Positions 1 to 64,000 of a stretch of 64,000 bases of DNA are shown here, one piece after another (the stretch's first letter is position 1; each line of letters begins with the position of its first letter). A program made the translations under genes and the position numbers. A model generated the notes under the pieces. The model saw only the letters and a list, made by a program, of their open reading frames with translations. It searched no databases and was not told the DNA's origin. The DNA comes from Paludibacter jiangxiensis (lineage in GTDB: Bacteria > Bacteroidota > Bacteroidia > Bacteroidales > Paludibacteraceae). The stretch is from contig NZ_BDCR01000004.1 in assembly GCF_001618385.1 (NCBI RefSeq), forward strand, positions 992,001 through 1,056,000. Reading direction: 5' to 3'.

Positions 1-412
1 GTTTATCCTTGATAATGGAATTAACTTTATCTCTTCCCACATATTGATTATTGAGAGGCTGAATACGGTAATTTTTTTTGTCGATGATATTGACTCCGGC
101 AAGCGTCCCAATCCATATCCGGTTATTGTCATCTTCGGCAATCGTTTGAATACTGTTATTGGTAAGCCGGTTAGGATTCGTAGAGCTCGATCTGAAAATC
201 TTAATACTATAGCCGTCAAAACGGCACAATCCGTCCTTACTACCAAACCACATATAACCTTCTTTGTCGTTATACAGGCGATTGATAGAATTGGAGGGCA
301 ATTGGTCAATATAGGGAAAGTGTTGGAAACTAAGACTGGTGGTACGGCCATAAGAACTGGACGCAAAACACAAGCACAATATGGTTAGAATCTTGGTTAG
401 GTGGTATTTCAT
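1..412 (-). CDS. Hybrid two-component sensor/regulator, N-terminal fragment
   Basis: The reverse strand is open from an ATG at 412 to the window edge (137 codons, frame continues). It begins with a signal peptide (MKYHLTKILTILCLCFASSS) and continues with two ligand-binding propeller repeats: NSINRLYNDKEGYMWFG with GLCRFDGY, then NSIQTIAEDDNNRIWIGT with GVNII. This is the typical start of the periplasmic sensor of Bacteroidota hybrid two-component systems, which place the propeller, a Y_Y_Y domain, a histidine kinase, a receiver and an AraC-type DNA-binding domain in one chain. Kinase and regulator parts lie outside the window. It is divergent from susC, so it very likely senses an oligosaccharide and activates the adjacent locus. 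The plus-strand open frame over the same bases is a shadow. Confidence 0.9.
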   Translation of the reverse strand, partial: MKYHLTKILTILCLCFASSSYGRTTSLSFQHFPYIDQLPSNSINRLYNDKEGYMWFGSKDGLCRFDGYSIKIFRSSSTNPNRLTNNSIQTIAEDDNNRIWIGTLAGVNIIDKKNYRIQPLNNQYVGRDKVNSIIKDK

Positions 413-530
413 CAGTACAAATTTGAACATTCAATATTAACAAAGAATATGCACTCGCAGGTCTAAAATATGTTCACAAATGTAAGTGAAATAAACCATA
501 AATAGCATTCTTTAAGAGTTGAATGCCTAT

Positions 531-558
531 TTGACCTTTTTGAACGGATTGTTGACCT
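531..558 (+). promoter_or_regulatory. Candidate operator: direct repeat TTGACCT
   Basis: TTGACCT occurs at 531-537 and again at 552-558, a 21-bp period or two helical turns. A GCATTC/GAATGC inverted repeat lies just upstream (505-510 and 521-526). Directly repeated half-sites on one helical face suit the AraC-type domain of the divergent sensor, and the second copy overlaps the susC -33 TTG. Binding is inferred. The rest of the 413-729 gap shows only AT-rich DNA and the susC promoter. Confidence 0.45.
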
Positions 559-585
559 ATGAAAATTTAGAGCTGTTTATATTTG
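552..585 (+). promoter_or_regulatory. Promoter of susC operon
   Basis: An exact Bacteroidota -7 box TATATTTG lies at 578-585, with TTG at 552-554. The spacer is 23 bp, slightly long, which would fit an activator-dependent promoter. Transcription would start near 592, leaving a leader of about 140 nt before the chosen susC start. Confidence 0.6.
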
Positions 586-729
586 CATCTCTGTTTTTGA
601 CAATTATTCACCCTTAAAAACATAATCAATGAATTTCACAACAAGTTAATGGCCTCTATTATCAATGAATCATTAAAGATGATCAGTTGTTTAATCAAAT
701 TACAAAACCTAATTTTAAAAACTAAAACC

Positions 730-3700
730 ATGAATGTAAAAAGAAAATTCTTCTTCATTTTGGCTTTAATGACCTTCTGCTTACCGTCATTTCAAGCCAT
801 AGACAATGGTATTTCAGCTCAAACCTCTCAACAAAAAAATGGCACTGTTACGGGAATGGTTAAAGACTCAAAAGGAGAACCTGTAATCGGGGCAAGCGTC
901 AGAGTAAAAGGAACCTCATCAGGAACCATTACGGATGTAAACGGTAACTTCACGCTTACTAACATCCACACGAACGCAACTTTAGTCGTGTCGTATATCG
1001 GTATGACCAGTCAGGATGTTGCGCTTGACAATAGAAAATCAATCAATGTAACATTACAAGAGTCGTCTGTCGGCATGAACGAAGTAGTGGTAGTAGGCTA
1101 CGGTACGCAAAAAAGATCGGATATTACCGGATCTGTCACTTCGGTTTCCAAGGATAGACTTAGTAATTTGCCGGTAGCTAACCTTTTTCAATCAATTCAG
1201 GGGGTTGCCGCCGGTGTAAATGTCACTCAACTTTCATCCATTCCCGGTGATGCATCCAGCGTGCTGGTACGTGGTAAAAATTCCGTATCTTTAAGTAATT
1301 CTCCGCTGCTTGTTGTCGACGGCGTTGCAATGTCAATGGATGCTTCTGTGAACGACATCAATCCCAATGATATTGAATCTATCGAAATTCTGAAAGACGC
1401 ATCGGGCGTGGCCATTTATGGTGTTCAGGGTTCAAATGGTGTTATTCTTGTTACTACTAAGCGCGGTAGCTCTGCAGCTCCTAAAGTAAGATATGGCGGT
1501 TATGTTGGATTCTCTGAAATTGCACATATTCTCCAACCGGGCTCTACAGCGCAATTACTTGAACGTTATGCCGAATATGCACGCATTCAGGGGTCACCGC
1601 TTAATCCCGACTATGGAGGAGTGCGTTACGCCAATGAGGTTGACAACTTCAAAGCAGGTAAAACTACTGACTGGATTGACGAAGCAACTCAAGAAGGAAT
1701 CATCCAAAACCACAATATCAGCGTAAGTGGAGGAAGCCAAAATGCAAAATATTATATTGCCGGTGATTTCCTCGATCAAAAAGGGGTTGTGAAAGGCTAC
1801 AACTACAAGCGTTACTCAATGCGTGTTAATATGGATGTAAACCCCACCAAATATTTTACTCTTGGAACAAGCTCGTCAATTGTGGCTCACAATCGGGACG
1901 GAGGACGCGCCAACCTTTTGAATGCCTCAGCAATGAGTCCGTACGCAAAAGAATATAACGACGATGGGACTTATACTCAATATCCGATGTACTCCGAAAC
2001 ATTGTGGTCAAACCCTATGTTGCCGACGACAATCAACCCAGAACGCCGTTCATTCGATATTTTTGCAAGTGGTTACGGTGAATTCAATTTCGGCGAAATT
2101 TATGCGCCGCTTAAAGGATTAAAATACCGTCTCAATGCCAACTATACTTATATTCCTTCTCACACAAACTATTACGAAGGCAAAACACTTTACAATCAAC
2201 AAGGTTACGGTTATATCGACAATCAGGAATCACAATATTATCTGATTGAAAACATTCTTACATACACTAAAGATATTGCCAAACATCACTTCGATCTTAC
2301 TGGGTTGTTTTCTGCTTCGAGCAAATACTGGCAAGAATCCAAAGCTTCGTCGCGTACTTTTCCAAACGACAACTTAGGCTGGGGAAATCTTGAGTCTGGC
2401 TCAACACAGTCAGTGGAAAGTCAAGCAGACATGCGTCGCCTGCAATCATGGATGGGACGTTTGAATTACAACTTCGACAGTCGCTATTTGTTTACGGCTA
2501 CTATTCGCCGCGATGCTTCGTCTGTATTCGGCGAAAACTCGAAATGGGGAAATTTCCCGTCATTTGCAGTTGGATGGAATGTCACCCGGGAAAAATTTGC
2601 AAAACCCGTTACTGATGTATTGAACAATTTGAAATTACGTGCTTCATGGGGATATTCAGGGAATGCCTCACTCGGCGTTTACAGCTCTCTGTTCCAAATG
2701 GCCTCAAGCACACTCGCAATGAACGGAGGCTCTACAACTTCCATGAAAGTTGGTACACGAATGGGTAACTCTACACTCCATTGGGAACGCACAAAAGGAC
2801 TTAATGTGGCTGCCGATTTTGGTTTGTGGAATAACCGCATAAACGGAACTATCGAATACTACAATCGTACTACTGACGGAATTTTACTTTCGCAGAACCT
2901 GACTCAAATTTCGGGCTACGCAAACGTGTATAACAACATCGGTACTATTAACAATAAAGGTATTGAAATCACATTGAACACAACCAATATCAACATCAAA
3001 AATTTCAGATGGAACAGCACTATTGTTTTTGCAAAGAACAAAAACAAATGGGTGGAAGTATATGGCAACGGTGTTGAAGACTTGAGCAATCGTTGGTTTA
3101 TAGGGAAACCGCTGGGTGTTATTTACGATTACACTAAAGTGGGTATCTGGCAAGAAAGCGAAATTGGGAAAACAAAAGCTCAAGGCGGAAATATCGGATG
3201 GGATGACACGGCTCTGGCTGGCGACCTTAAGCTTGCAGATTTGAACAATGATGGAAAAATTGACGACAAAGACCGTTCTATTCTCGGACAAACCGATCCG
3301 AAATGGACTGGAGGCTTAACCAATACATTCAGCTATAAAAATTTCAATTTAAGCATTTTTATTCAAACATCGCAGGGAGCAATGGCAAACAACAATGTTA
3401 TAGGCACTGCGTCAGATGAAATGGGACGCCGCAATGGACCTGCCGAAGTTGGATTCTGGACCCCGGCAAATAAAAGTAACGAATGGCGTTCGCTCGGCAA
3501 TCACTCTAATAGCCACGGGTACGGATTCCCTTGCGACGCAAGTTATACCCGTATCAAAGACGTAACATTGAGCTACAATTTACCCTCCAATGTATTGACT
3601 AAACTAGGCCTCAGTGCCGCACAAGTTTACGTGAGCGGGCGTAACCTCTATACATTTACCAACTGGGTAGGTTGGGACCCCGAGGCACGCTACGATGGCA

Positions 3701-3774
3701 GAGGTTCCGGTAACTGGGATATCAACTATCCCGTCACTCGCGATTTGGTTGTAGGTCTTAATGTAACGTTTTAA
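730..3774 (+). CDS. SusC/RagA-family TonB-linked outer-membrane transporter
   Basis: This is the outer-membrane beta-barrel that imports oligosaccharides in a complex with the SusD lipoprotein encoded next. I start it at the ATG at 730 (1014 aa), which gives a signal peptide MNVKRKFFFILALMTFCLPS. The frame is open back to 649, but that extension is not signal-like. In order: a carboxypeptidase-regulatory-like domain (VTGMVKDSKGEPVIGASVRV), a TonB-box-like segment (MNEVVVVGYGTQKR), the plug with the SusC signature NPNDIESIEILKDASGVAIYG, then a long barrel ending in VVGLNVTF with the usual terminal aromatic. Length is normal for the family. It is followed 28 bp later by susD. Confidence 0.97.
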   Translation: MNVKRKFFFILALMTFCLPSFQAIDNGISAQTSQQKNGTVTGMVKDSKGEPVIGASVRVKGTSSGTITDVNGNFTLTNIHTNATLVVSYIGMTSQDVALDNRKSINVTLQESSVGMNEVVVVGYGTQKRSDITGSVTSVSKDRLSNLPVANLFQSIQGVAAGVNVTQLSSIPGDASSVLVRGKNSVSLSNSPLLVVDGVAMSMDASVNDINPNDIESIEILKDASGVAIYGVQGSNGVILVTTKRGSSAAPKVRYGGYVGFSEIAHILQPGSTAQLLERYAEYARIQGSPLNPDYGGVRYANEVDNFKAGKTTDWIDEATQEGIIQNHNISVSGGSQNAKYYIAGDFLDQKGVVKGYNYKRYSMRVNMDVNPTKYFTLGTSSSIVAHNRDGGRANLLNASAMSPYAKEYNDDGTYTQYPMYSETLWSNPMLPTTINPERRSFDIFASGYGEFNFGEIYAPLKGLKYRLNANYTYIPSHTNYYEGKTLYNQQGYGYIDNQESQYYLIENILTYTKDIAKHHFDLTGLFSASSKYWQESKASSRTFPNDNLGWGNLESGSTQSVESQADMRRLQSWMGRLNYNFDSRYLFTATIRRDASSVFGENSKWGNFPSFAVGWNVTREKFAKPVTDVLNNLKLRASWGYSGNASLGVYSSLFQMASSTLAMNGGSTTSMKVGTRMGNSTLHWERTKGLNVAADFGLWNNRINGTIEYYNRTTDGILLSQNLTQISGYANVYNNIGTINNKGIEITLNTTNINIKNFRWNSTIVFAKNKNKWVEVYGNGVEDLSNRWFIGKPLGVIYDYTKVGIWQESEIGKTKAQGGNIGWDDTALAGDLKLADLNNDGKIDDKDRSILGQTDPKWTGGLTNTFSYKNFNLSIFIQTSQGAMANNNVIGTASDEMGRRNGPAEVGFWTPANKSNEWRSLGNHSNSHGYGFPCDASYTRIKDVTLSYNLPSNVLTKLGLSAAQVYVSGRNLYTFTNWVGWDPEARYDGRGSGNWDINYPVTRDLVVGLNVTF

Positions 3775-3802
3775 TTGTTAACCTATTAAACTTTTTCCAA
3801 AA

Positions 3803-5506
3803 ATGAAAGACTTTAAAATTACAATAGCAGTTATCGCATTAAGTTTACTCACATTTTCCTGTAGCGATAACTATTTAACAGAAAAGCCATACAGTTTTGA
3901 CAATACCGGGCATACAGATGCCACAACCGTCAATGCAGAGCTGGTGGGATTACACCGTACGTTTGCCGAATTGTGGGGTTGGAGTGGCCAACAAGGATTT
4001 CTTTCCTGCTGGCAAATTGGCACAGATGTTTGTTCGGCCGGAGCAACCCAAGGTGTGGAAAATCCATTTTATCAGTATGCCGATTTGAATTCTGAAAATG
4101 CAGGTGTCGCTTACCTGTGGCAAAAATGCTACGAATTTATCAACAATGCCAATCTGATTATTGCAGCAGTTGGTGACAACAATAAACCCGCCAATGCCGA
4201 AGCTCGTTTCTTCCGCGCTTATGCTTACAATATGTTAGTGACTTTATGGGGAGATGTTCCTCTGCTCAACCAGCCGGTTACCGTGCCCACATTTAATTTT
4301 ACGCGTCAACCGGTGGCAGATGTAGATAAGCTTATTGACGAAGATTTGCAATACGGAATCGCTAATTTACCTGATGTAGGAGCTGCTGCAAAACCAAGTC
4401 GTATTAACAAAGATATGGCACGACAGTTGGCTGCTGAAGCTTATTTGCGTATGGGTATGAGAGACAACACTTACTATGCAAAATCAGAACAGTGTTCTAC
4501 CGCAATTATCGATGGTGGAAAATATCAACTTATAACACAACGTTACGGAAAATTTCTTGGAGAAGGAGGCGACTACTACCGCGATATGTTCCGTTTCGGC
4601 AATCAGCGCCGTGCACAGGGCAATACCGAAGGTATATGGGTATTTGAAATGGAATACAACAATCAGGTAACCGGAGGAACTGTTGACAATCCACAATTCC
4701 GTCGTGTTTGGCAACCTGCATTGCATAAAATTGATATTGGCTATACTAACTGTGATTCACTCGGAGGTCGTGGAAACGGACGTCTTCGTCTGAGCAATTA
4801 TATGAAATACACCGTTTGGAATGGGTTACAAGGTGATATCCGCAACAGCAATTTCAACATTCGTCGCAAAGTATTTTACAACAAACCCGGGTTTACCGGA
4901 GCTACAATTGGTGTAAACGCCAAAGGTTTCCGAGTTGCTCTGACAGCTTCCGATAAAGTCAAAGATGTTACTGTTCATCTAGGCGATGCTGTTATCCCCT
5001 ACGCTTCAGACAGTCTGGAAGTGCTTTATCCGTACTGTACCAAATGGGGAGGATATGATCCTACAGACGATTTTGGTTATGCTTTGGTTAAAGATTGGCC
5101 TATTATGCGCTTGGGTGAAACCTATTTGCTCCGTGCCGAAGCTCGTTTTCGTCAAAACAACTCTACGGGTGCAGCAGACGACATAAACAAACTACGTGAC
5201 AGAGCATTCAAAGCAGCCCGAGTATCTTCTGGGAATGCTACATTGGGAAAAGTAAGCGCATCGGATATTTCTATCGATTTCATTCTTGATGAACGCGCAC
5301 GTGAGCTCATCGGAGAGGAAAATCGTCGCATGACATTGGTTCGTACAGCCAAACTCACAAGCCGCGTTGTAATGAACGGTGATGCATCACCCTCCAATAA
5401 AATCATTACCGGTTTCGATGCCAGCAAACACGTTTTGTTGCCAATTCCACTTTCTGAAATTCAACTGAACAAAGATGCTAAATTGACTCAAAATCCGGGT
5501 TATTGA
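3803..5506 (+). CDS. SusD/RagB-family surface glycan-binding lipoprotein
   Basis: The protein has 567 aa with a lipoprotein signal peptide and lipobox (LLTFSC, Cys20), so it should be lipidated and displayed at the cell surface as the lid of the SusC transporter. NAEARFFRAYAYNMLVTLWGDVPLL and MRLGETYLLRAEARFR are SusD-type TPR helices, and the C-terminal stretch LLPIPLSEIQLNKDAKLTQNPGY is the classic SusD ending. Ligand specificity cannot be read from sequence. The neighbouring enzymes suggest arabinogalactan or pectic side chains. Confidence 0.97.
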   Translation: MKDFKITIAVIALSLLTFSCSDNYLTEKPYSFDNTGHTDATTVNAELVGLHRTFAELWGWSGQQGFLSCWQIGTDVCSAGATQGVENPFYQYADLNSENAGVAYLWQKCYEFINNANLIIAAVGDNNKPANAEARFFRAYAYNMLVTLWGDVPLLNQPVTVPTFNFTRQPVADVDKLIDEDLQYGIANLPDVGAAAKPSRINKDMARQLAAEAYLRMGMRDNTYYAKSEQCSTAIIDGGKYQLITQRYGKFLGEGGDYYRDMFRFGNQRRAQGNTEGIWVFEMEYNNQVTGGTVDNPQFRRVWQPALHKIDIGYTNCDSLGGRGNGRLRLSNYMKYTVWNGLQGDIRNSNFNIRRKVFYNKPGFTGATIGVNAKGFRVALTASDKVKDVTVHLGDAVIPYASDSLEVLYPYCTKWGGYDPTDDFGYALVKDWPIMRLGETYLLRAEARFRQNNSTGAADDINKLRDRAFKAARVSSGNATLGKVSASDISIDFILDERARELIGEENRRMTLVRTAKLTSRVVMNGDASPSNKIITGFDASKHVLLPIPLSEIQLNKDAKLTQNPGY

Positions 5507-5655
5507 TTTGAAGTTTATTGCGTAGGTATTTATTATTTATGGGAGGGAAAGCCCTGAGCATTCCCTCCCTATCATAAAAACAGGCTCTGTTTTCATTGAT
5601 TGCAGCTCATCCCAAAACCCGAATTTTCTCTTCAAAAACTTTGAATTTTATTGAA

Positions 5656-6780
5656 ATGGCAATAAACAAATTACTTGGTTTTCTCATTCTCTTCATGGGC
5701 ATTGCGGCCAATACCTTTGCTCAACAACCCGCATCAAAAAAAGAAGTCATTAACATCATCAAAAAAGTAAATAATTACTGGCAAACCACTCATCCTCAAC
5801 CGACAAGTGCATCATGGGATGAGGCTGCATACCACACCGGCAATATAGAAGCCTACAAAACCACCGGCATTGAGGCTTTTCGTAAATATTCCGAAGAATG
5901 GGCCGCCCACAACCAATGGAAAGGGGCAAAATCAGACGATGTTTCAAAGTGGAAATACACCTATGGAGAAACGGATGATTATGTACTGTTCGGCGATTGG
6001 CAGGTCTGTTTTCAGGTATATTGCGATTTGTACAACATGGCTCCCGACAAGAATAAAATTGCCCGTGCCCGGCAGGTGATGGAGTATCAGATGAGCACTT
6101 CGAATAAGGATTACTGGTGGTGGGTGGATGGCTTGTACATGGTGATGCCGGTAATGACGAAGTTGTATAAGATTACTCACAACCCGCTTTACCTCGATAA
6201 ATTGCATGACTATTTCGTATATGCCGACAGCCTGATGTTCGATCCGGAAGCAAAGTTGTACTATCGGGATGCTCGCTACGTATTTCCTACTCACAAAACA
6301 ATAAATGGCAAAAAAGATTTCTGGTCGCGAGGCGATGGTTGGGTATTTGCCGGGCTGGCAAGAATCATCAACGATCTGCCCAAAAACTACAAACACAAAG
6401 CTCTTTTAATCACTCGTTACAAACAACTGGCACAATCCATTATCAATTGTCAGCAAAAAGAAGGCTATTGGACACGCAGTTTACTCGATCCTCAACAGGC
6501 TCCGGGATATGAAACCAGCGGTACGGCATTCTTCACCTATGGCCTTCTCTGGGGCATCAACAATGGCTACCTGAAGGATAAAAAATATACACAGGCAGCT
6601 TTGAACGGATGGAAATACCTCTCCACGGTTGCACTTCAGCCCTCGGGAAAAATCGGATACGTGCAACCTATCGGCGACAAAGCAATTGCCGGCCAGATGC
6701 TGAATGAAAATTCAACTTCAAACTTCGGTGTCGGGGCATTTCTTTTAGCCGCTTCGGAAATGGTGAATTTTGCAAAGTAA
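5656..6780 (+). CDS. GH105 unsaturated glucuronyl/galacturonyl hydrolase
   Basis: It removes the unsaturated uronic acid left on oligosaccharides after lyase cleavage. The frame is open from a TTG at 5596, but the ATG at 5656 gives a clean signal peptide (MAINKLLGFLILFMGIAANT, cleavage after TFAQ) and 374 aa, the usual GH105 size. Family features are the W-W-V-D-G-L-Y motif with the probable catalytic Asp158 and the later FWSRGDGWVFAGL segment, both typical of the (alpha/alpha)6 barrel. It follows susD by about 150 bp and ends the first transcription unit. No lyase is encoded here, so its substrate must be made elsewhere. Rhamnogalacturonan and glucuronyl side chains are both possible. Confidence 0.9.
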   Translation: MAINKLLGFLILFMGIAANTFAQQPASKKEVINIIKKVNNYWQTTHPQPTSASWDEAAYHTGNIEAYKTTGIEAFRKYSEEWAAHNQWKGAKSDDVSKWKYTYGETDDYVLFGDWQVCFQVYCDLYNMAPDKNKIARARQVMEYQMSTSNKDYWWWVDGLYMVMPVMTKLYKITHNPLYLDKLHDYFVYADSLMFDPEAKLYYRDARYVFPTHKTINGKKDFWSRGDGWVFAGLARIINDLPKNYKHKALLITRYKQLAQSIINCQQKEGYWTRSLLDPQQAPGYETSGTAFFTYGLLWGINNGYLKDKKYTQAALNGWKYLSTVALQPSGKIGYVQPIGDKAIAGQMLNENSTSNFGVGAFLLAASEMVNFAK

Positions 6781-6806
6781 AACAAATTATACAGGAGCAA
6801 AGCAAG

Positions 6807-6837
6807 AAAGTCCGTTATACAAAAAACGGACTTTTGT
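6807..6837 (+). terminator. Terminator after susC-susD-GH105
   Basis: Stem AAAGTCCGTT (6807-6816) pairs with AACGGACTTT (6825-6834) across an 8-nt loop, followed by a weak T run. Confidence 0.75.
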
Positions 6838-6917
6838 TGTTGATAGTTCAAAACCCAACAATTTACATTTTTGTTTTCGGTCTTTTAACACATCCAGACT
6901 ACCCTACTTTCCTGTTA

Positions 6918-6952
6918 TTTGTCTTAACTAATATGGCTATGTATTAACTTTA
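6918..6952 (+). promoter_or_regulatory. Possible promoter of the GH35 unit
   Basis: TTTG at 6918-6921 and TAACTTTA at 6945-6952 match the Bacteroidota pattern with one mismatch in the -7 box and a 23-bp spacer. It lies between a terminator and the GH35 gene, where a promoter is expected. Confidence 0.4.
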
Positions 6953-7014
6953 CACGGACATTACTCAATCACAACATAACCTTTTTTGCTCCAAAATTCA
7001 AAATCTTCTAAACG

Positions 7015-9348
7015 ATGAAAAAAGCGTTCCTTTTTATTCCAATCCTTCTTTTCTTTTTTAGTTTTGCTCCGTTTACAAATGTCAATGCCTCCAATGGCAC
7101 ATTTACCTCCGGTCAAAATACATTCCTGCTCAATGGCAAACCCTTCGTGGTAAGAGCCGGAGAGCTGCACTATACCCGAATTCCGAAAGCCTATTGGGAC
7201 GAACGCATCAAACTTTGCAAGGCCATGGGCATGAACACGATATGCATTTACCTGTTTTGGAACTTCCATGAACAGCAACAGGGTATTTTTGACTTCACCG
7301 GGCAAAAGGATGTGGCTGAATTCGTTCGTCTGATTCAGAAGAACGGCATGTATTGTATCCTGCGCCCCGGACCTTATGTATGTGCAGAATGGGATATGGG
7401 CGGACTCCCCTGGTGGTTACTGAAAAAGCAGGATCTGAAGGTGCGTCGTTTATCGGATAGTTTCTTTATGGACAGAGTAAAAGTCTATCTGAAAGAAGCG
7501 GGCAAGCAACTGGCTCCTTTGCAAATTCAAAACGGAGGGCCAATCATCATGGTGCAGGTAGAAAACGAATACGGAACCTGGGGCGACGATCAGAAATACA
7601 TGGAAACCATGCGCGATAATATTCGTCAGGCCGGATTTGACAAGGTACAACTGTTGCGTTGCGACTGGGCATCGAACTTTTTCAAATATAATCTTGACGG
7701 TGTAGCACAGGCACTCAATTTCGGTGCCGGATCGAACATTGAAAACGAATTTCAGAAGTTCAAAGAGTTGCACCCGACAGCGCCATTGATGTGTGGCGAA
7801 TACTGGACCGGATGGTTCGACCAGTGGGGTCGCCCGCACGAAACCCGCGAAATCAATAGCTTTATCGGTAGTTTGAAAGATATGATGGACCGTAAAATTT
7901 CCTTCAGTCTCTACATGGCTCATGGTGGAACTTCGTTCGGACAGTGGGCGGGTGCAAACGCTCCTGCCTATGCTCCAACAACCTCATCGTACGATTACAA
8001 TGCGCCTATCGATGAAGCAGGAAATCCGACCGATAAGTTTTATGCTATCCGTGATTTACTGAAAAATTACCTGCAAGAGGGCGAAACTTTGCCGGAAATT
8101 CCGCAAAATCCGGAAAAAACCATCACCATACCCACCATTTCCTTTGCTTTAACGGCCAACGTTTTCGATAATTTACCGGTTGCCAAACAGAGCGAGAAGA
8201 TTCAGTCGATGGAGAATTTCGATCAGGGATGGGGTTCTATTCTTTACCAGAAAACAATACCGGCTTGCAAACATCCGCAACAATTGGTACTAAAAGAGAT
8301 GCACGACTGGGCAACGGTCTACATTAACGGCAAAGCGATCGGGTCGCTCGACCGCAGGAAAGGAGAAAACAGCATTGAACTGCCTGCGCTCAAAGCCGCA
8401 TCCCGCCTCGACATTTTGGTGGAAGGCATGGGTCGTGTCAACTACGGAGAGGCTATTATTGACCGAAAAGGAATTACCGAAAAAGCAACACTCGACGGTA
8501 CAGAGCTGAAAAACTGGAAAATTTACAACCTGCCGGTCGATTACGAGTTCCAAACCAAAGCCAAATTTGCTCAAAAGCCTGCTAACGGACCGGCCTGGTA
8601 CAAAGCCTCGTTCGATCTGAAAGAGACCGGGTATACTTACCTCGACATGAGTTCATGGGGGAAAGGAATGGTTTGGGTAAATGGTTATAATCTGGGTCGT
8701 TTCTGGAAAATTGGCCCCACACAAACCCTGTGTATTCCGGGCTGTTACCTCAAGAAAGGCAAAAACGAAATCATTGTACTCGATATTGACAAACCCACCA
8801 AAACAGTGGTTACCGGACTAAATCATCCAATCCTCGATCGCATTGTGAAAATTGAGAGCAAAGATGGCAAAGTAAAAAAAAGTCTTAATCTGAACGGAGC
8901 CAATCCTGTGGCTGCTGGCACTTTCACCTCCGAAAACGGATGGAAAAGCGTAACGCTCGATGAAATGACGACCGGCCGTTATTTCTGTTTTGAAGCCATG
9001 AATGCACAAAACCCGGATGACCACAGCACTTCTGCTGCCGAATTTGAAATCATTGGCGCAGACGGAAAAGCAATTTCTTCGATCAATTGGAAAGTAGTTT
9101 TTGTGGATAGCGAAGAAACTGTAAAAGTAGCCAATGGCGCCGATAAACTATTTGACTTACAAGAATCTATCATCTGGCAAACAAAAATTGGTGATAAAAC
9201 CAACCATCCGCATCAGGTGGTGATTGACATGGGTTCTGACGTAAAAGTAAAAGGATTCCGCGTATTGCCCAGAACGGATAAAAGCGATACCGGCAAAGTA
9301 AAAGATTATCGTTTCTACCTACAGGAAAAACCATTCAAAATAGAATAA
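7015..9348 (+). CDS. GH35 beta-galactosidase, secreted
   Basis: A 777-aa enzyme with an N-terminal signal peptide. The GH35 barrel begins at FLLNGKPFVVRAGELHYTRI. It carries the family signatures AEWDMGGLPWWL, the acid/base Glu185 in QVENEYG and the nucleophile Glu262 in CGEYWTGWFD. Galactose-binding-like beta-sandwich domains follow (SSWGKGMVWVNGYNLGRFW near 545-565), and the C-terminal 130 residues look like a discoidin/F5-8C-type module. It should remove terminal beta-galactose from galactan or arabinogalactan oligosaccharides in the periplasm. It leads a unit with the GH43 gene (10 bp gap) and GH2. Confidence 0.94.
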   Translation: MKKAFLFIPILLFFFSFAPFTNVNASNGTFTSGQNTFLLNGKPFVVRAGELHYTRIPKAYWDERIKLCKAMGMNTICIYLFWNFHEQQQGIFDFTGQKDVAEFVRLIQKNGMYCILRPGPYVCAEWDMGGLPWWLLKKQDLKVRRLSDSFFMDRVKVYLKEAGKQLAPLQIQNGGPIIMVQVENEYGTWGDDQKYMETMRDNIRQAGFDKVQLLRCDWASNFFKYNLDGVAQALNFGAGSNIENEFQKFKELHPTAPLMCGEYWTGWFDQWGRPHETREINSFIGSLKDMMDRKISFSLYMAHGGTSFGQWAGANAPAYAPTTSSYDYNAPIDEAGNPTDKFYAIRDLLKNYLQEGETLPEIPQNPEKTITIPTISFALTANVFDNLPVAKQSEKIQSMENFDQGWGSILYQKTIPACKHPQQLVLKEMHDWATVYINGKAIGSLDRRKGENSIELPALKAASRLDILVEGMGRVNYGEAIIDRKGITEKATLDGTELKNWKIYNLPVDYEFQTKAKFAQKPANGPAWYKASFDLKETGYTYLDMSSWGKGMVWVNGYNLGRFWKIGPTQTLCIPGCYLKKGKNEIIVLDIDKPTKTVVTGLNHPILDRIVKIESKDGKVKKSLNLNGANPVAAGTFTSENGWKSVTLDEMTTGRYFCFEAMNAQNPDDHSTSAAEFEIIGADGKAISSINWKVVFVDSEETVKVANGADKLFDLQESIIWQTKIGDKTNHPHQVVIDMGSDVKVKGFRVLPRTDKSDTGKVKDYRFYLQEKPFKIE

Positions 9349-9358
9349 TCCATTGAAT

Positions 9359-9425
9359 ATGAAACGAGCATGTTTTGACCAAAACACAACCCCGCATGAA
9401 AATAAAGACATGCGAGTTCTATCCG
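9359..9425 (+). repeat. Copy 1 of a DNA element shared with the SBBP-repeat gene
   Basis: Bases 9359-9377 (ATGAAACGAGCATGTTTTG) match 18 of 19 bases at 25735-25717 on the minus strand. CATGCGAGTT at 9409-9418 recurs exactly at 25687-25678, followed in both by TCCG. The spacing between blocks differs by 2 nt, so block 2 is read in a different frame in the two genes. Conservation is therefore at DNA or RNA level, not protein level. Confidence 0.7.
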
Positions 9426-10456
9426 ACAACTTAAAAACAACTTATTTTCGGATAAAGTTAAGCAAAATCATATTATTGCTCTTTGTTACAATCGCTTTCG
9501 TGTGTACAACGACAGCTCAGGCAACAAAACCAGCCAAAAGAAGCGCTATTGTAAATGGAGAAGATCTGACGGATACGAAAGGAAATGTCATCAATGCGCA
9601 TGGAGGCGGATTTTTGAAAGTGGGCAACTATTTCTACTGGATCGGCGAAAACCGTCACGACAATGTCCTGGTATCTTGTTACCGTTCTACCGACCTGTTG
9701 AATTGGGAATTCCGTGGCGATCTACTGACCCGCCAGTCGAATCCGGAGTTAGCCGATGCTAATATCGAGCGTCCCAAAGTGGTTTACAATACCAAAACAA
9801 AACAGTTTGTGATGTGGATGCATTACGAAAAACGTAGCGATTACAGCCTTGCAAGAGCTGCCGTAGCCGTTTCCAACGACATTGAAAAACCATTTACTTA
9901 TCAGCGTAGTTTTCGCCCGTTCGGCAATATGTCGCGCGACTGTACTCTGTTCCTTGACGATGACGGATCGGCCTATTTTTTCTCCTCGGCACGCGAAAAT
10001 TACGACATGATGATGTACCGTCTGACCGACGATTTCCTTGACTTAAAAGAACAGGTAGCCACACTTTGGCCCGGAGGCCACCGCGAAGCACCGGCCGTAG
10101 TAAAACGCAACGGATACTATTTCATGATAACTTCTGGCTGCACAGGCTGGGCTCCCAATCAGGCAAAATACGCTGTTGCAAAGTCCATCCGTGGCCCATG
10201 GTCGGAGTTGACTTATATAGCAGACAACACGACCTATCATTCTCAGTCGACCTATATTTTGCCAATTATCGGGAAGAAAAACACCTCCTATCTCTATGTT
10301 GGGGATCGATGGGATGGGAAACACTATTTCAATTCGAAATACATTTTCCTGCCGCTGACATTCAGAAATGACACAACGATGGAAATGCCATGGAGTGAAA
10401 CATGCACACCCGATGTGACGAAAGGCAAAATCGGACAAGCTAGCCAAAATAAATGA
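9359..10456 (+). CDS. GH43 exo-beta-1,3-galactanase-like enzyme (subfamily 24 type)
   Basis: 365 aa from the ATG at 9359; a downstream ATG at 9410 is an equally plausible start (see the repeat entry here). A hydrophobic export segment (KIILLLFVTIAFVCTTTAQ) precedes a five-blade GH43 propeller. The usual GH43 catalytic-base Asp near the start is absent: that region reads NAHGGGFLKVGNYFYW. The acid Glu243 is present in HREAPAV, and Gln296 in YHSQST sits where the fungal exo-beta-1,3-galactanase of GH43_24 uses Gln as base, as I recall. I therefore infer attack on the beta-1,3-galactan backbone of type II arabinogalactan. Subfamily assignment is from motif memory. Confidence 0.8.
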   Translation: MKRACFDQNTTPHENKDMRVLSDNLKTTYFRIKLSKIILLLFVTIAFVCTTTAQATKPAKRSAIVNGEDLTDTKGNVINAHGGGFLKVGNYFYWIGENRHDNVLVSCYRSTDLLNWEFRGDLLTRQSNPELADANIERPKVVYNTKTKQFVMWMHYEKRSDYSLARAAVAVSNDIEKPFTYQRSFRPFGNMSRDCTLFLDDDGSAYFFSSARENYDMMMYRLTDDFLDLKEQVATLWPGGHREAPAVVKRNGYYFMITSGCTGWAPNQAKYAVAKSIRGPWSELTYIADNTTYHSQSTYILPIIGKKNTSYLYVGDRWDGKHYFNSKYIFLPLTFRNDTTMEMPWSETCTPDVTKGKIGQASQNK

Positions 10457-10549
10457 TTTGCTTAGCATGCAACTACCCGACACCACTCTTTTTCTGTCTT
10501 AGAAGTAGACCCTTTTCTTACGGCAAAAAACGGAACTTAATTATTCTAA

Positions 10550-13660
<3,111 letters not shown>

Positions 13661-13685
13661 AAAACGAAACACGAACACTTCAAGC

Positions 13686-13732
13686 AACCCTTTCCTTTTA
13701 TCTTTGTAACAGAAAACGGAAAGGGTTTTTAA
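13686..13732 (+). terminator. Terminator after GH2
   Basis: AACCCTTTCC (13686-13695) pairs perfectly with GGAAAGGGTT (13718-13727), followed by a T run. Confidence 0.8.
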
Positions 13733-13836
13733 ATGAAGTGAAGCGAAAACGAGGGTCTAATCCGGTTTGCGTGTGGGGAATACCTACGGCATTCTAAGGT
13801 TGATATGTAACTTCGATGATTTTCTACAGATATGAG

Positions 13837-13943
13837 AGCCCTAACGGGCTGTTCTTGCCAAAAACGCACATCTTAAGACCGGTAGGTCTTGCATATCAAT
13901 AGAGAATAGATACCATTTCCAAATAAAAACCTCGTAGAGGTTT
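13837..13943. repeat. Cluster of three small palindromes (REP-like)
   Basis: The 13661-13978 gap holds a terminator, then AGCCC-taac-GGGCT (13837-13850), AAGACC-ggta-GGTCTT (13875-13890) and AAACCTC-gta-GAGGTTT (13927-13943). Short perfect stems with 3-4-nt loops in series resemble the hairpins around the REP-type transposase near 60 kb, although the sequences differ. No gene is visible here. Confidence 0.6.
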
Positions 13944-13978
13944 CACGGACATAAAAAGAAAAACAAACAAAAAAAGTT

Positions 13979-15205
13979 ATGAGAAAAGCACTACTACTTT
14001 TATTATTACTGCTTTCACTTCCATTGTATGCGCGGGAGAAAAAAGGGCCGCCAATCTCAACCCGACAGGTATGGTTGTTGTACATGGACAAAATTGCACG
14101 TCCGGTAATTGAACCCTTAGCTGACAACAAGCTCAAAGAATCCATGCCAATGGTGTTGTCCAAAACCATTGATAACCCCGGAAACAGGACAAAAGTGGCC
14201 TATCTGGAAGCCTTCGCCCGAACCCTCTGCGGCATCTCCCCGTGGTTGAATCTGGAGGGAGGCGACAGCGCAGAAGTGAAGTTGCGGGAACAATACCGTG
14301 TTTGGACCCTGAAAGCGGTTGCCAACGCAGTGAATCCTTCCGCAAAGGACTATATGCAATGGGCAGGCGGACAGCCTCTGGTCGATGCGGCATTCTTTTC
14401 GCTGGCGTTGGTTCGCTCTCCCTGGCTGTGGAATGACCTTGACAGCAAGGTGCAGAAGCAGGTGGTTAATGCGCTCCTGCAAACCCGACAAACCATCCCG
14501 GTTTATTCCAACTGGATACTTTTTTCGGGAATGATTGAAGCTTTTTTCTGCAAGTACGGCATGGAATACGATCCGGTACGACTGGAATATGGTATCCGTG
14601 AGTTTTCGCAACACTGGTACACCGGCGACGGCATGTTTTCCGACGGTATGGATTTTCATTTCGACTACTACAACAGCTATGTTATCCAACCGTACCTATC
14701 GAATATAATGGATGCCGTTGGGGGAAGAACCAAATCATTCGACTGGTTTCGAGGGAAGCTGGATAAAATCACCAAACGTTACGCCGTCATTCAGGAACGA
14801 ATGATTAATACCGACGGGAGTTTTCCTGTATATGGACGCTCTATCGTTTACCGTACGGGAGCTTTCCACCATCTGGCCGATATGGCATTGCGTAAACAGT
14901 TACCGGCTCAGTTATCGCCTGCACAGGTTCGGGACGGATTGACAGCCGTCATCCATAGAGTACTGGACGCTCCTGACACCTTTACAGACAAAGGCTACCT
15001 TACCATCGGACTTTGTGGCAACCAGCCCGATTTGGCCGATTTTTACATCAACACCGGAAGCTGTTACCTGGCGGCAACGATCTTCCTTCCTCTCGGATTA
15101 CCGGCGAACGACGAATTCTGGACAGCACCTACCGAAGCCTGGAGCTCCGTAAAAATATGGAACGGACAAAATTTCCCAGCCGACCATGCGATGGACGTGA
15201 AATAG
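13979..15205 (+). CDS. DUF2264 (GH154-type) secreted glycosidase
   Basis: 408 aa with a poly-Leu signal peptide (MRKALLLLLLLLSLPLYA). The body is DUF2264: RTKVAYLEAFARTLCGISPWL, the NWILFSGMIEAFF helix, and the GDGMFSDGMDFHFDYYNSYVIQPYL motif with clustered acidic and aromatic residues, an (alpha/alpha) toroid. As I recall, CAZy numbers this family GH154, with a beta-glucuronidase from an arabinogalactan locus as founder. Removing glucuronic acid caps would fit the neighbouring galactanase and galactosidases. The exact catalytic residues are not assigned here. Confidence 0.85.
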   Translation: MRKALLLLLLLLSLPLYAREKKGPPISTRQVWLLYMDKIARPVIEPLADNKLKESMPMVLSKTIDNPGNRTKVAYLEAFARTLCGISPWLNLEGGDSAEVKLREQYRVWTLKAVANAVNPSAKDYMQWAGGQPLVDAAFFSLALVRSPWLWNDLDSKVQKQVVNALLQTRQTIPVYSNWILFSGMIEAFFCKYGMEYDPVRLEYGIREFSQHWYTGDGMFSDGMDFHFDYYNSYVIQPYLSNIMDAVGGRTKSFDWFRGKLDKITKRYAVIQERMINTDGSFPVYGRSIVYRTGAFHHLADMALRKQLPAQLSPAQVRDGLTAVIHRVLDAPDTFTDKGYLTIGLCGNQPDLADFYINTGSCYLAATIFLPLGLPANDEFWTAPTEAWSSVKIWNGQNFPADHAMDVK

Positions 15206-15214
15206 TCCGGATAT

Positions 15215-15264
15215 GTTTAAAACGAAAAAAGGACAGCAACGACTGTCCTTTTTTCGTTTTAAAC
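15215..15264. terminator. Very long perfect hairpin terminator
   Basis: Bases 15215-15236 and 15243-15264 form a perfect 22-bp stem around loop CAACGA. The stem contains A6 on one side and T6 on the other, so it can terminate transcription in both directions. It closes the plus-strand enzyme genes. Confidence 0.85.
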
Positions 15265-15482
15265 GCCCTCAATGATTCAATTTCCAGCCCACGAGACCTT
15301 CTCCAATCTCAATCGTTTGCATGTGAATAATATCAAAGAGATACATTCTTGTTCTTATCCCAATCAATTGAAGCGTAATTTTACGCCCGATTTATCAAAA
15401 ATACTGTTATTGTTAAAATCCAAAAAGATTCTAACTTTTTGCAAGGAGCCAACGCTACGTGACGTAGGGTTGGCTTTTTTTG
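15265..15482 (+). other. Gene-free stretch ending in an orphan terminator
   Basis: No credible gene lies between 15206 and 15567. After the first terminator there is about 180 bp of AT-rich DNA, then a second plus-strand terminator at 15447-15480: AGCCAAC, CTACG, loop TGA, CGTAG, GTTGGCT, then T7. Two terminators in a row with nothing coding between them leave room for a short transcript, but I found no exact promoter box for one. Confidence 0.4.
15447..15482 (+). terminator. Orphan plus-strand terminator
   Basis: A 12-bp stem with one internal mismatch (AGCCAAC-g-CTACG against CGTAG-g-GTTGGCT) is followed by seven T. The preceding gene already has its own terminator at 15215. Confidence 0.75.
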
Positions 15483-15515
15483 TTCCCAATATCCGGCTAT
15501 GTTATAATCAATAAA

Positions 15516-15548
15516 AAATCCCGGAAGCAGTAATCTGTTCCGGGATTT
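15516..15548 (-). terminator. Terminator of the GH51 gene
   Basis: On the minus strand AAATCCCGGAA (15548-15538) pairs with TTCCGGGATTT (15526-15516), followed by a T run, 20 bp after the GH51 stop. Confidence 0.8.
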
Positions 15549-15567
15549 CCTTGTATTATATGGGAAA

Positions 15568-17100
15568 TTACATTTCCAGAGCCACAATTGATTTGGCAGG
15601 AAGAGTAACTATCATTCCCGTTTTGGTCAGTTTTGCTCCCTTAAATTCGGCAGGTTTTACCTCATCCGGTTTGTCAAAAGTATTGTACGAATCGATACCT
15701 TTTCCGGTAAGAATGGTTCCGCTTACTTTCGATACTTTCAGGTTGCTCAGGTCAACATCTACGGTTTGAGCATTATCCTTATCCAGATTTGCCATCGTAA
15801 TCAAAATACCACCTTTTGCATTTTTAGAAGCAGAAACGCTTACTGCAGGAACCTTTTTGTCATTATAGGTCAGTTCTGCACACTGTACATCAAGGGGAAG
15901 TTCTGTAGCATCCATATGGCCTTTATACATTTTGAAAACATAATAGGTCGGAGTAAGCACCATTTTCGGACCATCGGTCAAAATCATAGCTTGTAACACG
16001 TTCACCACCTGAGCAATGTTCGCCATTTTTACTCTTTCGCTGTATTTGTTGAAAATATTCAAAGAAAGAGCAGCCACCATTGCATCGCGCATGGTATTTT
16101 GCTGATAGAGGAAGCCCGGATGTGAGCCCGGTTCCTGATCCCACCATGTTCCCCATTCGTCTACCAAAAGATCGATCTTATTTTTAGGATCATACTTGTC
16201 CATGATCGCGATATGCTTTTTAATCACGTCTTCAATTTCGGCAGCCTTGGTAACTGTCCACAGATATTCCTCGGGAGTAAATTTGGTAGCAGAACCTTTG
16301 CTTCCACTCCAACCTTTACAGGTATAATAGTGCAATGAAACGGCTTTCATTTTGTCGCCGATCTTTTTCATCAACACATCGGTCCAGTTATAATCGTAAT
16401 CGCTGGCTCCACTGGCAATTTTGTACAAATGGTTGCTGCCAAAATCGCGGCAATAGGTTGAATAACGGCGATAGATATCGGAATAATAATCGGCTGTCAT
16501 GTTACCACCGCAACCCCAGCTTTCATTCCCAACGCCAAAAAACTTCACATTCCATGGTTTTTCACGACCATTCTGACGGCGAAGATTTGCCATTGGACTT
16601 TCACCGTCCGATGTCATATATTCTACCCATTTAGCCATCTCTTCGACACTTCCGCTACCTACGTTGCCGCTGATATAAGGTTCGCAACCGAGCATTTCGC
16701 ATAGATTGAGAAATTCGTGGGTACCAAAGCTATTGTCTTCGACCACGCCACCCCAGTTGTTATTGACCATTTTGGCACGTTTCTCTTTCGGACCAATACC
16801 GTCCATCCAGTGATACTCATCGGCAAAGCAGCCACCCGGCCAACGCATCACCGGTACCTGAAGATCTTTCAGCGCATTGAATACGTCTGTACGATAGCCC
16901 TTAATATTAGGAATAGGTGAATTCTCACCGACCCAAAGGCCACCGTAGATACAAGTTCCGAGATGTTCGGAAAATTGTCCGTAAATCTCTTTACTGATTT
17001 TATTTTTTGCCTGATCGGCATGAATGGACACTTTGACGGGAGTCTGTGCTGAAAGAGTCAGCGTTCCCATCAAAAAGAAGGAAAAGAGGGTTTTCTTCAT
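15568..17100 (-). CDS. GH51 alpha-L-arabinofuranosidase, secreted
   Basis: 510 aa, the normal length for GH51, with signal peptide [19 protein letters not shown]. The barrel shows [26 protein letters not shown], acid/base Glu193 in [11 protein letters not shown] and nucleophile Glu315 in [11 protein letters not shown]; a C-terminal jelly-roll ends in [10 protein letters not shown]. It releases L-arabinofuranose from arabinan or arabinogalactan side chains. It is first in the minus-strand block facing the galactan enzymes and has its own promoter-like box and terminator. Confidence 0.95.
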
Positions 17101-17131
17101 GGATATAAATGTTTGTTAGTTGATTGCGCTA

Positions 17132-17139
17132 CAAAGATA
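17132..17139 (-). promoter_or_regulatory. -7 box of the GH51 promoter
   Basis: TATCTTTG on the minus strand matches TAnnTTTG exactly, about 32 bp before the GH51 start. No good -33 TTG is visible. Confidence 0.45.
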
Positions 17140-17233
17140 TAAAATGTTCTTTTTACACTTATTTTTTTGAGCAAAAAAAATTCAGGTGTAACATGCTATT
17201 CTCTAATATGATTAAACCTGAACTTAAAAAATG

Positions 17234-19318
17234 CTATTCTTTCCACACTGCAACACCTGCAGGTGTCAGCTCTTTTGTCCCGTAAATAATTTTTGCACTG
17301 GCCGGAATATTCAGAGTTACGTTGGATGAAGAGTAGTTGCAAGCCACCCAGAACCCGTCGCGCCAGTTCACCATTACACCTTCGGGCAATTCATCAACGG
17401 CCGTTCCAGCAGTTTCAAACACCTTTTTCAAGACATCTTTTTCGAACTTGCCATCGTGAGTATCCGTCCCGATATACGTAACAGAACCTTTGCCAAGTTT
17501 GCGATGAACAACGGTAGGTTTTCCGGCATAAAACTGATCGGCAAAGCTGGCCCACACTTCGGTACCGGAAGCCGGCTCGAGCATATCGCCCCAGGTATTC
17601 CATTTATACGATTGGCCGTTGAACGAAACAGTCGCCGTTTTAGTCGAGTTGAGCATATCGTTCATCACAATCTTCGCACCAATCAGTTTGCTGATCGCGT
17701 CAGCCCACGGAGCTTCCGGGAAATGACCATCACGATCCTTCAGTCCTGTACGTACCGAAACGATCAGATTCCCTCCATTTTCGGCATATTTCATCCATTT
17801 ATCCACCAATGCTTTATCGACCATCTGATAGGCTGGCACCAGCACAAAAGGATATGCTGACAGGTCTTTTGTTTCATCTGCAAACTCAACGGGAGCTTTC
17901 AGCAATTTAAGCGCATTGTAATATTTGGCAATGTGATCGCGTTCGTTCCATTGGAAAGTCTGCGGCTGAATGGTGGTTTCCCACACATTATCGGAGTTGT
18001 AAACAATAGCCGTTTTGCGGGCGGCATACTCTTTGGGCATTGCAGCGTTTGACTTATACAATTTCCGCAGTTCTTTCACTTCCTTCATAAACTGGCTATA
18101 TTGTTGTCCACCGTTGAGCGGAGTGACTCCGTCGGTGCCCACCATGCCATAATGGAACTGCTCGCCGCCATACAGCGGTTGACGATAACGATAGGAGCAG
18201 ATAAAATCGAGGCCACCGGCAAAAGCGTTCCAAAGCCACATGCGTACAGCACCCGGATAGGGTTGCGGATTATAGCTACCCCAGTTTACCTGACCGGGTT
18301 GAAGCTCCATTACTCCGGTAACACCTTTCAATGCACGAAAAAAGTCATTGGAAAAGGAGATACGCCACGGATCACCCATACGAAAACCCTGATCGCCTAC
18401 CCCATCGGTATAACCGGCTACGGGATACACCGTGTAACTAATGAAATCGAGGTCGGGATTGCGCCATGGATCGACATCGGTATGACCATTCATAAAGTTT
18501 GTCGTAACAAACTGCGATTTTGGGACGTTATCCTTAATTGCCTTGTTTTGAAGCGAAATGAATTTGGCACACTCATCTGCATTGAACCGTTTCATATCCA
18601 ATACCGAAGTAGGACTGGCAATGCCCGAATACAAACGACCGACATTCGGCATCTCAATTTGTGCGAAGTCGGTATAAATCCCCGACCAGAAAGCAGTGCC
18701 CCAGGCACGATTCAATTCATCGATAGTTTTATACTTATTTTTTAGCCAGTTACGAAAAGAAGCCTGTGCTGCCGGGCTATAATCGAGCGCTCCGTAGTGC
18801 GAGGGTTCATTGTCGATCTGCCAGCCCCAAATCCGCTTGTCGTTGGCATAATGTTTGGCCATGGCTTCTACCACTTTTCGGGTTAGCTCCTGGTATTTCG
18901 GGCTCGACCACGAATAGTGCTCGCGGGTACCATGCATTCCGGTTTGTCCGTTAGCCTGCTCCACAAGTATCTCCGGGTATTTCCGCGTCAGCCATACCGG
19001 CGGTGTAGCAGAAGGAGTACACAGCATCACTTTCAGATTATTCTTGGCCGCAAGATCAACCGCTCTGTCTAACCAGCGAAAATCATAATTTCCTTCGGTA
19101 GGTTCCAGTTGTGCCCAGGCAAATTCGGCCATGTGGACAAATTCAAATCCCATGGAAGCCATATTTTTAAAATCACGCTCCCACTGATCCGGGCTCCATG
19201 CTTCGGGATAATAATACACCCCTGTTTCTACAAGGTTCTCTGCTTTGAAAAACTGCTTTTGTCCGTACGACAAAGAGCTACAGACAAATGCCAACAAAAG
19301 GAATATTGTATTTTTCAT
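17234..19318 (-). CDS. GH42 beta-galactosidase, secreted
   Basis: 694 aa with signal peptide (MKNTIFLLLAFVCSSLSYGQ). It has the GH42 three-domain layout: a barrel with GVYYYPEAWSPDQWERDF, acid/base Glu171 in QIDNEPSHYG and nucleophile Glu338 in GVMELQPGQVNWG; a trimerisation domain from about 400 (KTAIVYNSDNVWE) with VRTGLKDRDGH; and a small C-terminal beta domain. GH42 enzymes usually act on beta-galactosides and galactooligosaccharides. The signal peptide makes this one periplasmic, which agrees with the other exported galactosidases here. Confidence 0.95.
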   Translation of the reverse strand: MKNTIFLLLAFVCSSLSYGQKQFFKAENLVETGVYYYPEAWSPDQWERDFKNMASMGFEFVHMAEFAWAQLEPTEGNYDFRWLDRAVDLAAKNNLKVMLCTPSATPPVWLTRKYPEILVEQANGQTGMHGTREHYSWSSPKYQELTRKVVEAMAKHYANDKRIWGWQIDNEPSHYGALDYSPAAQASFRNWLKNKYKTIDELNRAWGTAFWSGIYTDFAQIEMPNVGRLYSGIASPTSVLDMKRFNADECAKFISLQNKAIKDNVPKSQFVTTNFMNGHTDVDPWRNPDLDFISYTVYPVAGYTDGVGDQGFRMGDPWRISFSNDFFRALKGVTGVMELQPGQVNWGSYNPQPYPGAVRMWLWNAFAGGLDFICSYRYRQPLYGGEQFHYGMVGTDGVTPLNGGQQYSQFMKEVKELRKLYKSNAAMPKEYAARKTAIVYNSDNVWETTIQPQTFQWNERDHIAKYYNALKLLKAPVEFADETKDLSAYPFVLVPAYQMVDKALVDKWMKYAENGGNLIVSVRTGLKDRDGHFPEAPWADAISKLIGAKIVMNDMLNSTKTATVSFNGQSYKWNTWGDMLEPASGTEVWASFADQFYAGKPTVVHRKLGKGSVTYIGTDTHDGKFEKDVLKKVFETAGTAVDELPEGVMVNWRDGFWVACNYSSSNVTLNIPASAKIIYGTKELTPAGVAVWKE

Positions 19319-19350
19319 CTTAAAATAATTGGTAATAAACTATTCGCCAA

Positions 19351-19380
19351 CAAAGATAAACGTTGTTACTGATGCAACAA
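19351..19380 (-). promoter_or_regulatory. Promoter of the GH42 gene
   Basis: On the minus strand TTG (19380-19378), a 19-bp spacer and TATCTTTG (19358-19351) give a full Bacteroidota promoter 33 bp before the start codon. Confidence 0.7.
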
Positions 19381-19462
19381 TCGTCGTTTTATACGCAAAA
19401 CTGCAAATGAAATTTTAGACCTACTTTTTTGACATAAAAAAGCAGACCGATTTCCATCGGAA

Positions 19463-20287
19463 TTATTTTACTGGTGTCGTTTTTGTGAAAAAATTGGACA
19501 TAAACAGCATTTGATACTGAATGGAATTATTCCAGTAAGGCCAGTTGTGAGCTCCCGGGCGAATGATAAAATCGTGTGGAATATTCCGGTCAAGCAGTTT
19601 TTCGTGCAACTGGCAATTTACCTTGTAGAAAAAGTCTTCCGATCCGCAATCGATAATCAGGCTCAACGATTTCGGTGTAAGCAGATGAACGAGGTTCACC
19701 ACGGTATTTTTCTCCCAGTTATCCGGATTTTCGGCGTAAGTGCCCAACCGTTTGGCAATGTCCCAGTTGTTAGGAAAAGGACGAAAATCGACACCTCCGC
19801 TCATGCTGCCGGCCACGCCAAACAAATCCTGATGGCGAAACGAAAGATAGAGCGCACCGTGTCCGCCCATGCTTAAACCGGTAATGCCTCGTCCGGCACG
19901 GTCAGCGATCGTAGCATAATGGCTATCCACAAACGGGATCAGCTCTTTGGTGACGTAAGTTTCGTATTGAAAATTCTTATCCATCGGGCTATCGAAATAC
20001 CAGCTACCAATTGCGCCATCAGGACAAACCACAATTACATCGTAAGTATCGACCAAAGGAATAAACGATTTGCCCTGCGTGATCCAGTCGTTATAATTAC
20101 CGCCATATCCATGAAGCAGATAGATTACCGGAAGGCGTTTGGCCGTTGAATAATTGTCGGGAGTTACCACTACGGCTTTAATTTCTTTGTTCATCACCTT
20201 GCTGTAGGTAGACACCGTTTCAATTTTGGCAGCAAAAACGACAACAACAGCAAACATTAACACCAATAAAGCACAAAGTCTTTTCAT
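19463..20287 (-). CDS. Secreted esterase, esterase-D/feruloyl-esterase-like alpha/beta hydrolase
   Basis: I start it at 20287 (274 aa), where MKRLCALLVLMFAVVVVFAA forms a signal peptide; an ATG at 20350 would add 21 basic residues and lies 1 bp from the upstream stop. The fold shows the oxyanion HGYGG motif (60-63), the nucleophile Ser139 in GITGLSMGGHGAL, an acidic residue in IIDCGSEDFF and the His in GAHNWPYW. Proteins of this type remove acyl or feruloyl esters from plant glycans. It follows two SGNH hydrolases, so a set of ester-removing enzymes is encoded together. Confidence 0.85.
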   Translation of the reverse strand: MKRLCALLVLMFAVVVVFAAKIETVSTYSKVMNKEIKAVVVTPDNYSTAKRLPVIYLLHGYGGNYNDWITQGKSFIPLVDTYDVIVVCPDGAIGSWYFDSPMDKNFQYETYVTKELIPFVDSHYATIADRAGRGITGLSMGGHGALYLSFRHQDLFGVAGSMSGGVDFRPFPNNWDIAKRLGTYAENPDNWEKNTVVNLVHLLTPKSLSLIIDCGSEDFFYKVNCQLHEKLLDRNIPHDFIIRPGAHNWPYWNNSIQYQMLFMSNFFTKTTPVK

Positions 20288-20351
20288 TCTGTAATATTTT
20301 TTTTTAAGATTATATGGAATTGATAGATGAGTAAAACTTACTTCATTCATT

Positions 20352-21137
20352 TTAGTATCTGTAATTTTTCAAAAATATCAGCTTTTTACTGACTTGCTTG
20401 ATCCATTCGCGAGCCATCAGTTCGTGACCGAAAACGGTAGGATGAATACCATCCCAAATCCAATAATCGGCTGGAGAATCTTTCATGGCTTTATCAAAAA
20501 CCGAAGGATAATCGACCACTATGGCATCGAATTCGGCAGCAAGTTTCAGCACCACTGCTTTGCGAGCCGCCACTCCATCGCGCCATTTTTCCCAGTTATT
20601 TTTGCGGTTCCCAACCGGATAAACGAAAGGAAGGCCCAACACGAACAATATTTTAGGGTTGGCAGCTTTGCTTTGTTGCAACAAATCACGATAGCCTTGC
20701 TCAAAAGCTGCGACATCTGTAATCGGCTCATTGTTTTTAATGGCATGATCAACATCGTTGATACCTACCAGAAGACTCAACACATCGGGATGCAGATCGA
20801 GCGTATCCGTTTTCCAGCGTTGCTGAAGGTCGGGCACACGGTTGCCACTTATTCCCCGATTGTAGAACGAAAATCCGTCATGAGGAAAGTCGGCTCCTAC
20901 CCGACTGGCAACTGCAAAGGCATACCCGTGTCCCATGATGTGGTTCGGATCGCTATTACGCCCTCGGTTGCCGTCTGTTATAGAATCACCCTGAAAAAGA
21001 AAAGTCAGGTGCTTCTCTTTGTCGGATACAGAAAATTCGTTTCGTTTTGGTTTGGCTGCCAACAAGGAAGCCGGAGTAACAGCAGTTGCGATTCCGGCAA
21101 TAGCAGCCGTTTTCAGAAAAGTTCTACGAGAAAACAC
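20352..21137 (-). CDS. SGNH/GDSL hydrolase with twin-arginine-like signal
   Basis: 261 aa, starting at a GTG (21137). The N-terminus SRRTFLKTAAIAGIATAVT is a twin-arginine-type signal, suggesting folded export. SGNH blocks are present: block I GDSITDGN, block II RGISGNRV, block III GINDVDH, block V DGIHPTVFGH with the catalytic Asp and His. Such enzymes commonly deacetylate pectic or hemicellulosic oligosaccharides. It lies 18 bp downstream of the next SGNH gene and 1 bp upstream of the longest form of the esterase, so these are one operon. Confidence 0.88.
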   Translation of the reverse strand: MFSRRTFLKTAAIAGIATAVTPASLLAAKPKRNEFSVSDKEKHLTFLFQGDSITDGNRGRNSDPNHIMGHGYAFAVASRVGADFPHDGFSFYNRGISGNRVPDLQQRWKTDTLDLHPDVLSLLVGINDVDHAIKNNEPITDVAAFEQGYRDLLQQSKAANPKILFVLGLPFVYPVGNRKNNWEKWRDGVAARKAVVLKLAAEFDAIVVDYPSVFDKAMKDSPADYWIWDGIHPTVFGHELMAREWIKQVSKKLIFLKNYRY

Positions 21138-21155
21138 TGTATTAATGGTTAATTA

Positions 21156-21818
21156 TTAATGCTTAGTGGTTAATTGTCTGAATATCTCGTTGGCAAGAAA
21201 TTTCGCACCTTCGGCATTGGGATGAATGCCATCGAAGACCAATTCTTCGTGCCCTAAAAATGGTTTTCTGAGATCAATCAACCGCACGTGCATTTTCTTT
21301 TGCACGGTTTTGATTTTCGGAATAACGCCGTTGACAATGATGCTATCGTTGATGCCCCACTCGGGATGAAAATGAGGTGCACGGGCAAATACCGGAATCG
21401 GATAGCAGAGATAGATTTTGGGATGCGACGGCAGTTGCTTGAACCGTTTCACCATCGCTGTCAGATCCGCAATAAAGTCGGTCTGATACTTCCAGTTCAT
21501 CGGTTTGCTGTCGTTGGTTCCCAGCTTTATAATAACAATGTCGGGATTCAGAGCCAGCGCATCGCTATACTCTTTCTCTTTGATGTACGGCAAATTTCCT
21601 TTCGAGAGCAATGTACGAGCGCTGTTACCGTAGTTGTGCACCTCGTATTTATCGCCCAACAAAGCCTGGAGTTGAGTCGGATAAGATTCTGTCGGTTTCA
21701 GACCGTAACCGAAAGTAATGCTGTTGCCTACGCAGGCTACCTTGATTTTCGGTTGCGCAAATGTCACAACCGAAAGGAGCAAAAACAGCAGTAAAAATGA
21801 GTATTTTGTACGATTCAT
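21156..21818 (-). CDS. SGNH/GDSL hydrolase, secreted
   Basis: 220 aa with signal peptide MNRTKYSFLLLFLLLSVVTFAQ. Blocks are GNSITFGYG with the nucleophile Ser, NYGNSARTLL, KLGTNDSKP and DGIHPNAEGA. It has little similarity to the neighbouring SGNH protein outside these blocks, so it is not a recent duplicate. It is probably an acetylesterase acting on oligosaccharides, with substrate unknown. A word-repeat intergenic element lies immediately before its start. Confidence 0.87.
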   Translation of the reverse strand: MNRTKYSFLLLFLLLSVVTFAQPKIKVACVGNSITFGYGLKPTESYPTQLQALLGDKYEVHNYGNSARTLLSKGNLPYIKEKEYSDALALNPDIVIIKLGTNDSKPMNWKYQTDFIADLTAMVKRFKQLPSHPKIYLCYPIPVFARAPHFHPEWGINDSIIVNGVIPKIKTVQKKMHVRLIDLRKPFLGHEELVFDGIHPNAEGAKFLANEIFRQLTTKH

Positions 21819-21821
21819 GCG

Positions 21822-21900
21822 TAAAAAATTTCAAGTTAAATATTAAAAGTTTCAAGTTTCATGGAGCTACATCTTCACAACCCCAAATCCTCAAATTTCC
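21822..21900 (-). repeat. Word-repeat intergenic element between DUF5703 and SGNH genes
   Basis: Read on the minus strand, the gap has a first half of GGAAATTTGAGGATTTGGGG-type words and a second half of AAACTTGAAACTTTTAA-type words ending just before the start codon. The 16-mer AACTTGAAACTTTTAA (21858-21843) recurs exactly at 29968-29953. The first half resembles the element at 54731. Confidence 0.65.
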
Positions 21901-21904
21901 AAGT

Positions 21905-24232
21905 CTAAAATCCGTTCATCACCTGCACATCCGATTTTCGTTCTGCAGGCAACACTTCCAGCTTTTTCAGTTTTCCGTCTTCAACGGTTGCTTCAACAGT
22001 GGTATTGTATGGTGCATGCAATTTGAAATGAACATTCCGGCTTTTCGGCCAGGCAGGCAAAAGGTAAATTTTCTTTCCGTCCACCTGCATCAACATTTCC
22101 TGCAGGCCTATCATGCCGCTGCCTCCCCAGTTGTGGTCGGGAGTCCAGTCAAAACCAGGACCCCAGAACGAAGGGAAACGTCGGGGTGAATCGCCCAGTT
22201 TTTGTTGCAGCAGCGTATCGGCAGCCTCGGTCAATCCCAATCGTGCCGCCCAGATATTATCCTGTTTCCAGCCCTTCGGACTGCGGAATTTTTTCACAAT
22301 CGGATCGTAGTTCCATGTATTTATCGCAACATCCAGATCGGGTTTACCCACGCCGTACATTCCCCAGGGAAACACAGGGTAAAGCTGTGGAGACTCTTCG
22401 TTTTGCACCCGCATCCATGCTCTGGCCGGAGCAATGGTCTTATGCCCGTCAAACTCTGCGAACTCGATAGGTGGTATGCGTTGCAAGAAACCGCTCCATG
22501 CCTTACGTTCGTCAGCGCTCAGGTATTTATCGGGCAGCTCCAGCAAACGGGAAGTAACGGTTTTCAGGGCTGCAATAGTGGAAGATGCATTATACGCCAT
22601 CTTAAAAGTTTCGGCTCCCGAACCGGGATAGAGTACCAGATGCCCGTTATCATCAAGCGCTTTTGCACCACGCTGTTTGGCCAGATATTGGTAATGTTCG
22701 TCGAAAAAAGTGAGACAGCTTCTTATCAACGGCAGATATTCGGTAATGTCAGCTCCGGTATAACGCTCTTTCTCCAGAATCATAAAACAGAATTCGAGCG
22801 AGGTATCCCAAAGATATTCGAGCCAGGCATTGTATTCCATTCCCTTATCATAGTTTTCGGGACGTTTCCAGCCATATTCTGCGCTATTGGGTAATCCGAA
22901 ATTTTCGATCTGTTCGGTAAAGCAAGCGCCTTTGTGTCCCCAATAAACCTCGCTACGCAACTCGGCATTGCCCAGCATATTTTTATAGTAATCAAACTGA
23001 GGCTTCATCATCTCAAAATCGCCGTTTTTGAGGAATGGGAAATAGACCAAACGCTGATTCTGAGCCGTCATCAGACCTCCGCACCAATTGCGGAAATCGG
23101 GAGTGTACTGCTTCTTTGGATCTGTAAACGCAGCATCGTAGGTAAACAATCCGCCATTAAATTTGGTAGGAGCCGAACCAAAGGCATTGCAACCCAACTG
23201 ATAACGGAACAACTCAAAATTGCGCAATACTGATTCCTCTTTGGAGATGGCTCCGGTAGCCGTTCCTTCAATAAAGCTACGGTTCCAGAAATCGTTCCAC
23301 CAAACGCGGGTTTTGGCAAGAGCTGTTTTGGCATTCTTATCGCGATCAGTTTTGGCCGCTTCCAGCCCGCTTTGCCACGCCTTGACATCAGGCGTTTGAA
23401 GCGTATGAAGTGTCAGGGTGATCTCTTGATTTTTGACTGGTTTATCACTTTTCAGTACCCAGCCTTTGAAATTGGCATCCACGTAACGACCGCTCGTCAT
23501 TCCGGCGGGCGACATTCCTTTTCCCTCGAAGCATCCACCAAACGTCAGGTTCTTCAATGGATTGTACATTTTGTCTTTATAAGCCCACAACCCTTGCTGG
23601 CGAACAGTAATGTCAAATACCGTGCTATCCAGATTGTGGTGAAAGAACTCTACTCCTTTGCCCCGGAAAGCAATACTGTCGCGTTGGGTAGTTATATTCT
23701 TAACCGGACCCCATTTCAATGAGTTGGCAAAATTCTCGCCCGACTTCTGCAAGTAGTTTTCGTAACGCCAGCTTTCATATACAGCCTCGGTCGTTACCGG
23801 CTTGTCGGCGTTCACCGACACATGCACCACTGGCCGCATCACATCGACCCACAAATTGATTTTAGCCGAAACAGCTTTATTCTTGCCGGTAATTTCGACA
23901 TAGCCTTCATGCAGTTTTAATTCCTGGCGAAACTCACCGTTTTCGAATGGATTGGGAGAGAGTTTCACCCGTACGCGCCCCAGTTTTAGAAAACCGTTAT
24001 TTTCATCAAAAGTGCCACTTCGGGAAACATAAAAGAGCAGATCGCCATTTTCGACCCACACGTTCAGTCCAATATCGTGACCACCGCAAGGCATCGATTC
24101 GGAGGAGTTTTTACTCTGCGTAGTCCACACCACGTTGTAGCGGTCGAGGCTTTTGGGCTGAGCAGATGCGAGCAACGGCAGTAAAAAAACACAAATAAAT
24201 AATAAAACGTTATAGCAAGAAAACTTGTTCAT
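21905..24232 (-). CDS. DUF5703-domain secreted glycoside-hydrolase-like protein
   Basis: 775 aa with signal peptide (cleavage near LLASAQPKS). The N-terminal 280 residues match the DUF5703 pattern (SLDRYNVVWTTQSKNSSESM, then GGHDIGLNVWVENGDLLFYV), a beta-sandwich found at the front of (alpha/alpha)6-barrel glycosidases. The barrel follows from about 320, with FRYQLGCNAFGSAPTKFNGG, NQRLVYFPFLKNGDF, and an RAWMRVQNEE segment. It is probably an exo-glycosidase for a decorated side chain, since it is co-encoded with deacetylases. Substrate and catalytic residues cannot be assigned from sequence. Confidence 0.8.
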   Translation of the reverse strand: MNKFSCYNVLLFICVFLLPLLASAQPKSLDRYNVVWTTQSKNSSESMPCGGHDIGLNVWVENGDLLFYVSRSGTFDENNGFLKLGRVRVKLSPNPFENGEFRQELKLHEGYVEITGKNKAVSAKINLWVDVMRPVVHVSVNADKPVTTEAVYESWRYENYLQKSGENFANSLKWGPVKNITTQRDSIAFRGKGVEFFHHNLDSTVFDITVRQQGLWAYKDKMYNPLKNLTFGGCFEGKGMSPAGMTSGRYVDANFKGWVLKSDKPVKNQEITLTLHTLQTPDVKAWQSGLEAAKTDRDKNAKTALAKTRVWWNDFWNRSFIEGTATGAISKEESVLRNFELFRYQLGCNAFGSAPTKFNGGLFTYDAAFTDPKKQYTPDFRNWCGGLMTAQNQRLVYFPFLKNGDFEMMKPQFDYYKNMLGNAELRSEVYWGHKGACFTEQIENFGLPNSAEYGWKRPENYDKGMEYNAWLEYLWDTSLEFCFMILEKERYTGADITEYLPLIRSCLTFFDEHYQYLAKQRGAKALDDNGHLVLYPGSGAETFKMAYNASSTIAALKTVTSRLLELPDKYLSADERKAWSGFLQRIPPIEFAEFDGHKTIAPARAWMRVQNEESPQLYPVFPWGMYGVGKPDLDVAINTWNYDPIVKKFRSPKGWKQDNIWAARLGLTEAADTLLQQKLGDSPRRFPSFWGPGFDWTPDHNWGGSGMIGLQEMLMQVDGKKIYLLPAWPKSRNVHFKLHAPYNTTVEATVEDGKLKKLEVLPAERKSDVQVMNGF

Positions 24233-24412
24233 AATTACTGTTACTTATTGTACTATACTTTATATAAATAGATTATACCCAAACCCATAAGATTTCAGGG
24301 CAATTTTATTGATCTTTCAAAATTAGCGAAACCCAGCGACATTGCAGTGAAAACTTCAATAAACAGCATCTGTTGAAACAAGCGGATTGTATACCATTAC
24401 TCTAACTGACAT

Positions 24413-25645
24413 TCATTTCAACTTGACGAGATAAAAATCATGTGTCCCGCTTAATCGTCCGTAAAGATCAAAGCCGGTCAACCCGACGTGATAAATATTC
24501 CCCAGTCGATCGATAGTCACATTCTTGCCCGAAGCATCTCCATTAACACCCTCCGGAATTATTTTCTTTTCCCAAATAAGCTTACCATCACCGCTATACA
24601 TCCTAACAAATGCATTTGCAGGAGGAAGATTCATCACACCACTAACGAGAAAATTATCGCCAAGCAGCTTACTGCTGCAAATTCCTTTAACCGAGTCATG
24701 TTTGTCTGTACCAAACTGTTTATCCCACAATATTTCACCCTTCCGGTTTAATTTTACCAGAAAACAATCGCCTTCTCCCAATTGCGAAGATGCCAGATTG
24801 CCTGCTGTTGTCCCTCCGAGGTAAATATTATCCTGATTATCAACCATCAAACAAGTTGGAATATCGAAAGACTCAGTACCTAATTGAGCGAATGTAATTG
24901 GTTTTCCCTGCTCGTCCAACCTGCAAATAAAACAATCCATCATTCCTTTATTTGAAGAGATCAGGTTTCCAAAAGTGCGACCTGCAAGGTAAATCCGTCC
25001 TGCGTTATCCTGAGCCAGACAGTCTCCGCCATCGCGCAAACTGGTGCCAAACTGTTGTACATAAACAAGCCGCCCTCCGGAAGTCAGTTTCATCACAAAA
25101 GCATCTTCATTTCCCTGGGATGTAGAACCCAACTTACCGAAAGTAGATCCGGTAACATAAACCGACTGATCTTTGGAGACCAGAATTCCCAACCCGATAT
25201 CGATACTGTCGGTTCCAAATTGTTTAATCCACAATTGCTTGCCCTTTGATGAAAATTTTGCAACAAAAACATCTTCCTTCCCGAATTTCTTTTCACCCAA
25301 AACGCCATCAGTAGTACCCGTAATGTAGATATTACCGGCATCATCCATAGCCGAACCCTGAATATCATCGTCCTGATCAGAACCGAACTGACTTGACCAC
25401 AACAGATTTCCTTTTCCATCTATTTTAGAGATAAATCCGTCTTTTTTACCAAAAGAACGCTCACCCATCTTGCCATCGGTATAACCCGTCACATAAACAT
25501 TGCCGAAACGATCAATCATGTGATTGCGAACATAAACCTCTTTATCACAACCATATTGCTTACCCCAAATCAAATTAACTGAAGACTGTGCAGACCCGAA
25601 ATAACAGGCAAGAGATAAACATACAGTCATTAGCCCTTTTCTCAT
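24413..25645 (-). CDS. SBBP-repeat beta-propeller protein, secreted
   Basis: About seven repeats of near 50 residues follow a signal peptide. Each repeat has the form GxxDxFxxKxxxxGxxxWxxQFGTxxxDxxxxxxxDxxGNxYxxGxT (for example GNIYITGTTDG and GNVYVTGYTDG), the seven-bladed-propeller repeat called SBBP. I favour the ATG at 25645, where MRKGLMTVCLSLACYFGSAQ is a compact signal peptide (410 aa). The frame is open to 25747 through a shared DNA element that is probably leader, not protein. Function is unknown; binding of polysaccharide or protein is possible. It sits at the end of the polysaccharide locus. Confidence 0.8.
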   Translation of the reverse strand: MRKGLMTVCLSLACYFGSAQSSVNLIWGKQYGCDKEVYVRNHMIDRFGNVYVTGYTDGKMGERSFGKKDGFISKIDGKGNLLWSSQFGSDQDDDIQGSAMDDAGNIYITGTTDGVLGEKKFGKEDVFVAKFSSKGKQLWIKQFGTDSIDIGLGILVSKDQSVYVTGSTFGKLGSTSQGNEDAFVMKLTSGGRLVYVQQFGTSLRDGGDCLAQDNAGRIYLAGRTFGNLISSNKGMMDCFICRLDEQGKPITFAQLGTESFDIPTCLMVDNQDNIYLGGTTAGNLASSQLGEGDCFLVKLNRKGEILWDKQFGTDKHDSVKGICSSKLLGDNFLVSGVMNLPPANAFVRMYSGDGKLIWEKKIIPEGVNGDASGKNVTIDRLGNIYHVGLTGFDLYGRLSGTHDFYLVKLK

Positions 25646-25666
25646 CCACGCAAAACTAGTTTTAGA

Positions 25667-25735
25667 TGGCCGGACGTAACTCGCATGACATTGTTCATCC
25701 GTGTTTGTGTCTTTTACAAAACATGCTCGATTCAT
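25667..25735 (-). repeat. Copy 2 of the DNA element shared with the GH43 gene
   Basis: Block 1 is 25735-25717 and block 2 (CATGCGAGTT) 25687-25678, followed by TCCG. They match 9359-9377 and 9409-9418, but with 2 nt less between them. In this gene the element lies entirely upstream of the favoured start at 25645, which supports a leader role. Confidence 0.7.
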
Positions 25736-25857
25736 GATGATTTTCATTTGACCAAATATTTAAAGATTAAAAAGAGAATCAAAGAACAGTAAATAAAATA
25801 ACGTTAAGGATTCATTCGTCATTTATTCTTTACGAACACTACAATCAATCATCCACA

Positions 25858-25929
25858 TCAGGAGCGTCGCTCCGTTGTCTTGGTAGAAATGCCACGTCAC
25901 ACAGATTCGGAGGGGCAGAGCCCTGATGT
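25858..25929. repeat. REP-like palindromic unit pair
   Basis: ATCAGGAGC-gtc-GCTCC at 25858-25873 and GGGGCAGAGCCCTGAT at 25913-25928 form two small hairpins, and their outer ATCAGG/CCTGAT ends are inverted. This resembles an interspersed repeat and lies in the gap before an unrelated gene. Confidence 0.5.
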
Positions 25930-25959
25930 CTAAAAAATGACCTGAATTGGGGAAATATA

Positions 25960-26601
25960 TCAGGTTGTTCGTCTTGTTTTTTCTGTGTAAAACATAATTA
26001 ATTCGGCGGCTCTCAGCTTGCTAATAGCCCAATTGCCCAATTGCAGTTTATTCAATTTATTAAGAACGTCCGTATAGATGTCTTCAAAACGAATATCTTG
26101 TATAATATCTTGTAATGCTTTCAAATAGGCACGATAATTCTGTTCTTTTTCAATTCCATAAGTTGATATTATCTTATCGACAGTCTCATTTTTTGTTCGT
26201 CTAATATAGAAAAACACTTTACTATCCCAAATAGCATAAACTTCAGGATTTATAAAATGAAGCAATTTAGAGGTACCCACCATCGAGTTATTGACACACT
26301 CTTTGATTGTTTTAAGCTCATCTTCCTTCAAAAGAGATCCAGCTCTGACACGATTCAATAATTCAAGAACTTTTTTGCTATTTCCCGTATTCAAAGTCAA
26401 TATAGTAGGCATCCATCCATACACGAAATGAGCCGCAATTATCAGATGTTCTTTTGTTATTTCGCCTGTGATTTGTTTGAAATAATTTACAAAAATAGGA
26501 TAAGATTCCAAGTAAGATTTTTCATCTGTTTTCAAGCAATCAGGATGAAAATGCTTTGCATCTCGTTCAATTCTCTCAAGGTTTAATCCGGAAAAATCCA
26601 T
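25960..26601 (-). CDS. Cytoplasmic protein of unknown function
   Basis: 213 aa, no signal peptide or membrane segment, mostly helical and AT-rich compared with the flanking enzyme genes. The segment SKLLHFINPEVYAIWDSKVFF recalls helix-hairpin-helix DNA-glycosylase-like folds in which a conserved Asp follows the INP turn; this is a weak resemblance, not a family call. It stands alone between the polysaccharide locus and the fucose operon, next to a palindromic repeat, which suggests acquired DNA. A role in DNA handling or defence is possible but unproven. Confidence 0.6.
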   Translation of the reverse strand: MDFSGLNLERIERDAKHFHPDCLKTDEKSYLESYPIFVNYFKQITGEITKEHLIIAAHFVYGWMPTILTLNTGNSKKVLELLNRVRAGSLLKEDELKTIKECVNNSMVGTSKLLHFINPEVYAIWDSKVFFYIRRTKNETVDKIISTYGIEKEQNYRAYLKALQDIIQDIRFEDIYTDVLNKLNKLQLGNWAISKLRAAELIMFYTEKTRRTT

Positions 26602-26635
26602 AACATTGATTTATAGATTATTATTTGGTCGCTAT

Positions 26636-26679
26636 AAAAACACAAAGCCTCCATCTTCAGATAGAGGCTTTGTGTTTTT
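26636..26679 (-). terminator. Terminator of the fucose operon
   Basis: A 16-bp perfect stem (26636-26651 with 26664-26679) containing CACAAAGCCTC, with A5/T5 flanks, lies 14 bp after the dehydrogenase stop. It could also serve plus-strand transcripts. Confidence 0.85.
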
Positions 26680-26692
26680 GCCATCCGTATCT

Positions 26693-27709
26693 TCAGAATT
26701 TCACAAAGATACGAAAAACTTTGCCCGGGTCGGATTGCCAGTGTTTCATGGCTTCTTGTGCCTGTTCGGGTTCGTAGATGCCGCTGATGAGCTCTTCTTT
26801 CGGACAGGTACCGCGTTTCATGTATTCGATCACAGCACGGAAATCTTCGGGCATGGCGTTGCGCGACCCGCGAATATCGAGTTCTTTCTGCACGAAATAT
26901 TTGGTTTCGAAAGCAATTTCAGTCTTGGCATAACCGATGCACACCACGCGACCAGTGAAGGCGACTTCGCTGATTGCCATTTGGTAAGTAGGAGGTGCTC
27001 CCACGGCTTCGATCACCACGTCAGGACCGGCATTGTTGGTAATGGTCTGCAAGCGGGCGTGTACATCTTCCGTTTTGGAATTGATGGTATAAGCCGCACC
27101 CAAACGTTTTGCCAAAGCCAGTTTGCTGTCATCCACATCAACGGCAATAACACGGGCACCACGCAAGGCCGAACGCACAATTGCTCCTACCCCGATCATA
27201 CCACAACCGATCACCATCACCACGTCGAGGTCGGTAACCTGAGCGCGCGATACGGCGTGAAAACCGACACTCATCGGTTCTACCAGCGCAAAATCACGGG
27301 GAGTAATTTCCGCATCGGGAATCACCTTACCCCATGGAACGGAAATGTATTCGCTCATGGCACCATCGCGTTGCACGCCGAAGGTTTGATTGAACTGGCA
27401 GGCATTGGGACGGCCGTTACGACACGAAGGACAACTGCCGCAAGCGGTGTATGGATTGACTGTACAGGAAACTCCCGGTTGGATATGCGCAGGAACACCT
27501 TCGCCTACGGCTTCGATGACCGCACCAATTTCGTGACCCGGAATAACGGGCAGTTTTACCATCGGGTTTTTACCTAAGTAGGTATTGAGGTCGGAGCCGC
27601 AAAAGCCCACATAACACAATTTCACCAGTACTTCTCCTGCTTTCAGAGCCGGTTTTTCTACCGAGACGACTTTCATCTCACCAGCCTGAACAATTTGTAA
27701 AGCTTTCAT
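26693..27709 (-). CDS. Zinc-dependent medium-chain alcohol/polyol dehydrogenase
   Basis: 338 aa from the ATG at 27709. Catalytic zinc ligands are in CGSDL and GHEIGAVIEAVG, structural-zinc cysteines in CGSCPSCRNGRPNAC, and the NAD-binding motif is VIGCGMIGVGAI. It resembles sorbitol/threonine/galactonate dehydrogenases. As last gene of an operon with a FucP-type permease, a sugar dehydrogenase and a lactonase, it probably oxidises a hydroxyl of L-fuconate or a downstream intermediate. Its exact step is not established by sequence. Confidence 0.85.
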   Translation of the reverse strand: MKALQIVQAGEMKVVSVEKPALKAGEVLVKLCYVGFCGSDLNTYLGKNPMVKLPVIPGHEIGAVIEAVGEGVPAHIQPGVSCTVNPYTACGSCPSCRNGRPNACQFNQTFGVQRDGAMSEYISVPWGKVIPDAEITPRDFALVEPMSVGFHAVSRAQVTDLDVVMVIGCGMIGVGAIVRSALRGARVIAVDVDDSKLALAKRLGAAYTINSKTEDVHARLQTITNNAGPDVVIEAVGAPPTYQMAISEVAFTGRVVCIGYAKTEIAFETKYFVQKELDIRGSRNAMPEDFRAVIEYMKRGTCPKEELISGIYEPEQAQEAMKHWQSDPGKVFRIFVKF

Positions 27710-27746
27710 TTTCAAGAATTATATAAATGACACTATTTTTGAATGA

Positions 27747-29003
27747 TCAATCGACTACTTTGTAGCCTTTCCATCCGTAATAAGCACAAAATGCGAAACA
27801 AATCATCGGAATAACATAGGCAATATAATAAATCGCGCTATTCCGATCCATGATATATGCCGTCAACTGAGGCAAACAAGCATTCCCAACGATGGCCATC
27901 ACTAAGAAAGCCGAACCGCTCTTTGTATTTTTTCCCAGATCGGTCAATGCCAGCGAGAACTGTGTCGGATAGATAATTGACATAAAGAAGGCAATAGCCA
28001 ACATGGCATAAATGCCCACCATTCCGCCACAAACCATAATCACGATACAGAGCAACACATTCAACAATGCGTATGTAACCAGCATGTTTTGCGGGCGGAA
28101 TTTCACCATCAGCAATGTTCCGATCCAACGTCCGGAAAGGAACGCAAGCATGTATAAGCCAAAAAATGTAGTAGCAGTGCCTTCTGGCAATCCGGCATAT
28201 GTACAGCAATAAACCAAAAAGAGGCTGTTGATCGCCGTCTGTCCACCGTTATAGAAAAACTGTGCGATAACTCCCCAGCGCAAATGCGAACGTTTCAGCA
28301 CGTTGAAATCGATCAGTTTATCGTTCGATACTTCGCCTTCCACATGGTCACCTTCCTTGATTTTAGGCAATTTCGAGAAGATAAAAACAACGGCAATCAC
28401 AATCAGCACCGTTGCCAAAATCAGGTACGGCAGTTTCATCGCATCCGACTCCTGTTGTATGTAACCGGTCCATCCGCCGGGGAAATCAGTTGGCAGGGTT
28501 TCGCGGGTAAATTTATGTCCGCTCAGCACCAGTTTGCTCAGGAACATGGCCGAAATAAAAGCCCCCAGACCGTTGAACGATTGCGCCAGATTCAAGCGAC
28601 GGGGAGCCGTAGCCGGATCACCCAGCACCGTAACATACGGATTGGCGGCCGTTTCGAGGAAACACATGCCGGTGGCAATAATAAAGAAGATGCAAAGGTA
28701 AGCCCAATACTCTTTAATCATCACTCCGGGAAAGAACAACAGTCCACCGATGGCTGCCAGCACTAATCCGAAGATAATTCCAGATTTGTAGCTGTAGCGT
28801 TTCATAAACATGGCAATCGGGATCGGGAAGATAAAGTAGGCCAGCCAGTAAGCCGATTCGGTAAAGGAGGCTTCAAAAGTTGAGAGTTCGCATGTTTTCA
28901 TCAATTGCCGTATCATGGTAGGCAAAAGATTGCTGCTGATGGCCCAGATAAAAAAGAGGCTAAATATCAACAGCAGAGGCAAAGCATAAGGTCGTTTAGA
29001 CAT
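27747..29003 (-). CDS. fucP: FucP-type L-fucose:H+ symporter, MFS
   Basis: 418 aa from the ATG at 29003; an in-frame TTG at 29018 is less likely. About 12 membrane helices, beginning RPYALPLLLIFSLFFIWAI. The family mark FLETAANPYVTVLGDP, with the buried Glu typical of FucP, is present, as is LNLAQSFNGLGAF. It should carry L-fucose or a related deoxyhexose across the inner membrane. It is 8-37 bp from its neighbours, within the operon that starts with the GH29 fucosidase or the aldo/keto reductase. Confidence 0.9.
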   Translation of the reverse strand: MSKRPYALPLLLIFSLFFIWAISSNLLPTMIRQLMKTCELSTFEASFTESAYWLAYFIFPIPIAMFMKRYSYKSGIIFGLVLAAIGGLLFFPGVMIKEYWAYLCIFFIIATGMCFLETAANPYVTVLGDPATAPRRLNLAQSFNGLGAFISAMFLSKLVLSGHKFTRETLPTDFPGGWTGYIQQESDAMKLPYLILATVLIVIAVVFIFSKLPKIKEGDHVEGEVSNDKLIDFNVLKRSHLRWGVIAQFFYNGGQTAINSLFLVYCCTYAGLPEGTATTFFGLYMLAFLSGRWIGTLLMVKFRPQNMLVTYALLNVLLCIVIMVCGGMVGIYAMLAIAFFMSIIYPTQFSLALTDLGKNTKSGSAFLVMAIVGNACLPQLTAYIMDRNSAIYYIAYVIPMICFAFCAYYGWKGYKVVD

Positions 29004-29025
29004 AAAAAGGGTTTTCAATAAATGA

Positions 29026-29943
29026 TTATTCTGACATGTTTTTAATATAGGGTAACTCTACCAAGTCAGTAAAGCCATAGAACGATGCGGCATTTTTGCC
29101 CAGGAAGGCTTCTTTCTCTTCCTGACTCAACTCATCGGTTTTCAGTACAAAGTCATACGACATGCGGTAGGTAATGGCCGTGATGGTGCGCGGATAGTCC
29201 GAGCCCCACATCAGCTTCTCGATACCTACTTCGCCGGCAGCCTCTTTGATGGCTTTCACCGCTCCTTTGAACGGATAAAACTCGGAGTTGAAGAGCCAGG
29301 TAATGCCGCCCGATTCGATACGCACGTTCGGGTGACGCGCCAACCGGATTTGATCCAGCCAGTTGGGTTGAGTGACCATGCCGAAATGTCCGATAGCGAT
29401 CCGCAGTTTCGGAAACTCTTTGATGATCTCCTCCATCTCGGCCACCTGTTCGTTGCCGTCAGCCAAATCAACAGAAAAGAGCACATCGTTTTGTTCCATC
29501 AGGCGGAAAAGCTGCATCATCTCGTCGCAAGTTAGCCATACCCGTTTGTCGGACATAATCAACCGTCCGGCAGGTAGTTTGAGAGCGCCAAAACCTTGCT
29601 TAATCAACTCTTCTCCATGCTTCAGGTAGCCCGGCACACGGGCATCCACCATTCCGCAACAGAGAAAACGGTTCGGATATTTGTTCTGAACCTCCCTCAG
29701 GTAATCGTTCTGCAATCCGTCGATATATTCCTGCGTGATGACGGCGGCAGACACCTGCGCGTAGTCCATATTGGAGAGAAAAATCTCGGCAGTGTTGCGT
29801 CCGTCGATAATAAACGGGGGCACCATTTGCCGGATTTCGCCCATAAAGAGCGAGCGTCCGTTCTCCAGCGTCTTTATTTTCATTCCGTTCACCTCGGTAT
29901 CCTGATGAAGCCAAAGGTGAGCATGTGCATCGATAATTTGCAT
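29026..29943 (-). CDS. Amidohydrolase-family sugar lactonase (L-fuconolactonase-like)
   Basis: 305 aa, the size of the COG3618 lactonases. IDAHAHLWLH provides the metal-binding His-x-His; GHFGMV and WGSDYPRTI provide later ligands, ending with the catalytic Asp. Members hydrolyse L-fuconolactone or related 1,4-lactones. It lies directly after the L-galactose-dehydrogenase-like reductase, so lactone opening is the natural second step of oxidative L-fucose catabolism. A word-repeat element fills the gap before its start. Confidence 0.85.
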   Translation of the reverse strand: MQIIDAHAHLWLHQDTEVNGMKIKTLENGRSLFMGEIRQMVPPFIIDGRNTAEIFLSNMDYAQVSAAVITQEYIDGLQNDYLREVQNKYPNRFLCCGMVDARVPGYLKHGEELIKQGFGALKLPAGRLIMSDKRVWLTCDEMMQLFRLMEQNDVLFSVDLADGNEQVAEMEEIIKEFPKLRIAIGHFGMVTQPNWLDQIRLARHPNVRIESGGITWLFNSEFYPFKGAVKAIKEAAGEVGIEKLMWGSDYPRTITAITYRMSYDFVLKTDELSQEEKEAFLGKNAASFYGFTDLVELPYIKNMSE

Positions 29944-29944
29944 A

Positions 29945-30025
29945 AAAGCCAGTTAAAAGTTTCAAGTTCAAAGTTGAAGGTTTCTAGTTGACAACTAGCC
30001 ATCTCTCCACCTCACTATCTCACTG
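29945..30025 (-). repeat. Word-repeat intergenic element between dehydrogenase and lactonase
   Basis: Minus-strand reading: GAGATAGTGAGGTGGAGAGATGG-like purine words, an AGTTGTCAACT palindrome, then CAACTTTGAACTTGAAAC words ending at the start codon. AACTTGAAACTTTTAA (29968-29953) is shared exactly with the element at 21843-21858. Confidence 0.65.
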
Positions 30026-30026
30026 C

Positions 30027-30959
30027 TCAACTGTTAAGCCAGGTATCTCTGAATCTTGGTTCCAGTATTTCCTGTACCTCTTTCAATAGTTCTTCGTCTA
30101 AGGGTTCATTGACCCAGCGAATATTGTCGAGCACTGCTTCGGAACGGGTGGTACTGAAGAGTGTCGTTGCAATGCGTGGATTGGCAGCCGAGAATTTCAC
30201 GGCAAGTTGCTCAATTGATTTGCCTTTGCTTTGGCAGTGAGCCACAGCTTTGCGACACAGATCCTGCAAAGGTTTCGGAGCCGGATGCCATGCGGGAGCG
30301 CCGCGATCAGTCAGCAATCCCATCGAAAAGGGAGAAGCGTTGATTACACCGATACCTTTTTCTTTAAAATAGTCGAGATAATCGACCAACGCATCGTCGT
30401 TGAGACAGTAATGGCAAAACGAAAGTACGCTTTCCACCGTACCGGCCGGCACGTGATCGATCACATATTTAAAGTGACGGAGCGTCAGGTTGGTGATGCC
30501 CACGTGTTTCACAATGCCTTTATTGCGCAATTCCACCAAAGCAGGCAATGTTTCATTCACCACTTGATCGAGATCGGCAAATTCGATATCGTGCACATTA
30601 ATCAGGTCGATATAGTCCACGTTGAGGCGTTCCAGACTTTCGTAAACGCTTTCGGTAGCCCGTTGAGCCGAATAATCCCAGTAATTCACACCGTCTTTGC
30701 CGTAACGGCCTACTTTGGTCGACAGGTAAAATTTGCTGTGGTCGATCTCTTTCAGTGCTTTCCCCAAAACGACTTCCGCTTTCAAATGTCCGTAGTAAGG
30801 CGACACGTCGATAAAATTAATGCCGTTGTCAACCGCGGTATGAACCGCAGCAATGCCTGCCTCTTCTTTCAACGAATGAAAAACGCCACCCAGCGACGAA
30901 GCGCCGAAACTGATATTGGAGACTTTCATGCCGGTTTTCCCGATCTCTCTGTATTCCAT
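30027..30959 (-). CDS. Aldo/keto reductase, L-galactose/L-fucose dehydrogenase-like
   Basis: 310 aa. The sequence follows plant L-galactose dehydrogenase closely along its length: FGASSLGGVF, INFIDVSPYYGHLKAEVVLG, RLNVDYIDLINVHDIEF, SFCHYCLNDDALVDYL, ASPFSMGLLTDRGAPAWHPA. The AKR catalytic tetrad is Asp51, Tyr56, Lys82 and His123. L-fucose is 6-deoxy-L-galactose, so with GH29 and FucP beside it the likely reaction is NAD(P)-dependent oxidation of L-fucose to L-fuconolactone. Confidence 0.88.
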   Translation of the reverse strand: MEYREIGKTGMKVSNISFGASSLGGVFHSLKEEAGIAAVHTAVDNGINFIDVSPYYGHLKAEVVLGKALKEIDHSKFYLSTKVGRYGKDGVNYWDYSAQRATESVYESLERLNVDYIDLINVHDIEFADLDQVVNETLPALVELRNKGIVKHVGITNLTLRHFKYVIDHVPAGTVESVLSFCHYCLNDDALVDYLDYFKEKGIGVINASPFSMGLLTDRGAPAWHPAPKPLQDLCRKAVAHCQSKGKSIEQLAVKFSAANPRIATTLFSTTRSEAVLDNIRWVNEPLDEELLKEVQEILEPRFRDTWLNS

Positions 30960-31011
30960 ATTAATCTGTATATTAAATAATTATATTTGTTTGAATTTGG
31001 CTCAAATTCAT

Positions 31012-31165
31012 ATAACTCCGTCCTTTAGGGCGGAGTCAAAATGGGACGATTCCAATTTGGCTTTAGCCTTGACAAATGCAAGCTGATTATCTCGCCTTGG
31101 GTGTTATCATGGCTAAAGCCTAATAGTATTTCTTTTTTTAGCTCCGCCCTAAAGGACGGAGTTAT
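31012..31165. repeat. 154-bp composite inverted-repeat element inside the fucose operon
   Basis: The outer arms, 31014-31035 and 31142-31163, are exact reverse complements (22 nt) and each is itself near-palindromic (CTCCGTCC-ttta-GGGCGGAG). Inner units GGCTTTAGCC and GGCTAAAGCC form a second nested pair. It sits between the GH29 stop and the reductase start, so it is either transcribed or interrupts the operon. Confidence 0.7.
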
Positions 31166-31189
31166 TCGATATAGCTCGTTTCGTCGAAT

Positions 31190-32722
31190 TTATTTTTTGA
31201 GTGCAACTTTAAACGCAACAACCGAATAATCAGGAAGTTTTGCAGGTTTCCTAATAACCAGTTCGTCGTTGTTTTGCGTCCAGCTGATTTTCTCTCCGCT
31301 TCCCAGCAGCGTAACAGATGCAATTTTCTTTCCAGCCAATTTGCCGTTTTTGCCCATCGACTTCAATCGAATATTCTGCGTCGGATTTTCCATGCAAAAT
31401 GCGTAAACAGCTCCCTGTTTGGTGGTGTAACGGATATCGTCGGCAGTGTATTTACGCACATCTTTCAAGCCTCCGAATTGTCCTTTTTCCTGCGACTGGG
31501 TTGTCGACGGTCCTTCGCCGTAAACTTTCCACGGGCGTGAACCGTAAATTCCCTCACCGTTATCTTTGATCCATGCGCCAATGCCTTTGAGAATAGCAAC
31601 CACATCGGGTTCCAGATCGCCTTCTGGTGTCTGCACCACATTCAGCAACAAGTTTCCGTTTTTGCTGACAATATCCACCAACATCTGAATTACCTCAGGA
31701 GCAGTTTTGTATTGCTGACCGGTACGGTAAAACCAATCGCCGATAGAGGTATCGGTCTGCCACGGATAAACGCTTATAGAATCGAGCACACCACGTTCCA
31801 CGTCCTGTACAAAACGGTGATCCGACGGTTCTTTACAGGTGTAAACGGCTTCGAGTTTACCGTTGTGCTGTGTTATGTTTTGATTATAGAAATGCGCGAT
31901 AAGGCTTCTTCCCACCTCGTTTTCAAATGGAATTTTACTATCGGAATAGAGGAAATCGGGATGATACATATCCACCAGCTCTTTGATGCGAGCATACCAT
32001 TCATTTTGCCACGCGGGATTTTTCGTCATCCAACCGGTATCGTCGGCAGCTGCTTTACCATGATACAAATCTTCGTAGCGCGGATCGTTGCCATCGTACG
32101 GAACACCCGCTTTGTCTCCGGTTTTGTCGGCGCTATGCGCTTTCTGATACCATGTGTAGCTTGCGGCAAGGTGTTCGGAAACACCAAAACGCAAACCCTC
32201 TTTTTTTGCTGCTGCCTGCCATAGACCTACCACATCTTTGTGCGGGCCCATATTCACCGCATTCCATTTGTGAAGCTTGGAATTCCACAAAAAGAAATTG
32301 TCGTGGTGCGTGCCCATCGAAACGAAATATTTTGCTCCCGTCTCTTTGTAAAGCTTCATCAAGGCATCCGGCTCCCATTTTTCGGCTTTCCACAAAGGGA
32401 TAATATCTTTATAGCCTTTTTCGGACGGATGTCCGTAGCGCTTCAGATGATCTTCGTAATAACCTTTTTCCCAGGATTGTCCGTCCTGCATGTACATATT
32501 GCGAGCGTACCAGTCACCTTGACGAGGTACTGCCTGCGGCCCCCAGTGCGCCCAAATACCGAATTTGGCATCGCGAAACCATTGAGGATACTGATACTGT
32601 TTCAGAGAAGCATCGGTCGGTTTGAATTTCCCCGGTGCAATCGGGAACTCCTGCTGCGCCATAGATTGGGAGCAAATACCCGTAAAAAGAGCAATCATCA
32701 AAAGCCATTTCACATTTTTCAT
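31190..32722 (-). CDS. GH29 alpha-L-fucosidase, secreted
   Basis: 510 aa with signal peptide (MKNVKWLLMIALFTGICSQS, cleavage at MAQ-QEF). The barrel starts YPQWFRDAKFGIWAHWGPQAVP; KYFVSMGTHHDNFFLWNSK and RFGVSEHLAASYTW are GH29 active-site loops, and the nucleophile is likely Asp261 in HPDFLYSDSK. The C-terminal beta domain ends SVVAFKVALKK. It would release L-fucose (or L-galactose) from side chains in the periplasm, supplying the permease and dehydrogenase encoded next. Confidence 0.93.
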   Translation of the reverse strand: MKNVKWLLMIALFTGICSQSMAQQEFPIAPGKFKPTDASLKQYQYPQWFRDAKFGIWAHWGPQAVPRQGDWYARNMYMQDGQSWEKGYYEDHLKRYGHPSEKGYKDIIPLWKAEKWEPDALMKLYKETGAKYFVSMGTHHDNFFLWNSKLHKWNAVNMGPHKDVVGLWQAAAKKEGLRFGVSEHLAASYTWYQKAHSADKTGDKAGVPYDGNDPRYEDLYHGKAAADDTGWMTKNPAWQNEWYARIKELVDMYHPDFLYSDSKIPFENEVGRSLIAHFYNQNITQHNGKLEAVYTCKEPSDHRFVQDVERGVLDSISVYPWQTDTSIGDWFYRTGQQYKTAPEVIQMLVDIVSKNGNLLLNVVQTPEGDLEPDVVAILKGIGAWIKDNGEGIYGSRPWKVYGEGPSTTQSQEKGQFGGLKDVRKYTADDIRYTTKQGAVYAFCMENPTQNIRLKSMGKNGKLAGKKIASVTLLGSGEKISWTQNNDELVIRKPAKLPDYSVVAFKVALKK

Positions 32723-32790
32723 TTGTTCAATCGGATTAGAAGGTTAATATCAGGACAATACTTTTGTGTAATTTCATCAATTGGCAGCTG

Positions 32791-32798
32791 CAAAGATA
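32791..32798 (-). promoter_or_regulatory. -7 box of the GH29/fucose operon promoter
   Basis: TATCTTTG on the minus strand, about 70 bp upstream of the GH29 start. No convincing TTG at -33, as expected if the divergent AraC protein activates it. Confidence 0.5.
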
Positions 32799-32837
32799 CT
32801 TGTAAACCAGACAGAAAGGTTGTATATAAAAATCAAT

Positions 32838-32868
32838 TTTGTGTACAGAATAAACATTTTTAATTTTG
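32838..32868 (+). promoter_or_regulatory. Promoter of the AraC regulator gene
   Basis: TTTG at 32838-32841, a 19-bp spacer and TAATTTTG at 32861-32868 form a full Bacteroidota promoter. The transcript would carry a leader of about 165 nt. Confidence 0.7.
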
Positions 32869-32876
32869 CAGGAGAA

Positions 32877-33030
32877 TTTCGAAGAACCAAGAGCCAAGAG
32901 ACAAGACCAATGAACCTGGAGTGTTTATTGCATCCTAATATTTTCAGACCGTCCTTATTTCTTGTAACTCACTCAAATTAAATTCTTGATTCTTGACTCT
33001 TGGTTCTTGATTCTTGGCTCTTGACTCTAA
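32877..33030 (+). repeat. CAAGARC word repeats in the AraC leader
   Basis: Words of the type CAAGAGC/CAAGAAC run from 32882 to 32911. Their reverse-complement form (TTCTTGATTCTTGACTCTTG and continuation) runs from 32980 to 33028. The two arms can pair across about 70 nt of unrelated sequence, so the leader could fold into a large imperfect hairpin just before the start codon. Confidence 0.65.
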
Positions 33031-33040
33031 ATACAAAACC

Positions 33041-33937
33041 ATGTCCACCCAACCCGAACAACAAAAATACGACCCCTGGGAGTTGCAACAGGAGATTGCT
33101 AACTTCAAAGTGACGGTTCACTGCTGCCGCTACTGGATACTTTCCGAGTGGGAGTGCAAAAACATGTCGTTTCCTTTCTGGCGATTGTATCACAGTCGTT
33201 TGGGAGGATCGTACGTTCTGTTTGACGGGAAAAAGATAGAACTTTCGCCGGGCAAGATCATTATCATACCGCCCTATACCTCATTTTCGTCGCAGTTGAA
33301 AGGGACGGAACCCAACGAAAACATACAGGGCATCCGGATGCAGCACGAAGAGGAGATTGCGCTTTACCAGAAGCGGGGGATGACCGACCAGATGTTCGTA
33401 CATTTCAATCTGGGCTATCCCTACGACCAGATACGGCCGGATGTGTACGAAATAACCATCGACCCAGAAAGAGAAAAGATTGTGCGGGAGATTGAAAACG
33501 ACCGTTTGCAGGAGCCTAACGCGATCGGCTTTTCGTCCAGTTTAAAGCTCGTCAGTCTTATTTTATCGGCGCTTCAGCAGATTTCGCCTCTTTTGTGGCA
33601 ACGACCCGAAACCGATAACCGCATTTTGAAAATCATCCGGTACATCGACAAAAATCTGGACCAACCCTTGAATAACGAAACCCTGAGCACGCTGGCCAAT
33701 CTGGCAACCAACTCCTTTGCGCGGCTCTTCAGGGAGTGCATGAATAGTTCGGTGCAGCAATACATCCAGCAACGGCGCATCGATCAGGCGGTTATTCTCC
33801 TGCATCACTCCGACCTCTCGATCGATGAAATTTCCTCCCAATGCGGTTTCTACGACCGACACCACTTTTCGCGCGTATTCCGCCAACAAACCGGCATCCC
33901 GCCCGGATCGTACCGTCAAAAGATGCGGGCAAACTGA
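33041..33937 (+). CDS. AraC-family transcriptional regulator
   Basis: 298 aa from the ATG at 33041; the frame extends to a TTG at 33014 within the word repeats, which is unlikely. The N-terminal half is a cupin-type sensing domain (GKIIIIPPYTSFSSQLKG). The C-terminal 100 residues are an AraC double helix-turn-helix: NNETLSTLANLATNSFARLFRE and LSIDEISSQCGFYDRHHFSRVFRQQTGIPPGSYR. It is divergent from GH29 and should control the fucose operon, with the released sugar or a metabolite as effector. Confidence 0.92.
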   Translation: MSTQPEQQKYDPWELQQEIANFKVTVHCCRYWILSEWECKNMSFPFWRLYHSRLGGSYVLFDGKKIELSPGKIIIIPPYTSFSSQLKGTEPNENIQGIRMQHEEEIALYQKRGMTDQMFVHFNLGYPYDQIRPDVYEITIDPEREKIVREIENDRLQEPNAIGFSSSLKLVSLILSALQQISPLLWQRPETDNRILKIIRYIDKNLDQPLNNETLSTLANLATNSFARLFRECMNSSVQQYIQQRRIDQAVILLHHSDLSIDEISSQCGFYDRHHFSRVFRQQTGIPPGSYRQKMRAN

Positions 33938-33940
33938 TAG

Positions 33941-33991
33941 TTATTTCGGTTCATTGTAGTCGTAACGAAAGAAATTAGAAGCTGAATTTCC
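33941..33991 (-). pseudogene. Relic of a GH43 C-terminus
   Basis: The minus strand reads GNSASNFFRYDYNEPK then TAA. The intact GH43 gene at 36248-37810 ends GGSAAFNFFRYDYDGPKEV. DNA around 33946-33982 matches 36256-36292 at about 33 of 38 positions. Nothing upstream of these 16 codons is GH43-like: a hairpin and repeat begin at 33990. The relic ends 3 bp from the convergent AraC stop. It marks either a truncated second GH43 gene or a boundary of the repeat-ORF insertion. Confidence 0.7.
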
Positions 33992-34112
33992 CCGCTACCA
34001 CACGATTCGCGGCGCTAATCGTGCGGCAGCGGGGCCTTGCTTTCATTTTCGGCGTCGGCCGCAGCCATACGCCGAACCCAAATCTACTTTACACGCTACG
34101 GTGAACCGGGGA
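33990..34112. repeat. Partial copy (R3) of the 220-bp multi-hairpin repeat
   Basis: 34034-34112 matches the 3' third of the repeats at 34753 and 35521 (GCCTTGCTTTCAT, then GCCATACGCCGAACCC, then ACACGCTA-GGTGAACCGGGG). It is preceded by its own hairpin at 33990-34034 with arms CCCCGCT and AGCGGGG and inner CACGATT/AATCGTG. It follows the stop of the 34123 gene on the minus strand. Confidence 0.7.
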
Positions 34113-34122
34113 TCAACACCCG

Positions 34123-34671
34123 TTAATCCCATTCTCCTGTCTCATCTTTTTCTTTTATTATTTTCCCATTATTGTCATAATACCTCCATATGCCATATTT
34201 TAATGCTCCATCTACTATATAGGAATTAATATCATTGTGAATTACAATCTTTCCCTTCGAAAGTAGTGCCATGGTAGAGTAATAGTTAACTTCCTCCGCT
34301 TCAACCTCATAAAATACTTTCTTATTGATGTCTTTTTGAACAATCTCAATCTTTGCCTGTGCATTAATAATCTCTATCGTGGAATAACAATTTTGTTTTA
34401 CATTAAAAAAATACCATATTCCATCTAATTTACCATTCTTATATTGTCCAAAATAATATAATGAACCATCTTTGTTAATTTGATACTTTGGCCCATTTTC
34501 GACTCCGCACTTATAGAAGGTGATAACTTTGGAGTCTTTTAATGGGTCAATCCAAATACCATCTTTCTTTCCATGTGAATTGATTGTGTTCGTTGTGTTT
34601 TCGATTGTTTGTGAATGTCCCAAGCCAAAATAGCACAAACACAATAACAGAATGATATATATATATTTCAT
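34123..34671 (-). CDS. Exported protein with MORN/YwqK-like repeats
   Basis: 182 aa, signal peptide MKYIYIILLLCLCYFGLGHSQ. Two segments, GSLYYFGQYKNGKLDGIWYFFN and ALKYGIWRYYDNNGKIIKEKDE, are of the beta-hairpin type found in MORN and toxin-antitoxin 'YwqK' antitoxin repeats. It is AT-rich. It lies between two copies of the multi-hairpin repeat with two other small exported or membrane genes in the same orientation. Function unknown. An immunity-like or host-interaction role is only a guess. Confidence 0.65.
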   Translation of the reverse strand: MKYIYIILLLCLCYFGLGHSQTIENTTNTINSHGKKDGIWIDPLKDSKVITFYKCGVENGPKYQINKDGSLYYFGQYKNGKLDGIWYFFNVKQNCYSTIEIINAQAKIEIVQKDINKKVFYEVEAEEVNYYSTMALLSKGKIVIHNDINSYIVDGALKYGIWRYYDNNGKIIKEKDETGEWD

Positions 34672-34752
34672 AATAATTGATGATTAACGTATGGATGGAA
34701 TGGAAACTTTTACGGCATTTATTTTCTGTATAAAATTAGATGGTGTACCTGG

Positions 34753-34969
34753 TTCGGCGTAGGCTCCGCCTACGTCGTTGTTAAAAGGAAAGCTCTTGCT
34801 TTCCAAATGCCTATCAAATGTAGTAATATTTCTTTCAAACAAAAAAGCAACAGCTTATTAGGCCATCGCTTTCTCTCTTTTACAAGGCAGGAGCCTTGCA
34901 TTTATGTTCGACGTAGGCAGAGCCATACGCCGAACCCCAATCTGCTTTATACGCTATGGTGAACCGGGG
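34753..34969. repeat. Full copy (R1) of the 220-bp multi-hairpin repeat
   Basis: Contains in order: GGCGTAGG-ctccg-CCTACG, GAAAGC-tctt-GCTTTC, GCAAGGC-agga-GCCTTGC, an imperfect GTCGACGTAGGC/GCCATACGCCGAAC arm pair, and an end AACCGGGG. It is about 85 percent identical to R2 by eye. The 34970-35145 remainder of this gap shows only a CACGAG-ggaa-CTCGTG hairpin (35094-35109). Confidence 0.8.
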
Positions 34970-35145
34970 TAGACCTGTAAGCCTGCTCTTTGCTGTTACT
35001 TATCCATCTGCTACTTCACCCTTTCTCTGCACACGACTCGTTTATTACTACTTTTCTGCATTTCATAATGTGCTCTACCGCGTGATGTGCCCACACGAGG
35101 GAACTCGTGCAGGAACGGAGAGATTTTCAAATAGTTATTAATTCA

Positions 35146-35448
35146 TTAGCAAATCATACTTATGATCCCATATACCGTAAAAATAAACCATAGTATCATG
35201 TAAAATAAAACAAAAAATGAAGATTTAGTTTTGTGCTTACGATATACAAGAAAAGCTATAATAGTAAATATGGTAGTAATAATCAAATATAATATCGCTA
35301 CGTAAAAGACCAACTTGACACTATTGTCAATGTTTTCATAAAACACAGATAAAAAACTTACGGCAAAACGTGAATTTAATAATAGTACAACATGGAATGT
35401 CGCAAAAACAAACCATTCGTTTTTAATTATTTTAGAAGTATTCGTCAT
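35146..35448 (-). CDS. Small integral membrane protein, unknown
   Basis: I start it at the ATG at 35448 (100 aa, MTNTSKIIKNEWFVFATFHV); the open frame continues to 35610 but that part is repeat DNA. Three to four hydrophobic segments: FATFHVVLLLNSRF, LVFYVAILYLIITTIFTIIA, FFVLFYMILWFIFTVYGII. There is no recognisable family. It is AT-rich and bracketed by repeat copies R1 and R2. Confidence 0.6.
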   Translation of the reverse strand: MTNTSKIIKNEWFVFATFHVVLLLNSRFAVSFLSVFYENIDNSVKLVFYVAILYLIITTIFTIIAFLVYRKHKTKSSFFVLFYMILWFIFTVYGIISMIC

Positions 35449-35520
35449 GTTAGAGAGTTTATTTTGTAAGTATTTTCCATGAATTGGGGTCTTTGGGTGA
35501 TGCAAATTGATAACCTCTGA

Positions 35521-35738
35521 TTCGGCGTAGGTTCCGCCTACGCCGTTGCTAAAAAGAAAGCTCTTGCTTTCCAAACACCTATCAAATTTAGCAATATTTC
35601 TTTCAAACAAAAAAGCGGCAGCTTCTTATGCTATCGCTTTTCAGTCTTTTGCAAGGCAGGAGCCTTGCTTTCATGGTCGACGTAGGCAGAGCCATACGCC
35701 GAACCCGAATCTGCTTTACACGCTATGGTGAGCCGGGG
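35521..35738. repeat. Full copy (R2) of the 220-bp multi-hairpin repeat
   Basis: Begins with a 9-bp stem CGGCGTAGG-ttccg-CCTACGCCG, then GAAAGC-tctt-GCTTTC, AAAAGCG/CGCTTTT, GCAAGGC-agga-GCCTTGC and the terminal GGTGAGCCGGGG. It lies 14 bp downstream of the stop of the 35752 gene on the minus strand, the same relative position as R3 to the 34123 gene. Confidence 0.8.
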
Positions 35739-35751
35739 AATTGACTAATAT

Positions 35752-36237
35752 TTATTGACAAAATAAGCTTGTTCTATAGAATATTTTATCGTGTTTTACT
35801 GTTGCAATTATCCTCCCTTTTTCTCCCGGAGGTGGAGGCATATTTTCAAATTGATAATAAAATGAAGAATATTCTTTTGTCTCTTGAAACCATTCATGAT
35901 ATTTAAACAACGGAAAGAAATAGTGATTCTCAAAATTTAAAAACCCTACACACGGATTATAATTAAAAACATCTTTGTAGTTATTATATGGCTCAAAACA
36001 AAAAACACCTGCCTGCTTGAAATATGTAATTACAAAGAACGTTGAATCACTAAAATCAGCACATTTCTTCTGTATGCATATTACTGAATCAAGCATGTTC
36101 AATAAAAGTTTACTCTTGATGGTCAGCTTAGGCATCTGCACACACACTTTCTTACTAACACTAACAGAAGTATCTGTTGATTGTTTCACAGTACATCCGA
36201 ATAAGAGAACACAAAGAAGAAAAATGTAAACTTTCAT
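35752..36237 (-). CDS. Small lipoprotein, unknown
   Basis: I start it at 36237 (161 aa), where MKVYIFLLCVLLFGC is a lipoprotein signal with Cys15. The longer frame to 36312 overlaps the GH43 C-terminus in another frame. The mature part has no recognised domain; it has several Cys (VCVQMP, VICIQKKC) and a PPPPGEKGRI segment near the end. It starts 11 bp after the GH43 stop, but its AT-rich composition and the repeat that follows suggest an acquired gene. Confidence 0.6.
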   Translation of the reverse strand: MKVYIFLLCVLLFGCTVKQSTDTSVSVSKKVCVQMPKLTIKSKLLLNMLDSVICIQKKCADFSDSTFFVITYFKQAGVFCFEPYNNYKDVFNYNPCVGFLNFENHYFFPLFKYHEWFQETKEYSSFYYQFENMPPPPGEKGRIIATVKHDKIFYRTSLFCQ

Positions 36238-36247
36238 AATCTTGATT

Positions 36248-37810
36248 TTATACTTCTTTCGGCCCGTCGTAATCGTAACGAAAGAAATTAAAAGCCGCTG
36301 AGCCTCCATCATTCAGCACATTGTACGAAAACAGCGCTACCCGCGCACCCTTCCAAAAGCCCCATTTCGGTTCAAAGTCGGAACCTAACGGCAGAAACGT
36401 TTTGTTGTCGAAGCTGTAGTAAAAACGGCTCTTTGCCGCAGGAATATCGAGCTTCAGTTTCAGAAAGAGACTCTTTTTGGAGATGGGTATAGCCGCAGAT
36501 TCTTTGCCGTTTGTTTCAACGAAAAGAGACAATTTCCCCGCCTCGTTCTTTACTCCTACAGCGACAAACTCTTTGCCCATGCAGGCCAATCCGGCTTTTT
36601 GTCCCGGCAACATTCCGCTGGCATCCAATTGCGTAATTGCCTCGCCACGATCTCCCATTATTTTCTGGGTCAACGTGTTTCGCGCATTCTTCAGATCAGG
36701 AGCTTTCAGGGCTTTCAGCGTCAACCAGCCCGGCTTTGCCGTCAGCGACCAGGCTGCATCCACCGGATTGTGATTCCATTGCCATTGCAAACCCAATTGA
36801 GGAGCGCTAAACTCGTCATCGGTCATCGGAGCGCTCACCGGCGAAGTGGTTCCCGTAACCGGCTTTTTCCAGACATACACCGGTTCGCCAATGCCGTTTC
36901 GGTCGATATCGACACCCACCACGGGCCAGTCGTCGTGCCAGTACATCGGTTGCAGGTGCAACACCCGCCCCACAGCTCCTGCCAACTGAAAATGAAAGAA
37001 CCACCATTCACCCTCGGGCGTATCCACCATCGCACCCTGATGCGGACCGTTAATCGCGGTGGAACCTTTTTCCAGTACCACCCGTTTTTCGTACGGTCCG
37101 TAAATAGTTTTGGAGCGCAACACCGTTTGCCAACCTTTGTCCACGCCTCCTTCGGGAATACTCATGTAATAATAGCCGTTGCGTTTGAACAGTTTCGTCC
37201 CTTCGGCAACAGGGCCGGTATACACCGTTTTGCCCTCATCCAGCAATTTGGTGCCGTCGGCACTCATTTTGTGCACAATAATCGGGCCGGCACCATAAAG
37301 ACTGTGTCCTAAATAGGCCTGTCCGTCCTCGTCCCAAAACGGGCAGGGATCCTCCCATTTTGCCACACGGTTCACGCAAAGCAACGGCATCCACGGCCCT
37401 TCGGGCTTCTCTGCCGACGACATAAAAAGACCTTCGTCGGGCGTACAAAAATAGACGTAAAACTTGCCATCGTGATAACGCAGCGCCGGAGCCCACGATC
37501 CACCGGCATACCGTTGCATGGAATCGTACTCGGCGCCCTCAATTTTGTTATAAATGCGTCCCACAATCCGCCAGTTCACCATGTCGTCCGACTCCAGCAT
37601 ATTCATCCCCATAAAATGAAATTCGGAGCAAACCATGTAATATTTTTGCCCCACACGAATCACATCGGGATCGGAATAGTCAGCGTTCAGCACCGGATTG
37701 ATGTACGTTCCGTTGCCCTGATCGCCCCACGAACCGGTATGGTGTTGGGCAAAGACGACAGAGGTCAACATCAACAAAAGGAAGAGCAGATGGCTTTTTA
37801 TGATTTTCAT
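36248..37810 (-). CDS. GH43 arabinofuranosidase/xylosidase-like enzyme with C-terminal beta-sandwich
   Basis: 520 aa with signal peptide (LLFLLLMLTSVVFAQ). Propeller: base Asp in NADYSDPDVIRVG, pKa-modulating Asp in KWEDPCPFWDEDG, acid Glu in GPVAEGTKLFKRNGYYYM. A second domain from about 335 to the end (FSAPQLGLQWQWNHNP through FFRYDYDG) is the beta-sandwich common to GH43_12-type enzymes. It probably acts on alpha-arabinofuranosyl or beta-xylosyl decorations. A relic of a similar tail lies at 33941-33991. Confidence 0.88.
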   Translation of the reverse strand: MKIIKSHLLFLLLMLTSVVFAQHHTGSWGDQGNGTYINPVLNADYSDPDVIRVGQKYYMVCSEFHFMGMNMLESDDMVNWRIVGRIYNKIEGAEYDSMQRYAGGSWAPALRYHDGKFYVYFCTPDEGLFMSSAEKPEGPWMPLLCVNRVAKWEDPCPFWDEDGQAYLGHSLYGAGPIIVHKMSADGTKLLDEGKTVYTGPVAEGTKLFKRNGYYYMSIPEGGVDKGWQTVLRSKTIYGPYEKRVVLEKGSTAINGPHQGAMVDTPEGEWWFFHFQLAGAVGRVLHLQPMYWHDDWPVVGVDIDRNGIGEPVYVWKKPVTGTTSPVSAPMTDDEFSAPQLGLQWQWNHNPVDAAWSLTAKPGWLTLKALKAPDLKNARNTLTQKIMGDRGEAITQLDASGMLPGQKAGLACMGKEFVAVGVKNEAGKLSLFVETNGKESAAIPISKKSLFLKLKLDIPAAKSRFYYSFDNKTFLPLGSDFEPKWGFWKGARVALFSYNVLNDGGSAAFNFFRYDYDGPKEV

Positions 37811-37828
37811 AGGTTTATAGATAACAGG

Positions 37829-39211
37829 TTAATACACTTTCCACTCCCACAACCCTGCGGTCCCTTTCAGGAAAGTAATTCGCAGAAAACGCGCCTTTGC
37901 ATTCAGGTTGTCGGTATGTGGCGACTGGTAGCGCACATTGGTGTGACCACCACACGTTTTCCATGTTTTGCCGTCAGTCGAATACTCCAGTTTGTAAGCA
38001 TGCCCGGCAGTGGGTTGTACAAAGTAAGCATCCGAGCGTTTTATCCGGGTCGTTTTGCCCAAATCGAGCGTAATAGTTGCTAATGAGTCACCGGGGGCTG
38101 CCATCCAACGCGTTCCGTTTGAACCGTCAACCACGTTCTGCGGCAAGTAGGTTTCCGTACGGTCGAGTGTCGGATCTTTTATCGGTTTTACTTTGAAATC
38201 GGGAGCCTGACTGCTTGCCACTGCTTTCGCTCCCAAAGCCAGATTCTTCTCCGGCTTGGTTTTTGACAAAGCCCCAACACCCTGATGCGTCAGTTTGACC
38301 GGAATAATTGTTCCATCGGCATTGAACGCCAACTTATCCACCCACACCTGTCGGTTGGTTCCCCCGATACCGAATTCCAGATAGGCAAAATAGTAGTTGT
38401 CCGTTCCCGGTTCGTTAAAAACGCACCCGTGTCCCGGACCGTAAATCTTTTGGTCGCGATCGGAAGCCGCAATAATATCATTTTCGGGAAAAACAAACGG
38501 TCCGAGTGGCGACGTTTTGCTGTAAATGTAAGCGTATTTGTAGTTTTCGTGCCCTTCGAGTGTGTAGAGGTAGTAGTAGATACCCTTGCGCTTGAACACA
38601 ATCGGTCCTTCGGAATAGCCTTTGCGTTTGGTGGAAATCTGAACAATTGCAGTGTCGAGCGTCACCATATCTTTATGCAAACGGGCAGCGCCGCGTTGTG
38701 CCCAAAACACGTAAGCCTGACCGTCGTCATCCATCAGCACATCGGCATCGATTCCTTTGGTATGTTTCGGGCCGTTCAGTTTCAAAAGTGGTTGTGGTGC
38801 ATCCGTACCGGTAAAAATATCGGCTCCGTTAGCCAGTGTGAAAGGTCCGGCGGGCGAATCGGCAACCGCTGCGTAGATCGATGTGTTTACGGTTGGATAG
38901 AGATAATACTTACCGTTTGCAGCAACAGCTTTACTGGGAGCCCAGTAGAGCTGATCTTTTGCCGAAGGGAAATAGAAACCATTGAAACTCCAGTTCACAA
39001 AATCTTTCGATTGCCACAACACCGGAGGACCCGAGGAGGCCAATCCCTTGCCATAACCGTCCGTTGTAGCGTAACAATAGTAGATGCCGTTGAGTTTAAT
39101 AATGCTCGGATCGGCAATCATATCGGGTATAATTGGATTTTGAGCCGCAAGAAAATGAGAGTTCACTGCAGAAAGGCAGAACAATAAGATGAAGAGAGTC
39201 TTTTTTTTCAT
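37829..39211 (-). CDS. GH43-like enzyme with F5/8C (CBM32-like) domain
   Basis: 460 aa, signal peptide MKKKTLFILLFCLSAVNSHF. The propeller has IADPSIIKLNGIYYCYAT with the base Asp, GIDADVLMDDDGQAYVFW, and the acid Glu in YSEGPIVFKRKGIYYYLYT. The C-terminal 130 residues are discoidin-like (NVVDGSNGTRWMAAPGDSLA, ITLDLGKTTRIKRSDAYF, KARFLRITF), likely a carbohydrate-binding module. It lies 18 bp upstream of the other GH43 gene in one operon. Substrate is uncertain: arabinan, arabinoxylan or galactan. Confidence 0.85.
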   Translation of the reverse strand: MKKKTLFILLFCLSAVNSHFLAAQNPIIPDMIADPSIIKLNGIYYCYATTDGYGKGLASSGPPVLWQSKDFVNWSFNGFYFPSAKDQLYWAPSKAVAANGKYYLYPTVNTSIYAAVADSPAGPFTLANGADIFTGTDAPQPLLKLNGPKHTKGIDADVLMDDDGQAYVFWAQRGAARLHKDMVTLDTAIVQISTKRKGYSEGPIVFKRKGIYYYLYTLEGHENYKYAYIYSKTSPLGPFVFPENDIIAASDRDQKIYGPGHGCVFNEPGTDNYYFAYLEFGIGGTNRQVWVDKLAFNADGTIIPVKLTHQGVGALSKTKPEKNLALGAKAVASSQAPDFKVKPIKDPTLDRTETYLPQNVVDGSNGTRWMAAPGDSLATITLDLGKTTRIKRSDAYFVQPTAGHAYKLEYSTDGKTWKTCGGHTNVRYQSPHTDNLNAKARFLRITFLKGTAGLWEWKVY

Positions 39212-39291
39212 ATAATCAACATGCTGTTTGTAGCAGTTGACAAAGTTAAATAAAAATGCTTCTGATCGGATATTGTCTTGTTCTTAACCCG

Positions 39292-39323
39292 TTTGCTATT
39301 TTGGCCGTATTGCTGTAATTTTG
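39292..39323 (+). promoter_or_regulatory. Promoter of prfC
   Basis: TTTG at 39292-39295, a 20-bp spacer and TAATTTTG at 39316-39323. The expected start is near 39330, 17 nt before the ATG. Confidence 0.75.
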
Positions 39324-39346
39324 CACTCCAAAATTAAACTGCTATT

Positions 39347-40924
39347 ATGACCTTTCAGGAAGAGATCAAACGCCGACGTACATTCGCTATTATTAGTCAC
39401 CCTGATGCGGGTAAAACTACTCTGACAGAGAAACTTCTGCTTTTCGGGGGTGCTATCCACGTAGCCGGTGCCGTTAAATCGAACAAGATTAAGAAAACCG
39501 CCACATCCGACTGGATGGAGATAGAAAAACAGCGCGGAATCTCAGTTGCTACCTCCGTGATGGGTTTCGAGTACTGCGACTACAAGGTGAATATTCTCGA
39601 CACTCCGGGTCACCAGGACTTTGCTGAAGATACGTTCCGCACCCTGACTGCTGTCGATAGCGTTATTATCGTGATTGATGCGGCCAAAGGGGTGGAAGCC
39701 CAAACCCGTAAGCTGATGGAGGTGTGCCGTATGCGCAAAACGCCGGTAATTGTTTTTGTCAACAAAATGGACCGCGAAGGTAAAGATCCGTTCGATTTGC
39801 TCGACGAGGTGGAAGCCGAACTCTCCATTAAGGTACGCCCGCTCAGTTGGCCGATCAATATCGGTCAACGTTTCAAGGGCGTTTACAATCTTTTTGAGCA
39901 TCACCTCGATTTATATACTCCAAGCAAACAAACTATTACCGAATCGATTGCTTTCGACGACATCAACAATCCTGAACTGGAAAATTATATTGGTGAAGCG
40001 GATGCTGCAAAACTGCGCGAAGACATGGAGTTGATTGAAGGTGTTTATCCTGAATTCACCCCTGAACCATACCTGGCCGGTGACATTGCTCCCGTATTTT
40101 TCGGTAGTGCGTTAAATAATTTCGGTGTAAAGGAATTGCTCGACTGCTTCGTAAAAATAGCTCCGAGTCCGCGTCCGGTTTATGCCATCGAACGGGTGGT
40201 AAATCCGGAAGAAGAAGGATTCTCAGGTTTCATTTTCAAGATTCACGCCAACATGGATCCGAATCACCGCAGTTGTATCGCTTTCGTGAAAATTTGCTCC
40301 GGCAAGTTCGAACGTAACGTCAACTACAAGCACGTTCGTCACAATAAATTGCTTCGATTCTCCAGCCCGACAGCCTTTATGGCTCAAAAGAAAGAGGTGG
40401 TGGACGAAGCTTTCCCAGGCGACATCGTTGGTTTGCCCGATACCGGGAACTTCAAAATCGGTGATAGCATCACCTCCGGCGAAAATATTCATTTCAAAGG
40501 TCTGCCGAGCTTCTCGCCCGAGATGTTCAAATACATCGAAAATGCCGACCCGATGAAGGCCAAACAGTTGAACAAAGGCGTTGATCAGCTTATGGACGAA
40601 GGTGTTGCACAGGTATTTACCCATCAAAATAGCGGACGAAAAATTATCGGTACGGTAGGACAACTTCAGTTTGAAGTAATTCAATACCGTCTTTTGCACG
40701 AATACGGCGCTCAATGTCGTTGGGAGCCGATTTCGCTCTACAAAGCCTGCTGGATTGAAAGCGACGATCCCGCTGAACTCGAAAACTTCAAGAAACGTAA
40801 ATTCCAGTATATGGCTGTGGATAAAGAAGGCCGCGACGTTTTCCTTGCCGATTCGGGCTACATTTTGCAAATGGCACAACAGGATTTCCAGAAAATCCGC
40901 TTCCATTTCAGTTCGGAATTTTAA
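39347..40924 (+). CDS. prfC: Peptide chain release factor 3
   Basis: 525 aa, the normal RF3 length. Translational GTPase motifs: P-loop SHPDAGKTT (17-25), the switch region with [20 protein letters not shown], and [16 protein letters not shown]. Later segments [31 protein letters not shown] and [15 protein letters not shown] are RF3-specific. It recycles RF1 and RF2 after termination. A word-repeat element separates it from the thioesterase. Confidence 0.97.
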
Positions 40925-40934
40925 CTTACCAATC

Positions 40935-41042
40935 GCACACAGAAAACACGGAATTAACGGATAATCACAAGTAACAATTGCAATCTGTTGATTCGATTCA
41001 ATCCGTAAAATTCAGTTTTATCCGTGTGCTCCGTGTGCTCAG
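40935..41042 (+). repeat. CACAGA/CACGGA word-repeat element
   Basis: The left block 40935-40966 (starting GCACACAGAAAACACGGAAT) matches 62564-62595 at 25 of 32 positions. Complementary words (TATCCGTGTGCTCCGTGTGC) run from 41019 to 41038, so the arms form an imperfect inverted repeat around about 50 nt. Confidence 0.65.
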
Positions 41043-41091
41043 ATTATATTTTAGCTTCGCTGATTTACAATTCAAATCTTCAAATCAACTT

Positions 41092-41472
41092 ATGGATATC
41101 CCCGTTGGAACAACGCTCAAAAGGACAATGACAGTCGGAGAAGAACACCTTGCCAGCCGTGTGGGCTCGGGCGGACTCGACGTGTTTGCAACCCCGGCAA
41201 TGATTGCTTTTATGGAAGGAACTGCCCTGAAATTAGCTCAGGATTTTCTACCAGAAGCATCAAGTACTGTCGGAACGCTCGTCAACGTGAAACACGTCAA
41301 AGCCTCTCCTCTGGGAGCAACCATCACTTGCGAAACAACCATCACCGAAGTGGATGGTCGCCGTCTTGTTTATGAAGTAAAAGCCTTTGATAATGCGGGT
41401 TTGATCGGTGAAGGCATTCACGAACGCTTTATTGTGGATTGCGAAAAGTTTATGTCAAAAGTAGCGAAATAA
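41092..41472 (+). CDS. Hotdog-fold thioesterase, fluoroacetyl-CoA-thioesterase-like
   Basis: 126 aa from the ATG at 41092; the frame is open to 40978 but that part is word-repeat DNA. MDIPVGTTLKRTMTVGEEHLAS, the active-site-type segment VFATPAMIAFMEGTALKLAQ, NVKHVKASPLGATIT and GEGIHERFIVD match the small FlK-like hotdog family. It hydrolyses a short acyl-CoA in the cytoplasm, with natural substrate unknown. Confidence 0.85.
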   Translation: MDIPVGTTLKRTMTVGEEHLASRVGSGGLDVFATPAMIAFMEGTALKLAQDFLPEASSTVGTLVNVKHVKASPLGATITCETTITEVDGRRLVYEVKAFDNAGLIGEGIHERFIVDCEKFMSKVAK

Positions 41473-41481
41473 AAAAATACG

Positions 41482-41530
41482 CGTTTTATACGACAAAAGC
41501 GGAGTGATTTGATCATCCCGCTTTTGTTTT
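41482..41530 (+). terminator. Terminator after the thioesterase (copy 1 of a repeated terminator)
   Basis: CAAAAGCGG pairs with CCCGCTTTTG around a loop containing TGATTTGATCA, followed by T5. The 45-bp block 41482-41526 recurs at 44098-44142 with 3 differences. Confidence 0.85.
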
Positions 41531-41685
41531 TAAATTACCCACTGTTCATTTAAATTTTACATCCGCCGTATTCTTAAGTTAAATCGACATCTCTCTCTTG
41601 ACATTGGCTTGCAACCAATGTAATTTTACAAAATATTTCTGAATATCAAGTGGGTATATTTTTTCATTATAAATACCTCAATATC

Positions 41686-43404
41686 ATGGAACAGATAGAA
41701 TTCAGAAAAGAAAGAGGGAGATTTTTTGTGCCGAGATGGCACATTTGCCCTCCCCTACAAGCCGATAAAATTATTTCGGCACTGTTGATATTTGTAATGG
41801 CATCTCTTTTCGAAAGTTGCTACTACTTCAAAGTCAATAACGTTTCCCCTACTCCTCAAAACATTTCCACTCTTTACAACAAAGGCAAAACGCTGCTGGT
41901 ACATCAAGGCGCTAAGCGATGGGAAATTTACAACATCTACATACAAAACGACACGCTAAAAGGCACTATCCAGCCTTACACTTTGGCGGAGCCCCGCAAT
42001 CTGGTCAAGCTAAAAGGCCCCAACCGCTATATTCACAACGGCAATCCTAATCAGCGTTACCTACTCAACGAAGTACACATTTACACCGAAAGGATGAATC
42101 TGCTTCATGACACAATAGCAGCTATAGCTCTTCGTGACATCAGCCGCATGAACATATACAACCGGGATAACTTTACAACCACTGCATCATTTGTATGCGC
42201 AGGAGCTTCCGCTGTTATTGTTGCGGGATTGATTGCAATAGCAGTTAAAGCTTTCACATACACCCCAGTAACAACAACGTCACCCGAATCTTGTCCTTTT
42301 ATTTATACCTGGGATGGTAAAAAATATTGCTTCGAAGGAGAGATATACAGCGGAGCTTTGTTCAAACCATTGGAAAGAAACGATTATCTCACGTTGACAT
42401 CAGGCAAACCCAACGGAACTTATCCGCTAAAAATAACCAACATGTCACCGGAGATTCAGCACACCAACTTATTGGAGCTGATAGTGGTGGATCATGACCC
42501 TACTGTTTCGGTATTAGCCGACAAATATGGAAATCTTCATTCGTTAAGTCACCTGACAAAGCCCACAAAAGCAACAATGGCCAACGGCAAAGACGTGAAA
42601 GCTCAAATTGCATCTAAAGACACATTGTTTTTCCAAAGTATACCACAAGACAACGAGAAGCCTTTGAAAGAGGAAATGATGATTGAATTTCCGAACACAG
42701 AAAAAGCCTCATCTGTAAATTTGGTGATCAGAGCGAAGACTTCCTTTCTGCTCGACGAAATGATGACTCACTTCTTCAATCTGTTCGGATCGGCTTACAA
42801 TGCATTTCTGCAAAGACAAAACAACGGATCAGGCGAATCAATTTTGCTATGGATGGTTAATCAGGGAATACCTCTATCGGTGTATATTGAGCGAAATGGG
42901 AAATGGGAATTTGCTGATTTTTTCAATGCTGCAGGTCCCGTGAAATATAAAGACGACATCCTCCGTTTATCCATAAAAGGCAATGAACCAGATCCATTGA
43001 AGATAAAGCTGGTGTTCGGAACCTTTTTCTGGGATATTGATTACGTGGCTGCAGACTATTCCAGCAACACCCGGTTTACAACCCACACGATTCCTCCCTC
43101 AAAAGCTGTCAATGAAAAACGGGAAAATATTATTTCTCTTCTAAACAAAGACGACAACAGCTACTACGATCAGGCAACAACAGCTAATCAGGCCAATATA
43201 ATGTTTAAAATGCCGGCTGCTGGCAAGACAACACGAACCATAATTCTACACTCCAAAGGATGGTACGAGCGAATTATTCATCCGACAGGAACGCCTGACA
43301 AGCGTTTTATGTCACAATATACTATCCCCGGCAGTCTCAACCAACTCACCTACGATTTTCTGTCTCAGGCAGGAAAATCGCTAATACGTCCGAACGAAAA
43401 GTAA
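41686..43404 (+). CDS. Large membrane-anchored protein of unknown function
   Basis: 572 aa from the ATG at 41686; a GTG at 41650 is possible. After a short basic N-terminus there is a hydrophobic stretch (IISALLIFVMASLFESC) that may be a lipoprotein-type anchor with an unusual lipobox, and a second membrane segment near residue 170 (FVCAGASAVIVAGLIAIAVKAF). The long C-terminal part begins CPFIYTWDGKKYCFEGEIYSGALFKPLERNDYL and looks like exported beta-rich domains. I recognise no named family. It precedes two small lipoproteins. Confidence 0.7.
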   Translation: MEQIEFRKERGRFFVPRWHICPPLQADKIISALLIFVMASLFESCYYFKVNNVSPTPQNISTLYNKGKTLLVHQGAKRWEIYNIYIQNDTLKGTIQPYTLAEPRNLVKLKGPNRYIHNGNPNQRYLLNEVHIYTERMNLLHDTIAAIALRDISRMNIYNRDNFTTTASFVCAGASAVIVAGLIAIAVKAFTYTPVTTTSPESCPFIYTWDGKKYCFEGEIYSGALFKPLERNDYLTLTSGKPNGTYPLKITNMSPEIQHTNLLELIVVDHDPTVSVLADKYGNLHSLSHLTKPTKATMANGKDVKAQIASKDTLFFQSIPQDNEKPLKEEMMIEFPNTEKASSVNLVIRAKTSFLLDEMMTHFFNLFGSAYNAFLQRQNNGSGESILLWMVNQGIPLSVYIERNGKWEFADFFNAAGPVKYKDDILRLSIKGNEPDPLKIKLVFGTFFWDIDYVAADYSSNTRFTTHTIPPSKAVNEKRENIISLLNKDDNSYYDQATTANQANIMFKMPAAGKTTRTIILHSKGWYERIIHPTGTPDKRFMSQYTIPGSLNQLTYDFLSQAGKSLIRPNEK

Positions 43405-43522
43405 TATTCTTATTTTGCACATTGATCCTCCATACTCTTCAATGCCATCTAACTAAAAGAACATTGTGGTTATATACTACCATTCACTTTTGCTTAATTT
43501 TTATACATTAACAATCTTACTT

Positions 43523-44014
43523 ATGAAATCACTATTATTTCCTTTGCTCTTGCTCTTTATAATGGATTCCGGGTGCAAACAACCTAAAACTGACGTCAAC
43601 AGTGTGCAGAAAGAGATCAGTAGTCTGATTAACAAAAACATCAATGCATTGCAGAGTCACGACATTAAGACGGTTGCCGCCCTGATGGACGATAACGGCC
43701 TCTATTGCGGCACCGATCCCGGTGAGTTCTGGACAAAAAAGCAAGTATGCAGCGAATACGAAAAAATGTTTGCCGACACCACTATACATTTTGCTGATAT
43801 TTCATCGCACAAACAAGAAATCAGAGTAAGTAAAGACGGCAAATCGGCTATTGTTATTGACCAATGGACAATGAACGGCATAGGCATCAAAATTCCAATA
43901 CGAATGATTTATCATTTTGTAAAAGAAAAAGATAAGTGGATTTCAGATTTTTCAAGCGCAAGCCTGATTCCTTACAATAAGGATATTCCGAAATTGAATA
44001 AAGCCATTGAATAG
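43523..44014 (+). CDS. SnoaL/NTF2-like lipoprotein
   Basis: 163 aa from the ATG at 43523, where MKSLLFPLLLLFIMDSGC is a lipoprotein signal peptide; the frame extends to 43466. The mature protein has the layout of a DUF4440/SnoaL-like cone fold: ISSLINKNINALQSHDIKTVAALMDDNGLYCGTDPGEFWTK, then alternating strands ending WISDFSSASLIPY. Such domains bind small ligands or assist other proteins. No catalytic role can be assigned. Confidence 0.75.
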   Translation: MKSLLFPLLLLFIMDSGCKQPKTDVNSVQKEISSLINKNINALQSHDIKTVAALMDDNGLYCGTDPGEFWTKKQVCSEYEKMFADTTIHFADISSHKQEIRVSKDGKSAIVIDQWTMNGIGIKIPIRMIYHFVKEKDKWISDFSSASLIPYNKDIPKLNKAIE

Positions 44015-44097
44015 ATTTGCCATAAAACAGGTACATTCGTCAACTAAAACACACAAAAACCTTTAATATTTTAGGCCTGATCAACAAAGGCATCGAA

Positions 44098-44146
44098 CGC
44101 TTTATACAACAAAAGCGGGGTGATTTGATCATCCCGCTTTTGCTTT
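44098..44146 (+). terminator. Terminator (copy 2 of the repeated terminator)
   Basis: Nearly identical to 41482-41526, including the loop TGATTTGATCATC. It terminates the lipoprotein gene. Confidence 0.85.
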
Positions 44147-44356
44147 ATAGCGATAGCGACTCGACAGGATTCCGCACAAAACATTAGCAATTTATAGATT
44201 ATCAATCTGCATTTGGGGCTAACGACAAGTTTTATTTCAGGTCATTTTAGGCCATGACAGCAATAAACATTAGCAAATTTGACACTTACGACATAACTTT
44301 GCATTATCCAAAACCCAAAGACTACATAAGCATAACTTTTAAATCTGTATTACACT

Positions 44357-44773
44357 ATGCAATCAAGAAATCTGAATTTAGCGACAACCCTGTTAATCAC
44401 CGTTTTTGCTGCCATTGCAATCTCGTGTTCGTCGCCCGGTAGCTCCGTCATCAGCAAATTCAACAAGAAGATTGGCTCTGAAGCGATCAAAAAAGAGTTA
44501 CAGAAAACTGACATTATTTACACATGGAACAATGTAAATATTGAAAAAGAGGCTGAATTAAAGGCTATTGTGGATGATTTCATGAAAGTTGCACCATCAC
44601 AGACACAACCATTAACGCCGTATTATAACTCACAAGGTCAGATGGTTCCCGGAAAGTCCCTGAAATACTGGGTATATGAAACGGCCAAGTTAGGCGTTGA
44701 ACTCAACTGTATTATAACCGGCAAAACCATGACCGTCGAAGTCCGGGTAACAAAAAAAATCGGTGCTCAATAA
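44357..44773 (+). CDS. Small lipoprotein, unknown
   Basis: 138 aa. The signal peptide LATTLLITVFAAIAISC has a good lipobox (AISC), so the protein is lipid-anchored. The mature part (ISKFNKKIGSEAIKKELQKT, then a short basic C-terminus VTKKIGAQ) matches no family I know. It lies 30 bp upstream of the heparinase-type gene and may be co-transcribed with it. Confidence 0.7.
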   Translation: MQSRNLNLATTLLITVFAAIAISCSSPGSSVISKFNKKIGSEAIKKELQKTDIIYTWNNVNIEKEAELKAIVDDFMKVAPSQTQPLTPYYNSQGQMVPGKSLKYWVYETAKLGVELNCIITGKTMTVEVRVTKKIGAQ

Positions 44774-44803
44774 ACATATTGGTTCTACAATCAGATATTA
44801 TTT

Positions 44804-46747
44804 ATGAAGTTACGCGATCGACTCTTCTTCCTTCTTGTTTTCTTTAGTCTTACATTTGCAACGGCGTTTGCGCAAATAAGCCATCGTAATATTCTGGTTC
44901 CTTTCGAAACTGGAATCAACACCCAACTTATACCTGTTGATGAATGGAAACCGTTTCCTCAAAATGCAGCAGAATGGAGAAATCTAATTCCCTCCGAAAC
45001 GCAAAAAAACCTGATAAAAAAAGGAGAAGCTGCATTAAAAAAAGAGTTTCGGGCAATTCCGGCGACAGTCACGCTCGAATTCAAACGTAATGGGAACCGC
45101 ACCGACTACGAGGACATTTCTTTCGACAAACGTTACATGCTGTGGGATATGGTTCTGGCAGAAGCAATTGAAGGGAACGGTCGCTTTACCGACCACATCA
45201 TTGATGGCATCTGGTCGGTATGCGAAGAATCATTTTGGGGAATCAACGCACACATCGGAATGCAAAAAGCCGGAACAGGGTTGCCGGATGTGCAGGAACC
45301 GGTTGTCGATTTGTTTGCTGCCGAAACTGCTGCTATTCTTTCATGGACAGACTATCTTCTCGGTCCTTCGCTCGACCGACAATCGAAGCTTATCCGTCAA
45401 CGCATCCGTTACGAAATTGACCGTCGTGTATTAACTCCCATGATTTCGGCACGCTACGGCTACCTTGGAGGTGGCAATCCGGAAGAAAAACTAAGCAACT
45501 GGGCACCTTGGGTAGCATCCAATTATCTTACGGCCAACCTGCTTCTCGAAAAAGATCCACAACGCCGCGTCGACGGTGTGACCAGATCTATGAAAATCAT
45601 CAATCAATATATCAACGGATTGGGTAATGACGGCAGCACAGAAGAAGGCCCGCACTATTGGTTTGCTTCGGGAGCTTGTGTATTCGACGCACTTGCTCTG
45701 CTAAAAGATGCCACAGGAGGCAGTCTGGATCTTTTTCAAAACGAGTTTATCAAACAAATCGGAGCCTATATTTGCAAGATGCACATAGCCGGCAACTATT
45801 TTATCAATGTGGCGGATGCCGCACCTGCACTAAAAGCCGACGGATTGCTTCTCTATCGTTTTGGGACGGCTACCGGCGACGATTATCTTAAAAGTTTCGG
45901 GGCTATGGCTTACCGCGAATCGTTGCACGACACACTACCCCATGAACAATTCTACCGCACACGCCAGCTCTACAATCTGAAAGCGATTAGCGATTGTGAA
46001 AAATTCACCGGCTCGGTCAATGATATACCCGATGTTTGGCTGCCCGACGTTCAACTGATGTCTTCCCGTTCTGCAAAAGGATTATTTGTCGCTGCTCACG
46101 GGGGCGACAACGGCGAAAGTCACAACCATAACGACGTGGGCGATTTCATGGTGTATGCCGGTGGTTATCCGCTGATTATTGACGTGGGAAGAGGCACTTA
46201 TACCGCGCGTACTTTTTCCAAAAACCGTTACGACATTTGGTTCAACACATCAGCATACCACAACCTTCCTCTGATCAACGGTTACCAGCAGGCAGAAGGG
46301 CGTGAATTTGCTGCCTCTGGGGTAAAATACAACCACAAAGGCAACATCTCGCAACTTACGCTCGACATCGCTAAAGCGTATCCGCGGGAAGCAGGCATCC
46401 AGTCGTGGACAAGAACTGTTGAAATGAACAAAAAACAAGGCATTACCATTCGGGATAGTTATCGGGCTTCAGCTCCTTTAAAAAGTTTGTCGCAAACTTT
46501 CATGACCATTTGCGAAACCGACCTGTCGACACCCGGACAGATACGCTTTATCCTTCCAGATAAAAAAATTGCCACCTTATCATTCAATGCGGCAATATGG
46601 AAGGCTTCCATTGAAAAGGCACAGAAAGGGATTCCGGAAGAGAAAGGTCTTGCTGCTTCATGGGACGGAAAATCCATTTACCGGATTATTCTCACTGCAA
46701 TTGCACCCAATACGCAAGGCACATTACAATATAAAATTACATTCTGA
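44804..46747 (+). CDS. Heparinase II/III-family polysaccharide lyase-like enzyme
   Basis: 647 aa with signal peptide (FLLVFFSLTFATAFAQ). An alpha toroid covers about 90-380, with WGINAHIGMQKAG, NGLGNDGSTEEGPHYWF and a Tyr/His-rich face. A beta-sandwich follows with the family motif GESHNHNDVGDFMVYAGGYPLIIDVGRGTY, whose His and Asp residues bind metal or substrate. The family cleaves uronic-acid polysaccharides by beta-elimination. The exact PL family and substrate are not assigned. It is the only lyase-like gene here and could supply unsaturated ends for the GH105 enzyme, although it is far from it. Confidence 0.8.
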   Translation: MKLRDRLFFLLVFFSLTFATAFAQISHRNILVPFETGINTQLIPVDEWKPFPQNAAEWRNLIPSETQKNLIKKGEAALKKEFRAIPATVTLEFKRNGNRTDYEDISFDKRYMLWDMVLAEAIEGNGRFTDHIIDGIWSVCEESFWGINAHIGMQKAGTGLPDVQEPVVDLFAAETAAILSWTDYLLGPSLDRQSKLIRQRIRYEIDRRVLTPMISARYGYLGGGNPEEKLSNWAPWVASNYLTANLLLEKDPQRRVDGVTRSMKIINQYINGLGNDGSTEEGPHYWFASGACVFDALALLKDATGGSLDLFQNEFIKQIGAYICKMHIAGNYFINVADAAPALKADGLLLYRFGTATGDDYLKSFGAMAYRESLHDTLPHEQFYRTRQLYNLKAISDCEKFTGSVNDIPDVWLPDVQLMSSRSAKGLFVAAHGGDNGESHNHNDVGDFMVYAGGYPLIIDVGRGTYTARTFSKNRYDIWFNTSAYHNLPLINGYQQAEGREFAASGVKYNHKGNISQLTLDIAKAYPREAGIQSWTRTVEMNKKQGITIRDSYRASAPLKSLSQTFMTICETDLSTPGQIRFILPDKKIATLSFNAAIWKASIEKAQKGIPEEKGLAASWDGKSIYRIILTAIAPNTQGTLQYKITF

Positions 46748-46795
46748 CCAAGCCCAAAAAGTAGACAAACAGTAAGGCAAATCAAACATTTTAAG

Positions 46796-46843
46796 AAATT
46801 CCATCGGAAGGACGCATGTCATGCCTTCCGGTGGAATTTTTCG
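46796..46843 (+). terminator. Terminator after the heparinase-type gene
   Basis: A 15-bp stem (AAATTCCATCGGAAGG at 46796-46811 with CCTTCCGGTGGAATTT at 46824-46839) is followed by TT. The rest of the 46748-47193 gap holds only AT-rich DNA and the promoter of the next gene. Confidence 0.85.
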
Positions 46844-47053
46844 TTTAAATAGACATTGATATCGGCTCAGTTTTTCCGGGCTTAACCATTGATTTTTATT
46901 TCTGCTTATTTTTGCTCTAAAACCGGAGAAGCCAAATAGCAAATTGAGAAAATTCTATTCTCTTTACAATGTCAAAACCTTCATATTATGGATTAAAAAC
47001 GACAAAATGAAAATCAAAACAACTTCGCTGTAATAATTTGGCAAATAAGAGAG

Positions 47054-47061
47054 TACATTTG
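47054..47061 (+). promoter_or_regulatory. -7 box of the FolD-like gene promoter
   Basis: TACATTTG matches TAnnTTTG exactly. The predicted leader is about 125 nt, long for a two-gene metabolic unit. No well-placed -33 TTG is visible. Confidence 0.5.
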
Positions 47062-47180
47062 TATAAATTTAGATTAAATCATTCTTCTTTTAACAACAAA
47101 AAAAAGCTTTATTACTTGTAGCCCAAACACATAATCGCAAGAGAAACCATTCAATATATTTGCTTTATACTATCAACTGA

Positions 47181-47186
47181 AGGAGG
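47181..47186 (+). promoter_or_regulatory. Strong Shine-Dalgarno sequence
   Basis: AGGAGG lies 7 nt before the ATG at 47194. Bacteroidota mRNAs rarely have one, and no other gene in this window has a comparable site. It fixes the start of the FolD-like gene. Confidence 0.7.
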
Positions 47187-47193
47187 AAAACAC

Positions 47194-48126
47194 ATGGACA
47201 CCCTGATTATTAAAGATGAAGTGCTTCCAAATCTCATTTTCACGGAAGTAAAGGCTGACATTGCTTCATTAAAGCAACAATACAATAAAACTCCCGGCAT
47301 TGCTTTCATCGGTTTCGGAGATGTTCCTCTGGCTAAATATGTAATTCCTCTGCATGTAAAAGCTGCCCAGGATGCAGGTTTTCGTGTAGTAACCCAAATA
47401 AAACCGGACGAGATAACAGAAGAGGAGCTTTTTGATGCCATTGACAAATTGAATGCCAATCCGGAAATTGACGCGATTCTTGTATTGCAACCACTGCCAC
47501 TCCACCTAAATCCACTGCGGGTCATCAACAGGGTAAATCCCGACAAAGAAGTGGAAGGATTTCATCCCTTAAACATGATGGCGACTCTTATGCCCGATGC
47601 TTTGGACAACAAATATACCATGTGTCTTCCGGGTGCACTGGAAGCTATCCTGCAAAACAATCAAATAGCTTTGCCAAAAGATGCGGAATGGGTTTTGTTA
47701 TTGGATAACGAGTTCATTGAAAACCCGCTTGTAAGGATGGTTGCACGCACGGCAATACTCAAATCACTACCGGCTGACAGCTCCGTTACTTTTGTGAATA
47801 AAAACTCTGCCCACCTGATTGAACACTGCAAACGAGCCGACGTTTTGGTTGTGGTCACCAAATCACCCGAATACGTTCGGACAGAATGGCTTAAACCCGG
47901 AGTATTTATCATCGACATCTATTCAAATCTGGTCAACGAAGTTCCTTCAAAAAAAGATCCGTCCCATTTCATTCCGGTTATCCGGGGCGGCGTAAATGTT
48001 GAGTCGATAAAAGGAATTGCCTCCGGAATCATTCCCATTCCGGGAGGATTAATGACCGTAGTATTAGGCATATTGTTGAAAAACGCTACTATCTCGTTCC
48101 GTAACAGACTCCAATCGCAGCAATGA
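47194..48126 (+). CDS. Divergent FolD-like protein with lost catalytic motifs
   Basis: 310 aa. The length and order of segments follow FolD (methylene-THF dehydrogenase/cyclohydrolase): AKYVIPLHVKAAQDAGF, ILVLQPLPLHLNP, NPDKEVEGFHPLN, and a C-terminal GVNVESIKGIASGIIPIPGG. Key residues differ. The catalytic Lys of the YxxxK motif is replaced (Tyr49 is followed by VIPL), the Asp of KDVDGFH is Glu121, the PCTPxG segment is MCLPGA, and the GRS nucleotide-binding motif reads LLLDNEFIENP. Gln99 is kept. It is therefore unlikely to be the housekeeping enzyme. It is paired with a hydroxyacyl-CoA dehydrogenase 51 bp downstream. Function unknown. Confidence 0.75.
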   Translation: MDTLIIKDEVLPNLIFTEVKADIASLKQQYNKTPGIAFIGFGDVPLAKYVIPLHVKAAQDAGFRVVTQIKPDEITEEELFDAIDKLNANPEIDAILVLQPLPLHLNPLRVINRVNPDKEVEGFHPLNMMATLMPDALDNKYTMCLPGALEAILQNNQIALPKDAEWVLLLDNEFIENPLVRMVARTAILKSLPADSSVTFVNKNSAHLIEHCKRADVLVVVTKSPEYVRTEWLKPGVFIIDIYSNLVNEVPSKKDPSHFIPVIRGGVNVESIKGIASGIIPIPGGLMTVVLGILLKNATISFRNRLQSQQ

Positions 48127-48177
48127 GTTGTAGTCTCCTTTTGCTCTTGCAGTACATCACCACTACACATTATCACA

Positions 48178-49056
48178 ATGTATTCATTACCTATAAATTA
48201 CAAAGAAAGACCCATTGTAATTGTCGGCGCAGGAACACTGGGAATGCGCATTGCCTTGATGATGGCTACTCAGGGAGGAGAAATCAGACTGGTGGATAAT
48301 TCTGCAGAACAACGGTGTAACGCAAAGACCTTTATTGAGGAACATCTTCCGGATTTACTGGAAAAATCTCAGGAAGGAAGTAAAGGCACAATTATCTTAT
48401 CTGACACGATTGACACAGCGGTGAAAGATGCCTGGATTGTTTTTGAAGCAATACCTGAACAACTCGATCTTAAAATCAAGCTATTCGGGATGCTCGATAA
48501 GCTTACTGCTCCGGATGCAATTCTGGCCAGCAATTCATCTTCTTTTCCAAGTAGCCAGTTTATTTCAGAGGTAAGCGAATCTGGTCGCACAAGAGTGGTG
48601 AATACCCACTTTTATATGCCTCCATTGCAAAAGGTGGTCGAAATTATGAGTTGTGGCGTTACAGATCCGAACATTATAATCACCTTAATGAAACTCTTAC
48701 CTCACTACGGGGGATTGGTTCCGTTTCATGTACAAAAAGAGAGCGTGGGATTCATCTTCAACCGGGTGTGGGCCGCAATCAAACGTGAATGTCTGGAAGT
48801 TGTGGCCAGCGGAGTCTCAACACCCGAAGATGTCGACCGCATCTTTTACGTAAATACCGGCGTTGACATCGGGCCATTTCGCGAAATGGATCGAATTGGT
48901 CTGGATGTGGTGCTTCAAATCGAAGAACATTATGCTGCTCTCAATCCTGCTTTGCCTACTGGTCCGCGTGAATTGCTTAAAAAATATATTGCGGAAGGCA
49001 AACTGGGAGTCAAGAGCGGTTGTGGATTTTATGCTTACGACAAGCCTCAATCATGA
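48178..49056 (+). CDS. 3-hydroxyacyl-CoA dehydrogenase-family protein
   Basis: 292 aa, the single-domain-pair length of 3-hydroxybutyryl-CoA dehydrogenase. Rossmann motif GAGTLGMRIALMMATQG, EAIPEQLDLKIKLFGMLD, catalytic His in VVNTHFYMPP and Glu in KVVEIMSC, then the C-terminal helical domain (FIFNRVWAAIKRECLEVVASG, MDRIGLDVVLQI, GKLGVKSGCGFYAYD). Some members oxidise other acids such as L-gulonate, so the substrate is open. Its partner, a degenerate FolD homologue, is unusual company for a fatty-acid enzyme. Confidence 0.88.
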   Translation: MYSLPINYKERPIVIVGAGTLGMRIALMMATQGGEIRLVDNSAEQRCNAKTFIEEHLPDLLEKSQEGSKGTIILSDTIDTAVKDAWIVFEAIPEQLDLKIKLFGMLDKLTAPDAILASNSSSFPSSQFISEVSESGRTRVVNTHFYMPPLQKVVEIMSCGVTDPNIIITLMKLLPHYGGLVPFHVQKESVGFIFNRVWAAIKRECLEVVASGVSTPEDVDRIFYVNTGVDIGPFREMDRIGLDVVLQIEEHYAALNPALPTGPRELLKKYIAEGKLGVKSGCGFYAYDKPQS

Positions 49057-49174
49057 AACCAGTCAAATACACTCATTTAAATTTTTAAAAGCAAACAGCT
49101 CTTTGTCATTCATTTGACCCACGCGTATTTCTTTCCGTTCGGTTATTTCTCATCAACTTTTATCCGATTTCACA

Positions 49175-50356
49175 ATGATTAAGCACAACTTTTATCTCAT
49201 TCTGTGCATAGCCGGAATGTTTATGGCAGGATGCACAACTAAAACAGACGTTGCATTCATCGATCAGACGGATGCGTCTTCCATCACTGCGCTCGATGTA
49301 GCCAATAAGTACATCGTGGTATTCAAAGAGAAGGTCAACCTGCAAGCTGCAGATTTTCCCACTCGTAATGCCAGTGTAAAAGCAAAAGCCTACGGACTCC
49401 TCAAGAAATACGGAATTTCAGGCGACATTGAAGAAGTGTACGAATCCTCCATCAACGGATTCGCCGTAAAAATGGCTCCCGGACAGGCAAAGAAAATGGA
49501 AATCGACTCACTCGTAAAATGGGTGGAAGCAGATAAAATCATTGCACTTTCACCCATAGAAATGCAAGGAAAACCTGGCGGAGGAGGCACAAACCAACCG
49601 CCACAACAAACGCCATGGGGAATTACACGCGTTGGTGGAGGAATCAATGCCACAATTTCAGGGACTGCCTGGATAATTGACACAGGCATTGATTTCACCC
49701 ATCCCGATCTGAACGTCGATCAAACCAGATCTCGCGCATTTCTGAGCAAATCGGCCTCCGCTGCCGACGAAAACGGTCACGGAACTCATGTTTCGGGTAT
49801 TGTGGCAGCAAAAAACAACACCATCGGAGTGGTTGGAGTAGCTCCCGGAGCCACACTGGTATCTGTCAGAGTACTGAACAAAAGCGGTAGCGGAACAACT
49901 TCCGGTGTAATTGCAGGAGTAAACTATGTTGGTGCAAATGGCAAAGGCGGCGATGTGGCCAATATGAGTCTGGGAGGAGGGGTATCAACCTCATTAGACG
50001 CAGCTGTAATAGGAGCTTCTTCCGCAGTGAAATTTGTTCTTGCAGCTGGTAATGAGTCGGACGATGCCATCAATCACTCGCCGGCACGGGTCGAAGGTTC
50101 AAACATCTATACCATTTCAGCCATGGATAAAACCGATACCTGGCCCTATTTTTCCAACTATGGATCGGTGGTAGATTTTTGTGCTCCAGGCGTTGCTATT
50201 TATTCCACTTATAAAGGAAGTTCTTATGCAACACTTTCAGGTACTTCAATGGCAACTCCGCATGTCACCGGTCTTCTGTTATTGGGAGAAATTAAAACTG
50301 ATGGTACAGTCATCGGTGATCCGGACGGACATCCGGATCCGATAGCTCATCATTAA
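49175..50356 (+). CDS. Subtilase (S8) lipoprotein protease
   Basis: 393 aa with lipoprotein signal (IAGMFMAGC, Cys20). An inhibitor-I9-type propeptide (NKYIVVFKEKVNLQ through VKWVEADKIIALS) precedes the protease domain. The catalytic triad is Asp169 in WIIDTGIDFTHPDL, His202 in NGHGTHVSGIVAA and Ser358 in SGTSMATPHVTG, with the oxyanion Asn in LAAGNES. It should be a cell-envelope protease with broad specificity. It has its own terminator. Confidence 0.93.
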   Translation: MIKHNFYLILCIAGMFMAGCTTKTDVAFIDQTDASSITALDVANKYIVVFKEKVNLQAADFPTRNASVKAKAYGLLKKYGISGDIEEVYESSINGFAVKMAPGQAKKMEIDSLVKWVEADKIIALSPIEMQGKPGGGGTNQPPQQTPWGITRVGGGINATISGTAWIIDTGIDFTHPDLNVDQTRSRAFLSKSASAADENGHGTHVSGIVAAKNNTIGVVGVAPGATLVSVRVLNKSGSGTTSGVIAGVNYVGANGKGGDVANMSLGGGVSTSLDAAVIGASSAVKFVLAAGNESDDAINHSPARVEGSNIYTISAMDKTDTWPYFSNYGSVVDFCAPGVAIYSTYKGSSYATLSGTSMATPHVTGLLLLGEIKTDGTVIGDPDGHPDPIAHH

Positions 50357-50385
50357 ATAGACAAGTCCCGGAAAATTGAAGTGAA

Positions 50386-50417
50386 CCCCAAAGTTTGGAC
50401 AAAAAACTTTGGGGTTT
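50386..50417 (+). terminator. Terminator after the subtilase gene
   Basis: CCCCAAAGTTT (50386-50396) pairs with AAACTTTGGGG (50404-50414), followed by TTTATTT. The remainder of the gap to 50578 is AT-rich with the promoter below. Confidence 0.75.
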
Positions 50418-50522
50418 ATTTATGAATAAAAAACAATCCTTATCTGGCTTAGCGACACTTGAAAATCAAGCACCTTTCTTTAGCTAAGCTTATAAATGCG
50501 TACTCCCTGTAAAAACATGTAG

Positions 50523-50530
50523 TATATTTG
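50523..50530 (+). promoter_or_regulatory. -7 box upstream of the GyrI-like gene
   Basis: TATATTTG, 48 bp before the chosen ATG at 50579. No clear TTG at -33. A box here argues against translation from the upstream frame beginning at 50528. Confidence 0.5.
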
Positions 50531-50578
50531 CAGGCCCTTTTTCAACAAATCAACGTTCAAAACCCGAAACATCATCTG

Positions 50579-51073
50579 ATGACAACTTATAAAATAGACC
50601 CCGTCATTAAAACAATTCCAGAAAAGAAGCTGATCGGCATACATAGATCAATGACACTGAGCAACGATACAACATTTGAATTATGGCGATCATTAATGCC
50701 CCGAAGAAAAGAAATTTCAAATGCTCTGAATCCGGATCTGATTTCGATGCAGCTATTCGGCAAGCCTCTGATTGACGGATCATTTACACAGGAGACTCCG
50801 TTTGAAAAATGGGCTGCGATTGAAGTTACCGATTTTGAAAATATTCCGGTTGGCATGGATTCCTATATCGTACCTCCCGGCCTCTACGCCTGCTTTGCAT
50901 ATAAAGGAGCTGCCAATGAAGCACAACCTACAATACAATATATTTACCAAGAATGGCTTCCCGCGTCAGGATATAAACCGGACAACCGCCCCCACATCAC
51001 CGTCATGGGAGACAAATACAAAGGGAATGACCCCGATTCGGAAGAAGAATTCAGAATACCCATTGTGCTGTAA
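50579..51073 (+). CDS. GyrI-like/effector-binding domain protein
   Basis: 164 aa starting MTTYKIDPVIKTIPEKKLIGIH. The repeated beta-alpha-beta-beta layout (KKLIGIHRSMTL, LWRSLMPRR, KWAAIEVTDFENIPVGMDSYIVPPGLYACFAYKG, YIYQEWLPASGYKPDNRPHITV) is that of SOUL/GyrI-like small-molecule-binding domains, here without a DNA-binding partner. Stand-alone members bind hydrophobic compounds or gyrase inhibitors. It converges with tdh and shares a terminator. Confidence 0.85.
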   Translation: MTTYKIDPVIKTIPEKKLIGIHRSMTLSNDTTFELWRSLMPRRKEISNALNPDLISMQLFGKPLIDGSFTQETPFEKWAAIEVTDFENIPVGMDSYIVPPGLYACFAYKGAANEAQPTIQYIYQEWLPASGYKPDNRPHITVMGDKYKGNDPDSEEEFRIPIVL

Positions 51074-51076
51074 AAA

Positions 51077-51106
51077 AAACGGGAGAATGTTATCACTCTC
51101 CCGTTT
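51077..51106. terminator. Bidirectional terminator between convergent genes
   Basis: AAACGGGAGA and TCTCCCGTTT form a 10-bp stem with A and T flanks, serving the GyrI-like gene and tdh. Confidence 0.8.
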
Positions 51107-51119
51107 CTGTTCATATCAC

Positions 51120-52145
51120 TTATTCCCAGTTTAGGATCACTTTTCCGCACTCGCCTTTTTCCATCACATCAAAACCTTTCTGGAAATCATTGACTGAAAA
51201 ACGGTGGGTAATAATCGGAGTCAGGTCGATGCCGGTAATCAGCATCTGCTCCATCTGGTACCAGGTTTCCCACATCTCGCGCCCATAAATACCTTTCAAT
51301 GTCAACGCTTTGAAGATAATCTTATTCCAGTCGGCTGCGGTGGAATTAGGCAGAATTCCGAGCAACGCAATCTTCGAACCGTTATACATATTATTGACCA
51401 TACTCTTGAAAGCTGCCGGTGATCCTGACATCTCCAGTCCGATATCGAACCCGTGCATCTTCAGGTCTTTCACAGCCTGCTCAATGGTTTCTCCCTGAGA
51501 GAGATTGACAGTCAGCGTGGCACCCATTTTCTTCGCAATCTTAAGGCGGTATTCACTCAAATCACTCACCACGATATTGCGGGCGCCGGCAAAACGGCAA
51601 ATAGCTGTAGCCATCGAACCGATCAGCCCTGCGCCGGTAATCAGTACGTCTTCTCCCAACAAGGGGAACGACAGGGCCGTATGTGTGGCGTTACCGAACG
51701 GATCCATGATGGCTGCCATATCGTCGGTAATACGGTGATCGAGTTTTACCACATTTTGAGCCGGAAGCGAAAGATATTCAGCAAAAGCGCCGTCGCGATT
51801 TACTCCCACTCCAATGGTATTTTCGCACACATGCAGTTTGCCCCGGCGGCAGTTACGGCAATGTCCGCAGGCAATATGTCCTTCGCCGGTCACCCGGTCG
51901 CCGATCTGGATATTACGCACCCCGCGCCCCTTATCGACCACCTCGCCCACATATTCGTGTCCAATGGTCATCGGGGTTTTGATGGTTTGCTGCGACCATT
52001 CGTCCCATTTGTAGATATGCAGATCAGTTCCGCATATAGCCGTTTTCTTTATTTTTATCAGCACGTCGTTAATACCCACGTGCGGCATGGGAATATCTTC
52101 CATCCAGATTCCCTTTTCGGGATGAAGTTTTACTAAAGCCTTCAT
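51120..52145 (-). CDS. tdh: L-threonine 3-dehydrogenase
   Basis: 341 aa. Zinc-type dehydrogenase with [18 protein letters not shown] and [12 protein letters not shown], structural-zinc cysteines [15 protein letters not shown], the NAD site [10 protein letters not shown] and the Tdh-specific [18 protein letters not shown]. It oxidises L-threonine to 2-amino-3-ketobutyrate, which Kbl, encoded upstream, cleaves to glycine and acetyl-CoA. A word-repeat element runs up to its start codon. Confidence 0.95.
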
Positions 52146-52146
52146 G

Positions 52147-52300
52147 TATTTACGATTTAGTCATTTACGATTTACAATTGGAATCTGAAATTTCAAGATC
52201 TCTGATTTCAAATTCAGCCTCTCTGAGTTTCTGTTCAAGATTGCAGATTCCATTTTCAAATTTCCACATTCTCAAATTTTCAAATTAAATTCTCAAATTA
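52147..52300 (-). repeat. Word-repeat intergenic element between kbl and tdh
   Basis: Minus-strand reading: AATTTGAGAATTT-type words, GGAATCTGCAATCTTGAAC, a spacer, then a 34-nt tail at 52180-52147 (CAATTGTAAATCGTAAATG and on). The tail matches 54792-54825 at 32 of 34 bases. It ends one base before the tdh ATG and overlaps the last codons of kbl. Confidence 0.75.
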
Positions 52301-53477
52301 CCTTCAGTTCTTTTCCTATCTTGGTGAACGCAGCGATTGCTTTGTCTAAGTGTTCGGTTTTGTGCGCAGCCGACACCTGTACGCGGATGCGAGCCTGACC
52401 CTGAGGCACAACAGGATAATAGAATCCGGTTACATAAATGCCTTCCTCAAGCATTTTGGCTGCAAACTCCTGCGACAAGCGGGCATCGTACAACATCACC
52501 GCACAAATGGCCGATTCGGTCGGCTTGATATCGAAGCCGGCAGCTTTCATGCGCGACACGAAATAGTCGGTATTGGCATGCAACTTATCCTGCAATTCGT
52601 TGGTTTCGTCCATTATCTCAAACATTTTGATGCCTGCCGCAGCTACTGAAGGCGGCAGCGAATTGGAGAAGAGATACGGCCGCGAGCGTTGACGCAACAG
52701 ATCGATAATCTCTTTTTTGCCGGTTGTAAAGCCACCGATAGCACCACCGAAAGCTTTTCCGAGCGTACCGGTAATGATTTCCACCTTACCGCGCAGATCA
52801 AACCGTTCAGTTACTCCTCTGCCTGTTTTACCGACCACGCCAGCAGAGTGCGACTCGTCCACCATCACCATGGCATCGTACCTGTTTGCCAGTTCGTAGA
52901 TTTTATCCAACGGAGCCACGTTGCCATCCATAGAGAAAACGCCGTCGGTAACCACCAAACGAAAACGACACGATTGCGCTGCCTGTAACTGTTTTTCAAG
53001 ATCGGCCATATCGGCATTTGCATAACGGAAACGCTGCGCTTTACACAAACGTACTCCGTCGATAATGGAAGCATGATTCAGAGAATCGGAGATGATTGCA
53101 TCTTCTTCGCCCAGCAGAGGTTCAAACACGCCGCCGTTGGCATCGAAGCAGGCTGCATACAAAATAGTATCTTCCGTACCGAAGAACTGAGCAATCTTCG
53201 CTTCGAGGGCTTTATGAGTATCCTGCGTGCCGCAAATAAAACGAACAGAGGCCATTCCGTAACCTCTGGCATCAAAAGCCTGCTTTGCCGCCTCAATCAA
53301 TTGCGGATTGTTAGCCAACCCTAAGTAATTGTTAGCACAAAAGTTGAGCACTTTATGCCCATTCACCTCTATTTCAGCTCCCTGAGCCGATTTAATAATT
53401 CTTTCATTTTTATACAACCCGGCCGATTGTATGGCAGAAAGTTCGCTCTGAAGATGTTGTTGAAATTTAGAATACAT
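52293..53477 (-). CDS. kbl: 2-amino-3-ketobutyrate CoA ligase (glycine C-acetyltransferase)
   Basis: 394 aa. Alpha-oxoamine synthase family, PLP type: FCANNYLGLANNPQLIEAAK, RFICGTQDTHKALEAKIAQFF, VDESHSAGVVGKTGRGV and the PLP-lysine in TGTLGKAFGGAIGG. Converts 2-amino-3-ketobutyrate and CoA to glycine and acetyl-CoA in the cytoplasm. It is the first gene of the kbl-tdh operon. Confidence 0.96.
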   Translation of the reverse strand: MYSKFQQHLQSELSAIQSAGLYKNERIIKSAQGAEIEVNGHKVLNFCANNYLGLANNPQLIEAAKQAFDARGYGMASVRFICGTQDTHKALEAKIAQFFGTEDTILYAACFDANGGVFEPLLGEEDAIISDSLNHASIIDGVRLCKAQRFRYANADMADLEKQLQAAQSCRFRLVVTDGVFSMDGNVAPLDKIYELANRYDAMVMVDESHSAGVVGKTGRGVTERFDLRGKVEIITGTLGKAFGGAIGGFTTGKKEIIDLLRQRSRPYLFSNSLPPSVAAAGIKMFEIMDETNELQDKLHANTDYFVSRMKAAGFDIKPTESAICAVMLYDARLSQEFAAKMLEEGIYVTGFYYPVVPQGQARIRVQVSAAHKTEHLDKAIAAFTKIGKELKVI

Positions 53478-53524
53478 TATATTTCAATATTTTATAGTTT
53501 GAGATCAAGATCCGTTGACTTGGA

Positions 53525-53532
53525 CAAATTTA
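53525..53532 (-). promoter_or_regulatory. -7 box of the kbl-tdh promoter
   Basis: TAAATTTG on the minus strand, 48 bp before the kbl start. A -33 TTG lies 25 bp further, longer than usual. Confidence 0.4.
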
Positions 53533-53678
53533 CAATTTAATATATATGGTTGTTCTGCAATTGCTCACTTTTTAAGACAAATCTTGCATTTTTCATTCCT
53601 CTAAAAGGATAATAAGGTTCGATTATTTGCTCAATTATAAAATAAAAACAGGCACAGGAAAAATATTTATCGTTTTTC

Positions 53679-53709
53679 TTGGTGGATTTATAATAAATTC
53701 CTACTTTTG
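53679..53709 (+). promoter_or_regulatory. Promoter of the phe/tyr operon
   Basis: TTG at 53679-53681, a 20-bp spacer and TACTTTTG at 53702-53709. Transcription should start near 53716, 20 nt before the leader peptide ATG. The promoter, leader and attenuator fill the 53478-53886 gap. Confidence 0.8.
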
Positions 53710-53735
53710 CACCCGAAAACATAACGATTTTGTTG

Positions 53736-53822
53736 ATGACACAATATTTCTCATATTACTTTTTTTACTTTTACTTTTTTAGCCAAAGTAAGAGCGGGAG
53801 TTTGTGTCTTAACCATAAGTAA
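53736..53822 (+). CDS. Phe/Tyr-rich leader peptide of the phe/tyr operon
   Basis: A 28-codon frame, ATG at 53736 and TAA at 53820. Residues 4-15 read YFSYYFFYFYFF: 6 Phe and 5 Tyr in 12 codons. It is too short to be noticed by most gene finders. It lies between a good promoter and a rho-independent terminator, directly upstream of pheA. Scarcity of charged tRNA-Phe or tRNA-Tyr would stall the ribosome on this run. The 3' part of the frame (GAGCGGGA at 53792-53799) can pair with the terminator's 5' arm. I infer classical translation-coupled attenuation. Confidence 0.85.
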   Translation: MTQYFSYYFFYFYFFSQSKSGSLCLNHK

Positions 53823-53832
53823 TCAATTTTAA

Positions 53833-53872
53833 GGTTGTTCAAAAATCCCGCTCACACAGCGGGATTTTTTTT
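53833..53872 (+). terminator. Attenuator terminator upstream of pheA
   Basis: AAAAATCCCGCT (53841-53852), loop CACAC, AGCGGGATTTTT (53858-53869), followed by more T. The competing antiterminator pairs 53792-53814 (GAGCGGGA, TTTG, AACC) with 53833-53853 (GGTT, CAAAA, TCCCGCTC). The two structures are mutually exclusive. Confidence 0.88.
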
Positions 53873-53886
53873 TAATTATAACTCAT

Positions 53887-54729
53887 ATGGTAAAAGTAGC
53901 TATTCAAGGGATTGCAGGTTCGTTTCACGACATTGCCGCACAATGTTATTTCGGTAAAGAAAACATCGAGTTGGTACCCTGCACCACATTCAAGGATCTG
54001 TTTGCCTGTCTGACAGAAAACGCATCCATGGTGGGCATCGTGGCAATTGAGAATACTATTGCAGGCAGCTTGCTTCCAAACTACAATTTACTGAGAGAAA
54101 GCAGACTGACCATTATCGGCGAACACAAGCTTCGCATCCGCCACAATCTGGTGGCTATGCCGGGACAAACCATCGACGACATCAAAGAGGTTCATTCTCA
54201 CTACATGGCATTGTTGCAATGCGAAGAGTTTCTGGCAGCTCATCCACATATCAAGCACGTGGAAGCCGAAGATACTGCTGCCGAAGGGCTCCGCATATCG
54301 GAGGAAAAGGCAATGGGACAAGCCGCTATCTGTAGCAAATATGCCGCCGAACTGTTCGGACTGGAGATTCTGGCAAAAGGGATTGAGACCAACAAGCATA
54401 ATTTCACCCGTTTTCTGATTATCGGCAACGAAATTATGCGCGACAAACTGGCCGGAGACCGTGAAAAGAACAAAGCATCGCTCGTTTTTTCATTGCCTCA
54501 CGAAGAGGGCAGCCTCTCCAAAATTCTCACCATCCTCTCTTTTTACAACATCAACCTTACCAAAATACAGTCATTACCGGTTGTCGGTCACGAATGGGAA
54601 TACCTCTTTTATATCGATGTCAAGTTCAACGACTTCGTCCGATACCGCCAATCGCTTGATGCCATTATTCCACTGACCAAGAAACTGAGGATTTTGGGCG
54701 AATACGCCGAAGGAGAACAGACAATCTAA
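53887..54729 (+). CDS. pheA: Prephenate dehydratase
   Basis: 280 aa, a stand-alone PDT-ACT protein without a chorismate mutase domain. The catalytic domain has AIQGIAGSFHDIAAQ, IVAIENTIAGSLLPNYNLL and the characteristic Thr-Arg-Phe in NKHNFTRFLIIG. The ACT domain follows (SLVFSLPHEEGSLSKILTIL, FYNINLTKIQSLPV), normally binding phenylalanine for feedback inhibition. It makes phenylpyruvate from prephenate. It is the first gene after the Phe/Tyr attenuator. Confidence 0.95.
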   Translation: MVKVAIQGIAGSFHDIAAQCYFGKENIELVPCTTFKDLFACLTENASMVGIVAIENTIAGSLLPNYNLLRESRLTIIGEHKLRIRHNLVAMPGQTIDDIKEVHSHYMALLQCEEFLAAHPHIKHVEAEDTAAEGLRISEEKAMGQAAICSKYAAELFGLEILAKGIETNKHNFTRFLIIGNEIMRDKLAGDREKNKASLVFSLPHEEGSLSKILTILSFYNINLTKIQSLPVVGHEWEYLFYIDVKFNDFVRYRQSLDAIIPLTKKLRILGEYAEGEQTI

Positions 54730-54730
54730 T

Positions 54731-54825
54731 TTAGGAATTTGGAGATTTGAAAATTTGGAAATGTAGTCTGAAATCTTGAAACTCCCGATTTCAATTGTAA
54801 ATCGTAAATGAATAAATTGTAAATA
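54731..54825 (+). repeat. Word-repeat intergenic element between pheA and the aminotransferase
   Basis: GGAATTTGGAGATTTGAAAA-type words (54733-54762), TCTGAAATCTTGAAACTCC, then a 34-nt tail (54792-54825) that matches the kbl-tdh element at 32 of 34 bases. It stops 8 nt before the aminotransferase ATG. Confidence 0.75.
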
Positions 54826-54833
54826 AACAACAT

Positions 54834-56012
54834 ATGTCACTAAATATCAAGCCGGCCAACCGGTTAAACACCGTCAGCGAATACTATTTCTCGAAAAAGC
54901 TTCGCGAAATAGACGAAATGAACAAAGCAGGCAAGAACGTTATCAGTCTGGGAATTGGAAAACCCGACCTGCCTCCTTCCGAAAACACCATCAAGGCGTT
55001 GAATGAAGAGTCGCTCAAACCGGATGTTCATGGTTATCAGAGCTACATCGGTATTCCCGAGCTGCGCAAAGGCTTCGCCGACTGGTATCAAAAATGGTTC
55101 GGTGTGGAGTTGAATCCGGCAAACGAAATCCAACCGCTCTTCGGATCGAAGGAGGGCATTCTGCATATTTCGCTGGCATTTCTCAATCCGGGCGACGGCG
55201 TACTGGTTCCCAATCCGGGCTATCCGACCTACATGTCGGTAAGCCGCTTAGCCGAAGCCAACGTCATCAGTTACTATCTGGACGAAAACAACGGCTGGCA
55301 ACCCGATTTTGAAGCGCTCGAAAAACTCGATCTGAGCAATGTAAAACTGATGTGGGTGAACTATCCCAACATGCCGACCGGTGCACCGGCCACCAAAGAG
55401 CTGTTCGACAAGCTGGTAGCCTTCGGCAAAAAGCACAGCATCGTTATTTGCAACGACAATCCCTACAGCTTCATCCTCAACGAAAACCGTCTAAGCCTGT
55501 TGGCTGCCGAAGGGGCAAAAGATATTTGCATCGAACTCAATTCCATGAGCAAATCGCACAACATGTCGGGCTGGCGTATGGGCCTGGTGGCCTCCAATCC
55601 TCAGTTTATCGAATGGATTCTGCGCGTGAAGAGCAATATCGACTCCGGCATGTTCCGCCCCATGATGGTGGCCGCTGCCGAAGCATTGAAAAATACGGAA
55701 GAGTGGCACCGCGAAAAAAATATTGAGGTTTACCAAAAACGCCGGGTTATTGCAGAGAAGATAATGCAACAAATGGGTTGTACCTTTGACCCCAAACAGG
55801 TGGGCATGTTCCTTTGGGGTAAAATCCCTGACCAATACAAAGATGCAGGCGAACTGGCCGACAAAGTACTGTACAATGCGCATGTATTTGTGACACCCGG
55901 ATTTATCTTCGGCGATAAGGGCAATCGCTATGTGCGATTGTCACTCTGTGCCACCGAAAAAATGCTGGAAGAATCGCTGGAACGCATCTGCAAAGTACTC
56001 AGTACACAGTAA
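54834..56012 (+). CDS. Class I/II aminotransferase (aromatic/LL-DAP type)
   Basis: 392 aa. Fold-type I PLP enzyme with ISLGIGKPDLPPSE, PLFGSKEGILHISLAFLNPGD, MWVNYPNMPTGAPAT, and the PLP-lysine Lys240 in NSMSKSHNMSGWRMG. In a pheA-aroF-tyrA operon it should transaminate phenylpyruvate and 4-hydroxyphenylpyruvate. Its last seven codons (ending VLSTQ) and stop lie inside the left arm of the inverted repeat that brackets the next gene, so the insertion has probably set its C-terminus. Confidence 0.9.
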   Translation: MSLNIKPANRLNTVSEYYFSKKLREIDEMNKAGKNVISLGIGKPDLPPSENTIKALNEESLKPDVHGYQSYIGIPELRKGFADWYQKWFGVELNPANEIQPLFGSKEGILHISLAFLNPGDGVLVPNPGYPTYMSVSRLAEANVISYYLDENNGWQPDFEALEKLDLSNVKLMWVNYPNMPTGAPATKELFDKLVAFGKKHSIVICNDNPYSFILNENRLSLLAAEGAKDICIELNSMSKSHNMSGWRMGLVASNPQFIEWILRVKSNIDSGMFRPMMVAAAEALKNTEEWHREKNIEVYQKRRVIAEKIMQQMGCTFDPKQVGMFLWGKIPDQYKDAGELADKVLYNAHVFVTPGFIFGDKGNRYVRLSLCATEKMLEESLERICKVLSTQ

Positions 56013-56024
56013 ACAGTACGCAGT
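55993..56024 (+). repeat. Left arm of the inverted repeat around the four-helix-bundle gene
   Basis: A 32-nt arm made of CAGTAC-type words (AAGTACTCAGTAC...CAGTACGCAGT). It matches the reverse complement of 56439-56470 at 28 of 32 positions and overlaps the aminotransferase stop codon. Confidence 0.85.
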
Positions 56025-56047
56025 GCCGACATCATAACACTCAACTT

Positions 56048-56413
56048 ATGTTTAAAAATCTAACATCGTTGAAAGCCTATCAAATGGCATATCGTTTAGC
56101 CTTAGATATTTATGAACGAAGCAAACAATTTCCAAAAGAGGAACAATATTCTCTTACCGATCAGATTCGAAGGAGTTCCCGCTCTGTTTGCACAAACATT
56201 GGCGAAGCGTATCGCAAACGACTATACGAAAAGCATTTTATATCAAAACTTTCGGATGCGGACGGCGAATGTACGGAAACGTTGATATGGCTTAATTTTG
56301 CAAAAGATTTTCAATACATTACGGAAGAAGAATTCAAAGAATACATTGAGCAATACGAACAAGTAGGCAATTTAATTGGCTACATGATGTCTCATCCCGA
56401 AAAATTCAGATAA
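56048..56413 (+). CDS. Four-helix-bundle (S23/IVS-type) protein
   Basis: 121 aa. SLKAYQMAYRLALDIYERSKQFPKEE, YSLTDQIRRSSRSVCTNIGEAYRKR, FISKLSDADGECTETLIWLNFA and a last helix are the standard helices of the family first seen in 23S rRNA intervening sequences and structurally related to the Avd accessory protein of diversity-generating retroelements. Biochemical function is unknown; nucleic-acid binding is likely. Here it is not in rRNA and has no reverse transcriptase beside it. It interrupts an amino-acid operon and is bracketed by a 32-nt inverted repeat. Confidence 0.9.
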   Translation: MFKNLTSLKAYQMAYRLALDIYERSKQFPKEEQYSLTDQIRRSSRSVCTNIGEAYRKRLYEKHFISKLSDADGECTETLIWLNFAKDFQYITEEEFKEYIEQYEQVGNLIGYMMSHPEKFR

Positions 56414-56438
56414 CAAAAAACACTATAGAAGCAGATTT

Positions 56439-56470
56439 ACTGAGTACTGCTGACTGCGTACTGAGTACTT
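56439..56470 (+). repeat. Right arm of the inverted repeat around the four-helix-bundle gene
   Basis: Reverse complement of the left arm with 4 mismatches. It begins 25 bp after the four-helix-bundle stop and ends 36 bp before the DAHP synthase start. Confidence 0.85.
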
Positions 56471-56506
56471 CCTAAAATAACGAATCATAATAATAAATTG
56501 AACGAT

Positions 56507-57571
56507 ATGGATTTACAACCAATTTTCGAACCGATTACCGAAGAGAACCGTCCTTTGGTGATTGCCGGCCCCTGTAGCGCCGAAACAGAAGAACAAACCG
56601 TGGAAACGGCTAAACAACTTGCCTCAAAAGGCATTAAAATATTTCGTGCCGGCATTTGGAAACCCCGTACTAAACCGGGTGGATTTGAAGGCATTGGCAG
56701 CGAGGGGCTTTCCTGGCTGCAAACCGTAAAACAGGAAACCGGCATGTTGACCGCCACCGAAGTAGCCACCGCCAAACATGTGGAAGAAGCGCTCAAAGCC
56801 GGAGTGGACTTGTTGTGGGTAGGAGCCCGCACTACCACCAATCCGTTTGCCGTACAGGAAGTTGCCGACACATTGAAAGGAGTGGACGTCCCTGTATTAG
56901 TTAAAAATCCGGTCAACCCTGATATTGAGTTATGGATCGGGGGATTAGAACGTATCTACAACGCAGGTATCCGCCGCCTGGGGGCTATCCACCGCGGATT
57001 CAGCACCTACGACAAAACCATCTACCGCAATACACCCCAATGGCACATCCCCATCGAGTTGCGCCGTCGTCTGCCCGAGGTGCCCATCATTTGCGACCCG
57101 AGCCATATTGGTGGCCGTCGCGAACTGATCGCTTCCATCTCGCAACAGGCGCTCGACCTCAACTTCGAGGGCTTGATCATCGAATCACATTGTACGCCCG
57201 ACGACGCATGGAGCGATAAAAACCAGCAAATCACACCCGACGTACTGGCCGAAATCCTCACACACTTAGTAGTTCGCAAAACCAACCAGACCACCGAAGA
57301 CTTGTCTATTCTCCGCCGTCAGATCGACGATTTGGACAACAAGTTGCTGGAAGTGTTGGCAAAACGTTTCCGTGTGTCGCGCGAAATCGGAACTTACAAG
57401 AAAGAGCACAACATGGCTGTTCTACAGACAGTTCGTTACGACGAAATTCTGAAAGACCGTATCGCTCAGGCCGAAAGCATGGATATTAATGGCGAATTTA
57501 TGAAAACCGTACTCGAAGCCATCCACGAAGAGTCAGTACGGGTACAGCTCGAACTGATCAATAAAAAATAA
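56507..57571 (+). CDS. Bifunctional DAHP synthase / chorismate mutase
   Basis: 354 aa from the ATG at 56507. The N-terminal 255 residues are a type I-beta (KDSA-like) DAHP synthase: VIAGPCSAETEEQTVETAK, IFRAGIWKPRTKPGGFEGIG, LVKNPVNPD, ICDPSHIGGRRELI. From about 265 an AroQ-type chorismate mutase follows (LSILRRQIDDLDNKLLEVLAKR through ESVRVQLEL). It catalyses the first committed step of aromatic synthesis and the branch to prephenate, used by pheA and tyrA in the same operon. Confidence 0.95.
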   Translation: MDLQPIFEPITEENRPLVIAGPCSAETEEQTVETAKQLASKGIKIFRAGIWKPRTKPGGFEGIGSEGLSWLQTVKQETGMLTATEVATAKHVEEALKAGVDLLWVGARTTTNPFAVQEVADTLKGVDVPVLVKNPVNPDIELWIGGLERIYNAGIRRLGAIHRGFSTYDKTIYRNTPQWHIPIELRRRLPEVPIICDPSHIGGRRELIASISQQALDLNFEGLIIESHCTPDDAWSDKNQQITPDVLAEILTHLVVRKTNQTTEDLSILRRQIDDLDNKLLEVLAKRFRVSREIGTYKKEHNMAVLQTVRYDEILKDRIAQAESMDINGEFMKTVLEAIHEESVRVQLELINKK

Positions 57572-57582
57572 AAATCATAGTT

Positions 57583-57659
57583 GTAAGTGGTAAGTGATAA
57601 GGTATAAGTCGGTCTACAAACCGATTTACTTATCACTTACAACTTATCACTTATCACTA
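57583..57659 (+). repeat. GTGATAAG word-repeat inverted element between DAHP synthase and tyrA
   Basis: GTAAGTGGTAAGTGATAAGG, then AAGTCGGT-ctacaa-ACCGATTT, then CTTATCACTTACAACTTATC and another copy, up to 5 nt before the tyrA ATG. The two sides are imperfect reverse complements, so the whole gap can fold into one large hairpin. Confidence 0.75.
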
Positions 57660-57664
57660 CTATC

Positions 57665-58438
57665 ATGCGCATTTTGATTCTCGGAGCCGGAAAGATGGGC
57701 TCCTTCTTTACTGACGTACTGAGTTTTCAGCACGAAGTGGCGGTATACGATGCCGACCCTAAGCGCCTGCGTTTTGTCTACAACACCATCCGCATGTCGC
57801 AATTGGAGGAAATCAAAGAGTTTGATCCCGAACTGGTTATCAATGCGGTGACCATCAAACACACGCTGGAGGCATTTAAAAACGTCATGCCTTTTCTTTC
57901 TAAGAATTGTATACTGTCCGATATTGCTTCGGTAAAAACCGGACTGCCCGAATTTTACCAGAACTGCGGTTTCCGTTTCGTGTCGTCGCACCCCATGTTC
58001 GGCCCCACCTTTGCAAGCCTGAGCGACCTCTCCACGCAGAGCGCCATCATCATTGCCGAGTCCGACCACCTGGGCAAGGTATTCTTCAAAGACCTCTACA
58101 GTTCATTGAAACTGAACATTTTTGAATACACCTTCCGCGAACACGACGAAACAACGGCCTACTCGCTCTCCATTCCGTTTGCTTCCACACTGGTATTCGC
58201 CTCGGTGATGAAGCACCAGGAAGCGCCGGGCACCACCTTCAAGCGCCATCTGGCCATTGCCCACGGACTGCTGTCGGAAGACGATTACCTGCTGCAGGAG
58301 ATACTCTTCAACCCCTACACGCCGGAACAGTTGACCAACATCCGCGAAGAGCTCGGTAATCTGCTCGACATTATCGAACACAAGGACGCCGACCGCATGA
58401 AGGCCTACCTAAAAAAAGTACGGGAAAATATTCAGTAA
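57665..58438 (+). CDS. tyrA: Prephenate dehydrogenase
   Basis: 257 aa, the short form. Rossmann motif LILGAGKMGSFF, NAVTIKHTLEAFKNVMPFL, the catalytic-region SHPMFGPTFASLSDLS and a helical C-terminal dimerisation domain (HLAIAHGLLSEDDYLLQEIL). It oxidises prephenate to 4-hydroxyphenylpyruvate. It is the last gene of the phe/tyr operon. Confidence 0.92.
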   Translation: MRILILGAGKMGSFFTDVLSFQHEVAVYDADPKRLRFVYNTIRMSQLEEIKEFDPELVINAVTIKHTLEAFKNVMPFLSKNCILSDIASVKTGLPEFYQNCGFRFVSSHPMFGPTFASLSDLSTQSAIIIAESDHLGKVFFKDLYSSLKLNIFEYTFREHDETTAYSLSIPFASTLVFASVMKHQEAPGTTFKRHLAIAHGLLSEDDYLLQEILFNPYTPEQLTNIREELGNLLDIIEHKDADRMKAYLKKVRENIQ

Positions 58439-58462
58439 GCGTTACGCAACCAACCGTACACC

Positions 58463-58490
58463 GTAGAGACGTTGCATGCAACGTCTCTAC
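58463..58490. repeat. Perfect 28-bp palindrome
   Basis: GTAGAGACGTTGCA followed by its exact reverse complement, 25 bp after tyrA. Palindromes of this GTAGAGACG...CGTCTCTAC type recur between genes in many bacteria. It may also end the operon, although there is no T run. The rest of 58439-58748 holds the promoter and hairpin listed next and no credible gene. Confidence 0.75.
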
Positions 58491-58593
58491 ACAATCCCCA
58501 ATCAGCGAATCATGAAAATGGTTCGCTTTTTTGTTTTTATTCGTTTCGTGCTGCCCTACCTGTTAATTCAACTATTTTTACATAAAGATTTCC

Positions 58594-58689
58594 TACATTT
58601 GTACTATGAATATATAGCAATTGATGCACGTATTGCATATATCCACTATAAGAGATATGTGCAACAAATAACGAGTAAGTTGCACATAT
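58594..58689 (+). promoter_or_regulatory. Promoter box and leader hairpin of the TIR gene
   Basis: TACATTTG at 58594-58601 matches TAnnTTTG. The predicted leader contains an 11-bp hairpin: ATATGTGCAAC (58655-58665), 13-nt loop, GTTGCACATAT (58679-58689), ending 60 nt before the ATG. There is no T run, so it is more likely an operator or mRNA element than a terminator. Confidence 0.5.
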
Positions 58690-58748
58690 ATTTTGTTAGC
58701 AACAAGCGTAAGAAACCGCAGAATAGACATGATAAGATTTAATATATA

Positions 58749-59735
58749 ATGAGACAAACCAAATTTGATATAGCCCTTTCATTTGCAGGAGAACAAAGAG
58801 AATATGTAGACCAAGTTGCTAATATTTTAAATCAAAAAGGAATATCAACTTTCTATGACAAATTTGAAGAAGCAAATCTATGGGGTAAAAATTTATATGA
58901 TTATCTTTCTGATGTTTACATGAATCAAGCGAGATATACAATAATGTTTATCTCCAAAGATTATAGTAAAAAATTATGGCCAAATCATGAAAGGCAATCT
59001 ATGCAAGCAAGAGCTTTTCAAGAAAGCTCAGAATATGTACTTCCTGCAAAATTTGATGATACAGAAATACCTGGAGTTTTACCAACAACTGGATATATAA
59101 GTCTTCAAAATAAAACTCCTGAAGAATTTGTCTACATTATTGAGAAAAAACTCATATTCAGCGGAGGAACTATACCGAGCGAGAATATACGTAGTGCCTT
59201 GTCTACAATCATTACAATTCCCAAAACAGAACCGAAGAACATAAGATTAACTGTAATGTCTGATAATAATCCAGTAGAGAGCGCCCAAGTATGTTTAATT
59301 GCAGATAATGGAACAACTTTAAACGCGACTACTGATAAAGAAGGGAATGCTAACTTTCATGTTGTAACAAGGAGATTATATTCTGTTCTAGTGGCACATC
59401 CTAAATATTCGTCCGCAATATTAGAGCAATTTGATACAACTGAAGATTTGAAAATAACATTAAAGTCTGTTGAAAATATTGGTTCAATTATTTGTAGTAG
59501 CACATGCTATATTAACGGTTTACAAGGTAGATTAAACCCAATTCTTGATTCGCCTAGAAGATATTTTTATGCTGATAATATAGCAATTGAAGGAGGAAAG
59601 GAGCAACCTGTAATGTTTGAACTTAATAAACCAGTACAAGTTGAGGACTGTAACGGTGTAATTATGAATCTAATTTTCAGATTTATGCGAGCAAGAATGT
59701 CTCTGATTGATTATGTAAAACCAATATTTGAATAA
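58749..59735 (+). CDS. TIR-domain protein with transthyretin-like and novel C-terminal domains
   Basis: 328 aa, strongly AT-rich relative to its neighbours. Residues 1-135 are a TIR domain (FDIALSFAGEQREYVDQVAN, FYDKFEEANLWGKNLYDYL, YTIMFISKDYSKKLWPNHE). Glu81 is placed as the catalytic Glu of TIR NADases. Residues 160-235 look like a carboxypeptidase-regulatory/transthyretin-type beta-sandwich (PVESAQVCLIADNGTTLNA, TDKEGNANFHV). The last 80 residues match nothing I know. It has no partner gene, so if it is an NAD-consuming defence effector the C-terminal parts would have to sense the trigger. It lies next to a REP transposase. Confidence 0.85.
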   Translation: MRQTKFDIALSFAGEQREYVDQVANILNQKGISTFYDKFEEANLWGKNLYDYLSDVYMNQARYTIMFISKDYSKKLWPNHERQSMQARAFQESSEYVLPAKFDDTEIPGVLPTTGYISLQNKTPEEFVYIIEKKLIFSGGTIPSENIRSALSTIITIPKTEPKNIRLTVMSDNNPVESAQVCLIADNGTTLNATTDKEGNANFHVVTRRLYSVLVAHPKYSSAILEQFDTTEDLKITLKSVENIGSIICSSTCYINGLQGRLNPILDSPRRYFYADNIAIEGGKEQPVMFELNKPVQVEDCNGVIMNLIFRFMRARMSLIDYVKPIFE

Positions 59736-59957
59736 TAAACGCCAGTTGCCAACACATACTCATAAACAATTGGAGTTTAAGTGGTTTGGCGCGCGTCGCT
59801 CTCGTTTGCATGCTTTCTGCTCGGTTGATAGGAAAGCGTCCACGAAGTCCCCAACTGCTTATAGCTTCATCCGTTAAACCGTATTCCCTGACAGCTCAGA
59901 TTTTTGCTGGCGCGCTTTTCTAGAGCGTGCCCATTTCATGAAACTAAGTACGGAATA
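59736..59957. other. Gene-free stretch
   Basis: About 220 bp between the TIR stop and the left REP cluster. No coding frame with plausible composition, promoter box or strong hairpin was found. Base composition is more GC-rich than the TIR gene. Confidence 0.5.
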
Positions 59958-60213
59958 AAGTCCTGCCTTACAGGCAGAAGTCGTGCTTCAGCCTTTTACC
60001 GTAGGTCTACGACCCACGGTTATGAAAATCTAGTCTTTCAGACTTTGGAATAACGTTCGTCAGCAACACAAACACAGAAGCGAATGACTTGAAAATCAAA
60101 CATTATCTATCATCAGCAGCAGACACAAATGACTTGAAAAGTCGAATTTCCATAACCGTAGGTCGAAGACCTGCGGAAGAACAGAATACCAAACTGATTT
60201 GCCTGAAAGGCAA
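59958..60213. repeat. Left palindrome cluster flanking the REP transposase
   Basis: Six hairpins in order: CTGCCT-tac-AGGCAG (59963-59977); 59999-60019 with core GGTC-tac-GACC; AGTCT-ttc-AGACT (60032-60044); GACTT-gaa-AAGTC (60131-60143); 60156-60176 with core AGGTC-gaa-GACCT; TTGCCT-gaa-AGGCAA (60199-60213). The first three have loops TAC or TTC and the last three GAA, so the halves are inverted relative to each other. The same series recurs at 60683. Confidence 0.85.
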
Positions 60214-60230
60214 GACAAATATTTAACCCC

Positions 60231-60680
60231 ATGAGTTACACACGTTTATTATACCACATCGTATTTCGGACAAAAGATAGTAAAAACACCATCCCGGAAA
60301 CCCATGAGAAGGAGTTATACGCCTATCTTATGGGCATTATCAACAACAAAAAATCGACGCTGTATCGTATTGGAGGCACAGCCAACCACATCCATCTACT
60401 GATAGACCTGCATCCCACCATTGCACTATCCGATTTTATGAAAGAATTGAAAGAGTACTCCAGTAAATGGATGGCTAAGAACCCGAACTTTCCTCACTTT
60501 GAAGGCTGGGCGGTTAGCTTTGCCGGCTTTACATACAATCTGAAGGAGAAGGAAACTATCATAAACTATATCAAAAACCAGAAAGAACACCACAAATCGG
60601 TTTCATTCGAAGAAGAATTTCGCAGTTTTTTGATAGAAAACGGTGTGGAGATCGATGAGCGTTACTTTCTGAAAGAGTGA
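60231..60680 (+). CDS. REP-associated / IS200-like Y1 transposase
   Basis: 149 aa. HUH endonuclease motif HIHLLIDL (His-x-His), the preceding YRIGGTANH, and a C-terminal helix with the nucleophilic Tyr in YNLKEKETIINYIKNQKEHH. Length and motif spacing match TnpA of IS200 and REP-associated transposases (RAYTs), which act on single-stranded hairpins. The gene is complete and lies between two clusters of hairpins that are presumably its substrates. Confidence 0.92.
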   Translation: MSYTRLLYHIVFRTKDSKNTIPETHEKELYAYLMGIINNKKSTLYRIGGTANHIHLLIDLHPTIALSDFMKELKEYSSKWMAKNPNFPHFEGWAVSFAGFTYNLKEKETIINYIKNQKEHHKSVSFEEEFRSFLIENGVEIDERYFLKE

Positions 60681-60682
60681 TG

Positions 60683-60975
60683 CAGTCCTGCCTTACAGGC
60701 AGAAATTGAGGGTTGCCTTCTACCGCAGGTCTGCGACCCGCGGTTATGAAAATCCGGTCTTTCAGACCATAGACAAACACCCTGCAGCAACATACAGACG
60801 GTAACGACTTGAAAAGTCGAAACTCGTATCACCCCATAGGAATAACATTCGCCAGCGCTACAAACGCAGAAGCAAATGACTTGAAAAGTCGAATCTTCAT
60901 AACCGTAGGTCGAAGACCTGCGGATGTACATATTCTCAGGTTCATTTGCCTGAAAGGCAAGACTAAAAGATGATG
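60683..60975. repeat. Right palindrome cluster flanking the REP transposase
   Basis: Same order as the left cluster: CTGCCT-tac-AGGCAG (60688-60702), 60723-60743, GGTCT-ttc-AGACC (60756-60768), GACTT-gaa-AAGTC (60806-60818 and again 60878-60890), 60903-60923, TTGCCT-gaa-AGGCAA (60956-60970). It has one more GACTT unit than the left. The stems carry compensated changes: AGTCT/AGACT on the left is GGTCT/AGACC here. It fills the gap to the GH10 gene. Confidence 0.85.
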
Positions 60976-61077
60976 CAGCAATGCGAGTCGGAACTCCGTT
61001 TGGCAATAGTCGCATAAGTTCGTATTTTTGCAGGGAGACACTTTCATTTCCAACCATCCGAAAATCCACTCCCATTC

Positions 61078-62238
61078 ATGAAAAAGACGCTACTGTACAT
61101 CGCCTGCGCACTATTGCTGGCCAATACCATCACCGCTCAAACCGGCACCAAAACTACTCCGACATTGAAAGATGCCTACAAAGGCGCTTTTAAAATCGGC
61201 TGCTCCGTCAACGATGCGATCGTCAGGGGTTCTGACTCTATCTCACGGCGGTTGGTACTTCAGCAGTTCAACGCCATTACCCCCGAAAACGTACTGAAAG
61301 CCGAGACCGTGCACCCAACTCCGGATGTCTGGAATTTTGCACCGGGCGATGCCTTCGTCAAGATGGGAGAAGTCAATCACCTGTTTGTTGTGGGGCACAC
61401 GTTGATTTGGCACAACCAAACGCCCGACTGGTTTTTCAAGGATGCAGCAGGACACCCGAGGTCGCACGACGTCATGGTGGAACAGATGCGCAGCTACATT
61501 GCCACGGTAGTAGGAAGATATAAAAACCGCATCAACGCGTGGGACGTGGTCAACGAGCAGATAGACGAAAACGGAGCTTACCGTTCCACTGCCTGGGTAA
61601 ACGCCATCGGTAACGGAGACGAGCTGATGAAACTGGCCTTTAAATTTGCCCACCAATACGCGCCGGATGCCGAGCTCTATTACAACGACTTCAACGTGTG
61701 GCGCCCGTCAAAGCGCGACGGCATTGCCCGCATGGTGCGTATGCTCAAAAAAGAGGGAATCCGCATCGACGGCATCGGTATACAGGGCCACTGGGGACTT
61801 AATTTCCCCAAAAAAGAATACATCGAAGCGGCCATCGATACCTTTGCCACGCTGGGCGTGAAGGTGATGATAACCGAACTGGATGTGGATGTATTGCCCA
61901 TCACCAAAGAGGGACAGTTGATCGGCAAAATAATGAATGACCCACAATGGCAACACGAAGAGTTCAAAGCATTCCTTGATCCGTATCGCAACGGCCTCCC
62001 CGCCGATGTGGAGAAGCAACTGGCCGACCGCTATGCCGAACTGTTCGGCATCTTCTACAACAAACGCGACAAGATAGACCGCGTTACCGTGTGGGGATTG
62101 CACGACGGCATGTCGTGGAAAAACGACTACCCGGTTCCAGGCCGCATCAATTATCCTCTGCTCTATAGGCGCGACAAGACTCCTAAACCGGCTTTGGAAG
62201 CTGTATTGGCCGTACCGGAAAAGGCAAAAAAGCAATAA
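61078..62238 (+). CDS. GH10 endo-beta-1,4-xylanase, secreted
   Basis: 386 aa with signal peptide (MKKTLLYIACALLLANTITA). GH10 barrel: FNAITPENVLKAE, VVGHTLIWHNQTPDWFF, acid/base Glu160 in NAWDVVNEQID, GIGIQGHWGL, nucleophile Glu267 in VMITELDVDVLP, and TVWGLHDGMSWKNDYP. It cleaves xylan backbones in the periplasm or outside the cell. It stands alone between a REP cluster and the trp operon, away from other xylan genes. Confidence 0.95.
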   Translation: MKKTLLYIACALLLANTITAQTGTKTTPTLKDAYKGAFKIGCSVNDAIVRGSDSISRRLVLQQFNAITPENVLKAETVHPTPDVWNFAPGDAFVKMGEVNHLFVVGHTLIWHNQTPDWFFKDAAGHPRSHDVMVEQMRSYIATVVGRYKNRINAWDVVNEQIDENGAYRSTAWVNAIGNGDELMKLAFKFAHQYAPDAELYYNDFNVWRPSKRDGIARMVRMLKKEGIRIDGIGIQGHWGLNFPKKEYIEAAIDTFATLGVKVMITELDVDVLPITKEGQLIGKIMNDPQWQHEEFKAFLDPYRNGLPADVEKQLADRYAELFGIFYNKRDKIDRVTVWGLHDGMSWKNDYPVPGRINYPLLYRRDKTPKPALEAVLAVPEKAKKQ

Positions 62239-62348
62239 TGCAAATCGGCAGTCGTATTATCCACATGTCATACGACTTTCAAATCAACACCCAAACACGC
62301 AATAAAACAGCAAAAAGTAATTTTTTTGAAAAATTTCCGACGAATTAT

Positions 62349-62378
62349 TTGTCGGTTCAAAAAATAACTCTACCTTTG
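62349..62378 (+). promoter_or_regulatory. Promoter of the trp operon
   Basis: TTG at 62349-62351, a 19-bp spacer and TACCTTTG at 62371-62378. The start is expected near 62385, 15 nt before the leader peptide. Confidence 0.8.
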
Positions 62379-62399
62379 CCCTCACGAAACAACGAAAGT

Positions 62400-62465
62400 A
62401 TGTCATTTCAAGCAGTAAATAAATTTTGGTGGTGGCGCTTACAACTTCAAAAAAGTCGTGAGTAG
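62400..62465 (+). CDS. trpL: trp operon leader peptide
   Basis: A 21-codon frame, ATG at 62400 and TAG at 62463, with three consecutive Trp codons (NKFWWWRLQ). It is followed by a strong terminator and trpB. Stalling at Trp codons would control readthrough. The end of the leader (GTCGTG, 62455-62460) can pair with CACGAC (62532-62537) in the terminator's 3' half. This agrees with the Bacteroid-trp leader RNA class known in this phylum. Confidence 0.88.
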   Translation: MSFQAVNKFWWWRLQLQKSRE

Positions 62466-62516
62466 CATCGTCGCATATCTGTTTGAACACTAAATATCAT
62501 TATTAGGTAAAAAGAT

Positions 62517-62548
62517 AAAGCCCGTCGCAATCACGACGGGCTTTTTTT
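62517..62548 (+). terminator. trp attenuator terminator
   Basis: AAAGCCCGTCG (62517-62527), loop CAATCA, CGACGGGCTTT (62534-62544) then T. It lies 50 nt after the leader stop and about 155 nt before trpB. Confidence 0.9.
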
Positions 62549-62563
62549 GTTTTCAAAAATGGT

Positions 62564-62681
62564 GCACACAGAGAACACTGAACTGACAGACAAACCCTGA
62601 AAATATTTCAAAATACAAATACAAGCATAACGAAAACCAGAATTATCAATCAATTTCTTTCTGCAAATTCCGTGTATTTCG
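62564..62681 (+). repeat. CACAGA word-repeat element before trpB
   Basis: 62564-62595 matches 40935-40966 at 25 of 32 positions. The differences are spaced every 2-6 bases and are mostly transitions. Complementary words (CTTTCTGCAAATTCCGTGTA) run from 62658 to 62677, just before trpB. Confidence 0.6.
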
Positions 62682-62703
62682 AATGCAAAACAGACTCAAA
62701 ACT

Positions 62704-63882
62704 ATGAACTACGATGTAAATGAAAACGGTTACTACGGCGAATTCGGCGGAGCTTACATCCCCGAAATTCTCCATGTCAATGTTGAAAATCTGAGGAATA
62801 ACTATCTGAAAATTCTTAGCGACCCCTCATTTCAGGAAGAGTTCAACGGTCTGATGCGCGACTACGTGGGTCGTCCTTCTCCACTCTACTTAGCAAAACG
62901 GTTGTCGGAAAAGTACGGCGCAAAAATCTACCTCAAACGTGAAGACCTCAACCATACCGGGGCACATAAAATCAACAACTCGCTGGGTCAGGTACTTTTG
63001 GCCCGCCGCATGGGTAAAACCCGCATCATTGCCGAAACCGGTGCCGGTCAGCACGGGGTGGCCACCGCAACAGTTTGTGCACTGCTCAACATGCCTTGTT
63101 TTGTCTACATGGGCGCCCTCGATGTGGAACGCCAACATCTCAACGTTCAGAAAATGGAGATGCTGGGAGCAACGGTAGTACCCGTGCACAGTGGCAACAA
63201 AACCTTAAAAGATGCCACCAACGAGGCCATCCGCGACTGGTGCTGCAACCCTGAGGATACCTACTACGTGATCGGTTCCACCATCGGTCCGCACCCCTAC
63301 CCCGACATGGTTGCCCGCCTGCAATCGGTAATCAGCGAAGAGATGCAAAAACAGTTGCTGGAACACGAGGGACGCGACTATCCCGACTATATCGTTGCCT
63401 GTGTGGGAGGTGGAAGTAACGCTGCCGGCGCATTTTATCACTACCTGCACAACGACAAGGTAAAATTGATCGAAGCAGAAGCTGCCGGCAAAGGGATCGA
63501 CACACCTTACTCTGCCGCCACCATTCATTTGGGACGCGAAGGAATTATCCACGGCTGCCGCACGCTTATTATGCAATCCGAAGACGGACAGATCGAAGAG
63601 CCCTACTCCATTTCGGCTGGTCTTGACTATCCGGGCATCGGACCAATACACGCTTATCTGGCTAAGACAAAACGGTCGACTGTACTCGCCATTACCGATG
63701 ACGAAGCGCTGGAAGCAGCATTTTTGCTCACCAAAATAGAAGGCATCATTCCTGCAATGGAATCGGCTCACGCCCTGGCGGCACTCGAAAAACTGACCTT
63801 CAAACCCGACGATGTGGTGGTAGTCAACCTTTCGGGACGCGGAGACAAGGATATGGAAACTTACATTGCCAATCAAAAATAA
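62704..63882 (+). CDS. trpB: Tryptophan synthase beta chain
   Basis: 392 aa from the ATG at 62704, giving the usual short N-terminus before [16 protein letters not shown]; an ATG at 62683 would add seven residues and touches the word repeat. The PLP-lysine is Lys89 in [31 protein letters not shown], the phosphate-binding GGGSNAAG and the C-terminal [13 protein letters not shown] are present. It condenses indole with serine. It is the first structural gene after the trp attenuator, with trpE following 10 bp later. Confidence 0.96.
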
Positions 63883-63892
63883 CGACATACTT

Positions 63893-64000
63893 ATGCAAAC
63901 AAATATCAGAACATATTCAAAGAGACTGTTGGGTGATCTTCACACTCCGGTTTCCATTTATCTGAAAATAAGGGATATTTACCCGGAATCGGTGTTACTC
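63893..64000 (+). CDS. trpE: Anthranilate synthase component I, N-terminal fragment
   Basis: ATG at 63893 and 36 open codons to the window end. HTPVSIYLKIRDIYPESVLL is the regulatory N-terminal motif of TrpE, which binds feedback-inhibiting tryptophan. The gene order trpB-trpE directly after the leader is normal in Bacteroidota. Confidence 0.9.
   Translation, partial: MQTNIRTYSKRLLGDLHTPVSIYLKIRDIYPESVLL

What the first reader, a model, noticed from the sequence alone, without database searches (positions are those of the whole stretch)
55993..56470. Four-helix-bundle gene bracketed by a degenerate-word inverted repeat inside an aromatic amino-acid operon
A complete S23/Avd-type four-helix-bundle gene splits the pheA-aminotransferase-DAHPS-tyrA operon. 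It is enclosed by 32-nt arms that are reverse complements at 28 of 32 positions and are built from CAGTAC-like words. The left arm contributes the last codons and stop of the aminotransferase. There is no transposase, reverse transcriptase or rRNA nearby. Other gaps in the window carry word repeats of the same build without the gene. I infer a minimal mobile or diversifying element in which the helix-bundle protein binds the hairpin arms, with the gene-less loci as derivatives. Family identity rests on known S23/Avd resemblance; mobility is inference.
Basis: partly seen in the sequence, partly recalled or inferred. Interest (0 to 1): 0.88.

Follow-up and report, generated by a model that had tools for sequence, protein, structure and literature searches.

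The report
Word-ended mobile helix-bundle gene element
A tiny gene sitting between two amino-acid synthesis genes turns out to be one copy of a widespread kind of jumping DNA whose two ends are built from repeats of a seven-letter word, with each lineage of the gene using its own word, which may also explain puzzling seven-letter repeats reported in bacteria.

Summary
Observation confirmed: an S23/23S-rRNA-intervening-protein (IVP) gene (56048-56413) lies between 32-nt arms, reverse complements at 28 of 32 positions, built from CAGTACN heptamers. The pattern is family-wide: 117 of 161 IVP loci have inverted-flank scores >=16, against 3.8% of cross-locus pairings and 20 of 846 contig ORFs. Arms have a 7-nt period and a loose motif nAGTnAn. 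Words track IVP identity, also in unrelated contexts. Empty sites exist in relatives; one 428-nt plasmid insertion has an exact 5-bp duplication at a stop codon, most other comparisons being unresolved. Gene-less hairpins share these words: at one orthologous site the arms remain without the gene, another sits inside an IVP gene. IVP is under purifying selection. So 'minimal mobile element with gene-less derivatives' is supported; 'diversifying' is not, and 'no transposase nearby' is wrong (Y1_Tnp at 60231). Binding of IVP to its words is inferred. The cutting enzyme is unknown: reverse transcriptase shows no association with IVP, but Y1 transposase does (41 of 46 IVP genomes against 5 of 15 others), so a Y1 role in trans stays open.

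The parts
55993..56024 (+). Left arm: heptad word array (AAGTACT CAGTACA CAGTAAA CAGTACG CAGT); contains the stop codon of the upstream aminotransferase
   Evidence: TRF period 7
56048..56413 (+). S23 / 23S rRNA-intervening-sequence-type four-helix-bundle protein gene (121 aa)
   Evidence: PF05635, TIGR02436; 2rld and 2gsc, five chains each
56439..56470 (+). Right arm: inverted heptad words (reverse complement of the left-arm words)
54834..56012 (+). Upstream aminotransferase; its last codons and stop lie in the left arm
   Evidence: C-termini differ between congeners
56507..57571 (+). Downstream DAHP synthase gene (start at the ATG of 56507; the ORF list gives an earlier TTG)
57567..57679 (.). 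Gene-less word hairpin (GTAAGTG-type heptamers) in the DAHPS-tyrA gap; also present in congener G006, a different hairpin in G003
54728..54824 (.). Gene-less word arrays in the pheA-aminotransferase gap (AATTTGGA-type octamers at 54728-54762; its best match of 117 IVP arm sets is IVP L005 of the same genome)
52148..52300 (.). Gene-less word arrays (TCAAATTT-type octamers at the right end, best match L005)
32882..33028 (.). Gene-less hairpin of AAGANYC heptamers, the word type of IVPs L020/L022 (congeners) and L241

Best explanation
The feature is one copy of a mobile DNA element of about 0.4-0.5 kb: a left array of 7-nt words, an IVP gene, and a right array of the same words inverted. SHOWN by sequence comparison: arms and gene form a unit, the gene is under constraint, the unit is present or absent at single sites, it usually lies at the stop codon of a co-directional upstream gene, one insertion has an exact 5-bp target duplication, and gene-less hairpins with the same words exist at orthologous and new sites. 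INFERRED: the IVP protein, deposited as five chains in both solved relatives, reads its own arrays at about one heptad per subunit (5 x 7 = 35 nt; median array 34 nt), brings the two ends together and directs integration by a staggered DNA cut. UNKNOWN: which enzyme cuts and joins (an unrecognised activity of IVP, a host nuclease, or a Y1 transposase in trans) and whether end-pairing happens on folded single-stranded DNA, duplex DNA or RNA. Gene-less hairpins are non-autonomous derivatives that can still insert.
For: 117 of 161 loci score >=16 against 3.8% of cross-locus pairings and 20 of 846 contig ORFs. Self-match 0.58/0.56/0.54 at lags 7/14/21 against about 0.31 when shuffled; best lag 7 in 157 of 221 arms. 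Shared motif nAGTnAn, 2.08 bits against a maximum of 1.60 in 100 column permutations with equal restarts. Word similarity follows protein identity: at >=70% identity 20 of 22 between-genome pairs share words, below 50% about 2%, 0 of 500 permutations reach the observed correlation; among pairs in unrelated contexts 7 of 9 (>=70%) and 10 of 34 (60-70%) share words. Empty sites: window operon, L011 site, plasmid sites. Exact duplication GTAAT around a 428-nt insertion. Arms kept without the gene in G003 at the L006 site. A 182-nt gene-less element with the same words inside an IVP gene. dN/dS 0.04-0.14 in the 10 of 21 close pairs with defined dS.
Against: Of eight occupied/empty comparisons read at base level, one gives an exact duplication, one (TTCTA) is probable by eye but not returned by the exact-match routine (overlap -1 against L283), and six are unresolved; the chromosomal L011 site gives only a 1-nt exact overlap at 8-9% divergence. 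The gene-less insertion in L302 shows no clear duplication. Arm mismatches do not favour G-U pairs on the sense RNA (192 GU, 289 AC). 44 of 161 loci score below 16. Y1_Tnp presence is associated with IVP presence (41 of 46 against 5 of 15, p 6e-5). No catalytic enzyme is identified. 13 of the 22 close pairs are at conserved positions, and the 9 others come from one protein cluster of six loci. The array-length match to a pentamer is partly set by the detection threshold.
Confidence: 0.68

Rival explanations
1. Not primarily mobile: the IVP gene is a domesticated operon gene that regulates its own transcript by binding the heptad arms (as TRAP reads repeated triplets; recalled), and the gene-less arrays are its other target sites.
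For: Purifying selection; 132 of 150 loci co-directional with both neighbours; words co-vary with the protein; same-site orthologues kept across species.
Against: Presence/absence between 97.7%-identical plasmids with a 5-bp duplication; related units in unrelated contexts; very different host genes (cas operons, conjugation genes, amino-acid operon); no GU signal for a sense RNA stem.
Confidence: 0.15
2. The hairpins are mobilised in trans by Y1 (IS200/RAYT-type) transposases such as the one at 60231, and IVP is a helper or passenger.
For: Y1_Tnp occurs in 41 of 46 IVP-bearing relatives and 5 of 15 without IVP, Fisher p 6e-5; a Y1_Tnp gene 3.8 kb away has the highest inverted-flank score on the contig.
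Against: Five IVP-bearing genomes had no Y1_Tnp match: G011, G018, G019, G032, G037; but the listed copies in G019 and G037 carry in-frame stops, and an IVP gene in a Y1-less genome need not be mobile there. Words track IVP identity. General load of mobile elements could explain the association.
Confidence: 0.12
3. Heptad arrays arise independently by slippage in gaps, and IVP genes home into existing hairpins of their own word.
For: Array length differs by two heptads between L289 and L294; different hairpins occupy the same gap in congeners.
Against: The clean case inserts arms and gene together into a word-free gap; the empty L011 site in G000 and G001 is also word-free.
Confidence: 0.1
4. 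A retroelement using a reverse transcriptase in trans, with IVP acting as Avd does in diversity-generating retroelements.
For: Profile similarity to bAvd; mostly in sense within transcripts; the window's genome has one RVT_1 match.
Against: RVT_1 not found in IVP-rich G001 (9 IVPs), G006 (12), G008 (9), G031 (11), G028 (8), G036 (8); RT occurs in 19 of 46 genomes with IVP and 7 of 15 without, p 0.77.
Confidence: 0.05

Closest known systems
23S rRNA intervening sequences (IVS) with S23 ORF, e.g. Coxiella (PMC4990558, passages seen)
   Same: Same protein family in the loop; element of similar size (428-444 nt there, 478 nt here); complementary arms of about 28-32 nt; mobility long suspected
Heptameric intergenic repeats: TAACTGA (PMC4679880; abstract, two sections and passages seen), GGGAATC and GGGGA(C/T)T (PMC4692102; passages seen), cyanobacterial STRR (recalled)
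   Same: 7-nt tandem words, intergenic, some overlapping gene ends, in Cyanobacteria and Bacteroidetes among others; TAACTGA and GTGATTA score in the top 2.0% and 2.4% of all heptamers for the IVP motif
   Different: No gene family had been tied to them in the parts read (PMC4679880 speculates on a repeat-binding protein as the mobile element); GGGAATC and GGGGATT do not fit the motif
REP/RAYT (REPIN) systems
   Same: Small gene plus many gene-less hairpins in intergenic DNA; Y1 presence goes with IVP presence
   Different: The gene in the element is IVP, not Y1; ends are word arrays; five IVP-bearing genomes had no Y1 match
IS elements and MITEs
   Same: Inverted ends, a target duplication in the clean case, gene-less derivatives
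   Different: No recognisable transposase inside; ends differ between copies and co-vary with the encoded protein
DGR accessory protein Avd (bAvd)
   Same: Related by profile
   Different: No reverse transcriptase beside it; the DivGenRetAVD equivalog cut-off is not reached (42.9 bits against 80)

Membership tests
S23 / 23S rRNA-intervening protein family (PF05635, TIGR02436) | Profile match above curated cut-off | tested here: met
   114.4 bits against 33.8; TIGR02436 107.1 against 24; solved relatives 2rld, 2gsc
23S rRNA intervening sequence (IVS) | Lies within a 23S rRNA helix | tested here: not met
23S rRNA intervening sequence (IVS) | S23 ORF in the loop of complementary arms | tested here: met
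   117 of 161 loci
23S rRNA intervening sequence (IVS) | Excised from the transcript by RNase III | not testable with these tools
   needs RNA work
Diversity-generating retroelement | Reverse transcriptase with template/variable repeat beside avd | tested here: not met
   No RT gene in the listed ORFs of 50000-62000; the genome's single RVT_1 match is on another contig, C3; below the DivGenRetAVD cut-off
REP/RAYT | Element encodes or depends on a Y1 transposase | tested here: inconclusive
   Element encodes none; five IVP genomes had no Y1 match, but Y1 and IVP presence are associated
IS element / MITE | Target-site duplication of constant length | tested here: inconclusive
   5 bp exact in one of eight comparisons, probable in one more, six unresolved
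IS element / MITE | Recognisable transposase in the autonomous form | tested here: not met
   only IVP is encoded between the arms

The most novel reading that the evidence does not exclude
There is a general class of 'word-ended' mobile elements: a small protein gene between inverted arrays of a short word, with word length set by the protein family (7 nt for IVP; about 9-10 nt, less regular, for PDDEXK_3) and word sequence private to each protein lineage, so protein and ends co-evolve as lock and key. Gene-less derivatives of IVP elements account for much of the heptameric intergenic repeats of Cyanobacteria, Bacteroidota and others, and the 23S rRNA intervening sequences are the special case of insertion into rRNA.
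Probability: 0.5. Interest if true: 0.95.

Novelty: categorically new. Interest (0 to 1): 0.87.

Why it matters
Free-standing IVP ('four helix bundle') genes are common and unexplained, and heptameric repeats have been reported without an origin. Tying each gene to its own iterated-word ends, with a target duplication and gene-less derivatives, turns both into one testable question: does this small protein recognise a private 7-nt word and move the DNA between two arrays of it? It would be a mobile-element class with no known transposase inside, with many natural protein/word pairs for studying how recognition evolves.

Tried and rejected
Chance or composition: rejected by cross-locus, whole-contig and shuffle controls. 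RNA-stem selection: G-U against A-C mismatch asymmetry does not support it; the asymmetry runs the other way. Reverse transcriptase: no association. Y1 dependence: I first took it as rejected; on recount the presence of Y1 and IVP is associated, so it stays open, and I lowered the best explanation from 0.72 to 0.68 and raised the Y1 rival from 0.05 to 0.12. The novel case went from 0.55 to 0.50 because the PDDEXK_3 period is weak (mean self-match 0.35-0.36 at lags 9 and 10). Phage carriage: one IVP protein gave no match in the phage collection; in viral contigs 4 stretches matched a pattern but none encodes a relative. Papers: the rows listed by searches held nothing that ties IVP genes to word repeats; the library is open-licence PMC only and lists were capped.

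In one search two of the ten array queries are the two arms of one hairpin (32882-33028), so they count as nine. The motif null had fewer restarts than the real data; one search repeats it with equal restarts. Structure prediction could not be run, so clustering of invariant residues was not examined.

Full report
CHECK OF THE OBSERVATION. The arms (55993-56024, 56439-56470) and gene (56048-56413) are as described. The protein matches PF05635 at E 3.5e-33, bAvd at 2.4e-10 and TIGR02436 at 5.3e-31; solved relatives 2rld and 2gsc are each deposited with five chains. The flank score is 24.0 against a mean of 10.6 over 846 ORFs of the contig, 20 of which reach 16. Among the 191 ORFs of 80-200 aa, 9 reach 16; the six highest are two Y1_Tnp genes, a DUF559 gene, a GIY-YIG gene, a 148-aa ORF without a Pfam match and this IVP gene. 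The claim of no transposase nearby is wrong: Y1_Tnp at 60231-60680.

IT IS A FAMILY-WIDE PATTERN. The genome has six IVP genes; five of six have inverted word arrays, each with a different word. I gathered 165 IVP genes in 155 loci, from relatives of the window's genome (46 of 61 genomes have the family; further copies) and from 80 loci of species-level genomes of many phyla by record title (the best of at least 583); 161 have enough flank. Own left and right flanks score >=16 as inverted repeats in 117 of 161, against 3.8% of cross-locus pairings; in direct orientation 31 of 161 do. In the 80-locus set alone 45 of 78 usable loci reach p<=0.02 inverted and 13 of 78 direct. In 221 arms the mean self-match is 0.58, 0.56 and 0.54 at lags 7, 14 and 21 and 0.25-0.33 at other lags; best lag is 7 in 157 and 8 in 44. 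The words differ (83 distinct consensus words in 111 strongly 7-periodic arms) yet share a loose motif nAGTnAn on the 5-prime arm: 2.08 bits against a maximum of 1.60 in 100 permutations. AG exceeds CT in the 5-prime sense in 99 of 117 loci, the reverse in 12, tie in 6; the rest of the 5-prime flank gives 81, 30 and 6, so part of this is background.

GENE AND WORD GO TOGETHER. Word similarity rises with protein identity: of between-genome pairs at >=70% identity 20 of 22 share words, at 60-70% 34% of 47, below 50% about 2%; 0 of 500 permutations reach the observed correlation, also when the window's genus is collapsed. Thirteen of the 22 close pairs are at conserved positions. In unrelated contexts 7 of 9 pairs (>=70%, all from one cluster of six loci) and 10 of 34 (60-70%) share words; examples are L275/L278 vs L260/L271, L243/L272 and L264/L253. 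At the conserved L011/L010 position the protein (65% identity) and the words on both arms have both changed. Ten of 21 close pairs have a defined dS and give dN/dS 0.04-0.14, not all independent; a cyanobacterial pair gives 0.12.

WHERE IT SITS. Of 150 loci with both neighbours found, 132 are co-directional with both, against 528 of 846 contig genes. Of 12 plasmid loci 8 are. In the 95 co-directional loci with arms the left arm starts within 25 nt of the upstream stop in 79, and the stop lies inside the arm in 61 (ORFs by a longest-frame rule). Left arms carry stop triplets in all three frames in 69 of 117 (shuffled mean 40), as in the window, where the arm supplies the aminotransferase's stop.

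PRESENCE, ABSENCE AND DUPLICATION. In the window's operon, congeners with 83-85% identical DAHPS (G004, G005, G007) have a short plain gap; G003 (94%) has a gene-less GATTAAT array and G006 (93%) a CCCCTAACCCC hairpin in the same gap; the aminotransferase C-terminus differs in each. The IVP family is found in 30 plasmid records, 28 of them cyanobacterial; 12 were fetched and 10 reach an inverted score of 16, though G-rich words are shared between these plasmids and the cross-locus maximum there is up to 34. Hosts include cas6|IVP|cas4 (twice) and cas10|IVP|cmr3. Plasmids 97.7% identical differ by a 428-nt insertion with an exact duplication GTAAT at the upstream stop codon (L289 vs L291). The same insertion in L294 has a left arm 14 nt (two words) shorter. 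A second site gives a probable TTCTA duplication by eye (L299 vs L283/L304), which the exact-match routine does not return. Six other comparisons (L282, L290, the second gap of L283, L288, L279, and the chromosomal L011 site with only 1 nt of exact overlap) are unresolved.

GENE-LESS FORMS. In 1.116 Mb of the window's contig 10 inverted array pairs were found: 7 with no ORF between (loops 24-83 nt), one around the IVP gene and two around other ORFs (a DUF4430 protein and an ORF without a match). Of nine gene-less arrays compared with 117 IVP arm sets, four match best the IVP L005 of the same genome, three match the L020/L022/L210/L241 group, and two (GTAAGTG and ACAAAGAC types) have no good match. 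At the L006 site G003 (flanks 95.6-96.8% identical) keeps both arms with a loop of about 55 nt in place of the gene; G001, more distant, has the gene, so loss in G003 is the simplest reading; G006 has another word hairpin there. L293 keeps the word array and a truncated IVP; L302 has a 182-nt gene-less element with the same words inside an IVP gene, without a clear duplication.

MECHANISM. Shown: a unit of arms plus gene that is gained, lost and decays. Inferred: recognition of own words by an IVP pentamer (array median 34 nt, 4-5 copies in 90 of 134 arrays, the lower bound partly set by the threshold) and integration by a staggered cut. Not supported: an RNA stem under selection and reverse transcriptase (RT in 19 of 46 genomes with IVP and 7 of 15 without). 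Open: Y1 transposase in trans (41 of 46 against 5 of 15, p 6e-5). In 28 diverse sequences Q39, S46, E53 and E77 are invariant; in a closer set of 20 also P29, E32, R42, N50, R58 and G73; these are candidates for recognition or chemistry.

KNOWN RELATIVES. The Coxiella IVS paper (PMC4990558, passages) describes a 428-444-nt element with a 28-bp stem and an S23 ORF, of unclear function and origin. The TAACTGA paper (PMC4679880; abstract, sections on Cyanobacteria and Bacteroidetes, passages) reports heptamer arrays without a mechanism and speculates that a repeat-binding protein could be the mobile element. PMC4692102 (passages) reports GGGAATC and GGGGA(C/T)T with no known role. [quoted passage not shown] Against the IVP motif TAACTGA and GTGATTA fall in the top 2.0% and 2.4% of all heptamers and GGGGACT in the top 6.1%, but GGGGATT (55.9%) and GGGAATC (89.8%) do not fit; three STRR heptamers recalled from memory fall at 0.8-8.9%.

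GENERALISATION. PDDEXK_3 (GxxExxY; name recalled) genes, five in this genome, have inverted flanks >=16 in 17 of 23 usable loci (cross-locus 7.3%; direct 12 of 23). Best lag is 9 or 10 in 20 of 34 arms and 7 in one, but the mean self-match there is only 0.35-0.36. Word length may follow the protein family; this is weaker than the IVP result.

Noticed in passing
window 60231-60680: Y1 (IS200-like) transposase gene flanked by its own inverted repeats; highest inverted-flank score of 846 ORFs on the contig (36.5). Y1 and IVP presence are associated across 61 genomes.
   Followed up: partly
L126-L158 (PDDEXK_3 loci): PDDEXK_3 genes are also bracketed by inverted word-like repeats (17 of 23 usable loci), with best lag mostly 9-10 nt and weak periodicity.
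   Followed up: partly
L100:13504-13893 (DUF559), L071:1696-1980 (GIY-YIG): Small stand-alone nuclease-type genes on the same contig also have strongly repeated flanks (inverted 27.0 and direct 119.5; inverted 20.5 and direct 79.0).
   Followed up: no
L038, L044 (aminotransferase-DAHPS gap of G006; both gaps of G038): CCCCTAACCCCTCC / GGAGGGG-type inverted hairpins occupy gaps that hold word hairpins in the window's genome: recurrent use of the same gap by different elements.
   Followed up: partly
L280, L284, L290: IVP elements sit inside CRISPR-cas operons of cyanobacterial plasmids (cas6|IVP|cas4 twice, cas10|IVP|cmr3).
   Followed up: no
L308 (G000 C3 about 74881-74989): A gene-less CAGTATTCAGTACTCAGTA array, the window element's own word, lies after a stop codon where congener G006 has an IVP with a different word.
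   Followed up: no
L302:646-1310: The gene-less insertion carries an inner hairpin (CCGCTAAATC...GATTTAGCGG), and a similar inner hairpin is seen in the L300 gap: perhaps a second small element nested in the first.
   Followed up: no
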